NCBI RefSeq assembly: GCF_030253575.1
Contig: NC_080560.1
Location: forward strand, 38,921,001-38,985,000
Length of the DNA stretch: 64,000 nt
Direction of reading: 5' to 3'
Source: Rhododendron vialii
Taxonomy: Eukaryota; Streptophyta; Magnoliopsida; Ericales; Ericaceae
A model generated the notes under the pieces. That model did not search any database and was not told the origin of the DNA. It worked only from the letters and a program-made list of their open reading frames with translations. The position numbers were made by a program, and so were the translations under genes. Shown piece by piece: positions 1 to 64,000 of this stretch; positions within the stretch are counted from its first letter, which is position 1; each line of letters opens with the position of its first letter.

Positions 1-932
1 AGCATACTTTCTTACTTTCAGCAAAGTAGATATATCCGAGTACTTTGTGCTCATCCCCATTCAAACTCACTTCTTCAAGTAGTTTGGATCTTTTACCTTT
101 CTTGTACAAACTTTATTATTCCGGAGTAATAAAATTCACGTTTCTACGTCCATTTCCTATACGACTAGGAAATTTTAAGTCCACGACCGTGTGGCAAGCA
201 ACGAACCACATTGTGATCTTTAACCTTTGGGTCACATGCAATCGCTCTTACGTTAGAAGTCAAGATTCACGGGAATCTTCATCAAAAGTTAGGCGCTACA
301 ACTACAAGTCTTGGCACGCCCGCGCTCAACGCATTCACGCCTTTGCCAAAAATGAGAGTTTTCAAGTACATACAACTACAAACCGTGCATGCTAAAATAC
401 AGAGTAGCCAAATTTCAGACGAATAGAAGAGAAAACATGACACACTATGCCTAAACAATAAAACATCCTTGTCCATACAAATTTGAAGGTTCCATCGAAA
501 GCCAGCCAACCTTTTACATAGTAGTCACTGGTCATAAACTACAAGCAAGCGTCCTATATAATGCCAATCAACTACCACAACTGACGATACTATCATAGAC
601 GGATCACATGGGACTTCAACTATAACCAACTTTCAACTTTATCCACAGGTCAAAGAAAAAAAGAAGCGCCATGCATGGATTATATTGCATGATTAGGATG
701 GGTCACTTGACATAGATAGCAAATCAAGGAAATTAGATGGGCCACAGAATTAAATGACAGTTAATAACACATGATCTGCGCATGCATGCATACACACTAA
801 CTACATACCGAGAAAGGTGTCATAGATCATGGTTGCATGTTACATAAAACGAAAAAGCAACAATATATTATTCAAACCCAGACAAGTCAAATGGAAACTG
901 TAATCCAATGGGTTGGGGGCCAACCACGTATC
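1..932. other. 3' flank of the protease-like gene, no gene seen
   Basis: This stretch lies beyond the stop codon of the minus-strand protease-like gene. The open frames here are short, lack splice-consistent partners and match no family I know. It probably holds the 3' untranslated region and spacer. Confidence 0.5.
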
Positions 933-1517
933 TTACCCGTGTTTCTTCAAGTGCTCCAGATACTTGAAAACATCATCGATTGGTGTGGCTTCAATATGTC
1001 GGCCAACCTTGTGAATGATGCCAAAAAATTCTCCTTCCAGATTGACAAGAGGTCCCACAATACAAGACTACATAACGGTAAGCAAATAAAAGGTATAAGA
1101 CCATGAGAATGTTGCATAAACATAACCCCAGACAAAAGGCACAACAACCACCAATGAAGAAATCAATTCAGAACATAAATCCACAAATACAATACAAACA
1201 ATGGAGCCAATTATGAGGAACATCACCAAGGTCCTATGTAACAGAACTCCAAAACCCATAGCGGCATGGGCTTAGGACCAATAGAACTGATTCTCGCAAT
1301 TAGGGCTCAAACTTTGTATATCATAGACTTTTGCTTATTTCCGACAATCAAACACCAATCATGAACGTATGTCTTCAAAGGTTTGAAAATAAATTTCTTC
1401 TGAAGATAGTAACATAAGCCTCTTATTGCAACGCTCTTTTCTCCATAAAAACTCTTTAAATTAGAGACAAAACAGCAAATCAAACCCACCATGGAGGATA
1501 CTCTTTCAATATATCCA

Positions 1518-1599
<82 letters not shown>

Positions 1600-4500
1600 C
1601 TTCCAACATTCAGAACTTCCGCTTTTATCAACTGCCCAGATGTTCTTTCATTCCGAGACTCGGTGTTTTCCATCTCTTGGTCAATGCTACCCAGGAAAAG
1701 CAAAATATTACTACAAGAAACAACTGAGTAGAAAAAATCAATTTATTGATTAAAAATCACCCACCGCTCATGCACTATGTTCCATATGTTTATATGCTTT
1801 ACTAATAGGCAAGGGCGTAAAGGATAATGCAGAAAGCCAAAACCATGTAAAGACAACCACATCTAAAAAGACAAGATGATGATTGTCATAGATGCTAATG
1901 GACTTTAGGGGTAGGTAGGCCGGGACATGCATAAGACCTGTGAACTTACTCTTTTACAACAATCATATCGCCATAACCAGTAAGCCAGTAATTCATAGTA
2001 GTAAACAACAGTATCCAGCCTAGGCCAACATACCAACTATCATATGAAAGCAAATCCCCTGTTGTTCAAAAACACTTCCAATACCTGAGATAACCTAGTT
2101 TATAATCAGATGTTACATCATCCCAACCGAAATACATCGGTACACAGCCAGCAGCCAGCACCGAATTTTCTCGCCTGGAATCCAACTTTCCAAAAGTCAC
2201 TGCGGTTTGTCGGTCACCAGATATAATCTTTACAAAAGCTATATCAGAGCAAAAATCAGCTTCCAACAAGACACCCTTATACGGAGTTCTACTGTGCAAA
2301 AGCTTGACACTAATCTGCAATCAAATCAAACATGCATCTCAGAATATAGACCAAGTTCAATTGCCAGGAAAGGAAAAGTAGAATCCAAGTTTTCTGCATA
2401 TTTTGACTGTTAGCTTTCCTAGTAGCATTTGTTTTCCCTTAAAAGTTATCCAGCAAAATTACAGGATATTACTAGGATCCCATTTTTTTCCCCTACAATA
2501 TTTAACAGCAACATACAGTCTAACAGCTGGGAAACTAGGCTAGGTCTGAATTTTAGTCTGTCACACCCAAGAAGGCGAAATAACTTGAGAAAAAGGTTTA
2601 AACAACAATAACTGTGTTGTTTCTCTAACCTCCAAAAAATTAAAATAGCAAAAATTACAAATAAAAGAAAACAAATATATGAGATATCGAAAAGATATTG
2701 AAGAAAAGCAAGGATATCAAAACGTAGAGATAAACGAAAGAAATTACTAAGAATGAGAGAAAATACGGGTGAAACAAAAGAGTAAAGAAGACCAACATTA
2801 TGATTGAGATGACCAAAATAGGAGGAGAAGTGGCAGATTGGAAGCTCTATCAAGAATCACTGTATGTGGAAGTATAAATCAGGGATAAATGTATCTGAAC
2901 TAAATTTGCATTCTGAAAAATAACTTCAGAATTTTTTTTGCTCGGCAAATGAAACATTTTTATAAATCTCAAAAAGGATTACATGGAGAGGAAGATAAGC
3001 AAAACTTGCTCATCCACAAAACAACAAACATAAAAACAAAAGCACTCTCTCAAAATTAAGACTCTAGGAAATAACTACAAGAAAGATCACGAATATATAT
3101 CATGGTTTTTTTTTTTTGGCAACCTCCACTCGTGCTTGTAGTATCTCCCAATGTTGTGAATCATTGTAAGGGTCAATAGCATCTCAGTTAACATATCACC
3201 TAATTACAATCCTGCATCAATCAGAGTTTATCATACATGTTTGATCTCATTACCGTTTGCATTTTTATCTTTTAAAATTTCTTTGAACATAAATCAGGTT
3301 TTTGGTAACATAAAGAATACTGTACTACAAAAGGCCTTCAAAGGCCAAGCCATAAGCTTCGTTTATCTGAAAACTCAATGTTAAAACATTCAACTCAAAA
3401 CCAATTGGCAATGAGTGGAGAGGCTACCCAAATTCATAGACTAGTTTTGGAGGTGATAATTAAACGATGTGAGACAAGTTCTAAAACTCCCACACGCGCG
3501 ACCCTGACTTGCACGTGGGGAGATAAAGTGATAGACAATGGATCAACAACATATAGATCACAACAAAATAAACGTCTCTTATGGCACAAACAAAGGGGAA
3601 TAAATTACCAATTGAATAGAGAAGCATCCAGCGCTAACACTCAAAAAATAAACATAAAAAGGCAAACCTAATAAATTCACAAAAATTCATATGCCAACAA
3701 CTTATCTTCTGCAAAAAAGTGAACCAAAGCACTTGCAATTCAGTAGCCCTTGTCACTCACTGACCCACATTTAACCCAATCCAAAAAAAGGGGGTGTTCG
3801 TTCCAACCAGTTTTCTTCACAGCAGGAGAAGGCATCGAGCCATTGACATCCACCAATGACAAAAAAGATGAAACAGTATCATACTATAGATTTGACAATA
3901 GCACCATCAACAGAAGTCTATTTTTCCTCTGTCAACAATATATCCTGACATCTTTTCCTTCATTGTCAATTTTCTTGGGATGTTTGGTCGTTGTTGATAG
4001 ACTGGTGGCATGTTTGTTGGGTGTGCCCTGGCTCTCTGATTGATTTATTCACATGGTGGATAGGTAGTGGTTTCAAAAATCTTGAGAAATATTTGTGGGA
4101 AACGACTTTCCATGCTGCAATTTGGTCCGTTTGGTTGGCTCGGAATGAGATTGTTTTCAACAATGCATCCTGGCGAGTGGAGGATCTTGGGGAGCTAATT
4201 AAAACTAGGGTAGCAATGTGGGTCAAGGTGAAGTTCGATATTAAGGTGCACTCGGTGGAAGATTTCAAGGGCTATATTGATGGAATGAGAAAGGAGAAAG
4301 TGTAGCTAGTGAAACTTGCAATGAGGATGGGGGCGATCCAATTTTCTGTTGGATGGTCCTCTATTTTTTTTCCTATTTTCCCGCTTTGTTTTCCTCTCTC
4401 AGTAAGTGTGTGTGCTTAGTGAGTTTCTCTCTTGATGTACCCTTTTCGAGCCAATAAAATTTTCTTTGCTAAGCAAAAAAAAAAACAATATATCCTGACA

Positions 4501-5850
4501 TGTGACATTCTATATTTTAATTGGTAGTAAAAATTCATTTGCATCCAAAAAACTTGAGATAAGATGTTACTACCATAAAACTATTTGCTACTCCATACCC
4601 CTCACAACAAAGTCGAAAGAACAGATACATTAATGAGTTTTCGCTAAAGACACGAATTTGTGAAATGCGAGAGATGATGAATGAGAATTCAAACCTTAAC
4701 AAAAACAACAACAAAAAAAAGGAAGGAAAAAGATAATACGCATTACAAAGAGAAAATGAAATCTTGTTTAGAGAAACAGAGGAAGGGTTTCAGGTTTGGA
4801 CATACATAGTCAACATCTTCTAACCCCAGGAAGTCCAATGCAAACAAATACCGAGATAGGCAAAGTCCACAGAGCTTCAAAATCAAGGAGACACCAAATA
4901 GTGTTCTCCCTTTATGTAGTAGAGTAACAATACTAATAATAATTTCAATTCAACCTCAAGGTGAAGTATGAAAGAATATATAATTGGTATGTACTGTGTT
5001 TATGATATACATTAAGTAGGATTGACTAGTATTGACTAGTAATAGTATTAGTCAATTATGGTTGTATGTAGTAGTTGGTTGTCAGTAGATTTGCAGATTG
5101 ACGTAAGACTAAGAACAGTGATGTTCAATTATGGGTACCATCTGTATTGTCTGTATTCTCCTCCTTATGCCTATAAAAGGAGGGTTCTGCCTATTGTAAA
5201 AGCCAAGCTAATGAAGTCAGTGTTTTTCTAATATATCACGTGTCATGTATTCACTCTTTTTAATCTTAACCTACTTTGTGTTTATACCCACTTTGTGTCT
5301 GTCCAATTTATATACAAGGCAAGGAGCACCTATGCTCAACTTCCCCAAATTTAGGAACATCGGCCAAATGTATTTGGAATTGGTAATTTCAACAAAAATT
5401 TGAAGTAAAAGAAAACAAGTAAAAAGAGTTTAACTACCAATCCTCACCTCGAATTTGGTGCTTTTGAGAGGTTTTAAGCAACTAGCAGAAGTTGCAATTA
5501 TGCCATCTGGATGTACAAACAGTTCCTGAGAATATCTCTGACACCTTGCGCCACCTACGGAATGATAGGTCAGTTCCTCAATTACAAAATAGATTCCCAA
5601 TAGATTCCCCAAAAACACAACACACAGCCACAATATCAATTATAGTATGACGTAACAATTCCCGAAAGCTTAAAGTGATGGATAGCTAGACCAACAAGAG
5701 ACATATAAACACCTCCAGAAGCCCAGTCGATCTTCATTTGGCGGATCTGATCTTCTCTAACAATAGGACCATAACTGCCGATAAGCGGATCAAGAACAGG
5801 AATTCGAAAAACCAGACCATAATCACCAAGTTGATAACTTTGAGAATGCC
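933..5850 (-). CDS. Trypsin/DegP-like protein, probable pseudoprotease (partial model)
   Basis: Four or five minus-strand exons join in phase: 5850-5713, 5554-5448, 2314-2085, possibly about 1691 to 1620, and 1067-933 with the stop at 935-933. The protein reads like the plant DegP/trypsin-like fold: a strand with HPDG, an ISVKLLHS strand, a CSDIAFVKI aspartate strand, and a C-terminal GPLVNLEGEFFGI strand. The usual catalytic His position reads TSASCL, so Ser replaces His. The usual G-x-S-G-G-P serine motif reads SCIVGPL. Only the Asp (CSDIA) is clear, so I infer a catalytically dead homologue, a kind known in plant Do-like families. Exon 5554 is spliced to exon 2314 across about 3.1 kb containing a LINE. 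Upstream exons with the start codon and transit or signal region were not found. The exon near 1691 fits in phase but its donor is weak. Confidence 0.6.
1522..1597. repeat. (GA)38 microsatellite
   Basis: An uninterrupted GA dinucleotide run of 76 bases lies in an intron of the minus-strand protease-like gene, just past its tentative fourth exon. It produces meaningless Arg-Glu and Ser-Leu open frames. Confidence 0.97.
3952..4483 (+). mobile_element. 5'-truncated LINE insertion with perfect target duplication
   Basis: The frame is open from the first base of the insert to a stop at 4303-4305 and encodes the C-terminal zinc-binding region typical of plant LINE reverse transcriptases (WDVWSLLIDWWH, WLARNEIVFNN). 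A 3' UTR with AATAAAA and an A-run at about 4475-4485 follows. The 18-base word aacaatatatcctgacat lies on both sides (3934-3951 and 4484-4501), which is a target-site duplication. The element sits in the large intron of the minus-strand protease-like gene, in the opposite orientation. The perfect duplication and open frame suggest a fairly recent event. Confidence 0.93.
4985..5240 (+). mobile_element. Possible solo LTR fragment
   Basis: An AT-rich segment ends with a TATA-like cctataaaagg at about 5170 and a short leader-like stretch, an arrangement common in LTRs. Boundaries and a target duplication could not be set, so this is a weak call. Nothing else was recognised between the LINE and 5430. 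Confidence 0.3.
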
Positions 5851-7451
5851 CTGGTAAGAACAAACATGGGTATTGCATGTAAGAGAAGAAATGCCTGGGC
5901 AACGTCGCAAGCAACAAGACAAAGAAAGATGCTGCTTGAAGGAATATACCAGGAAAACCATATCTGCCGATTTCATAGCTACGTAGACAGGGTTGTACAA
6001 AGGAAGGAAGAGTCCGAAAATCCCGAGCATGCTGCATCCAGGGCAGCAAGTAGCAACAGAGCCGACTTATTACGCAGGGATGGCCAAACTGACAAACATC
6101 CAAATTAGGTCACCATAGATGAGATCATTAATTGCATCTGTTACCTTAAAAAAAAAAACCCAAATAAAAAAGGGGAAGATGAAAACTTTCACTCACTGCC
6201 ACTGGTGTTGGCACTCCTGACAGCACTGGAGCTCCTATGGCCTTTATGTAGAAGCTGGTACAATAGAACACTAGAGACAGAAAAAAAGAACAGTAGAATA
6301 CTAGAGACAGAAATAGATATGCATCACTTTATTTTGTCTTTGATGTGAACCTTTTTTGAAACTTTCACTACCTTTCCTGATTCTGTTCATTGCGACAAAT
6401 CAAAGAAAAATAAAAAATCACCAAAACAAAAAAGATCCGGAAAAAAGCAAAAAATCAAAATCAAAATTTTAACACACATTTTGAAAGGTAAACCGATCAT
6501 GTTGTAGACTCTAGCTAAATTTTCAGACCATACAAAAGATCGTTGCACCAAAAAAGCAATTGAGTTGTGGCATCCAGCCTCGCCTGTCCATTATAATAAA
6601 CTTTTATTAATAACCAAATTTATTGTCTGTGTCTAGGTCCGTGTCCGTCTTCCACGCTGTGTCTGAAATGCCTGTTTTCAATTTGAACTCAACAAGTCTC
6701 CTCTTGTAGAGCAGATTTTTTCAATTTGAACTCAAAAGATGCAAAGTTGCAATTTACAAAATTATTTTTACTCCAACAACGTACCGTGCATATGAGCCCA
6801 CGTTGAGCGTTCACAGTTCAAATATTCCAAAAAGTATATTACAATAAATTGAATCGTGACATGTGAACAGTCCGTATCCAACTTCAATTTTTGTTTCACC
6901 TGAACTTCCTTTAGCAAATTCCAACAATAGAGGTTGATCAAAAAAAAAAAATTCCAACAATAGAGGGGAACTGTACTTGTTCAACAACTGCTTTTGTGTA
7001 CCCGTTGTGCCACACCCAATCTTTGTGCGCATCGTCGAAAGAACCATATATTTTTATGCATGGCATGAGGGAATCCAATCACTTGTTTGCTACAAGTTGA
7101 CCAGGATTCATAAATACCGGGGATCCTACCGACAAACACAATGTAATACTCTGTAGTCTTTTTTTTTCCTTCCATTTCTAAAACATGAAAGAAAGTTAAT
7201 TTCGAAACAACTTACACCAACAAAAAGCATAATAAAAGTAAAAAAGATCTCAAAGGGAGTAGCAGAAAATGTCCAATTGCTGAAAATGGGTAACCAATAT
7301 GGGACAGACTGACAAAGGGAGTAGCAGACTAGTAGTGGTAGCAACAATAGTTCATGTTGATGATATATATTCAAGTTTGTTTCAGTAAACATTCTTCTCA
7401 TAATCAAGAAGCATATGACCAACTTAACAATCAAATCTTTAGGACCTCGAG
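5851..7451. other. Upstream region of the protease-like gene, no confident gene
   Basis: An intron acceptor at 5852-5851 implies more 5' exons of the minus-strand gene in here, and 5860-6100 has a coding-like composition, but no splice-consistent frame emerged. From about 6120 to 7451 the DNA is AT-rich with short homopolymer runs and no recognisable protein. Confidence 0.4.
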
Positions 7452-10400
7452 TTTTTTTTTTTTTTTTTTAACATGTCACATTGATTAAAAGGCAACCAAA
7501 TCAGGAGATACAATCTTTACACAAAACAGAATCAAACTCAGGCGGAATACAACCCAACCAAACAGAAGAACAACTATTGATACTATAGGAAGCCAACCAG
7601 TGAGCAGCCTTGTTCTTCATTCTATCAGTCCAGATGAAGAAGGACCAATTTTTTCCTTTTGCCCAAGTCTTGATATCTTCCACCATAGCATGGATTTCCC
7701 ATGGACAGTTAATTCTTCCATGAACACTCTGAATCACCACTAACTATCAGACTCGAAAATCACTTGAGAATAATCTGCATCAATTACTGAATTGCAAGCA
7801 ATCCTTAGAGCCCAGGCCTCTATCGCACAAGCTGAAGACACCTTCACTTTCCCACAACGCCAAAACTGAGCAGTTCCACTACTATCTCTGGCAACTACAC
7901 CAAAGGCGGCAACGCCGCGAGAGGAAGAAAATGCTCTATCAACGTTAATTTTTAAAACCCCAGGAGAGGGAGGGGACCAACTCGAATCATCCCTTTGTTT
8001 GGGTATCACAATCTTTCCAACCATATACGCAGCTTGCAAGTAATCCCCATTTGCCATCTCAGCCTTTTGGATAGTGGTTTTCGGATTTGGCAACTTACCT
8101 TGAAAGATACATTCGTTCCTTGCCTTCCAGATTGCCCAACAAATCTGGAAAATCGCCCCAACTAATTCAGGTGTTGTTTCTTTAGCCAACGTACCACATA
8201 GTAAATCTTCCATCCATCTATCAGCCGAAGTAATAGGGTTCTCAAAAATCCAGAAAGCTTTCCCACTACCAAACCACACTGCTTTAGTCCAAGGACATCG
8301 AAAGAGAATATGTTCAATGGATTCGCTCTCCGTTTCACAGATGGGACAGAGTGGAACTTGGGCACATTTTCTTCAATACAAATTCGATTTACAAGAAACC
8401 CAATTCCGAACAACTTTCCACATGAATAAACGAACCTTTGGAGCCATAGGATCAGCCCACAAACGAGTCCACGCAGACGTTGGAGGAGTATAGGATGTAG
8501 AAGGGGGGGAGACTTTTCCTTTGACGCAACATTTTTTGCTTGACAGTACCTTGACTTCACAGAATAATTCCCAGAGCTAGTATGAACCCAAATTATCTTA
8601 TCCACACCATTCGAGTAGCTAATAGGAATTCGAGAGATTTCTCTAGCTTCCTCAGAAGAAATTGCACTGAATAATTTATCCATATCCCAAGAATGGGTGT
8701 TAGAGTCAATGAACTCACTCACCTTTGCCCATTGTCCATGAGGAGATGGAATAGATTGAACTTTCTCCCCTTGTAAGTTAGGGATCCATCTATCTTTCCA
8801 AAATTCGATGGATTCTCCATTACCAACATTCCACCTTAACCCTTCCCTTAGAAGACCCATTCCTTCTAATAAGCTGCACCAAATCCAAGATGGAGACGGT
8901 CCTCTTTTTGCATCCAAGCTTGAGCAATTTGGGAAATATAATCCTTTCAGTACTTTGACCCAGAGTGCTTCAGGAGAATTGATCAATCGCCAGTATTGTT
9001 TTGCCAACAACGCATTATTAAAAAATGCAAAGTCCTTGAACCCCATCCCTCCATCTTTTTTTGATCAGTCAGCTTCTTCCAGGATCCCCAATGGATTTTT
9101 CCCCCATTATCACCATTCTCCCACCAGAAGTTACTAATGACAGAATTCAATTGGGAGTATAAGCTATTAGGGGCTTTGAAACACATAAACGGGTACATCG
9201 GGATGGGTTGAATTACAGACTCGATTAGAACCTCTTTCCCTGCTTGATTGAGATCTTTGTTGCTCCACCCTTTTATCTTTCCAAGAATATTATCCCTAAT
9301 AAAGCCCATTGATTCCTTCTTCTAATTTCCCCACGAGGTAGGAAGCCGCAAATACTTGGACTTCTTATCCATATCCTTCATATCCAAAATCCCCTTCAGC
9401 TCATCCCTGGTATTTTGACTTGCATTCGCAGAGAACATCACACTAGATTTGTGCAGGTTAACAGAAAGGCCCGAAGCCTCGCTAAAGCCCCCTAGAATTT
9501 GTCTCAAGTTGGAGCAATACCACGTGTTAGCTTCAAAAAAAATGAGAGAGTCATCAGCAAAAAATAAGTGGGATACAACTAGGCACTGCTTTTTCATTTT
9601 AATACCTGCCAGGGACTTGTTTCTCACAGCTTTTTGAAGCATTGATGAAAGAACATCTGCCACCATCAGAAACAAATAAGGGGATATAGGGTCCCCTTGA
9701 CGAAGTCCTCTTTTGGGCTCTACCACACACACTTGCCCACCATTAGCATGGATGGAATACTTCACCGTGCAAACACATTGAGAGATCCAATCAATCCATT
9801 TTTTTCTCAAAACCCAATTTTTCTAGCGCTTTAAGCAAGAAATCCCAGCAAACCCGATCATACGCTTTGTTTAGGTCCAACTTCACTGCCACAAAAGCTT
9901 TCCTCCCTGATTTCATGTGCTTTAGAAAATGGAAAACTTCATGGGCAATAATGATATTGTCTTGAATCTGACGACTGGGAATAAAAGCAGATTGTTGTTC
10001 TGAAATAAGGCCCTGCATGAAAGGTTGGAGCCTATTAGCTAGAACATTCGAAATCACTTTCTAGATGAACCTACATAGACTGATAGGTCGGAAATGACTC
10101 ATAGATTCTGGACTCTTTACTTTTGGGATAAGAGTCACATTTGTTTGATTCCATTCCCGCAGCAGAACACCATTTTGGAAAAAATTCTTAACAACTTCTG
10201 TGACATCATTACCCACAATCTCCCAATAAGACTGGAAAAAAAAGGCCCGAAAACCCATCTGAACCGGGGGCTTTTAGGGGCCCCAATTGGAAAGCAGCAA
10301 GTCAAATTTTCTCACAGTTAGGTGCTTTCACCAGCTTAGCATTCATTTCAGTCGTGACAACTGGATCAATCAAAGAAAGAATCTCCTCAAAATCTCTGTT

Positions 10401-10735
10401 TGGGGGGGCTCCATGTAGCTCTTGAAAGTGAGATTTAATTACCCCTGCCACCTCTTTAGCCTCTGACCTCCAAATCCCATTCCCATCTCTTAATCTCACA
10501 ATTTGCTTTCTCTGTCTTCTATGGATAGTAGAAAGATGGAAAAATCTGGAGATCCTATCCCGCATTCGGAGCCACTTAATTCGTGATCTTTGGTGCCAGA
10601 ACATAGAGTCCTTTTGCCACAAATCTTCTAGTCTACGAGTAAGATCTTCCTCCACCGCAATACACTCTGGATTGAAACCTTGTTCCAGTTGCTTTTGGAT
10701 ACCCACCAACTGATCTTTCAGCATAGCAATTAAAG
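7452..10735 (-). mobile_element. Decayed plant LINE (L1 type), minus strand, 5'-truncated
   Basis: In minus-strand order I see the pre-RT linker (10724-10302), RT fingers and palm (10258-9322) with the catalytic FADD box in HLFFADDSLIF and the upstream GLRQGDPISPYLF motif, RT thumb and zinc-binding region (9309-8162), and a C-terminal RNase H-like domain (about 8050-7501). An 18-base A tail, seen as a T run at 7452-7469, closes the 3' end. The reading frame is broken at several points and the endonuclease domain is missing, so the copy is dead. No target duplication was found, and the 5' limit near 10735 is approximate. Confidence 0.92.
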
Positions 10736-12479
10736 AGCATCACAATGGAATAATCAAAAGTTGCCACATCATCTTTTGGTTATCTTACTAAGGTTAGCAA
10801 TGTAGAAGTCTACAGTGGTACAATCAAAATTAAATAACCAAAATTTGCCACATCATTTTTTTAACTTATAAAATTTAGAAATTGTGACATAGAAAATAAT
10901 TTTTTTAAAATAGTTTTCAAACTAATAAAAATAGGTTATTAGAAAAAGAGAAAATAGTATTTTGAAAATTTTGATAAAAAAAAGTTTTCTGGAAAAAGTT
11001 TAAAAAATAATTTTTGAATAGAAAAAGTTTTATTTTCAAAAGAACAGTTTTTGAAAAAAAAGTTATAATAAAAAAACTGTTTTGAAATAAAACTTTTCAA
11101 AATTTCAAAATCCTAAATTTTGAAATCCCTCATCATCGTACTCTTTTTCTCCCATCTCAAACAAAATAGCTCTCTCTTTCTTCCCAAACCGCGATTCCAA
11201 CCACCACCGACGCACCACACCACCACCATGTTTCCTCTCCCTTGTGATGCTTATCCGGTGCCCTCTCCACGCTTCCAACGCCCCCACATAGTACCACCGA
11301 CGCCCACTGCACACACCACCGACCCCATCGTGCGGCCCTGAAGGAGTCCCATGCTCAGTCCATGCTTGAGCCGGTTGCCTGTATCGATTTCTGTCCAGAT
11401 CTATTTGTGCCCATATTGATTTCCCCTTGTATTTCTATTAGCTTAATATTTATTCTGTAAAATGCAACATTACGATATTACCCATGTGCATAATCTGAAT
11501 CTCACTTAGTAGGTCTGTTTGGAAGGTTGATATAGGTATGCTAGTCTCTCTTTGCCTTTTAGCACCACCGTTTGGTCCTTTTGATGGGGAGGGTCTGTTT
11601 TGGCCCTTTTGCTGGACAAAATGTGGGATATTGGATGAGAATGTTGGAATCACTCTGTACAGATCCATATCTAGGATATTTTTGAAGCATTTGATTTGGG
11701 TCACTCTTGTACATATATCAAATTAGCTATCTGCAATTCCTGATTCTAATCACATTTTGCATTGCTTGTTTCTCTCACATACAGGGGGTTTCCTGCTCTA
11801 TTTCTTGTTGGGATGGAGTAATATAGTTCACTGTTTGGTGTTTCAATGCATGGACTATGAGAATGGATTTGAAAAAAAATTGGAGATGTCCCAACCCTAA
11901 AGCTTGCATTGTTAGCTGTGAGGCATGAAATTAAGAAACAAAGAAAGAATTTGGGTATGTGGATGTTGTTTGTTGAGGCAATATTTTTGTAATGGGGCAA
12001 GGATTATGGTTGAAAAGCTTGAATTTTTGCACTCAAATTATCAATTCTGTAATTTTGCACTCAACTTATAATCTGGTAAAAGAGGAAATGGACCAAGTGT
12101 TCCACCCGAAAAGTAGTACTTCAACGATTAAACTTTTTCAAAATCCAGTAATAAATCACCATGCCAACCAAACAAAATTCAAGAAGGATGAATTTTGAAG
12201 TATTTTAAATCCATTGTCCTGCTTATAATACTACTAATCTTGGCGTTTTAGTGAGCATGAGCATTGAGCAGCAACAAACCATGACTGGGAAAATGGTGTA
12301 ATTCAGTAATTGCCATGGTAATATGAACAATTTTTGGACTGTTGTAACGAAATGAAGATTTCCTTACGCAATCCCTCATGTACAGCATCGAAATTATGCA
12401 ATAGATAAAGCCAAAATTCATTGCGGGGTTTTCCAACCAATGTTCCACTAGCTATTGGAACCGAAAATTCAAAATTTAG
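10736..12479. other. AT-rich spacer, no gene
   Basis: Runs of A and T dominate 10850-11100. A C-rich patch at 11150-11340 has short Pro/Thr/His-rich frames on the plus strand and could be an untranslated leader, but no protein family is evident. Confidence 0.4.
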
Positions 12480-12817
12480 AACTTTGAGTGCCCACTCCCA
12501 AATTTGCTCCCCCCTCTCTCTCTCCTCTCCCGACTCAATCTGGTGCTTCTCATCTTCATCACTGCCACGGACGCCCACTCCCACGTCACCGGAATCGGTC
12601 CAACGCAACCATTGTCGCCGTCCCACTGTCACTGCCGGTATCTTGCCGTTCCACCGTCGCTAACTGAGCTCTCTGCAACAAAATAGACCATTCCCGGCAC
12701 TTGTTGTCGTCGCTGCTGGTATGTCTCGACTTGGTACGATCCTTTCTCCTTCTATCTCTCTCACTCTCTCTCCCCATATTTACATACATACGTATGTGTG
12801 CGAGCCTGCGTGAGAGT

Positions 12818-12872
<55 letters not shown>

Positions 12873-13300
12873 ATCTTCTTTGGGGCAAGGGCGGGATTTC
12901 TGGTGGGGCTGCTGGTATCTGAAGCTATGGGTTTTTTTTTTTTTTGATCAGGAAGCTATGGTTTGAAACCATGATTTAGTTTAGTTTAGTTGTTTTTTTG
13001 TGTTTCCTTCCCTAAAATTTGTGAACGTATTCGTAGCTACAATTTGTGAACTGATCTGTTTTAAATTCCTTTTCTTTTATGTAGGACGTCCTGCCAAGCA
13101 TTATTCTTGTAGGTGTCGCTTTGTATTTTTATTTGTATTTGGATGTGTTGTGGTTATGGATTGCCTATCACCTGTTTGTTCAATTGCGTGAACGTATTTT
13201 AGAAGCAGAAACTTTTTTTTTTTTTTTTTGCAGGGGTGGTTTATGTGCTCTTTTGTGTTGGTTTAAAAAGTTTGGGTTTCAAAGTAGGAGATTGGAGGGA
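12480..13300 (+). other. Possible promoter and 5' exons of the plus-strand protease copy
   Basis: A pyrimidine-rich leader (12500-12780), a TC microsatellite and several AG acceptor-like sites precede the protease exons at 14856. A short frame at 12504-12686 begins with a hydrophobic signal-like stretch, but I cannot link it by splicing. This is inferred from position only. Confidence 0.25.
12821..12869. repeat. (TC)n microsatellite
   Basis: An uninterrupted 49-base TC run, probably in the 5' untranslated or intronic part of the plus-strand protease copy. Confidence 0.95.
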
Positions 13301-13317
13301 TGTCAATGACCTGGATT

Positions 13318-13401
13318 GAGCCCAGATGTGAAATCATCAAATGCTCTTGGATTGGTGGAGAGCCCAGATGTGAAATCATCAAATGCTCTTGGATTGGTGG
13401 A
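13318..13401. repeat. Perfect 42-bp tandem duplication
   Basis: Two identical 42-base units (13318-13359 and 13360-13401) abut each other. Since 42 is a multiple of three, an open frame would gain 14 residues without a shift. No coding exon could be assigned here. The identity of the copies implies a recent duplication. Confidence 0.9.
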
Positions 13402-13699
13402 GAAGTAACCAAAGCTTGGTGGTGAATCGTTGCTTATATCGATTCGGGGAGTTCAATCTTATTCGTTCCCAATTTTAGGTCTTGATTTTGTTATACTTCC
13501 AGATTCTTTATGTTTTTCTTGCAAATAACCTAGATAATTCATTTGAAGAATTCATTCATTTGATAATTCATAATTCAAAAACCTAGATAAAAGGGACTTC
13601 AACATTAATCAATGCTTATTATCTCCATGTATGTGCAATTGCAGCAGTGAGAAAAGAGTGAATGACCCTCTTGACATGGGCCTGCTAGCGTAGATCAAG

Positions 13700-14670
13700 G
13701 AGGTGAATATCCAAATGGGTCTCTCAAGCACTTACCGATAAAAACGGAAATAAACTTGATATTAGTAAAGATCTAACAAGTAGCTACAACATTAATAAGC
13801 GAGAAAATAACATATGACAATTACTTACTTGAGTTCTTGAATGAAATTACTAGAAAAGCTTGAAGAACATTAATGGAGTCCTAGAAAATAAAAAATGACT
13901 TAAAGTGAAAAATGACTAGATAGTTAAAGATGAGAGAGGGAGACCCCATTTATACAAGGTGACCTTACTCTCTCACAAAATATCCCAAAAATTATCTTAA
14001 AAGTAGCCAAAAGTGAAAAATATCTCAAACATGGAAGGTTGAAAAAGGTAGCAAAACGTGGATATTTTTCCGGTATGAACCGGTACTGGGCAACCTCCAG
14101 TACTGATACAAGGCCTTCAAACGGGCTGAAAAAATTGAACTCTGGACTCTATGTACCGGTACTGGGAATTGGCCAGTACCGGTTCATACTTGATAGATTT
14201 TTTGAGCAACTTCGCGGACTTGCTCCAGACACTCCCGAACTCGGATTTGGGTGTTTTTTAGACCGTTGGAAAGCTCGTCGAATCTACTTTCTAACCCAAG
14301 TGATTTGGATCAAAAGTAGTTTGTACATCAAAAGTTATGGCAATTCTACCCTCAGCTAGTCGGAAGATGAATTGCTTTGGTAAAATCCTCACATGTACTT
14401 CAATTCCCTTGACCATTGGGCAACCCGAGCAACCTCCAAACCACCTTTTCATGACTCTTCGGGCACCACAACATGGTGGCACATGGCCTTGAGTACTTAG
14501 TTGCACCTGAAGCATTCCTTAGCATTCAAATGCGCCTTATTTATACGAATTACTTGAAATACACAAAAATCTACCTTACGTGCAATATCGCATAAAAACA
14601 ACATATATGTACAAACACAACATACTAAAGGACTTAAGCACCAAAAATATACATTATTGGGTGCTTATCA
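13700..14670 (-). mobile_element. Probable LTR fragment, minus strand
   Basis: Read on the minus strand from 14670 the segment opens with TGATAAGCACCCAATAATG, the kind of LTR start seen in many plant Ty3 elements. It interrupts the intron of the plus-strand protease copy and abuts one end of the inverted-repeat arm at 14671. The inner end near 13700 is uncertain and no target duplication was found. Confidence 0.4.
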
Positions 14671-15516
14671 CATTGTCTGTGCATACATCATACTTGTTTT
14701 ATAGTTGAATGAGGGTAAATCATTGTCAAATGGGCTGATTCATCGATTAGGTTCTAGATTTGTTTGATCTGTAAATTCTGGAGAGAAGTCTGGTAATGTG
14801 AGATTTGTGAGTTTTTAGTTTCTAATGTGAGTTTTGATTTTGTCTCTCACTGAAGAATTTGGTTAAAGTGGTGAAACTCTTCAGCAAAGAGGTTATTGAG
14901 AAGGTCCTATGTGAGACTGTCCTACTCCATTCTGAATTTTGTACGAGATAATTTGTTTTCGATTTCAACTAGTTTTTTTATTAAATTACATTACGTTAGA
15001 TTTTAATTTAACTTTTCAGTGCACAATGATGTAATACTTGATGAAGGTTTTGGAACTGGCTTTCTCCTCGGCCGTGATGGGCATATACTAACATGTGCAC
15101 ATGTCTTGTCGATTTTGCAAGAATTCAAAGTGGGGGAAAAAAAGGTCGAACGTTGGCTTCCCGGGCAAATTAGGACAAATTTCAGAGGGGAAGATGCCTA
15201 TGTTGTCGATGTCAAATCAATTGACAACGACGTTGCACTGTTAAAGCTTCCTCCATGTGTAATAAAGCAATCTCATATCCCCTGTGTGCTTACGGAAGTA
15301 CCCCTTGATATGGGTGAATCTGTTTTCTTGGTTGGACACTCAGCAAGTGTCCCCTTCTCCTTGCAGTTTGGTCATGTCATTAATCCTCGCCGCTCCCTCT
15401 CCCCCTATGATTTTAGCCCAGGTCACCTTGCCCGTTTCCCTAAACATGATGAATATATGGATCTAGGCAAGAAATTCCTCGAGCTAGATATGAGGTCAGC
15501 CCCAAGTTTTTCTGGT
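14671..15516 (+). repeat. Left arm of a large inverted repeat (protease segment)
   Basis: This arm contains the protease intron, exon 14856-14940, the next intron and most of exon 15020-15694. Its reverse complement is found at 15944-17373. The outer pair is 14671 with 17373 and the inner pair is 15516 with 15944, leaving a spacer of about 427 bases. Confidence 0.9.
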
Positions 15517-15694
15517 GGGCCATTAATTAGCCACAGTGGAAGGCAATGTGATTGGGATTTTGCATGCTGGGATTAATGGACTTTTTGATCAAGGTGCAAA
15601 AGCAACATATGGGATTCTGTCATCCATGATTACGAAGGTTCTTGAGATGATGCAAAAGAGGAGCCCTGCTGATAATGTGTTTCTACCCATGTAA
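14856..15694 (+). pseudogene. Trypsin/DegP-like serine protease copy, frameshifted
   Basis: Two exons splice in phase: 14856-14940 (GT donor at 14941) and 15020-15694 (AG acceptor at 15018-15019). The second exon encodes a trypsin-like core with all three catalytic residues in context: His in TCAHVL, Asp in NDVALLKL, Ser in FSGGPL. It resembles plant DegP/HtrA-like cytosolic or organellar proteases without a PDZ domain. One extra base near 15538-15541 shifts the frame just after SGGPLISHSG. The continuation GNVIGILHAG and about 40 more codons lie in the next frame and end at 15692-15694. Without that base the domain would be complete. It may be a pseudogene or an assembly error. Exons before 14856 are unresolved, so the start is missing. 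The same gene segment is repeated inverted at 15944-17373. Confidence 0.7.
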
Positions 15695-15943
15695 GGAGGT
15701 TGGGTCTTAATTCCTAAACTGTTAAGTTAATTCCTGTCTATGGTTTATGGATTTTCTAATTCTAGGTTGTGTGACTGCATATTTCTTAATTCCTAGACTG
15801 TTCAGTTAATTTATGGCTATAGTTTATGGATTTTCTAATTCTGGATTATGTGACTTCGTATAACCATGTGGATGTACACTGTTAATTCCTAGTGTGAGCA
15901 TCTGAATTTTTGCGTTATTTTCTTGTTATGGCATGTTTATTGA

Positions 15944-17187
15944 ACCAAAAAAACCTGGGGCTGATCTCATATCCAGCTCAAGGAATTTCATGTTTGGATT
16001 CATATATTCATCATGTTTAGGGAAACGGGCAAGGTGACCAAGGCTAAAATCAGTGGCGGAGGGGGCAAGGGACGAGCGGGGGCGCACGCCCCCGTTGATT
16101 TTTTTTTTTTAATTCAAAATTTAAAAATTTATATTTGGTATTTTGTCTTGGTAATTGTACTTCATAAATTTACTTTTAATCACTCTAAGACATTTCGAAT
16201 ATCTTTCATTCTCAATCTTATTTCACATATTAGAATAATATCATTACACTTGCGAAATGAGATATCTAATGTAAATAATAGCGGCCACTTATTCTTTGGA
16301 ACTCTCTAATGCATAATGTCCACAGTTCAAAGTGCCTAAACCATAGGCTATGGGTTTTATACTTTAGAATTATTAACAATGGAAGCAAGATTGCTAAATA
16401 TTGTGTAGTAAATCGCTCTTAGACTTGATCCGCTAAGACAATACAAATTTGTTTGTTTTATATTTTATGTATGTTACTTTCTTAATAAATAGATTAGGTT
16501 TTTCAATTCTCAGCACAAACGTTAATTATTTATTATTCTAACATTGTTTGGTATGAATTTTTTTGGTTGAAATGTGTTCAAAAGGTGCCCCCACTTGTGT
16601 AGATTCCTGGCTACGCCACTGGCTAAAATCATAGGGGGAGCGGCAAGGATTAATGACATGACTAAACTGCAAGGAGAATGTGAGATTTGCTAGGTGTCCA
16701 ACCAAGGAGACAGATTCACCCACATCAGGGTGTACTTCCATAAGTACACAGGGAAGATGAGATTGCTTTATTACACCTGGAGGAAGCTTTAGCAATGCAA
16801 CGTCGTTGCCAATGTCAATTGATTTGACATTGACAACATAGGCATCTTCCCCTCTGAAATTTGTCCTAACCTGTCCGAGAAGCCAACGTTCGACCTTTTA
16901 TTCCCCCACTTTGAATTCTTGCAAAATCGACAGGACATGTACACATGTCAGTATATGCCCATCACGGTCGAGGAGAAAGCCAGTTCCAACACCTTCATCA
17001 AGTATTGCATCATTGTGCACTGAAAAGTCAAATTAAAATCTAACGTAATGTAATGTAATTTAATTAAAAAACTAGTTGAAATTGAAAACAAATTATCTCG
17101 TCCCAAACTGAGAACGGAGTAGGACAGGCCCACGTAGGACCTTCTCAATAGCCTCTTTGCTGAAGAGTTTCGCCACTTTAACCAAAT
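15944..17187 (-). pseudogene. Inverted protease copy, stop codon and hAT insertion
   Basis: The minus-strand copy keeps the exon start at 17019 after a TTTTCAG acceptor and the His context (TCVHVL), but has a TAA stop at 16900-16898 where the plus copy reads an A-rich Lys run. The acceptor of the preceding exon reads GACG in place of GAAG. A hAT element splits the domain before the serine region, and the copy ends before the SGGP motif is complete. It cannot make a protease. Confidence 0.85.
16051..16621. mobile_element. Non-autonomous hAT element with 8-bp target duplication
   Basis: Terminal inverted repeats CAGTGGCG and CGCCACTG bound a 571-bp AT-rich interior. The 8-base word gctaaaat is duplicated at 16043-16050 and 16622-16629, the hallmark of hAT transposition. 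No transposase frame is present. The element landed inside the right arm of the protease inverted repeat, so it is younger than that duplication. Confidence 0.93.
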
Positions 17188-17373
17188 TCGTCAGTGAGAG
17201 ACAAAACCAAAACTCACATTAGAAACCAAAAACTCACAAATCTCACATTACTAGACTTATCACCAGAATTTACAGATCAAACAAACCTAGAACCTAATCG
17301 ATGAATCAGCCCATTTGACAATAATTTACCCTCGTTCAACTATAAAACTAGTATGATGTATACACAGACAATG

Positions 17374-18527
17374 CAGTATCTCAGTGTTTAATTAGAAAGT
17401 CAATTTTGTTTACTTAGTAGAAGTAGTTATGTAAACTACAAATTTGATGCTCGGTATGGAGTACAATTTGTTAAATCCCTAAACTTCTTCCACGGAAAAG
17501 AATAGTGAGGCAAGGAAGAAAACTTGGCAAAGCAAGTCCTTTGAAATTGGTAACAAAACAACATGGACACAGCGGACTATAGGATTCCCGAATCCTGATT
17601 CGAGGGTTGTGAAATTAGAGACTTTCTCTCTGTTCCCATTATTTAGTTCCTTTTAGAATTTCAACTAATTAAGGGAACACAATCATTACAATTTTGAAAA
17701 CTTATTTTCTCATTTTACCTTTCAATCATTACATTTTTTTACTTTTTTAGTACTATTAATTAAAAAATAAAAGGGTAAAAAAGAAATTCCTAATCTATTA
17801 CTCATTTAGTTTTCATATGGGACAATCATTTTGGAACGAAAAAAGTGCTAATTGGTACTCAAGCGGAGGGAGATGGTGTATTCATCTAAACAAATATCGT
17901 GAGTTAGGTTATGGAGGAGATAGAAATGTGAGTTTGGTTATGTAGCCGGTGTGCGGACTTGTGAGTTTGGATTTAATCAAAAGTTCACATTGGAATAGTC
18001 TCATAAAAACGAATAATTTGGTGTAGTTCAGTGCGTGATTGAAACTCATTTGCGATTAGACAGATGTGCATTGTGTATAGTGGGTTTTTTTGTTAGGGAT
18101 ACAAAAATAACCAATGTGGAGGTAGAAGTTGTTAGGTTTGATTATGAACTAAATGGATAATCAAAATAACTTAAACTTCATGCCACCAATCAATACAAAA
18201 GTGGATAGAAAGAGAGAGCGAAAAAGAGAACCTGAGCTACTAAAACCCAACAACAGTAGATATGAAGATGCGGATTAGGGCAAAATGAACCAAATACAAG
18301 AAACTTCAATGAATAAGAGGGGAGCTGCTTATTCTACTTCTACAATTGACTACTCATGTTCATTAAGAATAAGAACGTCTATGCAACTAAGACTATGCAT
18401 ACATAGATGTTCTCACACACACAATGGGAAGAAGTCAAGATTGCATTGTTTGAAGGCAGCAGGACCAGATCTCAATTCCTACAGGAAACGAATTGTGAAT
18501 CTGGCTTACACTTTCTTCTTATCGGAA
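17374..18527. other. Spacer beside the inverted repeat, no gene
   Basis: AT-rich DNA with no coherent protein. It may be 5' intron or promoter sequence of the ancestral minus-oriented protease gene, judging from the third partial copy next to it. Confidence 0.35.
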
Positions 18528-18700
18528 CAATTACATTACCAGACTTCTCTCCAGAATTTACTAATGGAAGCAGATCAAACAAAACTAGAACTTAATTGGC
18601 CCATTTGGTGAGTATACAACCAACATGGAGATAACATTGACAATGATTTACGCCCATCAACTATAAAACCGGTATGATGCACGAACAGACAATGCAGTCA
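18528..18700 (-). repeat. Third, diverged copy of the protease intron segment
   Basis: This segment matches the outer part of the right arm (about 17245-17375) in the same orientation, with more mismatches and a small insertion. Shared words include ccagaatttac, the gatcaaacaaa stretch and acagacaatgcag. It is therefore an older direct duplicate, and the ancestral gene may have run on the minus strand from about 19.2 kb. Confidence 0.75.
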
Positions 18701-19297
18701 AACATGCCATCAAGGCAACATATTTTGTCAGTATATGCCTGAACTTACTATAATCTCAATGCAGCTACTTTCATCAACATGCATAAAAAGAAAAACAAAA
18801 ACAAAAAAATAACAAAGCAACAAACTATTCCAGAAGGATGAGCATGTAAATGATTCACAAATTACGGTAATGAACCACATTCAAACTTACTGATCCTACT
18901 AAGACACTCTATAAAGCTGCTCCCTGCAGATTCAGAACTACACGAAGACCTGCAATGACATTACGTGACTACGTGACTTTCAAAGAGAGAGTGAGAGGAA
19001 TGGAGCTGTTTAGAAAGAGTAAATGTGCAGTTGTGCTGTATAGAAATGGAGCAAGAAAGCCCTAATTAGAGACTATGACTGGAAACAAATACGGATCGTC
19101 AACCAAATTGATGATCTATTGAAATACAGTATATGTGAAAATCACCTGTAGTGCTTTCTCTGAGTAGTAAGGGGTTTCATTTCTGTGTTCAACGATACAT
19201 ATATATAGGGAGGGAGTAAGCGGGCCGGAAGGGCTGGTCAGAAACTTTCCCCTCACCAGCCCCAGCCCAAATTTTAATCATTACCCCTATTTTTTCA
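18701..19297. other. Possible 5' region of the ancestral protease gene
   Basis: No coding exon was found. A TATA-like tatatatagg occurs around 19200 but on an AT-rich background that gives it little weight. Confidence 0.25.
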
Positions 19298-19440
19298 AGG
19301 GAAAATGACCTTTAAGGATGTTTTGATAATTAATAATTAATATCCACAAAGACATTTTCAGTATTAAACAATATTCTTAGGTTGTCCTTAACGAGTATTA
19401 ATTATCAAAATCTGAACCGTTATTTTTTCTATTTTCAATG
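19298..19440. mobile_element. Foldback MITE, family also at 36.8-37.1 kb
   Basis: The left end carries gggaaaatgacc and the interior gacattttcagtatta, followed by the inverted half ending in attatcaaaa. The same order of words occurs twice at 36824-37095. Confidence 0.7.
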
Positions 19441-19589
19441 ATTACTCTATTCCCTTCCATACTCAGTACCTACAAATCTAAATCTAAAATCCCAAAACGG
19501 GTCCTGTAGTTTTATGAAAATTTTGGAAACACAAAAATTGTATTTTCATTTGTTTTGAAAATACTTTAATCAGCCTAAAAAACAAATAA

Positions 19590-20060
19590 ATAAAAAATTT
19601 TAGGATACAGGCACTTTACCAAAGCGGCACTGGGCTCTAGCTATAGCCCAGATCAGGAAGCTCCTCCGATCTGAAAAAACGTGAATACGGGATGGAGAGA
19701 TGCGGTCGGCGGCGAGACCCTTTGTCAGATCGGAGGAACCCGACGTTTTTTTGTGTTTCGAGCGATAGAGGGAAAGATCTTTGATTGGTTCTTGAAGATT
19801 TGTAGAGGCAAAGATCTTTTGGGTCTCGCCGCCTATCGCATCCCGGATGCGTTTTAGGAGTCCCTTTCCAATCAAACATCTATCCCTCTATCCCTCCATC
19901 GCAGAGAAAGGATCAGAGATGGAACAATAGAGAGTCCCTTTCCCAATCAAACATCTATCCCTCCATCGCAAAGAAAGGATCAGAGATGGAACAATAGAGG
20001 GAAAGATCTTTGATTGGTTCTTAAAGATCTATGGAGAGAACCAGAGAGAGGGGGAGGCAT
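19590..20060. repeat. Tandemly duplicated segment
   Basis: A unit beginning gagtccctttcc occurs at 19859 and again at 19932, about 70 bases each, with a few differences. A flanking word gatctttgattggttctt occurs at about 19777 and 20008, so a larger unit was duplicated too. A 91-codon minus-strand frame covers part of this but resembles no known protein. Confidence 0.75.
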
Positions 20061-20177
20061 TTCTAAGAAAACCGTTCCATCTCCGGGGTATAAAGGAGGA
20101 GAGATCTAAAGAGTTGGGGGCTTTTAAAGTACTGTTTTGGGTGTTTTGGGTGGAGTGTTAGGTTATGGTTTTACGAG

Positions 20178-20528
20178 GCTCCGTTCCACAAACCTTCTTA
20201 AAAAATAAAAATTTATTTTAGAACTTTTCAAAGAAAAATAAGAAGGATTATTCTAGAAAACTCAAATAAGTAGCTTATTTCATATTTTCAAACTCAAAAA
20301 TAACGTAAATGAAAAATAATTTTTCAATTTTTTTTGCACCGTATTAAAAAATCTCAATGAGATCTATCAAATAAGATCCATATTGATAAGAAAATTATTT
20401 GCGTAAATACATGATTTTTAAGCTTAAAGTTGCCTTTACCAAAAAATAAGTACGTACTTTTTATTTTGTGGAACAAGCCTTATTATTGAACAAAAAATAA
20501 AAACTTATTCAAGTTCTGGAATGGGGCC
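20178..20528. mobile_element. AT-rich MITE, sister copy at 62601-62931
   Basis: The ends read ccgttccacaaacc and gttctggaatgggg, and the interior contains atctcaatgagatctatcaa. The copy at 62601-62931 has the same content in the opposite orientation. No clear target duplication was seen. Confidence 0.75.
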
Positions 20529-21225
20529 TGAGACCCCACCAACAACAAAGCCATGGTTAATAGAAAATTATGGGCTGAGCAAAACCGTGGTTTGATACTA
20601 CTTATATACTATATGTATAATTTCTCTGTTCGAATTTAATAGTCTCGTTCAATTTTAATAAGATAAAAAATAAGTTATATTTCTAAATTGGTAATAAATT
20701 TTATATCCAATATGGATCTTTTTTGATAAATTTTAATTAAATTTATAAGACAATATTTTTAGAATTATATAAATTATTATAAATTATAATATATAATCAA
20801 TTAAAAAATAGCAAAAAATCTCCAAAAAAATTATTAAATCCGAACAGATGAAGTCTATTTTATATGGGGCTCACTCTGGATTTCAGAAAAAATCCAAAAA
20901 AATTTATAAATTTTAAAATATTATTTTATAAGACAGTAAAATATCAGCTCTAACGAATATCGATAAGTATTATTTTTTAATTTGTAGAGCGAAACAAGCC
21001 TCGCAGTTAAGCTGTTTCACTTCTAGAAATTCAAAATTAATATTTTAAAATTTAAGAACATTTTTATAAATTTTTATGGAATTTGAATAAACCTCATATG
21101 ATGTGTAATTATGTAATATAACTATAACTATAACTATGTATTATACGTCAGCTGAACCAAAAACAGAGAAGAGCAAGTGGCGCACATTACCATCAAATAA
21201 TTAAAATGTGACCATTCGAAAATAC
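20529..21225. other. AT-rich spacer with MITE-like debris
   Basis: No gene. Words such as gagcgaaacaagcctcgcag near 20990 echo the end of the preceding MITE and suggest an older decayed copy. Confidence 0.35.
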
Positions 21226-21451
21226 TACTCCCTCCGTCCCAAATTGGATATCAATTTTTGATATCCGTGCCAATTTCAATTCCTTATATCTTTCGATATG
21301 GATCTCAAAAAATATTGTTTAATAGTTCTCGATTAAATCTATTATATAAAGTTTTCAAACTCATGAAAAATATTATAGATTAAAAGATATAAACGACGAA
21401 AAATGACACGAATTTTAGAAATTGTCATCTATTTTGAGACGAAAGAAGTAT
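21226..21451. mobile_element. Stowaway-like MITE
   Basis: It starts with ctccctccgtccc, the classic Tc1/mariner Stowaway-type terminus, and ends with tgagacgaaagaagta, its imperfect inverse. The halves pair over about 50 bases (gatatcaattt, aaattgtcatct). It has no coding capacity. Confidence 0.8.
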
Positions 21452-22529
21452 CATACTTTACTACTAGTGAAACGTCTGGATCATGCTTTTTCTCTCGAGA
21501 AGTGCGATAGCTTAGCTCGTCTTCATAAAAGAGCTATTCATAAATAGCCCCCTTCCACTAACAAATTTTTCTACTTTTTTTTTATTTTATTCTTATTTTG
21601 AATTTTTTTTTGGTTTGTTAATTTTGCTTTGATAAAAATTTCCTTCTCCAATATTTTAAATAAGAACCACTTTTAAGTAAAAAGTCAACTTTTTTTTACT
21701 TTTTTGTTTTACTTAAAAGTAGTCTTTGTTCAAAATATTTGGATAAAAGTAAAAAAAAAAACTTTACTTTTTTTATTCGTCTCATCAAAAAAATTTGAAG
21801 CAAAACGAACAAACGCCAAAAAATTTAAATAAGGACAAAATTAACTTTTTTTTAAAAGTCAAGTGGAACGGCTCATCAAACAAAGGGCAAATGTCGCACT
21901 GTAGTACGAATAAAATCTGAATTCATTATCTTCCATAAGTTTGGTGCCTTGTAAGATAGATGCATCTCCCTTCTTAATCCAGTGAAGCTCCTTGCCTTGT
22001 TCCTGCACCTCATTTCTTTTGTTGGGGAAATCCACGCAGAACACCACCTCTTGTTTGTGTGATCTACCTGTCAACATAATTTCATCTAATAAACACAATA
22101 TATATATTCAAATTTATCAAATCAACATGCACCATAATCGGTAGCAATATTACCAGTAGGGCAACAATAGTCCTCTCTCATTCAGAACAAAAAAAGAAGA
22201 TGATTATAATAGGCCAGCTCTACGTTACTCTCCTAAATCAAAGATTAAAAGGAAGTCAAAGGCCCTTATCCCTTCCAATACATGACTTGTTCATTCTCAT
22301 AAGGCAGTCATGAATATGATCCCACAAAATTATGACAAATGGATAAGGTAAGACTTGATAGAGAGATAGCAACTAAAAATCCGAATATGATCACGTAATT
22401 ACAGATCTCTAATTGCCAAGCTTTGACTTGGAACCCAAACAACCCACAAAAGCATCATGCATCCTACTATGGGCGTCACAAAAAGCATGCTGATTGATTA
22501 TATTCCGTAACGAAGCAATTGACTGTCAC
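21452..22529. other. AT-rich spacer, no confident gene
   Basis: Long A/T runs fill 21550-21850. A 79-codon minus-strand frame at 21859-22098 looks coding-like (Lys and Glu rich) but I recognise no family and see no spliced partner. Confidence 0.3.
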
Positions 22530-22648
22530 CTATGACTCTCTATGCCATAAAATGAGTCCGCTTGTAGCAGCCACCATGCCCTCCAAGCTGTGCCTTTGGT
22601 CCATCTACACAATTTAACTCCACTATGCGAACCAATAATCTTATAGCC
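22530..22648 (-). pseudogene. Orphan exon of TYW1 (wybutosine synthase), with indels
   Basis: Minus-strand exon 22648-22530 follows a good acceptor (tctgcag) and encodes a stretch recognisable as plant TYW1, the radical-SAM enzyme that makes 4-demethylwyosine in tRNA-Phe: GSHSGVKLCRWTK, then SFYGIESHR just before a GT donor. Between these blocks the family sequence RGRGGCYKH is scrambled by a one-base and a two-base insertion, though its pieces can be read in another frame. No neighbouring TYW1 exons were found on either side. I take it as a gene fragment left by duplication or transposition. Confidence 0.7.
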
Positions 22649-23000
22649 CTGCAGACATAACGCAATTGAAGAGAGGAAGTTAACATGAGAAGTTAGCAGG
22701 ATGATGAATGGAGTAATACACATGTAAATATAATGCACATGCAAACCATATCTGTAACAAAAGATATCATAAATATCAGGCAAGCAACAACTACTGAATT
22801 CTCTCGCACAGATCTAGTTCAATATGGTTGACATAAATCGTGAAATATACACATACATACCTCAATTACTAACACAAAAAGCACACTATGAATAATTGGA
22901 TGGCAGAGAAATCCAATTTCGAGCGATGGAAATTGGCTTTCTCACTCGATCTTGTATCTGAAACATGTATTCTATGCTTACAAAAGTAGACGTAATATGG

Positions 23001-23149
23001 AACGCCTAAGTACATCCTGTATGGCTGAGGGAAGCCTGCTATCCCTTTCTTCGCCTCCTGCTTCATACAAAAGTATTTGAACGCCTAAGTACATCCTGTA
23101 TGGCTAAGGAAAGGCCGCTATCCCTTCTTCTCGCCCTCCTTCATACAAC
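23001..23149. repeat. Imperfect tandem duplication, about 79-bp period
   Basis: The word aacgcctaagtacatcctgt begins at 23001 and at 23080. Both units end with cttcatacaa and differ by several substitutions and small indels. Confidence 0.9.
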
Positions 23150-24656
23150 AGACACCTATTATACATACTTAATGCACCAAACATATATGGATTGACTAAG
23201 GCGTAGTAATATTTGCCAACAAAGAACGAAAATTGCATCAATCTGGCATTTTAAAAACATACTATGAAAATTGGTAGAGTGATGAAAATTGGCTCACAAA
23301 AGTAGAAAAGTGGAAATTGGCTCACAAAATTGACTATCGTGTGTACCACTTAGCTACACACTTGGGTAATTTCCATAGTGTGTTTTTTGAGCCAGTTTAT
23401 GTCTTTTTTTGCTTTTCTTTTGTGTGTTTCTTTCTTTTAGATTGCTCATTATTTGATTAGTGGAGGTATCCATGTACCTCAGTGTAGCAAATTGAACATT
23501 ATTGTGGATGAGGTATACGTTCGACGGAATGGGTACAAACACTCTTCCAGCATGTTGTCATTCTTGGCGGAGTTCATGTCTTGATATCTCTCCAAAGAGG
23601 AAAAGCAGATACAATAAACTACAATTAGACAGTAGCAAATAGCCAAAAAGAGAAAACAAAAGGTCCAACAAGTGAAGCTTATATCCTTCTGTACAATTTG
23701 CATGACAGTTTTTCTTTGACCCAAAATGCAAATGTGCTCTTGGTTTCCAAACTTGCAAAAGTACCTCGAACACATCAGCAAGAAAAGGAATGGTTGCATA
23801 GTCATTACTCTGTGACAAGATCATGCAAAATCCCTGCAGTAAAACAATAGCAAACAGAATAAGAATTTTTGATGCCACAAGCTATGACAGGGTCTCGACA
23901 AAAATTAAGCTCAATGACTGGAATAATACCAATTTTTGGTATTTCCAATGCGCTCTGTCTTTTTTACACAACGATTTATTGTTTATAGAGTTTCTGATCA
24001 ACTTGAATTTCGCTGCTTCTTTTTCATTTTTTCTTTTTAGATCGTGATACCATTTGTCCACACTCGGATCTCTACTCTTTTATTCAGGCCGTTCACATTG
24101 TAGGGTTCGTCGAATAGAACGCATACGCAAAGCTCATGTTTATAGAGTTTCTGATCAACTTGAATTTTGCGCGGATGTATTACTGTATAGTCTGTATTCA
24201 CAAGCCCTACACCATGAATAGCTCGAATGACTAAGTGGGGATCTGGATGTGGGCAAACTGCAACCTCCTATTTCTGCAACAAAGCTTTGAAAGCCGAGTC
24301 GATAATATCTCCACTACTCGACTGTAACCGTTATGAGTTCTCTCCAATCGTCCATTCCAATTTCAAACAAAAGCCCAAATTCTCTTTAGGGCCTGTTTGA
24401 TCGGCCTGATTAGACTATTTCTGGCATCGGAATGCACTCATTGGTGAAACAATTACATATTCATTTTTTCGGTAATTCATGTATTTGAATCAGCTTACGT
24501 GCACCTTAACAATTACATATTAATTGGAACAATCAAACTAGCTTGTGGGTATTGCTAATACCCTTACAATTAATCTGGTGACAGTCCTCATCCTATATGA
24601 TTATTTACTCTGTCGTTTGTAATCCAACCAATCAAAACAGCCTCAAACTTTGGAAA
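23150..24656. other. No confident gene
   Basis: Minus-strand frames at 23479-23878 contain hydrophobic stretches but no family signature. A 33-base word (gtttatagagtttctgatca and following) is repeated at about 23981 and 24138. The rest is AT-rich spacer. Confidence 0.3.
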
Positions 24657-24856
24657 TTAGGGAACCTGCTGTTCCTTATGTGCTCTGACCCATCCGGGCC
24701 ATCCAATTTCGACAATGGATGGCTCAGATTTCATCTCGATAATGAACAAATGGACGGCTGAGATCTATTTGTTTGAGATGAAATCTGAGTCGTTTATTGC
24801 CAAAATATATGGTCCGGATGGAGTTAGCACACATTCTCAGACCCAGGAGCTCTAGA
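24657..24856. mobile_element. Foldback MITE upstream of the LTPG gene
   Basis: The halves pair over about 75 bases: ctcagatttcatctc on the left with gagatgaaatctgag on the right, and ccatccgggccatcc with ggtccggatgga. It ends about 320 bases upstream of the LTPG TATA box. Confidence 0.75.
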
Positions 24857-25173
24857 AAAAGTAGTAGGAGTCAGGTACAAGTAACCCTTGTTGATTAAAA
24901 GGTACAAGTAACCCTTTATTCCGAGGAAAAGTCCCAAAAAGTCTCACCTTTGATTGAATGAAGTAATGACCCTTAAAAATACAGGTATCTGCATAACCAG
25001 TCCACCAAGGCAAAGAACCCACATGGGTTAAGTACAGTAGTTTTGGTTACCCACATAACTAACCATTAATCAATCCATTGGCTCAATCAATCTCCTAAAA
25101 CAAGTAGAGTAGGAGGAAGTGGGTAACCCATATTAACCCATCTCCATTTGACTCTCATTCCTCCCAAACTTCC

Positions 25174-25181
25174 CTATATAA
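25174..25181 (+). promoter_or_regulatory. TATA box of the LTPG gene
   Basis: The sequence ctatataa lies 116-123 bases before the ATG, followed by a CT-rich leader typical of plant transcription starts at about 25205. Confidence 0.65.
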
Positions 25182-25296
25182 CTCTGCACTTTTCCCTCTT
25201 CCTTCCACAACATCACCAACAAACACTCTCTCCTTCCCCCAGCAGCAACAAATCGTAGCCCACTGCCATTTTCTTCAACAAATCCGACGACTCCCA

Positions 25297-26593
25297 ATGG
25301 CTCGTCAAGCAATCGGTTTTGGCCTAGTCCTGGTTGCCGTATCGGTGCTGTGGGCTGGAGCAGCGGCTCAGTCGTCGTCGAGTTGTACCAATGCGTTAAT
25401 AAACATGGCGCCTTGCCTCAACTACATAAATGGAAACTCCTCAAACCCCCCTTCGGGATGCTGCACGCAGCTGAGCAATGTAGTTGAATCGCAGCCTAAG
25501 TGCTTGTGTCAGGCCCTTAATGGTGGCGGCTCCCTTGGGATTACTGTCAATCAGACTCGGGCACTGGAACTTCCTAAAGTTTGCAAGGTTGAGACTCCAT
25601 CCAGTAGCAACTGTAATGGTAAGGATGTGTTGCAAATGCTAGCTGTTCATCAACTGTCTTGTGATTACAGTCTAACAATGTTTCCTTCTGATTTCGGTAT
25701 CAAAAAACAAGAGCCAGGCAAAAATGTGTTCCTTGCTAAGCCGTAATAAGCTTCTTCAAGTGGAAAACGATTTTCTGTTTTTCGAACGTGTAAATGTTTT
25801 CCAGACATAACGAGACCCACCAGTCTTCCTAACGCCACAACCATTGCCGATGCCACCACCCCACTAACATCTCCATTGCAGCTGGCATAACCAGGTCCAC
25901 CACCACGGCTGCTGGGACCACCAACCCCACCAACTACCTCCCTGCCACCACCATGACTGCCATCACCAACCTTGTCACTACAACCACACCACCATCCCAA
26001 CACCATATCAACCCTCATCATTAACAGCACTAGCAAGGAAAATCATTTGACATTTTCACATATGTTTTATGTTGGAATGCATTTTCCCTGAAACAAAACT
26101 AACTTATAATCATAACACCAAAATGCTAGACAACGAGGCCATGTATCTCTCTACTAACTTGTGACATCTCTACCTAAGCAGGTGCTTCCCCGACGGGCTC
26201 TTCCTCAGGAACACCAGCATCTCCAACCACAAAAACTCCAACTACATCACCTTCAGGTAAAATGTTTTCCTTAATTGACATGGATTGAATAGCTATATGG
26301 CAGTACGATCTCTTTTCCCTTTGCCATATGTTAGGGTGATATAGAACCATTTACATGTTGGCAGTTAAAAAAGCATCAGCCTACCATCTCTATAGAAAAC
26401 TTTCAACCGTTCCAACGTATTATATGAAGTTCATGTTGCTTTTTACATTGATGTAGGAACTGGGTCAAAAGCTGTGCCATCAACAGACAGCAGCTCATCC
26501 CCTTCAGATTCGAGTTCTACAAAGATGACAGTTTCTCTGTCTTTTGTCCTCCTGTTCATTGCATCTTATTTTTCAACCTCCACAATTTGCTGA
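25297..26593 (+). CDS. GPI-anchored non-specific lipid-transfer protein (LTPG)
   Basis: Three exons, 25297-25618, 26182-26256 and 26457-26593, splice in phase 1 with GT-AG sites and encode 177 residues. Residues 1-24 form a signal peptide ending in AGAAA. The mature part has the eight-cysteine lipid-transfer pattern: Cys 30, 40, 55-56 (CC), 69 and 71 (CLC), 96 and 106. A Ser/Thr/Pro-rich linker (108-154) and a hydrophobic tail (SLSFVLLFIASYF) fit GPI anchoring at the plasma membrane. Members of this family carry wax or cutin lipids to the cell surface; the specific lipid here is unknown. Exon 1 also stays open past its donor into the intron, but exons 2 and 3 supply exactly the expected linker and anchor. 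The 563-base first intron has a CCA-rich stretch at 25880-26030. Confidence 0.93.
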
Positions 26594-28572
26594 GTTTTCT
26601 CATCTGCCTGCGTTCCATCAGTCCAACATATACCCTATTATTTACATTGAATCCTATTTAATTTCTCTTTTTTTCCTAAATAAAGGGTCCATACCATGGA
26701 ACGTATATTTGTACTGTCATTCTTTGGCAACCTCCTTAGGGGTTGACGTGGTTTTGTACTACAGGGAGAGTTATTTTCCTCTTCCCTTCTCAATAAAGAT
26801 GATTTCTAGTTTATTTTTTCCAATTTCAGACCAAGTAACAAAGAAAATAAGGATTAACGTGGGAAAACATGGGAATATCTGAAACTTAGCAATGTGAAAA
26901 GCAATAATATCCTGGGGGATCGGCGCAATTGATAAACAAACTCGTTATATACCAAGTTGAACAACTTTTGTCATTTTCTATCAGAAACAACATTTGTGCC
27001 CAGGAATCGCAGAAGACAAGCATCCTGAAAAGCTGACGCGTCCCAGACAAAAGAAAAGGGATACATGATAAATAATTGTAGTTCAAAAAACTTCACCCAA
27101 GACAAACCAAGCACACCGGCGTGGCAGCGTTCAACTACTTCTCTATACTCGCAAAGTTTCACTGTTCATGTCAGTCCTCCCGCATCGCATCAGTCGAAAC
27201 AGCTATCAAAAGTCTCTCTTTTCACCTCGGCAGCTGCAAGCAATGTTTATGCATGCATGGAAGGCACTCAAATGCTGCTTTAAAAACCAACAGATCGGAA
27301 ATGAAAATCAAGTGTGCATAAATAACCAGGAAAATTAAGTGTGCAGAGTGAGTGAGTGAGTGACAGTTGCGACACTAAAAAAACGCAGTAGCAAGACAAG
27401 CACATCCAGTAGAACATAACTACTAAACAAAGGCATTTGTAAAATATATGACCCAGAGTATGCAGGAGTACTATGAATAATAATATATTACAAAAAACAA
27501 ACTTATAAGCTAATTAAATGGTGGATTGATTGTGGTTTAACCAACATTTGAAGTTGAACGCCAGTGCCCACATGAGATTCAATAGAGCTATTATAGCATA
27601 ATTTAGAGATGAACAAGACAGTTAAATACAGACGCAGCAAGAAACAATCTTCAAACCACATCATGAAGCTAAATTTAGAAGATGAAAAAATAGAGACAGA
27701 CAAATGGACTATTTTGCTCCCATTTTAGTATCCATATCACATGAAGATGACCTAGCTGTCCATGTGAGGAGCAACTAATCAATCCAAGTTATCCAACTAC
27801 ATCATCAAGCCAAACCTACTTGGTTAAGAGAGGGAAGAAGAGGAAAATGAGGATTGAGGGGACCCAACAACATCAGATTCATTCAAAATGAGCCTTAGCC
27901 TCAACTCAATCATGTAATACCCAACAATTCAAGTAGCTTTTCATTCCATCCTAAATGCCAAGATCTAGGAATTAGCTTACATTTGTTCTGCAGATGATCT
28001 ATTTTTCTTTGATAGGCCAATTCTCACTACTTCCATATTGTAAACAAATACCCTTTTAGAGGGTCACAATTTCTGAGTAATCACCGCATATGAACACGAG
28101 TAGGATCTACACTGCTGTGAATTCAAATTCCCAATCCTGAACCGAATTGAGTATCTAAATGGTCCTTTTCATGGTCCTCTTAATTTGTGGCCCTCTTTGT
28201 GAAAAAGAGTTAAAACATACAAAACAAACCCTTTGAATGTCTTTAAGGTGGTTGTATGCCATATCGTCTTTGTCAGTTTTGATTCACTCTCAAAATAAAT
28301 CTCCCTTTTCTTGTTACGAATAATACTTAGCAAGAGAGAACTCTATTTTTGAGACTAAGGAGAAACTTAAACAAGAGATGGCATTTAACAATACTAAGAC
28401 CTTAAAAAGTATTTTGAACCCTTCTGCAACAAGAAGGCGGCAAAAAAAAAGTCATAATTCAATTCAGCAAATCAAAAGTGAATCGAACAAATCACAAATT
28501 CGCTTCACTGATTCACAGCTATTTCCAATTCATGCAACCTAGCGAATCGTAAATCCTAAGATTTGGAAAACT
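26594..28572. other. Spacer, no gene
   Basis: Probable 3' UTR of the LTPG gene up to about 26800, then A/T-rich DNA with only short unrelated frames. A short gagtgagtgagtgagtga run occurs near 27350. Confidence 0.5.
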
Positions 28573-30000
28573 ATGGCTGAGACTGAAGATTCATCTAAAA
28601 TGATCTTTGCAGCCTTTTGGGATTCTAGCTTGGTGCTTTGCCTGTCAAGTACTTTGGGACACCCAGCATTTCTACTAAACATACAGCTATTGCCTGTAAA
28701 AGTCTCCTTGATAAAGTTGACGCTAAAATTAGAGGCTGGGCTAACAAATATCTCTGTTAGCTGGTATACTTCAACTCATCAATTTATGTTCTTTAGCATT
28801 CAAGTCTACTGGACTATACACTTTGTCCTTCCTAGTTCAGTCTGTTTGCAATAGAAAAGCCCTCGGCATTTCCTCCAGACTGGGACCACATCTTACCATC
28901 ATTCTAACAAAGTTCCTAGGGAACCCTGATGCTTATCTAGACGGTGGAATCATGCCTCTTTTCTCAGACACATCTGGGCCATCTGCCATCAGCATCAGTG
29001 ACTGTGGGTTCAGTGGTGTCGCAAATATCTGATTGAAGGCAAATGTTGGACTAAGAGTTACCCTTCCGATTGTTCCTGGACCTGAAGGAAAGTTATTATG
29101 TGGAAAACCACTGCCAGGGCCTTCATAAAGCCACATTTGGAAATGGAAAGAACATCTATCTTTGGTTTGATAATTGGTTACCCCAGGGTCCTCTGATTGA
29201 TTACTTTGGCTATAGGATTGTTGAAGCTTCTAGATTCCTCTTAACATCCAAAGTCTTATCAATCAATAATCTACAATGCGCACTGAGCTTGGCCCATTCC
29301 CCTTTCTTTGCTCCCCACTATTCTAGAGCTGACAAGGTCCTGTGGGACATCTCCTCCTCTCCATCTATGTTCAATGCTGCTATTACCAGGAATGCTATCA
29401 GACTTCACTCTCCTACTGTAACTTGGCATAAACTTTTATTGCCTCCTACGTGCATACTGAGGCATAGTTTCATCCTTTGGATAGCTATACAAGGAAAGCT
29501 TCATGAAGGGGATATGTATAAAAGCTGTGGGGGCTTGACGACTCTGCTCTTGCCTCCTTTGCCAGCAAGAAGATAAACCCATTAATTACTTGTTCTTCGA
29601 TTTCCATTCTCCACAATGATTTGGAACTAGATTTGTGATCTTAATCGCCAAAAGCTTAGTGGAAAATCTTTTTACAACTCTATTAGGATGATGCTTGAAC
29701 TGCTATGTTTATCATATCTGGCGAAACCACAGGATTTCAGTAAAAATCCAGCAGTCTATAACCTCTATGTTGCATCAGATTCACTGCTATCAAAGGGTCC
29801 CAATTCTCTTCATCAAACTTTCTTCCCTTAATAAGCAGATTTTCTAACATTGACATAATTCCCTCAAGGATCTTCTCTGCTCCCAAGCTGTTGTTTTGGT
29901 TCTTTTTTATTCTTTTTTATTGTATCCTGTAACCAGGAAGTCACTCCTTCCTTTACTATTCTGTCATATGTTATTTTCAATGAAACTCAAATACCCAGGA
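28573..30000 (+). mobile_element. Decayed LINE remnant (RT thumb and zinc-binding region)
   Basis: Plus-strand frames keep LINE landmarks in order: a decayed LDKIDARI-type helix and FFSIQVYWTIHFVLPSSV (28700-28850), then FGNGKNIYLWFDNWLPQGPL and TWHKLLLPP (29130-29450). Several frame breaks are present. The 3' UTR runs to about 30000, with a GT-rich end and a short A-run. The 5' end and target duplication were not found, so it is an old copy. Confidence 0.85.
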
Positions 30001-30009
30001 AACAAAAAA

Positions 30010-30105
30010 GCAGCATAATCTTACTCATCAATGTAATGTTGCTGGTCAATGCAATTTGCAGCATAATCTTACTCATCAATTCAATGTTGATGGTCAATGG
30101 AGTTC
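30010..30105. repeat. 48-bp imperfect tandem duplication
   Basis: Two units starting gcagcataatcttactcatc (30010 and 30058) differ at a few positions. They directly follow the LINE tail. Confidence 0.9.
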
Positions 30106-30594
30106 AAAACTTGAGGATTTTGATGGCGAACAAATTATGACCAGTATTAAGAAGCGTAATAGCTATGGAGGTTAACGTGGTTTTTTCTCCCCTTTAAATG
30201 GTAGGGAAGAGTGAGAGGTACGGTGCTCTATGCACTATATGACTACATAGTCACAATCTCTTAGAACACTGACATGTACAAAGAAAGACTTTAAAACATA
30301 TCCCATACCCCAGAAACCGCTCATAAAGTACATTGTCATAAGAAGGTGTAATATACATGATTGAGCCAAAAAAGACAAATTGAAACACTGACTATTAATT
30401 AAAATGAGGAAAAGAATGATCAATAAGGCCAGACTCCAGAGATATAGGAAACTGCGTCCACTGCAAGTTTTATTACGCGTATTGTGTCCAACCAAATATG
30501 TCAGTAAAGACCACAAAATACGACGTGGCTGTTCTTTAGAGATTTGACACACCTCAAAGAAAAATGTGTCCTTTCAGATGAAACCTGGCACAAC

Positions 30595-32244
30595 TCAACC
30601 ATGTGACCGTGAGCGCATAAATTCTTCCAATTTGTCCCACACCTCAAGCGCTGCAGCTCTATCCTGGTGCCTCTTGTTCTTGCTAATCTGCAGAGTCATC
30701 AAAGACAAGTACAATAAAGACATTTTCACTAGAGGAAAACAACATAATGAAACTCCTGGCTTGATCACAGTATCAGACAAGAACGAATAGCTCTGAGACT
30801 CTGAGTAAAAATATGCTCACCGATATAATTTTCACATTCCATTGCTTGACAATCTTAGCTGACTCCACACTATCATCCTCGAAACGCATATAGAATCCCA
30901 GAACTGCACAAGAAATTAGCACCCACAAAATTTCAGGATTTATGTTTCTCTTTCCATTTCATTCAGTTCAACAAGGTCACTATGGTTATGAGCCTGTAAT
31001 CATATCTAAGAGCACCGATAGTTCATATTTAAAAGCCTGCAATCCTAATGCAAACGAAGATATGAATCAAAAGAGTAAGGTTCATACTGTACAAAAATCA
31101 GATTAAAACCCAGATAAGCCAAAAGGAACAAATGTACATTCCAATAGCCCAACCACACAATTTCATGATCAATTTAATACCAAACACAATTGAAGCAAAG
31201 AAAAACTTTCTCACTTTTATTGAAGATTTCCACATGGTCCTTGAAAGGCCAATCCTTGAACTGCCACTCCTTCCCCAACACGAAAACCGCCACCACCCTA
31301 TCCCAATCCTCGGCCTTCAGCGCCGATGGCTTATCCCTCACCTCATACGCGGTCACAACCCTATCCCTACTGAACTTCTTCTGCACCGTAACACAGTCTG
31401 GCTTCGCCACCTTCACCTGCTTCATCTTCGCATCCGTCGGTATAAAAACTCCGTCCTCCAAAAACTCCTTCACATTATAAATCGTAATCAGCGTCTGCAA
31501 CGCGCTCGGCACCAATATAATCGGCACCCCTTCCCCTGCCTTCCCCCCTTTCACCCCCATCTTCGCCCTAGGCGTCGAATCATACCCTAACCCTAACTCC
31601 TCCCCAAACCCTCTCTCATCCCCCCTCATTAACCGATTCTTCGCCACCAACCCGTCCTTCCTCTGCTGCGAATCCGACCGCTGCCTCTCCTCCTCTCTCC
31701 TCGCCGCGGCCTTCAAGACCTCGTAAAAATCCTTATTCTTGCACTCCAAAATCGCCTCCCGGTCCCTCACCGGCCTCTCCGCGGCCCTAATCATCTCTAT
31801 GTAATTCTCAGACAACCCAACCCTAGAAACATCCTCATTGACGTCTAGCCCGGGGTCGAACCGGGGGTCGAGGCCGGGGTCCTCGGGGCGATATTCGGCA
31901 GCGGGGGCGGGGGAGAAGTTAGGGTTGACGTACTGGACGGCGTCGGAGGAGGAGACGTGGCCGAGGAGGTAGTCGAGGAGGGGCTTGCGGTCGATGAAGG
32001 AGACGGTGGGGACGGCGAGGGGCTTAATGTTCTTCATGTAGTCGGTGTACTTGAGGTGGCTGTGCTTGAGGAAGTGGATCAGGGTTTCGAGGGTGAAGAG
32101 GTGGCCTTGCTTGGAGCGGTAGGCGGTGGGGGCGGCGGCGGGGAAGGAGTAGTCGGAGCCGAAGCGGAAGTCGTCGTTGACGCGGACGATGCTGTCGAGG
32201 TCGTTGCGGATGGCGTAGTCCCGGAGGACGGAGAGGGGATCCAT
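30595..32244 (-). CDS. CDC73: CDC73 / parafibromin homologue, Paf1 complex subunit
   Basis: Minus-strand exons 32244-31215, 30903-30821 and 30687-30595 join with GT-AG introns and encode 401 residues, close to the plant family length of about 415. Residues 1-95 are the conserved CDC73 N-terminal domain (starting MDPLSVLRDYAIRND). A charged middle region includes RREEERQRS, and residues about 239-396 are the Ras-like C-terminal domain (GVPIILVPSALQ, then KEWQFKDWPFKDHVEIFN across the first junction, and ISKNKRHQDRAAALEVWDKL at the end). In plants this nuclear protein works with RNA polymerase II in the Paf1 complex, promoting H3K4 methylation and FLC expression. No breaks were found. Its 5' coding part has been copied to 40164 in a chimeric gene. 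Confidence 0.96.
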
Positions 32245-32605
32245 TGCTGCAGAGAGACAGAGCGCGCGGTGGTTTCAGTGAGAACTCAGGGGAAGAGAGA
32301 AGAGTGAGAGACCTTGGGATTTTGGCTCAGTGGTATTTCTCTTTGGTTAGAGACTCGAGTAGTGTAGTCGTGACTACGATCTGATGCAGCAGCGGTCGAT
32401 GCGAGAATTCCAAAAATAAATTAGCTAAAATCCACCCTTTGAAAAACTAGACGTCATAAAAAAAATTTAGATGCATACTATTCTAATGCCCGTGAGAACG
32501 AAACAATTTAGCTAAAATCTTTCGATGTCAATGGACTTTTTGAAATTAACGGAAATAATTGGTCGTTTTCTTAAGAGAACTGAAGTAATTGCTTAACCCA
32601 TTTGC

Positions 32606-33954
32606 TAGAGGTGGCAAACGGGCGGGTTTGGGCGGGTTGAAACGGGTCATGTGTTAAATATGGGCGGGTCGAATATGGGTCAAAAATAAACGGGTTGGAA
32701 CGGGTCGGGTTAAATGTGGGTCAGACCAAACCCAAACTCGCCCGACCCGACCCGTTTTCCTTCTTTTTTTTTCCTTTTCCCCTTCCCCCCTCCTTTCTCT
32801 GATTTGTCTCAATAAGAGGATTCAAAAAAGTAAAATTTTATGATTAAAACTCAATTTGTACGCTCCGCGTCAATTTTTTGTTGATTATTAGTTCTATTCA
32901 GAGAAGAATCGAAAAATTAAAAAATTATGATCCAAACCCATCCGACCCGACCCATTCTACTTCCTTTTCTCCCTAAGCTAAAATATCCGGTATACCAACG
33001 CTGGCTTTGGGTGCATTTGGATTAAAAATTGAGTGACTTTTTTCTTCTTCTTTTTAATTTTTTTTGTATTTGTTTATTTTGCGTTAAACTTTTGTAGTTT
33101 ATTGATTCATCTCAATGAGAGGAATCAAAAAAGTAAAAAATTATAATCGAAACTCATGAATTTTTGAATAAAGACAAAATAAGTAAAAAAATAATCTTTT
33201 TTGTAAAAAAAAAAAACTGAGTTTCGATTAAAAAAAATTTATTTTTTTAATTCCTCTCGACGAAACGAATCAATAAGTTACAAAAATTTAAAGCAAAATT
33301 AACAAATGCGAAATTTTTTTGAATAAAGACAAAAAAGAAAAATCATTTTGACTTAACAATCAAAACCCACCTGAAGTCTTCTTCTCTGTCCTTTAACAAA
33401 AAATCTTATTTACAGACCATTCCGTAAAGAAGGGTTTATGAAGACCAATTGCGCACGTCCAAAGTGTTTTTGGATGATTCGAATTGAAAATCAATTATGA
33501 CCGGTAACAATTAATTGTGACCGGTCATAATTGAAAACGAATCTCAGCAAATTAATTGCACGAATGGATGACTGAAAAGTTTAGTGCAAAATTATCAAAT
33601 AAAAAAAAAAACCCATTTTAACTTGCCAAATCCAGATTTGTTTTAGTTTAGTTCTTTCCAAAAGTCAGAGAGAGAGAGAGAGAGAGAAAGAGTGGGGATT
33701 TGCAAGGGAATCTAATTGAAGTGAATAAAGCAGACCGAATTTGGTCCCGTACAGGAAGTGATTTTGTGCAAAAATTGGTATTTTAGGTCTAATCCATATT
33801 GAACTCATTTTTAACCCATCTAAACCCATATAAATATGGGTTTATATGGGTCCAACCCATATCAACCCATTATACAATATGGGCGGGTTGGGTTGGGTTA
33901 TAAGTGGACGGATTTGGGCGGATTAAGAAATGTGGGTTGAGATTGCCACCTCTA
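32606..33954. mobile_element. Non-autonomous hAT element, 1349 bp, 8-bp target duplication
   Basis: The ends are TAGAGGTGGCAAACGGGCGGG and the inverse ending ATTGCCACCTCTA. The 8-base word ccatttgc is duplicated at 32598-32605 and 33955-33962. Sub-terminal repeats of gggcgggt and cccgaccc motifs match a widespread plant hAT group. The interior is AT-rich with no transposase. It lies 361 bases upstream of the CDC73 start codon, probably close to its promoter. Confidence 0.93.
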
Positions 33955-34168
33955 CCATTTGCCATCCCATTTTCTCTAAATTTTTTGGGTTTTCTTTTCA
34001 TACTTTTGTTCCTCTTTTTGAATTTTTATTAGATTCTATTAATTATCCGTCTTGACGAGAGAAGTCTAAAAAGTAAAATGTCATTACCAAACAGCAAAAA
34101 AAAAAAGAAATTATTAAGACAAAAAAAATACCGAACAGCTGGTATTGTTAATTTTTTTACCGAAAATC

Positions 34169-34504
34169 CTATTGGTACCGACGGTACCATAGGGAAAATG
34201 TACCGACGGCCACCGGACGGCCGATCCGAGCCGTCCAAAAATTTTAAAAAACAAAACCGAGTGGGCCTACGCGAGAATCAATGGCATCCGAGGTGTGTAG
34301 GGTACTTGATCCGAGCACCCCTTTTTCGTCTATATACATATAGACGAAAAAGGGGTGCTCGGATCAAGTACCCTACACACCTCGGATGCCATTGATTCTC
34401 GCGTAGGCCCACTCGGTTTTGTTTTTTAAAATTTTTGGACGGCTCGGATCGGCCGTCCGGTGGCCGTCGGTACATTTTCCCTATGGTACCGTCGGTACCA
34501 ATAG
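34169..34504. repeat. Near-perfect 336-bp palindrome
   Basis: Position i pairs with position 68673 minus i from 34169/34504 down to 34335/34338, leaving a 2-base loop at 34336-34337. I found no mismatch along the 167-bp arms. The arms contain ggtaccgacggtacc near the ends and repeated gacggcc words. The 11-base word tttttttaccg lies a few bases outside on both sides. No gene is encoded; the open frames are mirror images. Confidence 0.95.
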
Positions 34505-34773
34505 CAGTACTCTTTTTTTACCGTCTTATATGAATTTTTTTAGTTTCGGTTCACATTTTTTACCTTTTACTGATTTCTCTTGTCGAGTCAGACCATTAAT
34601 CCTAAAAATTACGACGAAAACCTCAATAAAAGTTTACAAAAAGTAAAAAATACCAAACAAAAAAATTTAGGAAGAATGGGCTGACAGATGAACTTGATGG
34701 AGAAAACCAGCGTAGAAAGGAGAATCATAATAACTTCTCCGGACCACTATCTACCACTATTTTTTTATTATTA

Positions 34774-35000
34774 CCATCATTTTTTAATAACTCAGATGTT
34801 CAGACCAACTTATGCATATCTCGACTAATCTCGGGGGTTCAATCTCATCACTCACTTGCAAGGAACCCAATTAAAATCGGAACAAACCTCCATATTGATA
34901 GGCCCCAAAGAAATTGATCTGAGAGGTTCCAAACCTATGAACTTACAAAGGAATAAACTCTTAAATCTCAAGGCTTAACCATTAAGCCAACCCGTTGGGC
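34774..35000 (-). mobile_element. SINE, minus strand, 10-bp target duplication
   Basis: On the minus strand the element begins with a tRNA-like head: an A-box-like TTAATGGTTAAGCC and a B-box-like region, GGTTTGGAACC, then runs to a short A-rich tail. The 10-base word tttattatta flanks it at 34764-34773 and 35001-35010. A related copy is at 35686-35934. Confidence 0.75.
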
Positions 35001-35267
35001 TTTATTATTAGCACTAATGAATTCCTGGCGATTATATATCTAGCTATTGAATTCCGTAGCCTATTAACTGGCTAATTACAAAGAAAATTCCATTAATGAA
35101 TTTCTTTGGATTATCACATACATATTATTTTATTGAAATAAATCAAAGATCTCATTTAATTCTTCAAGTTGGTGCAATAGATTTTGTAAATTATAAGCAA
35201 AATACTATATTTTTTGCATAAGTTTTCATAGTGGACTAAAATTTTGAATGGAGGGATCATATATTAT

Positions 35268-35505
35268 ACTCCCTCTGTTCCTAAATAATAGTCCATTACG
35301 AAAAGACGTATAATTTTTGGACAAAAAAAATAAGCCTCTTTTGTGCATCGTTTTCTAAATTTTTTGACACAAAATTAAAGAACTATTGCAATCTTTAATT
35401 TGGTGTCAAGAAATTTAAAAAAATGATGCACAGAAGTGCTTTATTTTTTGGTCCGACAGTTATACGTCTTTTCGTTGTGGATTATCAATTGGGAAGAGAG
35501 GGAAT
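35268..35505. mobile_element. Stowaway-like MITE
   Basis: It starts ctccctctgttcc, ends gggaagagagggaa and has internal inverted halves (acgaaaagacgtataa with ttatacgtcttttcgt). It is of the same broad superfamily as 21226-21451 but of different sequence. Confidence 0.85.
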
Positions 35506-35685
35506 AGTGTATATATATTATATATACAAAATATATAAGATATTAGGTAGCAATATATATACATGCGTACGTTGCCGATGAGACATGCGATTACCAAAAA
35601 AAATATCTATAAACACTAGTGAATTTGTACTTCAATGGGTGGGGAACATATCTTAAGGGTTAGCTATCCATTTCATCGAAAATGT

Positions 35686-35934
35686 GTGTGTTTTTTTTTT
35701 TTTTTACAACTCAGATGGCAGGATCAGCTTACGAGCATATCGAATAATTATGGGGATCCATTCCACCGTTCATTTGCGGGGAGACAAATTAAAACTGAAG
35801 CAAAGCTCCATATGGACTAGCCCCAAATGAGTTGATAACACTTGAGAAGTTTCGAACTTGAGACCTTAGGAGGAAGCAAACATCTATGTCTCAAGCCTTA
35901 ACCACTAGAAAAACCCCTGGGTTTGAAAATGTAA
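35686..35934 (-). mobile_element. SINE, minus strand, poly-A tail and short target duplication
   Basis: Minus-strand order: head with A-box-like TAGTGGTTAAGGC, B-box-like AGTTCGAAAC, body, then a 15-base A tail (T run at 35691-35705). The word gaaaatgt occurs at 35678-35685 and 35935-35942. The body aligns with the SINE at 34774-35000. Confidence 0.8.
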
Positions 35935-36823
35935 ATTTGTAAATATTGAAGCAAAAAATTTAATAAAGAGAAAGCTTGTCAAAATATTCAAAGAATTCAA
36001 CAAGTTGTGAACGATTTAAATTACCAAGGTTCTATGTCTTTTTTTTTCCCCTCAAAATCATCTATGCAGCTATGGCTGAACGTAGTGGTCGTTGAAGGAT
36101 TTTGCTATCAAAGGAGTGACTGTTTGGTTATGGTTGCATGGGTAATTTGGGCAGTAGGCATTGCAAAATGTGTTGACATCATGATTTTCTGGTAAGAATC
36201 TGACGGTGAGTTAATAGATGGGGAATCTTGACAATTGCTTCAAAACAATTGTTTCAAAAGTAGGGAAGGTCAGTGATATTTCAGAAACCTCAAGGGAGGT
36301 CTCCGTCTTTGTCAGAAACCTCAGGAAGGTCAGTGAAATTTGTTCCTTCAACTTTTTTGTTTGAAAACAAATTAGTGAGTGACGATTTGTCAAGTCATGG
36401 ATCGGATTTATGACATCTTTTCAATTTTCACCTTATTTTTAAGTCTGTTCCATGCACAGGGGCGGGAGAAAAATATTGGTGAGAGATTTTTTCTTTTTGT
36501 CTCGTGCATTGAACAGACTCAACACCAATTACCAATTATTCTATAGTACTTACTACTACGGAGTAGTACTACCTCTGCTTCAAAATATTTTATCAGTTCT
36601 GCAAAACGAAAACTTAAACATAATACCGTTTCTTTAAAAAAAATTCAAACTTTTTTTACACATTAAAAAAATTCATTGGCCTCTAGTAAATTGTTAAAAA
36701 CAGATTGAATTTTTCTTTACAAAATTGTGTTAGCTTTAAATTAGTGTTTTGGCAGATCCAACAAACATTTTCGAACTAACAGAGTAGATTGGATAGGCCC
36801 ACGTAGACCCAAACCCATAACTT
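35935..36823. other. AT-rich spacer, no gene
   Basis: Only short unrelated frames. A local near-repeat, aggtcagtgatatttcagaaacctca and aggtcagtgaaattt, lies at 36267-36342. Confidence 0.45.
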
Positions 36824-37095
36824 GGGGAAAATGCTGGCCAATAATATATTTTGATAATTAATATTCGATAAGAACATTTTCAGCATTAATAAATATTCTC
36901 AGCATATTCTTAACGAATATTAATTAGGGAAAATGACGGCCAAGAACGTGTTTTGATAAATAATACCCGCCAAGGACATTTTCAGTATTAACAAATGTTT
37001 TTAGCTTGTCCTTGACGGGTATTAATTATCAAAACACGTCCTGGGCAGTTATTTTCCCTATTAATTATTAAAACACGTCTTGGGCCGTCATTTAG
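36824..37095. mobile_element. Nested or tandem foldback MITEs
   Basis: A copy opening with gggaaaatgctggcc (36824) is followed by a fuller copy from about 36926 with gggaaaatgacggccaag. Its halves pair through cgccaaggacattttcag and the inverse gtccttgacggg, closing with ttattttccc at about 37060. Another closing end follows. The pattern suggests one copy inserted into another. The same family occurs at 19298-19440. Confidence 0.75.
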
Positions 37096-37716
37096 TTATT
37101 TGCAAGATTAGCACAAGGATTCCAATGTGGGTTTTGTTAGGCCCACAGTTCTGATGTAGAACACGTGGAGACCCAATTTCATGATCAATTGGATCGGTCG
37201 AAGCCTCAGAAGCTCAAATGTTGTTTAATTGCAAATTACCTGATTTGGCAACTTTCAAACAAACTTGGATCGGGCCTAAACTTGGTGGGCTGACTTATTT
37301 CTGCGTTGCGGTCGATACTCATGAACCATAGGTTGATGATTAATGGTGTTTTTAGGCCTAATTCATTCGTTTAGGCCTCAAATTGGACGTTTTTGCCGTT
37401 TTAAAAAATATTTGTTTCGTTAATAACTTTTAGCGTATAATTCCGTAAAAGTTAATTCTTTTTGGGAAAGCCATGTTTTTCTTTCCTTTTTTCGATTTTA
37501 TTATTTTTTCCAAATTTTGAGAATTTTCGTTTTTGAGTTAGGATTTTGCTAGGGTTACGTTTTTTTTTTCCTATAAAAGGAGTTGTAACCTAATATTTAT
37601 GCATATTTTTATTAATAATATTTAGACTTTGTCTTTTTCTCTCGTGGACTCAAGTTTATCATTCGTTCGATTCGATTAGTACGTAACTAGTCTTTTGTGA
37701 ATTCTGATGTGTCAAG

Positions 37717-37730
37717 TGGTATCAGAGCCA
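37717..37730 (+). other. Primer-binding site (initiator tRNA-Met)
   Basis: The sequence tggtatcagagcca is the standard complement of the 3' end of plant initiator tRNA-Met. It lies 2 bases after the 5' LTR end. Confidence 0.9.
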
Positions 37731-37972
37731 CGTTTTTCCTAGTTTGATGGCACCAAACATGGCTGAAGAAATACCCATTGACGTTGGTCGTGGGCTTGCT
37801 GACCTGAGGAAGATGATGGAAGATAATTGAACACAGTTGCAAGATAGAAGCACTCAATTAGCCGAGATTCGTCAAGATATTCACACTCAGTTTCGCAGAG
37901 ATCCGTGAGTTGCTGCAAGGGTTGACTCTACAAAATCGCCAAAGGCTAGAAAAGATTGAGAAGGATCGCGCG

Positions 37973-38586
37973 CAAGGGCGAAACTGTAGTATGGCTGCCA
38001 TGGGCTATAGCCCAGGTCACATTCCAAAAAATAATAATTATATGTAAATGTTAGTTAAAATAGTTTTAGCCCAACCATTTTCGTCTTAAGCCCAATCCAT
38101 TTTAATTAGCCCAGCCTTCTTTCTTTGAGGAAAACCCAAACAAAGTCTTGATCGATTTAGGAAAAACACCGTAAACAAAATCCCATCCTTTCTTTGAAAA
38201 TAAAATTAAATCAACTATGGAGATTGGAGTTACAAAATCTTCTGATGTGGAGATGAAGATCGGCGGCCTAATCGTCAGAATCGCATCATAGTTCGCCGGA
38301 GTCTTGGATTGATCAAATGGGGAAGTTGGGGTTGGTTTTGCCTTTGAGGAAGAAGAAGTTGGGGTCGGTTTTGCTTGCAAACTTGTTGAAAATATCCACT
38401 CAGGTTCGATAATAAATTATTTTTACTCTCTGAAACATCGTAGATACAACTTGTATGTTTCTTGTACTTTTATTTTGTTTATTTTTTAACATTTTCGTAT
38501 TTATGTACAAGTTTGCCTCTTTTTTTGTTCATATATATAAAATTTGGGTTAGCCTAGGGCAAAATTAATTTCTGATTCCGCCCTTG
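37973..38586. mobile_element. Non-autonomous hAT element, 614 bp, 8-bp target duplication
   Basis: The ends are CAAGGGCG and CGCCCTTG. The word atcgcgcg is duplicated at 37965-37972 and 38587-38594. It disrupts the gag gene of the LTR element and lacks a transposase. Confidence 0.92.
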
Positions 38587-40163
38587 ATCGCGCGTTGGGA
38601 TTTTCCCATCACCAACCTCCTAACCAAAATAGGAACCGCATTGAGGGATATGTTCGCAACCAACCTATTCTCTAAAACGTCTCCGGAGGATATTCTTATT
38701 ATCACTACGATGATAGGAATGAATTTGACGCGCTATTCGAGAACCATGATGATTATCAGTCGATAAAGCGACAAGCAAATTTCAGGTATTACGATAAGTT
38801 GACACAATTTAGTGGTCTTGAATTTTTTGAAGATCGTTTGGATTGGATATTGGATTTTTGATGATTTTTTTGAGTATACGAAAACTCCTTCCGAACGAAG
38901 GTGGAGGTTTTTACTATTGAAGCTTACAAGCCTAACACTACAATGGTGGTTAAAATTACAATCGTCAAGAGATCGATTGGGCAAGCGTCAAATTCATGCA
39001 TGGTCGAGAATTAAAAGACTTTTGGTGGAGAGATTTTTGTCATAGAATTATGAGGAATTACTGAAGGAAAAACATGGACCAAAGCAACAAAATACAATTA
39101 TTATTATCAAAGATGTCGTTGAAGAAGTTGTCAAAGAGGTTGTGATTCAAGTTGATGAACCAAAAATTGAAACGGAGGTTGATGATAAGACAAATAATAT
39201 AGAAGCCGTGGATGATGTCATATTCAAAATTGATATTAAAAATAATAATATTGATATTGGTGATCAAGTTGTCGAGGACCAAAATAGTTATACATTGGAG
39301 GTGTTTGATATTGATATTGGTGCCAAGGAGGAGATTTTGGTCAACAACATTGGTGAAGGTAAATTGGTGTTTGAAAACATAAATTCAAAAGAATCGGCCA
39401 ACAATCAAGTCAGAGCATACATACACTGAATGGATTCAAACCATAATTGCTGGCATAACAAAATTAATGTTGCTTCAATCGATTTTCTTGGAGTGCAACA
39501 ATTTGATTGGGTTTCCAATATTCGTTTAGTACATCTTGTCAACAAGTTGAAGTATGAAGAAAAAAGATCATCGCAAATACATTTTTCCATGAATTTTTAT
39601 TTGAAGTTAAGAAATGAGTTGAAGCATTCAAATTATCTATTTCTTTGGCATGGAAAGAAAAGGAAACTGACGTAAGACAAAATTCTAAAAGATTTTTTTC
39701 TTATTTTTATGATTCCAGAATTATAAAAATAAGAATCTAAAATCTTATGTAGAATTGGAATTTTATTTTTGAAATTATATTATTAGGAAATCTTATTTGT
39801 GCTACATGTTTTACATGTTTTTAATCTTTTTGTTTTGGCATGATTTAGGATTTCTTTTAAGAATTTTCTTTTATTTTATTTTAAAATTTTATTAGTCTTT
39901 TATTTTATTTTATTCTTTATAATTTCTTAACTAGCAAGAAATTGTGTTACTAGATTCCTATCTAACATAGAATTTCTCTATTAGTATAAATAAAGGTTGT
40001 AACTTATATAGTTATTCACCTTTTTCATCAATAAAATTATAAGATTATTTTTTTTGCTTGTAGACTCAAGAACTCGTTTGTAGAAGCAAACATTTATTTC
40101 GTTTAAATTAGTACGTAACTAGTATACTGTGAATTCGCTGCATCAAGTTCTCTCTGTGCAACA

Positions 40164-41183
40164 ATGGATCCCCTCTCCGTCCTCCGGGATTACGCCATCC
40201 GCAACGACCTCGACAGCATCGTCCGCGTCAACGACGACTTCCGCTTCGGCTCCGACTACTCCTTCCCCGCCGCCACCCCCACCGCCTACCGCTCCAAAAT
40301 AGGCCACCTCTTCACCCTCGAAACCCTAATCCACTTCCTCAAGCACAGCCACCTCAAATTCACCGACTACATGAAGAACATCAAGCCGCTCGCCATCCCC
40401 TTCATCTCCTACCTCGACCGCAAGCCCCTCCTCGACTACCTCCTCGGCCCCGTCTCCCCCTACTCCTCCGACGCCGTCCAATTCGCCAGCCCTAACTTCT
40501 CCACCTCCGCCGCCGAGTCCTCCGGGACAGCTTCGAGGCCGTTCGATCCCTCTCATGGCGTAGAGGATCTCATGGAGTGGTCCACAAACGATAATGTGAC
40601 CACTTCCTCCTCTTCAAAAGAACAGCAAGTGGATTCGATCAACTCCAAATTCGACGAGATCGCTTTGACGCCGTTCGATGAGATGATGACTTTGAGGCCG
40701 TTCAATCTGTCCGACGTCGAAGATCTGATGGAGTGGACCACGGACGATAACGTGACCCGCTTCTGCCTTTTCGAAACGTACACTTCGAAAGAACAGGCAG
40801 TGGATTTCATTACCAACATAGCGATTCCTCATCCATGGCTGAGAGCAATATGCCTGAAAAACAGGGCAATTGGGTCAATTTCAGTGGCACCAGGTTCAGG
40901 AATTGGCGCGGGGAGGGGCGAAATCGGGTACGCCCTAGCATCAAAGCATTGGGGCAAAGGGATTGTCACGAGGGCGGTGGAAATGGCGGTTTCGAGCGTG
41001 TTTTCGGAGTTGCCACATCTGGTGAGGCTGGAAGCTTTGGTCGATGCGGAGAACTTGGGGTCTCAGAGGGTGATGGAAAAAGCTGGGTTTCAAAGGGAGG
41101 GTGTGTTGAGGAAGTATGCTTTTATTAAGGGGAGGTATAGAGATTTGGTGACGTTTAGTCTTGTCCGCTTCGACGTTCCTTAA
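40164..41183 (+). CDS. Chimeric protein: CDC73 N-terminal domain fused to GNAT acetyltransferase
   Basis: An uninterrupted, intronless frame of 339 codons. Residues 1-95 match the CDC73 N-terminal domain encoded at 32244, with 8 differences by eye (seven or more conservative), and homology fades by about residue 118. Residues 124-164 are a degenerate first copy of the GNAT start (VEDLMEW and NDNVT, then SKEQ). Residues 176-339 form a whole GNAT domain of the RimJ/RimL type: TLRPFNLSDVEDLMEW, the acetyl-CoA loop region GEIGYALASKHWGKGIVTRA, NLGSQRVMEKAGFQREG and a C-terminal RYRDLVTFSLVR. It is nearest to the GNAT at 42675-43238. The start codon is 18 bases past an LTR end, and about 15 of those bases resemble the CDC73 5' leader. 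Acetyltransferase activity is inferred from the fold; the substrate is unknown. The open frame over both parts argues for a recent or functional gene. Confidence 0.9.
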   Translation: MDPLSVLRDYAIRNDLDSIVRVNDDFRFGSDYSFPAATPTAYRSKIGHLFTLETLIHFLKHSHLKFTDYMKNIKPLAIPFISYLDRKPLLDYLLGPVSPYSSDAVQFASPNFSTSAAESSGTASRPFDPSHGVEDLMEWSTNDNVTTSSSSKEQQVDSINSKFDEIALTPFDEMMTLRPFNLSDVEDLMEWTTDDNVTRFCLFETYTSKEQAVDFITNIAIPHPWLRAICLKNRAIGSISVAPGSGIGAGRGEIGYALASKHWGKGIVTRAVEMAVSSVFSELPHLVRLEALVDAENLGSQRVMEKAGFQREGVLRKYAFIKGRYRDLVTFSLVRFDVP

Positions 41184-42674
41184 TTTTTGAATAGTGGTTG
41201 AGACCTAAAAGTACTTATTTCACATGAAAGTGTTCGGAACTGTGTTTGGCAACTCGGCATCATAGACTCGCGGTGACACTAATGCAGGATCATGGATATA
41301 GTTCGATAATATTTTTCTGGGTATGACATTACGAAGTATATAAGCTAATTTTGGATGAATGGTTTGTCCATTGCAACTCTTGATTGACGCATTGCTTTTT
41401 GTCAGTTTACATTCCCACAAATACTGGTTTGAATGGATCATTCTAATCAACTTTAAAGAACACCGAACCCCGATGAGTTGGTCCAGTAGGAGTATAAAGC
41501 GAGCATGAGAAGAAGTAAGAGGTTTACTTTTGAGTCTGTAAAGTTGACTTTTACTGCCAACAATTTTTTTTTGAAGCCGATAACGATTTGCTCTGTAGTT
41601 AACTTTAAATTGTTGAAATTGATTGAGGTGCCTGTAAATTAACAAGAATACCCAATTATCTTACCTGAACACATCAGCCATCAGGCATGCTACGGGTATA
41701 TTGGACGGTAAGTATAGTCAAAGCCGGCTCTGGGCATAAACCTACCAGGCGGTTAGGCCTCTCATTTTGGTTCCAATTATAGGGCTTCCAAATAGAAGAA
41801 ATCTAATAAATACTATTATGTATGTCAATTATTTTGTAGGTAAGTTTGTGTAGTTCAGGGGTAAGGAGCACTTGTGCTACATGAGAAACCCAAGTTTGAA
41901 TCCCATCCACTCCAACTTTTTTAACATGAACACCTTTGAACTTATACAAAAAATCGTTTGGAAATGATGTTGCCGTGGTTCAACCACGCGACCAACACTT
42001 CCTATGAAAAGGTCAAACGAATTGCCATTGCACTACAAACCATTTATGCTCCAATACTCCAAATACCAACTTTTGAGAGGTTCCATTTTCAAATCTCGCC
42101 TAGACCTCGAAAATCTCGAGGTCGGGCCTGAGTATAGTTCAAAGGAATCCCCTCTTTGGTGTTGGGTAGAGGCATGGTAAATTAGTCAAATAGGGGACCT
42201 AAAGGAATAGAATACAGAGTTGATCATTGAATTGCAAGTAAACTGGAAAAAAAAAAAACATTTCGATCATTGGACCTAATCATCCACCCAAACCAAAAAT
42301 ATTTTGCAGCAATGTAACATACCCACGAAAAGTATCATCATCCATGATGTTGCATTAGCATCACTGCGATGCCAACACAGAATTTTGAAACACTTTTATT
42401 TAAATATTTCTACGCTTCTATTCTGTTGGAGGTGGGAGTTCGTTAACAGTTTAAACCCGGAGAGATTACATACAAAGCAGTCACAAATCTCTTTATTGAT
42501 TGATTTGATTCAGTACACAAATCTGAAAATTACAAACTCACACGTGTATATCACCTCACGGCTCACACACCTCACAAACTGAACTCACTACTCTCTCTCT
42601 CTCTCTCACAGATTATTCTCACTCTCTCTCGGCCCACCTCACATGTGCAAGATTAACTTTCAACATATTCAAGA
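41184..42674. other. Spacer between chimera and GNAT gene
   Basis: No gene. At 41845-41925 a tRNA-like stretch occurs (TAGTTCAGGGGTAAGG as A box, AAGTTTGAATCCC as B box), probably the head of a plus-strand SINE whose end I could not set. A CT run lies at 42588-42607. Confidence 0.45.
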
Positions 42675-43238
42675 TTAAGTAACATCAGTGCGGTCCGTGC
42701 GGAGAAGACTGAACATCACCGCATCTCTAGACGTTCCCTTAATCAAAACATACTTCCGCAGCACACCCTCCTTGTGAAACCCAGATTTTTCCAACACCCT
42801 TTGGGACCCCAAATTCTCAACATCAACCAGAGCTTCAAGCCTCTCCAAATGTGGCCACTCCAAAAATAGAGTTGAAACCACCATTTTCACTGCCCTTGTG
42901 ACAATTCCTTTGCCCCAATACTTTGATGCTAGAGCATACCCAATTTCGCCTCTCCCCACACCAATTCCTGAACCTGGTGCCACTGAAATTGACCCAATTG
43001 CTCTGTTTTTCAGGCATATTGCTCTCAGCCATGGATGAGGAATCGCTATGTTGGTAATGAAATCTACAGCCTGTTCTCTGGAAGTGTAGGTGTCCCAAGT
43101 GCAAAACTGGGACACTTTATCGTCGGTCGCCCACTCCATAAAATCGTCGATGTCAGACAGATCGAGCGGCCTCAAAGTGATCTCAGAAAATTCATGGTGA
43201 TTGGTTTCTGGGTTGGAGGATGATCCATCACCATCCAT
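42675..43238 (-). CDS. GNAT family N-acetyltransferase (RimJ/RimL type)
   Basis: A single-exon minus-strand gene of 187 residues from ATG 43238. The frame continues upstream to 43313, but the downstream ATG begins a Ser/Asn/Glu-rich leader like that of the family. Features: TLRPLDLSDIDDFMEW strand and helix, acetyl-CoA binding segment GEIGYALASKYWGKGIVTRA, and NLGSQRVLEKSGFHKEG. The central third is almost identical to the chimera at 40164-41183, so one derives from the other or both from a recent common copy. Likely transfers acetyl from acetyl-CoA to an unknown amine in the cytosol. A Mutator-like element begins about 225 bases upstream of the start. Confidence 0.92.
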   Translation of the reverse strand: MDGDGSSSNPETNHHEFSEITLRPLDLSDIDDFMEWATDDKVSQFCTWDTYTSREQAVDFITNIAIPHPWLRAICLKNRAIGSISVAPGSGIGVGRGEIGYALASKYWGKGIVTRAVKMVVSTLFLEWPHLERLEALVDVENLGSQRVLEKSGFHKEGVLRKYVLIKGTSRDAVMFSLLRTDRTDVT

Positions 43239-43463
43239 CTGGAAGGCTTTCTCTTTTAGGGTTTGGTGGGTATAGAGTAGAATGGAACGTCTAAGGCACA
43301 AAGCATTTAGCACTAGAAAATGTTTCGTGTGATATTAATATAGGAACCAAGATTGAAGGATTCATACTTTAGTATATAAATTACTTGGAGTGGTGTCCAA
43401 GGAAGTGATACCGTAGGAAGAAGGGAGGTAAGTTCAATGGAAATCTTAAATGGATTTTTTAAA

Positions 43464-44717
43464 GGGTAAATTATAGTTAACCCCCTCAAACTATGTTTCG
43501 GAGACACTTTACCCCCTCAAACATTTATTTTTAGCACTTAACCACCTCTAACTAATGAAAATGCAAAATTGACCAACTTCTGTTAGAGAGTGGATGTAAG
43601 TTACTGTTTTGCCCTCTATTGAAAAAGAAAAAAAGGAGGGTTCCAAGAACAAACCATTCCACAGTCTCTCTCTCGTCTCTTCCCCACCAAGATTCCGAAT
43701 TTCCACAAACCCAAAACTTTAATCTACTCATAATCGACAACACAAACTGAATCTCAACCTCAATCTCCTCAAACCTTAACTCTAGAAGATTACCCAAACC
43801 CACAAAACCCAGATCAACCACAGGTATATCAAACCCATTTATTTGCCAAAATCCATTTTATAACAGAGCTTTCTCCGGGCAACCAACCCACCGCCCTCAC
43901 TGCCAGCCGTATACTCACCACCGGATTCTCCAAACGGTGCCGTACAGAAGCAGCAGTTCTCCGTTCAAGTCTCGTTTCCTCTAACATCACGTAATCGCCA
44001 ATCGCTCCTCCAGTCACTAAGCTCGACCCGCCGCCGCCAACACCACTCTATTCTTGGTAGAAAACGATAACTAGGCTCCATTGAAGGACTCCCCGCATTG
44101 AAGTAGAATAATTAGTGAGCCTCTGATTCTGAACAAGAGAGAGAGAATATGTATACAGTTCGCTTTGGATCTGCAGCAGAGGGCATGGGAATGTCAACAT
44201 CATGAGTTGTTAATTGAACTTGAAATCGAACTCGCCGAGTAAATTCAAACTCACCTTGCGCACAGTTGGTTTCTGGAAATGCAAAACCCAACTTGAAATT
44301 GCCGTTTGCAAAATCAATAGGGAACACAACAGCTCGAATCCAGGTGGAGTAATTTATTGGAACTCTTCATCTTCTACGGCTGCTGCTTCTAGTGGCACTT
44401 TGTAAACGCCGGTTACCACATCATTTTCTGGTACCCGCAGCAGTGGTGTGATTTGTTCATTGTTTTGGTTGCCGTTTTTGGTTTGGTACCCGCAGAGAAA
44501 GGGCCTTTTCAAAAAAGAAAAAGAAAAAAGAGAACAGGCACAAATGTCTCCATTTTTCAGATGAGAGGAAATGTGACATTTTCCATCCAATTTGTAACAG
44601 AATGCTAACAGAAGTTGCATTTTCATTAGTTAGAGGTGGTTAAGTGTTAAAAATAAAAGTTTGAGGGGGTAAAGTATCACCGAAGTATAGTTTGAGGGGG
44701 TTAACTATAATTTACCC
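43464..44717. mobile_element. Mutator-like element with long TIRs, Pack-MULE candidate
   Basis: Inverted repeats of about 110-115 bp begin gggtaaattatagttaaccc on both ends. The 9-base word ttttttaaa is duplicated at 43455-43463 and 44718-44726, as in Mutator transposition. The 1 kb interior has no transposase. It has a different, more GC-rich composition at 43850-44060 with a CT-rich leader and splice-like caggtatatc, so it may be captured host gene sequence. I cannot identify the source gene. Confidence 0.9.
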
Positions 44718-44726
44718 TTTTTTAAA

Positions 44727-45979
44727 AGATAACTTTGTTTGGTTTAGATTTTAGAAAGTTATTTTTGAGAGTTGGAGTGGTAATGAGTGGAGAGAGATAG
44801 AGAGAAAGATTTATTGAAAACTGTGCCGAGAGTTGAGAGTTACTCTCAAAAAGTCCATCCAAGCAAAGTGAAAGGAAAGCACTTTAATGGACCTGAATAA
44901 AGTGCAGTCAAGATTATCAGAAAGAACTCAAGATTTATTTGTTCTACAAAATGTAGAAATGAGGACTAGAAATCAGTCGCAAGTTTTTTTTATTATCAGA
45001 CATTCAAGATTTTATTTATTTAAAAATAATAATTTACAGGACTACACCGTGTAGTTTAGGCCCGTTGACTTATCATAGACCCAATTCAAATGAGTAATTG
45101 AGGTTGCGAAGTTAAGGTGGTTGTGGTGGTGCAGCGGCGGCAAGCAGAGGAGATCGTGGGGAGTAGCAGCGGAGGACCAAAGGAGGACGTGGTGGAGCAG
45201 CAGTGGAGGAGCAGAGGTGGAACCAGAGGTGATGCACCAGCGGAGATTTGGGGGAGTAGCGGCAGCGGCAGTTAGGTTGATAGGGTTATAGTTTGTTGTG
45301 GGCTGGCGGATTGCAAATGGGCTTGGCCCAATTAGCTTGCAATTGGTGTGCTTGTTTGGGCTTGGGGTGTTTTGGAGTTTGTTTAAACATTAGGTGCTTT
45401 TGGACTTGTCCTATTGGGTGTCTGTTGGTTTCTTGCTAACAGTGTCATAGTACTAAAAATTCGAGAGGTGGAAAGGTAGGTTAAGATATCACAAGAAGAA
45501 GTTGCTCAATGCATTTTTTTTCCTACTATATTGTACTGATTTCTTCTTAAATCCTTGTGATGAATAAAATTATTTTTGCCGATGAAAAAAAAGAGGGGAG
45601 AGAGGCACATGCCGCACCTAGTTTCAGATTAAATGATTTAATAACTTTAGAATATGTGTAATTGTTAGTATGATTGGCGTTTTCCGAATTTTGTCAAAAC
45701 CATTGGAGTCTGTATTGTTCTTTTTTCATTTGGGTTTGGGAGATGGTTCTTTTATTTTATGTTGTCTAGACACTCCGCACGATAAATAAAAAATATTGAG
45801 AAGCTTTTGCCTTAAAGGATGCTCAGATAATGTTCGAAAGAGATATATGCATTCATATGCATTTATCGTAATGTTTCGATAGAGTAATCAAAATTTTAAT
45901 TCAATGGCATTAGCTCTCTTAGTTTGTTTTATGGGAAATGGAGGGAATTTTTTCTAAGGCATTAAGAGTGTTTGATTGA
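44727..45979. other. Spacer with a probable LINE 3' tail
   Basis: At about 45290-45590 a GT-rich segment with gggcttg repeats ends in gtgatgaataaaattatttt and an A-run at 45585-45592, like the 3' UTR of plant LINEs elsewhere in the window. A GGC/GGA-rich patch lies at 45115-45290. No intact gene. Confidence 0.4.
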
Positions 45980-46960
45980 CCTCGGTCTGAAAGAGAAATT
46001 TTTTCTAAGCCACAGAATGGACAGTGTGTTGCACTCGCGGGGCGCTTTCCTAGTGCTAGCAAGCGCTAGCTTTCCCTTGCATGTGCATCCCGCGTGTGTC
46101 CCCTTATGTGCACCTACCTCACCAAATCTGAACCATTTGCCTTGCTGGCGTATTTTAAAGGTAGCGCGTGCTAGCGCTATGCCAGTGCTTGGTTATCTCC
46201 AGCATTAGTCTTTTGCCTTGCTAGCGCATTTTTTAAAGGTAGCGCTGTGCTAGCGCTTGGTAGCACTCATGTGTCGTCCTCTTATTGGCTCCTTGTTGGG
46301 GTCTGCTCTTGCCACTATAAATACTTTTTATTCACACAATTAGGGCACGAATTTTTGCAGCCATTTTAGAGAGAGAGAGCACTCTTCTCTCTATTCATTT
46401 GCGCACAAATTTGCATTTGATGATTTAGATCTTGTATCTTGGTCATCTTTAGTCAATCTAGAGAAATGCTTCATTTCTCATGTATTCTTTCTAGATTGTT
46501 TTAGTTTGCAAAAACAAAAATCTTCATTTCTCTAAAATTCACTCATACATGCCGATGATACTACTTGGCTGGATGATTCTGGAGCCACGGTGAGCGGAGA
46601 TCGAGGTGTTGGACTCGTGGTGGCTATGGGATCAAGAAGGAGCTCGGGGAGCTACATCAAAATGGTGGAGTTAGGTTAAGCTTTTGGGGTAAAGTTGTAA
46701 TTTCTCTCTTATCACTTTGTAAACCTTTTGATCTATAGCAAATTTGGTAGTTAGGCCGTGGTTTTATGCTTAGGGTGTGTTGACCCTAAGTAGTTTCCAC
46801 GTATATTCTCGCGTTGCATTCTTTAGATTTATTGTTATTGACTTTAATTGTTAAATTGTTAGAATAGCATTGAACTTGGTTAATGGATTAAAATTGGAAG
46901 TTGCGTGAATTTTTAATTGGTTGTCCTATTCACCCCCTCTAGGACTCTTCTAGTGCTTAA
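45980..46960 (+). mobile_element. Possible LTR with repeated AGCGC motifs
   Basis: Several copies of gctagcgc and tagcgct at 46050-46260 are followed by a TATA box (actataaatac, about 46313) and a leader. Further on comes attcaccccctctaggactc at 46929-46948, a phrase typical of plant LTR-retrotransposon ends. TG and CA limits and a target duplication were not established. Confidence 0.45.
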
Positions 46961-47510
46961 TATAATTTCAGTAACCTTTTGGCTATTGATTTAATGATTT
47001 TATCATTAGCGGTTAATTTACTCTAATTACCATCTGGAGTTCAAATTCTGACTCCGTCCCGAAAATTATCTATCCAAGAATTATCTAGTTTGATTCAACT
47101 ATCACTCCTATGATTTCATTACTTTTGTTTTTAAGTCTATTGTCCAGGTGTTCGAACCAGTTTGTGTAAGGTCGTGCACATCGACTAATCCTCGGGACGA
47201 ATTCTACCGTCCAATTGTTGGGCTCTCGGCTCCCAATTACAGCCAAATTCGAGTCATTGTCAACCTCACACGAATTTTATTTTTTCAAAAGATAAGTATA
47301 TCGAAATTAGATTAATTGCCAAACTTGTTTTTCAATGGATGATCTATACTGTAAGACTTATAAAATGCATCAAAAAAATAATCAATGTGCAGACCATTTT
47401 ATGATACTTCAGAGTGCGGAGAATCCTTTCCGTTGATTTGTTTTTAATGGAAATACACGTCCTAAGTTAAATACTCAAACAATTTATTTACCAAAGGACT
47501 ATGCTACAGT
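46961..47510. other. Spacer with SINE-like debris
   Basis: Around 47150-47280, words such as atcgactaatcctcggga recall the bodies of the two minus-strand SINEs at 34.8-35.9 kb. No gene. Confidence 0.35.
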
Positions 47511-47852
47511 AACAGTAGCTTCAGCATAGACAGCGCGTACAACGTACGTTTGGGCCCGTCTTGGGTCTAACAAAGATAGGAGCCGTTCATTTTATTCAAT
47601 ATATTTTGCTTAAGGTCCCTGCAAAAAATTGGTTCCATCCGATATCGATAAAGGCGTTTACTAAAGCGATTTTGGACGCTTCGTATACGCCCTTATTGAT
47701 GTAGGATGGAGCTGATTTTTTGCAGGAACCTTAAGCAAAATATATTGAATAAAATAACCTGCTCCTGATTATCTTTTTTGAGCCCAAAACAGATCCAAAC
47801 GCACGCTGTACGCGCTGTCTGTGCTGAAGCTGCTGTACCATCAGCATAGCAT
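47511..47852. mobile_element. 342-bp foldback MITE upstream of GNAT gene
   Basis: The outer ends atgctacagtaac and catcagcatagcat pair. Inner halves pair through tattcaatatattttgctta and taagcaaaatatattgaata and through agacagcgcgtac and gtacgcgctgtct. It ends 110 bases before the GNAT start codon. Confidence 0.88.
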
Positions 47853-47962
47853 TTCTGTTTACGAAATCATAACTCACAATGTCGTTGACTACACAGTGAA
47901 GTCTTTTTCTAACCCCTCAAAGTCTTTATTTCTACAGGCCTAAGCAATTCTTGATCACCATT

Positions 47963-48484
47963 ATGGAATTCAATTCTCAAGAAATCTCAATCCGCCCATA
48001 CGAAATCATCGACGTAGATGACTTCATGATCTACGCCGGTGACGAAAAAGTGACTCGATTCACCCGATGGGACACCTTCACTTCCAAAGACTCTGCCACG
48101 GCCTACATCAAGGACACCTGCATCCCCCACCCTTTCTGTCGATCGATATGTCTGAATAACCGTTCGATCGGATTCCTGTTCATCAAGCCCGCGTCTGGTT
48201 ACGACATGTGTCGGGCAGAGGTCGGATACGCTCTTGCGGCCGAGTACTGGGGGAGAGGGATAGTCGTTAAGGCTATGAAGATTGCTGTTTCTGAGGCAGT
48301 CAAAGTGTTTCCAGAGTTGTTGAGGTTTCAGGCTTTGGTTGAGGCCGAGAACAAGGCATCTCAGAGGGTGTTGGAGAAAATCGGGTTCTTTAGGGAAGGC
48401 TTGTTGAGGAAGTATACTTTCAACAAAGGTGAGGTGAGGGATATGGTGATTTTTAGTCTCTTAGCTACTGATCCCATGCTTTGA
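47963..48484 (+). CDS. GNAT family N-acetyltransferase (RimJ/RimL type)
   Basis: Single exon, 173 residues, from ATG 47963 (MEFNSQEISIRPYEIID). Domain signs: DVDDFMIYAGDEKVTRF, the acetyl-CoA binding stretch EVGYALAAEYWGRGIVVKA, and NKASQRVLEKIGFFREG near the C-terminus. It is clearly a paralog of the GNATs at 40164-41183 and 42675-43238 but more distant from both than they are from each other. No breaks. A foldback MITE ends 110 bases upstream and may form part of its promoter. Substrate unknown. Confidence 0.92.
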   Translation: MEFNSQEISIRPYEIIDVDDFMIYAGDEKVTRFTRWDTFTSKDSATAYIKDTCIPHPFCRSICLNNRSIGFLFIKPASGYDMCRAEVGYALAAEYWGRGIVVKAMKIAVSEAVKVFPELLRFQALVEAENKASQRVLEKIGFFREGLLRKYTFNKGEVRDMVIFSLLATDPML

Positions 48485-49280
48485 TGTGTTTTTGTGTCTT
48501 GCAACTTTGCAAGTGGTGGGTTGTTGTGCTAGTCTCCCTCGAGGATTTAGTCGAGGTGCGCATAAACTAACCCAGACACCTCGGTTACCAAAATATAAAT
48601 AAATAAATAAAAACTTTGCAAGTGAATTTTAGGTAGTCGTAGAGCAAAATGTTGTTCTGTTGTTGTTAGCGTTTCCGTAAAAAAAAAGAGCGATCTGCTT
48701 TACACATGATAAATCGGATCATGATCGGAGTTATTGGGTTCCAAAATTTGGGACTTAGATTCAGCCTTGTCCACGTATATATTGTAATCTGCAGCCCAAT
48801 ACGTTATTTTCTGGTATTGTTGCGAATTTGGGGCTGAATGGTCTATGATGTTTCAGATTCGCTCAAAGGCTCTTACCGGTAAGACATTTATTATACTCCA
48901 ATCTATGATTCAGATTTGGATTGTTTCGTATAATTCAAAACTTGGACCGGAGAGAATAGAACCGTCGCTATTCCCGGAGTGAAAGCAAAGACAATGAGTG
49001 AAACAATTTTCATTTTCAAATAATTGATGGAGACACACCACTTGAATAAGTGCCTTCTCTACTTTGATTCCTTCCCCAAATAATTTCTAGGCTGTATCAT
49101 TTTCACACTTTTTCATTCTATAAATGCATTTCCTGATGTGACGAAGTTTTCATTATGCGAAAACCGCTATACCCTTATCTTTTATTGTTTTGATGGGGTT
49201 TTGTTTTTTTCTGTTTGCAACTTCGTCATAATCAGGGGAAAAAAGAGAGGAGAAGTGCATTCATAGAATGGGAGAATTTT
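48485..49280. other. Spacer, no gene
   Basis: 3' flank of the GNAT gene and AT-rich spacer; nothing recognised. Confidence 0.5.
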
Positions 49281-49481
49281 TTGGGTGCCACACACATGGT
49301 ATCCCGTCGGTGCTCTGAACAATTCGAAAGTATTTTAGACTGTCCGGACTTTAGAGAAAAAAAAAGGAGGAGAAAGAGTGATAGGATGAGGGGAGTGAGA
49401 GAATAAATTTGGGCCATCCAAGGACGGTCCGATTGCCGGCGAGGTACTATGTGTGGCACCCGCTAAGCACCCAAAAACTTC
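49281..49481. mobile_element. Foldback MITE
   Basis: The left end ttttgggtgccacacacatgg pairs with the right end gtgtggcacccgctaagcacccaaaa. The inner parts tgtccggac and ggacggtccg also pair. No coding capacity. Confidence 0.75.
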
Positions 49482-49584
49482 ACCGGCCGATTGAAAACAA
49501 TTGTCTTAATTTCTCTCTTCCTTCTTCCATGATATATTAGCAGTGGACGCCGGCGGAGGTGGGTTGTGGGTCACATTTGGGAAA

Positions 49585-49895
49585 ATTCTTGTTCTCCATA
49601 AAATTCTGCAAAAGAGTAAAGAGGATTCTTTCCGGACGGTCTTTTTGGGAGAAATTTTTCGGTACCGGCTGGGTAACACGTGGCCGTGCTCACGTAGTGC
49701 CCGAGCAGCCCATCTGGGCCGTCCAAAAATGTGTTAGACAGCTCAGATTGAAACCCTCTCTTTCCTCTCACCCCACCACTCTCTTTCCTTTTTTTTTCTC
49801 TCCAAATCCAAGCCGTCCCAAACTGAAATGGATGGCCCGGATGTGCTGAGCAAGCACCACATGATACCCGCCCAGCACTGAAAAATTTCTCGTCT
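49585..49895. mobile_element. Second foldback MITE of a related type
   Basis: Left gagaaatttttcggtaccgg pairs with right gcactgaaaaatttctcg, and gcagcccatctgggccgtcc with gatggcccggatgtgc. The gggccgtcc words recall the palindrome at 34169-34504 and the element just before it. Confidence 0.7.
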
Positions 49896-50509
49896 TTTTG
49901 GAGGCATTGTTAGACTCTTTTCGGGCTTCCTTTGATCGTTGCAATCTTTCATATCTCATTGAAAACATCAATTTTGTTGAAAATTACGTTGACTACAAAT
50001 CGGTCAATGCATAATCGCAAAACATCTAATTCGGCGCCAATCTACTTTTTAGTATAAATGTGTACGGAAATTATTTTGATTGATATCCGATTAATATAAT
50101 ATCTTACTAGCAATATTGATGTTCTCGATGACATCTGAAGTATGAGCATTTCCAATAATCAAAATGAGCTGTACAAGTGTCTACAAATGCCATTAACCAG
50201 AAAGTCCAATCTTTTTTCGGATCTGGAGAGGATCATGACCTCTCCATTCTATTTTATCTTCCTCAAGATGAGATTGTATTCAATAGTCAAAAACATAATT
50301 AAAGAAGGATTGAAATCTTTGAATGTGCTAATCTTAGCCCATTTTCCCTTGCATGAGTCACATAGCCTGGTTATTCAAAGGTAACATCAAAAAAAGGGCA
50401 GGACATAATTGTGGCTATTGGTCCTTTCAATTGTGGCAATACCTTGACCTTGTGATCATCATCATATGGCATTTTAAAGTGGACCCATTGGAGGGACATT
50501 GGGACTTGA

Positions 50510-50571
50510 TTTGTCTCACTAATTTTCTTCAATTAATTGGTTTGTCTCACTAATTTTCTTCAATTAATTGG
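50510..50571. repeat. Perfect 31-bp tandem duplication
   Basis: The unit tttgtctcactaattttctt plus caattaattgg occurs twice in a row. Confidence 0.93.
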
Positions 50572-50684
50572 GTGAAGTTCACCCTCTCACTTACGAAGTT
50601 GTGTGGTGAGCACAGGCCAAATTATTCATTCACCTTTTCTCTCACTTGTCAAAGAATAATAACTATGATACCAAAATATAAAAA

Positions 50685-50877
50685 GGAAATTGACTTCTAC
50701 ACTCCCATTTTTATCACATACACTCCTTTTTTTGTTTTTATTTGGTGTAAATTTACTCTATTGCCCCTTAATATGTGACAAAATAAACTTATGAAAGGGT
50801 AAAAAGGTAAATTCTCATGAATAAGGACAAAAAAGGGAGTGCATGTAATAAAAAGGGGAGTATAGAAGTCAATTTCC
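50685..50877. mobile_element. 193-bp MITE with 8-bp target duplication
   Basis: The ends ggaaattgacttctacactcc and its inverse ending gaagtcaatttcc form TIRs of about 45 bp. The word tataaaaa flanks both ends (50677-50684 and 50878-50885). An 8-bp duplication suggests the hAT superfamily. Confidence 0.88.
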
Positions 50878-50885
50878 TATAAAAA

Positions 50886-53739
50886 TTCCTTAATTAATAG
50901 TAGAAGAGGCTATTTTGGACTTAAAATACTCCATATCACAAACAAGAGTTAAGTCTGATCCACCGCAAATTTGGGAGTAGTTATGCCATTCACCCTGTAG
51001 AAGGGGCATCTACACTATCTCAAGAGGATTGAGAAATTCTGTAGTGTAAGGCCCTGAAAGGTGCCCTGTATGGCGCATATGGGTTATCGATCTTGACAAT
51101 AAATAGTTGAAATATGATTTTTAATTATGATCGGTAAGAATCATTTATTATCATTTATAATTGTTTTTAATCTGAATCATTGATTGATGAGATCAACGAA
51201 TGTGTGCCGTCCTACCCATGCATTACATGGAGGTGCACTATAGCACCCCGGATCCATCCCAAGGTCCCACCATTTCTTTTCAATTGAAGTCACATTAATA
51301 AAAAACAAAGTGGAAAGGAAATTGATCATCTTCGGTCCCACGAAAAATTGAACTGTCTTGTTTTAGCCATTTTGGACTCATCTCAATATCCGGAACCAGT
51401 TACTTTTAAGACCTCATTGAGCAAACCAATTAAAAATTATTTCGATCGGATAACATTTGATATGTTTTCCTAGTATAATTTAATCTTGAGAAAATCAAGT
51501 TTTAATCCAATGTTCCAATAAGTTTTCCAAGATATTAATTTATTCCAACAATATGAGATCAACATGATTTTTGCCTGGCTGGCAATTCATGGAGATGGAA
51601 CTTTGTCAATGGGCCCCTTGATCCTAACCAATCATGATGATGATGCAAATTAAAAAGTGATTTGTTTCAATGAGTACGGCCCCACTAGTGGGTATATCTT
51701 TGAATGATTATGTCATTGGTGCATGGTGCTTGATTAACTTATCCCAAATCTTTACAAAGGGACCCATTCACCAATCAACCAAACTTCTTTAAAGAAAATT
51801 AGAGAAGAAACCCAATGCCAGGAGGGCCCCAAGATCCAATATGACAATGAAAGATGCGGCCTCTTTTATGTTAAAATGATGGGTTATTTTCACTTTTATT
51901 TGCTAAGTTATTCGAAATGTGTTCATATTAATTTTCAAAAATATTTTTACCAGCAGTTTTGACCTCCAATTTTACAATACATGTTTACATGTGATGAAAC
52001 CCGTCTATTTTTAGAATAACTGTTAAGTAATAGTATGTATTGGACTTGATTGTAGCTATCCATCTCAGCTGTTTAGAAATGAATTGGTTTACAAGTTTAG
52101 GGACAACCTAAACATTTTCGCGATAGTTAGGAGATAAAATGTGAAAATAACCCCAAAATCATTTTTCTGAAATATAAAGTTTTAATGTCTAAATCTAGAG
52201 TTACATCATAAGGAAAAGTTAAAAGCAAATCCACTACTTACTCCAACTAGCTCAGTTCTGGTTCAGGTGACATGATATCCGCATTGATTATGTATTTTGT
52301 TTGTTGCAAATTTTATCCTTTGGAAGGGCCCATTTTGTTTGTCCTCGATAATATTAGGACTATGTGTTAAAAAAAATAAAATATTAGGACTAGACTATAT
52401 AGTTTTGGACAGAATGTCAACTATTTTACTAGTGTCTTTTCCCATTTCTCTGATGGCATTTAGTCTCTGTTCCGTTAATGTTCTTATTTTTAAAGTACTT
52501 ATTTTTAATTTTACAAGACATGTCAGTCTCTTATAATATATCACCTTTAATTCAAAAAATATGTACTTATTTCTCTTAGTAGAACGGGGCCTTAATATAT
52601 GCTTCCAATTTGAGTTTGATAGGGCAAGTGTCTGAAAAGTCCAGCCCGGAAAGTTGAAATTCTTTATGAATGTACTCTCATTTCACTGGTCTTATCTAGC
52701 CAAATGGGTGAGTTGGGTTGAGATTGGAAGGGTTAATGTGTGTCGTGGGTTAAATATGAGTCTAGTATTAAACAGATTGGATATGGGCGGGTAAGATATG
52801 AATTCAATAATCACACACATGAACCCGCTTGACCCAAGAAAATGAAACTAGTTTCCGACAAATGTAAACGTCTTTGTAAATGAGCTAATGTGGTATAGCC
52901 AAATTGCATTTCACTACGAAATATGGGCAGGTTTGGACGGTTAGTACGTAAGCGAGCAGACATATATAGATGAATAAAATATGTTCAAATTGAAATCGTC
53001 ACCTCGAATCTTATGTCACTAGCTAAAATTTTCGCATTTCGTAATAATAATACAAAAGAAACGCATAAACTATTGTTGCATAAGCAATCGCAACGCAAGA
53101 TTCACGGCAATCAAATCCACTAAAAAATGGGACATCTCTTCTACCCTAGATAATTAAACTAATACTATTATATGATGCAAACTGTGAAGTATTATACTAA
53201 TCGTTATCAGTCTACATCAAGAATGATTTTGTTAATAAGGTGAACAATATTCAAGTTCTTATTAGTGAGTTCTATAGCCTTCACCACAAAGTAATCTCGT
53301 CTTTTATTCTACACTTAAAAGTGTATTGACCGCATGGACTTTCGTACATTTCAATCAATGTGTGCGAAGATATAGTTAATCCTCTCGTAATTGGGGCGGA
53401 CAAGATCGAACTCGGTCTACTTGTGTGCAAAAAGGATTGGTTTTTAGACCCTTTTTTTTTTTTTGGGTTTTTAGACCAATTGATCACATAGTTATTCTAT
53501 TATGGTGTTTGTACATTTTAAATTGAATGCATAGTTCGGTTTTGCGTGCCAAACAAGGACTAAAATAATGTAATAAATATTTCTTAGTTTCTAGGTGAAA
53601 TTTTGTGCAAACACATAGTTTGAACACGGGGTTTCCAAGACGACACATGTGACTGTGTGCTCTGTGTTACTCCTAGTGCTTCTAAATTATTTTAACTTAT
53701 TGTACTAATCTTGTGACGCACATAGGCCCAATTTGGAAC
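50886..53739. other. Gene-free AT-rich region
   Basis: No recognisable gene. At about 52700-52940 gggcgggt and gttgggttgaga words recall a decayed copy of the hAT element at 32606-33954. Confidence 0.45.
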
Positions 53740-53955
53740 CCGGGGTGTGTGATGTGCATTTGTGCATAGCATGCGTGTTGTGCACTATTGGAGCCGTCGG
53801 ATTGTGCATCTAAAGGCTCGGATCTCATCTTAGCAATGAATGATTGAGAGTCGTTCATTGTCAAGATGAAATCTGAGCCATCGGATGTACAATCTGATGG
53901 CTCGAATCGTGCACAATAGGCATGTTGTGCACAAGTGCGCAACATGCTCCCCCGA
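53740..53955. mobile_element. Foldback MITE
   Basis: The left half (gtgttgtgcactattggagcc, then tctcatcttagcaatgaatg) pairs with the right half (cattgtcaagatgaaatctg, then gtgcacaataggcatgttgtg). Confidence 0.8.
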
Positions 53956-55496
53956 TTCCCCAATTTGTTTGGGCACAAATGTATCTTGAGAAGGAATGAT
54001 TTTCATGCTCCCTTTTAACAATCAAAACTCTTTTCTTTTCTTTTTTAATTCAGATGAATTTACTATATTGCCCTTTTTTCAATACACTTTTTCACATATT
54101 TAAGGGCAACATTGTAAATTCATGTGTATAAAAACAAAAAAAGAGAGTGTGAAAATAATTTTCCTTCTCAAAATTGTTTTTTCATTTTTTACTCTTTAGT
54201 TTTGCAAAAATAAGTAAAAGCCTTCTCGAAATAAAACATTTCTCATCAACAAGATGTGAAATGACTCACGTTTAAAGTTTTCCTAAGTTATTTTACCTAT
54301 CACCTGACAACAAGAGAATACAAATTAATTTTGATTCTACAAATTAAAGTCTCTCTCTCAATGATATGAGAATCTCTCTTTATATATGTTTAATATGCAG
54401 GTATCAACATTTATATAAAGGTGATTAACACGAGATATGCAGTTCACATCACATCATGTGAAAATTTGATGCACAAGAGACGGTGGCTTTAGGGGAAATA
54501 TTGAACTCAAATGTTATGCCGTGAAGTAGTTTTTAATTGGTAACTAAACATAGGAAAATAGAATCAGAAAGTACTTTTTGGAAAAATAATTTTACGTAAA
54601 GAAAGAATACTCCAAAACGAGGAGGTGTTTAGAGGTTGGATTAGAGGAAAATAATCTGTCTAAATATTTTAAAAATAGAGAAATGGAGGTGAATTGGAGA
54701 TGTCATAAAGTATACAAGAGCATATTCTATGTCATACGGCAACATGGACTTAACAATTTTCAACAAGAAATTTTAATATAAGCCTAAAAAAGGACAATAG
54801 TAGTGGAAAGAAAAACTTTGAGTGGAAACACGCAGTTCATGTGCCCCTTAGTATAGGGGACAGGGGCATCTTTGACACACATTCTAAGTGTTCGGACCAA
54901 ATTTGTAGTTTGAAATGAAAATGATACTTTAACGTACAGATTGGGTACAAAACGATATACTATAAGCCAATTTGAGAAATACTTTTGGAAAAAGTTTTGG
55001 AAAATGATATTGGCACTTCAAAAATTGACGTAGACATTCCAAAAAATAAAAAGAAAGTGTTTTGGAATTACACTGATTTTGGAGTGTCAGTATCAATTTT
55101 CGGAGTGTCAATATCTTTAGCATCAAAAAGTTTAGAAGAACAACTTTAAAATAAAATTCTGGATGCAACTGCATCTTGATCTGCATGCATCGAATGACTC
55201 TCGATGGCCGATGCAATTGTATCCGAAATTGTGTTATGATACTTGTACTCCTATCATTGCTCTGGAGCTGAGTAATACTAAGTACTATCTCCGTCCGTGT
55301 TTGTTTGTCCTCTTCCACTATTGTGCACACCTAAAAAATTATACATGCCTTTCAATACGAATCTCTAAAAATATGCAATATGAATTTTACATATTTGATA
55401 TATATCAATTAGTTATATTACACAAAATTTTCAAAATCATGAATCCCATTGAAAATTGAAAAATATAAACAATGTAAAACATGAAACAAAGGACCC
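53956..55496. other. Gene-free AT-rich region
   Basis: No gene. At 54010-54170 a possible MITE remnant has gaatttactatattgccc and the near-inverse gggcaacattgtaaattc. Frames at 54929-55330 match nothing known. Confidence 0.4.
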
Positions 55497-55660
55497 GGGT
55501 TGCTATATTGCACCTCCCGCACTACATGTGTTGTGCTCCTAATCCGGTCATCCATCTCAGCAATGGACGGCTCAAATTTTTATCCATTGGCTTGGATTAA
55601 CCATTCATTGTTAAGATCGATGGCCCGTGTGCGCCTTACAGGATGCCTTACAAGCTCTTG
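55497..55660. mobile_element. Decayed foldback element
   Basis: It contains catctcagcaatggacggctc and ccattcattgttaagatcgatgg, which share layout with the element at 53740-53955. Pairing is weak. Confidence 0.45.
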
Positions 55661-56929
55661 CACTACAGAATTTTTCAATCCTGAAACAAATGTCGAAAAT
55701 CGACCAACAAATACGAACAGAGGGGATAGTAGATAGGGAAAGAGGAGCGTAGTTTTCCAACAAGGGTTTATACTTTATACGATTCCAACCCACTGATAAA
55801 TCGCAACAGATGCACTACCCATCTCATGTCAAGTGATAAATTGGTGGGGTTTGAATTATCCAAACCCCTCTTTCTCTCTCTCTCACTCTCTCTTCTCTTC
55901 CTGCGTGCAACTGCAACTGCAACATACCTTTTAGGAAAGAAAAAGAATACCCATCAAATTAAAATAGAAATGAAATGAATAGAGAGAAATAGAAAAACCA
56001 TTTCTTGAAGGGTCTTGTCTTTAGCCGAATCTTCAATTAATGAAAGAAAGAGAAACCATTTTCTGCAGTGAAATACTACTCCTAAACACAGTACGTATAA
56101 TAATACAAAACAAAATAGGGGCGATAAAAATAGAGATGTGCTTTCGTATTCTTTCTTTGTTTGCTTGTATCTATGTATCGTAATGATCATGAGTCAGTGA
56201 GGGTTTTTGTTTGCTTCTTTGGTCATGATACCAACCTGAGGGGTCGATTCCCTTTTCTATAAGTAAAGAGAGTTCGATAAAGCCGGGGAAAAAGTCGTCA
56301 CTCCTCTGCCTTTTTCAAGTCCTCTTTTTAGGGTTTAATTTCTTCTTGTTTTTTGGAAAATGGAAGTTACAGAGGTTTGAAGATGGGGATTCGATCCCAT
56401 TGAATCTTTTCTCAGTTTTCTGGTTTCTGGGTTTTTTCAGAAATTAGCTCTTTTGTTCTTGTTCTGTCAATTTCTGATCCCCCAATTCCTTCTCATAGAC
56501 TAAAAATAAAAACCCCAGCTTTATTCATTGCGATTTCAGGGTGAACTGCTATATCATCTCAGGTGCACACCTCTCTCTCTCTCTCACATATATACATATA
56601 TATATATATATACACATACAAATGTATGTATATACTACTAACATATATGTGTTTCCATATGTGCAAAAGTTGTATTGGTTTTAGGAAATGTTAATAACAG
56701 CTTAATGGGTTGTTGTGAAAAAAACTTACAATTCCCTTTTATGTTAAAAGTGCATTGAAAAGTGTAAAAAGCGAAAAGTGTAAAAAGCCAATCGAATCAA
56801 AGACTGTGTTTTTTAATTATTATTATTATTGTCAATAGCGTAACTGTTGATTTTATCGGTTGTGATTTTATACTGTTTGAACTGAGCAGAGAGGGTTTAT
56901 GCTGAGGAAGAAATCTAAAGAAAGCTCTA
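55661..56929 (+). promoter_or_regulatory. Promoter and 5' leader of the FLZ gene with a leader intron
   Basis: A CT-rich stretch at 55865-55900 and the segment 56240-56562 look like promoter and leader. A GT donor at 56563-56564 and an AG acceptor at 56888-56889 define a probable leader intron of about 327 bases. A TA/CA microsatellite lies in it at 56587-56630. The ATG at 56930 follows 40 bases after the acceptor. Confidence 0.5.
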
Positions 56930-59483
56930 ATGGCGGAACATGGCTCTATACAATCACCAAAGGACAAATACCAAAGACCCATTTCATCGATTTTCAGTTC
57001 TCCAAGGCTCATCAATGCTTTTGCATCAAAGGGTTTGATTGACACTGAAGCTGTATTAAGCCCAACTTCAATTCTTGATGCAAAACCCTTCTCTGGTTCA
57101 AGAAACCCATTTTCCCCCAAATCCCCAAAACCCGAAATCAGAACCCACTGGGAGAAATTGGATTCAAGAAAGGTTGGTTTGGGCATTCTTGATGCTCTGA
57201 TTGATGAAAAACCCGACCAGGTCTCCGAACCTGAGAACCGAGTGGTTCTGTTTGCATCCCAACTGAAGATCAAAATCCCTCCCCTTCTTCTTTCCCTTGG
57301 TGAATCTCCGAGATCACCGGCCGATTTTGGGATCAAAACCCGGAATTCTCAGTTGGCTTTGTTTTCTTCTGGGGTGGAGAAGAAATCCCCATTTGGGTCT
57401 GCGAGTTCCGGCTTGGAAAACCCATTTTCGCCGCGGGTTCTCTCTGCTAGTGAAATGGAGCTTTCGGAGGAGTATACTCGGGTGGTTTCATATGGCCCAA
57501 ATCCGAGGACGACCCATATTTTCGATGATTGTGTTGTTGAGAGTTGCTGTGGGGTTGTTGGGTTTTCTGATAGATTTAAGGGAGATGGGTTTTGTGGTGA
57601 TCGGTCAATGAGCTATCCATCAGAGAATTTTCTTAGCTTTTGTTACAGCTGCAAGAAGAATCTTGGGCAAGGAAATGACATCTACATGTACAGGTTAGAG
57701 CAGCTTACCCCTTCTTTGCTTACATCTTAAGTTTTCATTTTTCCTTTATCAAACATCATTTTAAGGTATTTTGCTTGTTTTGAATGTAGCCATTTACAGC
57801 CCATTTGGATTGTGAAAAAAAGGTATGATAAGAAAGGGGGAGTCTTTTCTCACCATATCTCACCAAAATTGGGAAGGAGCCAATAAAGAAACCAATTGTG
57901 GAATTTTCTCTCCATCTTTCACCATATTACTCCATCCAAATATGTGGTTTGGCAAGAAACTCTAATCCTTTCGTTTCTTTTCTTATCAAATCACTAAATC
58001 CAAAGGGGCTTTTAAAGTTGAGAACTTGCTTGAATTAGATACATCTGAAGTATCTCCAATCTTCAGTAAATGTTGATCAAAGTTAAATTTGTTGACGAAA
58101 GGGTAGAGGACGAGGTCCAATCTTTCATCAGATGGAGGGAGAATTTTTCACCAAGCTTGGTAGTTTTTACTTGAAAGATTTGATGAGATGTCTAAAAGAG
58201 TGAGCATTCAAGCTTTCATCTTTTGCCCAAAATGATTAACCGGGCTTTTGTATAAGTTGGGAGTTGATGAAGGATTCAACGAAATCTATTGGAGTGTTTT
58301 TGTATCAAGTTGAACTTTTCTTAGATGGGACCAAATTGAACTTTTAATTTCACAAAAAAGGAGTTTCACGGATTGGAGATTAGTACGCCCAGTTAGTACC
58401 AATTAGTGGGCTGGGTTATCGGGTGGAGACCAAATATTAGAAATTAAATGCATAACGTGGCTACTCTTACACTCAACCGCACAACCTTAAGTAAGGATGT
58501 GAAATGGCCTGAGAAAATTGGACTTGATAATCTTCACTCCAAACTTGATGCTTTTTGACCAACTGGGTTAGCATAGTTTCATATAGCCCTTATATCTGGT
58601 TTGGACTGTAAGAAACGAGTGTTTGGTAATCATCATTCCAATCTTGATGCTCTTTGAAGCAATGTTAGCCTAGTTGCCTAGAGCGCCCCTTGCACTTTCG
58701 ACTCCCCCTCACTGTGTGGTTCTCTTGGACTTGTCATATGATTGTGGCTATGTGCATGTTGAACTTTCTTGTGCAGTAGAATTTATCGAAATCGATGTTG
58801 TTCTCGTGTCATTTCTAGTTATTAATGTAAAATCGACAATGCTTGAGTTTTATGCATATGAGGAAATTGAAGTTTGGTAATCCTCACTCAACAGTTGATG
58901 CCTTTTGACTTGATTCTTGGTGAGTTTTTCGATCTCATTAGGAAATGGAGGGGCATCTCTCTAAATTTGAATTCGTGCTTCTTGTTGTGTTTTGTTGCAA
59001 TATGCATGATTTCTGAATAATGACTTACTGGTTGAAGTAATTAAAGAATTGACCTCTCTCCACTGCAGTTTAAACAATTTTCAATGAACTAGCTGGTTAG
59101 GTCCTGATAATCCTGTGAATCACTACCCTACTTGATTCAAATGGTTCTCGCTGGCTTACATGACTCTTCCTGCAGCATTTCATTTGCCTAATCTCTATGT
59201 TGGTTCTAAATTCAGTTCTGCTTGCCTTCTGCTTACTAGCAAATTAATCTTTGTTTCGTGCGTGTGTGATGAACCATTTTTTCGGTTTCGAAGAACGCAT
59301 CAAGGATCTATGCGCCATCATACCCCTTTTTAAACTCCCACAATTCTTAGGCATCTAATCTCCGTTCTTTTTTTCAGAGGTGAGAAAGCTTTCTGCAGCA
59401 GTGAATGCCGGTACAAGGAGATGATGTTGGACGAGAAAATGGAGAACTTCCAGTCTGATGATGTTTATGGGGTCTCCCTTTGA
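56930..59483 (+). CDS. FLZ-type (DUF581) zinc-finger protein
   Basis: Two exons, 56930-57693 and 59378-59483, join in phase 2 to encode 289 residues. The FLZ finger spans the junction at residues 234-274: FLSFCYSCKKNLGQGNDIYM, then GEKAFCSSECRYKEMMLDE. This gives the Cys-x2-Cys and Cys-x3-Cys ligands of the family. The N-terminal part has Ser/Pro-rich blocks with the short conserved motifs seen in FLZ proteins (IFSSPRLI, RTHWEKL, VLSASEMELSEEYTRVVSYGPNP). FLZ proteins are adaptors that bind SnRK1 kinase subunits and respond to sugar and stress, in nucleus and cytoplasm. The intron of 1684 bases has no other gene in it. Stop at 59481-59483. Confidence 0.95.
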
Positions 59484-60004
59484 TAGCTCTTTCCATTTCT
59501 TTCTTGTTTCAAACGGCTACATGGTAAATTTACCAGCTCCATTATTTTCAAATCAATATCAGCCATTTTCTCCACATGGGCATCAATCGAATTGACAAGA
59601 GCTAAGTTTAGACTCCCTTATTGATATTGATTAGGGCTAGATGACGGAAAGGAGCCAGAAGGAAGCTTCGTCTATGCGGACTGACCCGATTCATTCTCCT
59701 TTTTGTGGCCTCCATTATCAATAATTAGGATCTTTTTCGGCGCTTGATCTTCTCCATTTTCACCAGGATTTCAATCTGTAAATTAAGCACTGTTGAACTG
59801 AATGGGTGAGATGTTATGAAGTGATTTTGTTCACAGAAGTGATTGGATGAATTTTTTTTAATTTTTTTGTTTTGTTTTGTGGATGATTCGTTTGGATTAC
59901 TGCTGATGATGTACAATAGAAGCTTCGGTAAATATGGGTAATATATGGCCCTAATTAAATTTGGAAATTGATATTCGCGCCATCAGTAATTTTGGGAGCG
60001 TGAA
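59484..60004. other. 3' region of the FLZ gene
   Basis: Probable 3' UTR and spacer; nothing else recognised. The target copy of the solo LTR is at 59999-60004. Confidence 0.5.
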
Positions 60005-60788
60005 TGTAGGGAGGTATTCCCGAACAGGTACAAAACGGGCCCGAGCACGGTCAAAGAAAAGGTCAACACGCTATGGACCAGTGACATGAGAAGTCAATGG
60101 TCCAGAGAGGTTGCACGATTCTAGGTGCAATAACACGAGATGTTATTAGACCAACATACAAGGAAAGTGACATGTGATGCCACTGTTCAGATACATTGTT
60201 CGGCAAAGAGCCGAACAATGAGGAAAGCATATGGTCTCCATTGTTTCTTAAGGACCAGTTACATGTGAAGTAACTGGTCCAGGCCATCTGTTCGGCCATG
60301 AGATGGCCGAACAAAGAGAGAAGTCCTATTGAAAGGAACATTTTAGAAGGGTCCAGAATCACCGGTATTCCGTTAAAAGGGTGAGATCCCAAGAATATAG
60401 GATCTAAGAAAGATACCCAACGAATATGGGATGATTGGCTTGTTATGGAAAGAGTCCTACAAGGATTAAGGAAATAAACTGATAAAGGAAATGAGAATCC
60501 TTGATATCTTGGGTTTCCTATTCGAGTTAGGAATCCTAGGGCAACACGGATGCTTGGCCAGCAAGCATATGCAAATCTATAAATATGAGGTAAACCTAGA
60601 GGCAAAAGGTACGCAATACATTGCTTTCATATTGCTTTCCTACTGATAATTAGGGTTTGATTGCTAGTACGTGATACTAATAAAGGCATCGGAGAGCCTT
60701 TGCCACGAGAGGCAAAGGTGCGCTCACTCCTTGTCTGTTTTGCAGGACAAGGGTTTCATTGACAAATTAGGGTTACGTTCAAGAGGCA
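60005..60788 (+). mobile_element. Solo LTR, 784 bp, with target duplication
   Basis: It starts TGTAGGGAGG and ends AAGAGGCA. The word cgtgaa flanks both ends (59999-60004 and 60789-60794), which covers the usual 5-bp duplication plus one base. A TATA box (ctataaatatg, about 60577) and an R/U5-like region with aaaggcatcggagagcc fit a Ty3-type LTR. No internal domain follows, so it is a solo LTR left by recombination. Its U3 part holds several short perfect hairpins. A 180-codon minus-strand frame in it is a chance product. Confidence 0.88.
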
Positions 60789-61189
60789 CGTGAAGCCGCT
60801 GCATTCGAGTGCTGTTCAGAGCACTACTTGAATTTATCCACCTACAGCGAATATCAATTTCCTTAAATTTTCGGTCTTATTTTTTTCTGAAAGTGTTTTT
60901 TTTTTGTGTTTTATGTCAAAATTATTTTATTTTTTTGATTCACATTGACCAGAGAAATCTAAGAACTAACAACGTTTTTGCCAAAATCTTAGAAAGTTTG
61001 CGAAAGGCAGGAAATAAATACTTCATGAAAAAGGTTGTTCTTTGTTTGGTTTTCAATTTTAAGATAAGTTTTATAGAGTTGCGTATATTGTCTTTAGTCA
61101 ATTTTTTATAAATATTTTAACAAATTTATTTACTTTTGAATCATATTTGGTTAGAATGCATTTAATCGTCTGGATATTTAGTGTCTTTT
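60789..61189. other. Spacer, no gene
   Basis: AT-rich; nothing recognised. Confidence 0.4.
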
Positions 61190-61515
61190 GTTGTTAAATT
61201 TGCTCTTTTTCTAATTTGATATTTGGGAGGTGTGATAGATTCTTTGTACTTAGGCTTGCCCCTCTAGATGTATGAGTTTGTCCTAATAGGTGTTTTTGGG
61301 CTTGGCTCATTAAGTATGGGCTTGCTCCAATTGGTGTCCCCTTGGTTGGCTTTCTTGCTAACCTCGGGTTTCGGTCTCGAATGAGCATAGGATTATTTTT
61401 AGCTTTGTAACTCAGATGGGTCTTAGATTAGGAATATGATGTCATTATTTTCTGTTCCTGTTAATCTCTATAACAATTTCAGTGATTAATAAAAAAAAAT
61501 TCCTTTAAAAAAAAA
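61190..61515 (+). mobile_element. Probable LINE 3' tail
   Basis: A GT-rich segment with gggcttg words ends in gtgattaataaaaaaaaatt and an A-run at 61507-61519. It resembles the tail at about 45290-45590. Only 3' UTR is present. Confidence 0.5.
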
Positions 61516-61649
61516 AAAACTTTGCACTTTTCTCGTTTAAGACTCATGATTAGATGTTAGACAATTTAAAAGTATTGTCGTTGCGTAAGACCATGCTTGA
61601 GTTAAGATGAAAAACATCGATTGCCTTATGATTTATTTGTTTTGTATTT

Positions 61650-61760
61650 GTTAGACAATTAGTTTGGCTTTGTCCAAATTCTTTGTAATGATCTCCGTTT
61701 TATAAGTGTCGTTGGGCGTTTATTAATACAATTTTTTCACTTTTGACAAAAAAGAAAAAG
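61650..61760 (+). mobile_element. Second short LINE-like 3' tail
   Basis: The stretch gtttattaatacaatttttt followed by acaaaaaagaaaaag is typical of a LINE or retrogene 3' end. The 5' limit is unknown. Confidence 0.35.
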
Positions 61761-62600
61761 AGAGGTATGCTATATACATTTAAAAAATAAAAAGTAGTAG
61801 TAATTAAATAGTTTGCTAAAAATTCACTAGAAACGTTAAAATACGATTGACGAAGCAGTCAAAAATTTTTGAGATAAGTTTTTAACTTTGGCCCATAATT
61901 TTTTATAGTTTTTAAAAAAAAAAAAAAATTTTAGTCTTCCAAATCAAATATTTAGACACAAAATTTACAAAGAAAGGTTCTCTAATATCACTATCTTAAA
62001 AAATAATTAGTTGAATTCAGTTGACCAATCACGTGGTCTGGGTTGATTCAAGTAGTTTCTCTACTAATTTTGTTTTGTTAAACCTTTTCCAGAGCAATTA
62101 CTCCAAAAACCTAATAGATTTGGCCAAGTAGGCATGAGAAATAAGTATTTATCCTCTATGAGATTACATGTTTAAATTCGCCAAGCATTCCAAATCTTGA
62201 GGACACTAAAAAGTTTGTCCGATCATTAATGTCAGGTTCCCGAAATAGTCAAAATGCCCGCAAACTTACCTGAACATCCGATAATCTAAAAAGAGTGTAC
62301 TGATAAATTACTCTGGAAATGATGTGTGATGTTTCAACTTTCAAGGGAATAGTCCTTTTTAATGATGAAGAGTAGCTGAATCAAATAATTGGAATGAGGA
62401 CTTTAATAATTTCTTTCTCCGGAAAATGATGTCTTGAATTTATCGTATTGTACGTTACGCGAATGATCTTTTGACAAATTCTAATGAACATTTTCCATTA
62501 TTGTCGTAGGCCTATAAAAAACTTGCATAGGCCGAAATTAGACCGGACTGGACACTAAAGGTGATTGGATGGGAGCTTCATTCAAATTGAATGAGACTAA
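61761..62600. other. Spacer, no gene
   Basis: AT-rich, no coding signal seen. Confidence 0.45.
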
Positions 62601-62931
62601 GAGTCCGTTCCAGAACCGGAATAAGAACTTATTTTTTGTCTAATAATAAGGTGTGTTTCACAAAAAGATGAATAAATACTTATTTTAAAAAAAGATAATT
62701 TCAAGCTCAAAAATCATGTGCTTACGCAAATAATTTTCCTTATCACTATGGATCTTGTTTGATAGATCTCATTGAGATCTTTAATACGGTGCAAAAAAAA
62801 TTGAAAATTTATTTTTTATTTACATTATTTTTGAGTTTGAAAATGTAAAAATAAGCTGCTTATTTGAATTTTATGAAACAAAGCTCCAAAATAAGTACTT
62901 ATAAAATAAGAAGGTTTCTGGAACGGGCTCT
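62601..62931. mobile_element. AT-rich MITE, sister copy at 20178-20528
   Basis: The ends gagtccgttccagaaccgg and gtttctggaacgggctc form short TIRs. The interior word gatagatctcattgagatct matches the copy at 20178-20528 in inverse orientation. Confidence 0.82.
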
Positions 62932-63194
62932 AAAGATAATTCATTGCTCTTGGAGCACCGACACGTAGCACTCCAAATGTCTCCACTGCCATGCATTCAC
63001 GTTGTATCCATATGTGACTAAACGAATGAACTCCTCGTAAATATGTAGTTGTAAAAGCTTTTAAAGCACCACGGGACCGTACTTCATAATCATTGTATAA
63101 CCGCTCGAACTATGTCAACCCACCTGCAATCCAAAACAAAAAGATACGTATATACTGCAATGCATTTTAAAGTCTAAAAAAAGTCCCAATAATG

Positions 63195-63332
63195 TTACGG
63201 GCACATCCCTCGGCCACACCCCGATTACATCACTCTCACATACGTGTGGGTTTCATCTTATAATTAAATGTGTGGTGCCCACACATATATAAAAGTGATA
63301 TGGTCGGGATGTGACCGAGCGATGTGTCCGTA
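63195..63332. mobile_element. 138-bp foldback MITE
   Basis: Left ttacgggcacatccctcggcc pairs with right gaccgagcgatgtgtccgta. The inner parts cacacgtgtggg-like words and cccacacat also pair. Confidence 0.82.
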
Positions 63333-64000
63333 GTTCGGCTTAAGTCCTGTGAATCTTTCTCTCACCCTGTTACCTCTTCGTTGTGTTACACTGTCGTCTG
63401 CCTTCTACAAAATAATCATATGCTTGATCCAGTTATTTTGTTAACAATTGACAGAGATAAAAACTCGTATAGTTCATGATCCTTCTATTCTCGTTATCGT
63501 TTTCTGGCATTATTATCCTTTCTAAATTTGTAATCGGTGTTCTTGAGTATCCGGTGTTGACGCCACACTTGCCTTCCATGGGACTAGCGGGTAGAAGTTA
63601 GTTGTCAGAAGCGAACTTCTAGGCCAGGAAGGAGCCAAAAAAGGTGAGCGCCCCCTGCGCGAGTCTTATTGAAAACTAAAGCAAGAAGCAAGAAAGTTGA
63701 CTATAGGTTATGGGTGGGTGACCCCATGAAAAAAAATTCTATAACCATATCAATTTTTTTTCGAAAGTTTATGAGAGAACTCATCAAAGTTTATTGTTAA
63801 CACCACACTAGATGATTTTTTTCAATCTCTACAAGTTCTGATGGAATGCAAAATGAAAGGCCACAAAACCCATTTGAAGGTGTCTATCACACTAGATAAT
63901 TTTTCAATGTATGAAATTTGAGTTGGGATGGAAAACTGTTATTTAAATAGAGTATAATATATGAATAATATACATATGCATTGCTTAAGACGTAAAGCAT
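63333..64000. other. End of window, no gene
   Basis: No recognisable gene or element. A short GC-rich patch occurs at 63550-63665. Confidence 0.45.

Follow-up and report, generated by a model that had tools for sequence, protein, structure and literature searches.

A CDC73 N-terminal domain joined in frame to a GNAT acetyltransferase behind an LTR retrotransposon in Rhododendron vialii

Within a window of 64,000 nucleotides of the Rhododendron vialii genome (contig NC_080560.1, positions 38,921,001 to 38,985,000, numbered here from 1), a single open frame of 339 codons from its ATG (40164-41183, plus strand) encodes the N-terminal domain (NTD) of CDC73, followed by copies of the start of a GNAT acetyltransferase and by a GNAT domain. 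This fusion frame is real and unbroken. With a probability of roughly 0.5, it represents a locally formed chimeric gene that, if expressed, would be transcribed from an LTR and would give a GNAT enzyme with the CDC73 NTD as an appendage. Most weight is placed on such an enzyme because the GNAT domain is complete and constraint is clearer in that half.

The fusion frame, its parents and their neighbourhood

From stop to stop the frame extends over 354 codons, the longest frame among 500 dinucleotide-Markov sequences being of 264. Pfam searches with hmmscan located CDC73_N at residues 2-109 (52.7 bits, cut-off 27) and Acetyltransf_3 at residues 176-310 (94.2 bits, cut-off 25.4), the latter match being full-length (profile positions 3-138 of 138), so that the 339-codon frame, which begins with ATG, and its two domains stand as originally predicted. 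The Ras-like CDC73_C domain, present in the parent CDC73, gave no Pfam match in the fusion. Over the aligned codons 100 of 115 residues agree with CDC73, and the first 95 codons contain 8 amino-acid differences, which matches the 87 of 95 residues first reported as kept; the N-terminal part of CDC73 is there as proposed, its aligned piece ending at about codon 117 and not at about 118. In the GNAT part 127 of 163 residues agree with the neighbouring GNAT, and the acetyl-CoA segment, which had been predicted to persist, does so as HWGKGI, aligned with the same segment in solved RimJ-type enzymes. The complete GNAT domain occupies 40683-41180 (plus strand) and includes in-frame methionines at 40683 and 40686 (Met174/175), possible GNAT-only starts just before the conserved GNAT start.

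Both likely parents had been placed in the window, and across the genome that contains it (532.6 Mb in 13 sequences) the nearest relatives are indeed the CDC73 and the GNAT found there. The fusion protein has 15 matches genome-wide, the best after itself being the GNAT at 42675-43238 (76% identity), whose position was correctly predicted and whose strand has to be corrected to minus. The CDC73 frame (31174-32244, minus strand) matches at 85% identity, and matches on other chromosomes reach 59% or less. Moreover, a genome search for the CDC73_N family returned two places, CDC73 and the fusion (all three candidates scored). The CDC73 frame, parent of the N-terminal half, is the first coding frame of its gene, probably exon 1, and carries both CDC73_N and CDC73_C. 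The closest relative of the GNAT half is an intact frame of 187 amino acids that scores 93.8 bits with Acetyltransf_3, as against 94.2 for the fusion, and another GNAT frame of this cluster, less closely related, lies at 47963-48484 (plus strand). The fusion differs from CDC73 at 25 of 345 aligned bases, and its GNAT half from the neighbouring GNAT at 75 of 489. Upstream of the minus-strand GNAT, two stretches of about 140 bases (43461-43599 and 44581-44720), inverted relative to each other, share 87% identity.

The locus numbering of Arabidopsis reflects chromosomal position. In the window, a lipid-transfer frame (25111-25746) is followed by CDC73 (31174-32244) and the GNATs (42675-48484); table rows from three papers on Arabidopsis list At3g22600 as lipid-binding, At3g22590 as Cdc73 and At3g22560 as GNAT. 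Judged by locus number, the same neighbourhood thus seems to exist in Arabidopsis, and the fusion therefore probably arose inside an old gene neighbourhood. The matches elsewhere in the genome to the 3′ flank of the fusion frame (41150-42420) are all partial and repeat-like, and Rfam returned nothing at gathering scores across the window. Elsewhere in the window, frames at 7740-10739 (minus strand) resemble by eye a LINE-type reverse transcriptase and RNase H.

Anatomy of the join and the retrotransposon upstream

The block derived from CDC73 (40149-40513, plus strand) comprises about 15 bases before the ATG and codons 1-117, and blastn aligned it at 91% identity with 32257-31901, the start of the CDC73 gene. 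It is followed by a junction of 17 bases (40514-40530, plus strand) assigned to neither parent. The original prediction described a two-part join of CDC73 and GNAT; the fusion frame holds, with the addition of two partial copies of the GNAT start between the halves. The first of them, copy A (40531-40640, plus strand), is shortened and in frame, matches the full GNAT start at 84 of 102 aligned bases and gave no Pfam match when searched alone. The second, copy C (40656-40679, plus strand), is only 24 bases long, and its score was reached by none of 1000 shuffles against each of three partners. Such staggered GNAT starts suggest template switching or slippage.

Further into the GNAT half, a tract at 40803-40906 (plus strand) contains 1 difference in 104 bases with respect to the GNAT at 42675-43238, as against 75 in 489 overall, a pattern matched by none of 20000 permutations; in addition, the longest run free of differences between the GNAT half and its neighbour measures 62 bases (p=0.0015). 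The tract looks like the product of gene conversion between inverted neighbouring GNATs. In the CDC73 half, the first 111 bases are quiet, with 1 of the 25 differences (permutation p=0.011). Retroposition of CDC73 was considered as a source of this half; the copied part, which sits inside a single unbroken coding frame of CDC73, would fit a copy made through RNA as well as one made as DNA.

An LTR retrotransposon (37152-40145, plus strand) adjoins the fusion on its 5′ side, with a 5′ LTR at 37152-37714 and a 3′ LTR at 39668-40145 (both plus strand), the latter beginning with TG at 39668, finishing with CA at 40145 and ending 18 bases before the fusion ATG. The stretch 39640-40160 has at least 66 further matches in the genome, many of them partial (best 40 of 79 candidates); among these 66, 14 start at 39667-39668, 10 start 3-16 bases before that point, and 17 have their end at 40145-40151. 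The related LTR start at 37152 is marked likewise, as 34 of the 40 matches listed begin at 37149-37152 (best 40 of 1024 candidates). Directly after the end of the 5′ LTR at 37714 comes AGTGGTATCAGAGCC, which we take to be of the primer-site type of plant LTR elements, and AGTTC flanks the retrotransposon on both sides (37147-37151 and 40146-40150), as a target-site duplication would look. The two LTRs share 68% identity over 154 bases by blastn and, when aligned globally with many gaps, agree at 337 of 421 aligned bases. Among the matches listed, the 3′ LTR reaches up to 84% identity, near full length, with copies elsewhere, and the 5′ LTR up to 88%. Each LTR is thus nearer to copies elsewhere than to its partner, which argues against a simple single insertion and renders the history and age of the element uncertain; for the same reason, dating by the LTR pair was rejected. 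A relative on another chromosome lacks the inner stretch 37973-38585 of the retrotransposon. Beside the element there is also a fold-back (MITE-like) repeat (36822-37065), with a second copy in the window at 19298-19433.

The homology to CDC73 stops about 5 bases or less from the point where the retrotransposon inserted. It was not detected on the far side of the element, where a search for a longer copy of the CDC73 promoter gave a best score that 178 of 200 shuffles reached. The 3′ LTR contains a TATA motif, TATAAATA (39985-39992, plus strand), and no ATG occurs between 39950 and the fusion's own ATG at 40164, which makes the LTR the obvious promoter candidate. The 3′ LTR is therefore put forward as the likely promoter and leader of the fusion.

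A possible course of events can be proposed from these features. A copy of the CDC73 start (about 15 bases of leader and codons 1-117), made either as DNA or via RNA, would have landed in inverted orientation some 8 kb from its source, ahead of an older tandem GNAT copy and in frame with it. Short steps of template switching or slippage may then have made or reworked the join, leaving the two stuttered GNAT starts as a linker. The LTR retrotransposon, ending 18 bases before the ATG, most likely supplies the promoter and the leader. If expressed, the likeliest product would be an acetyl-CoA-dependent GNAT with a CDC73 NTD, its role being that of the neighbouring GNATs rather than that of a PAF1C subunit.

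Constraint, decay and the likely product

Pairwise comparison of the GNAT half with the neighbouring GNAT gave a Ka/Ks of 0.31 (bootstrap 0.18-0.50). A codon model was fitted to the fusion together with 7 of the 13 other GNAT places in the genome, eight sequences in all; of the remaining six, two have an inner stop, one is open and three are short and partial. The fusion branch had an omega of 0.37, significantly different from 1 (p=0.034) but not from the background omega (p=0.27). In six settings that varied in the frequency model (two), the topology (two) and the inclusion of the conversion tract, omega on this branch ranged from 0.31 to 0.44, and omega=1 was rejected (p<0.05) in four of them, those with the fusion as sister of the neighbouring GNAT. 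The two settings without rejection (p=0.31 and 0.14) had the fusion nearer to the outgroup, a topology with a lower codon likelihood that is yet preferred by a FastTree protein tree (support 0.82). As a control, the branch of the intact neighbouring GNAT gave omega values of 0.21-0.37 and rejected omega=1 in none of the six settings, which points to a low power of the test. Altogether, constraint on the GNAT half along its branch is moderately supported. The synonymous distance amounts to 0.38 in the GNAT half and 0.105 in the CDC73 half, and if such distances are a guide, the fusion branch probably predates the joining of CDC73. Since the branch would include time before the join, the constraint concerns the enzyme, not selection on the fusion.

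The CDC73 half gives a less uniform picture. Its NG86 Ka/Ks is 0.64 (0.26-2.04), and omega is 0.78 under equal codon frequencies (p=0.57 against 1) and 0.06 under F3x4 (p about 1e-6 against 1), a spread ascribed to the GC content of 95% at third positions. The original prediction would have been undermined by a dN/dS near 1 in both halves; it falls below 1 in the GNAT half, and the value for the CDC73 half, 0.06 to 0.78 by method, settles nothing. The first 65 CDC73 codons show no significant deficit of amino-acid changes (Fisher, p=0.16).

It is on these data that the strongest competing explanation has to be weighed, namely that the frame is a relic without function: two pieces would have been joined in frame by accident, and the result would be silent or decaying and open only because of its youth. 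We regard it as a tentative possibility to be taken seriously. Neutral copies of the CDC73 piece simulated with 17-25 random substitutions keep an open frame in 58-79% of cases, and the mean number of amino-acid changes in those that stay open (11.4-17.3) brackets the 15 observed. A relic would also agree with the even spread of the CDC73-half differences over codon positions (9/8/8), with the lower CDC73_N score of the fusion piece taken alone (55.3 bits versus 66.8 for the parent piece) and with a join lying directly behind a retrotransposon. It fits less well with a GNAT half that is constrained in most settings and scores like its intact neighbour (94.2 and 93.8 bits), with the F3x4 estimate of 0.06 for the CDC73 half and, as a weak point, with the sole indel in the aligned CDC73 codons, of 6 bases and frame-keeping.

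According to another explanation, which we consider unlikely, only the GNAT part matters, through a start at Met174/175 (40683/40686) or an unfused transcript, the CDC73 piece being a leader. The in-frame ATG ATG just ahead of the conserved GNAT start and the clearer constraint in the GNAT half would suit it, but the CDC73 ATG is the first ATG after the TATA of the LTR and would be met first, in a context (ACAATGG) nearly that of the parent (GCAATGG).

A third group of explanations concerns what the CDC73 piece could bring. The original prediction had the fusion carrying an acetyltransferase to the complex of CDC73 or acting as a competitor of CDC73. Neither role is supported so far, as the fused piece (about residues 1-117) is the whole NTD only. 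Residues 1-111 of human CDC73, this same domain, were crystallised alone (PMC5688130; PDB 5yde), and the NTD mutant L64P still forms PAF1C (PMC5688130). In the human protein the functional nuclear localization signal (NLS) spans residues 125-139, chromatin association is promoted by the Ras-like domain at residues 357-531 (PMC5688130), and the Ctr9-binding domain of CDC73 comes after the NTD (PMC13289920). The fusion lacks the stretches matching these three regions, so the idea of delivery to PAF1C is weakly founded, and we infer that the NTD is not a PAF1C tether. Moreover, two simple basic NLS patterns found no match in the fusion. The domain may still have nuclear partners, given that a nucleolar signal has been proposed inside the human NTD and that L64P weakens the contact with the Set1 complex (PMC5688130); passages of PMC5467213 were uninformative on the NTD.

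With the whole NTD present, all 12 positions aligned with published groove residues of the human NTD are the same as in the parent CDC73 (one of them, L67 in PMC5688130, reads V by our count), but the chance of 15 changes missing 12 of 115 positions is about 0.2 by a hand estimate, so their retention is unremarkable. It would be a long shot that the NTD with its kept groove binds a CDC73-NTD partner, of Set1 type or other and not PAF1C, making the product an LTR-driven, chromatin-linked acetyltransferase derived from two stable neighbouring genes; if true, a novel type of transcription-linked enzyme would have arisen in a single plant lineage. That the fusion brings an acetyltransferase to CDC73 partners, or competes with CDC73, appears highly improbable. 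Finally, an assembly artefact can be practically dismissed. The differences from the nearest relatives (25/345 bases in the CDC73 half, 75/489 in the GNAT half) make a simple assembly join unlikely, a mere joining of parent sequences would not account for the GNAT-start copies or the LTR, and haplotype A of R. vialii, if rightly taken as the genome used here, was assembled from PacBio HiFi reads with 5 gaps (PMC10338486).

The GNAT enzyme with an NTD appendage thus remains the preferred reading. Were it expressed, some 12 kb would contain a young fusion gene together with both of its parents, its stuttered join and its retrotransposon promoter, and a comparison of related species could then put the stages of its formation in order. 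Such a gene would also offer a natural test of what the CDC73 NTD does alone, as the function of the groove in the human NTD is stated to be unclear (PMC5688130).

Comparison with known systems

The combination of CDC73 with an acetyltransferase or GNAT was not found among the papers searched, in line with the original statement that no such fusion had been described, although search zeros are not proof of absence; the word acetyltransferase is absent from the main text of a Cdc73 survey of 227 eukaryote proteomes (PMC13289920). Compared with CDC73/parafibromin, a subunit of the Paf1 complex, the fusion retains residues 1 to about 117, that is, the NTD, and lacks everything past it, including CDC73_C and the regions used for complex assembly and nuclear import in the human protein. 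With the RimJ/RimL-type GNATs of plants it shares the complete Acetyltransf_3 domain and the WGKGI acetyl-CoA segment, whereas its N-terminus is replaced by the CDC73 NTD and the repeated GNAT starts. The At3g22560 group is likened to the GNAT of the fusion by neighbourhood only.

As a plant chimeric gene the fusion belongs to a well-known kind. In four Oryza species 310 fusion genes were described, more than 44% of them expressed (PMC9199173). Like the Type I fusion genes of that work, the Rhododendron frame is built from copies of two parental genes that both survive. It additionally carries stuttered GNAT starts and a 5′ LTR and, unlike most expressed Type I cases in Oryza, where 2 of 35 had parents in the same region (PMC9199173), its two parents share one region.
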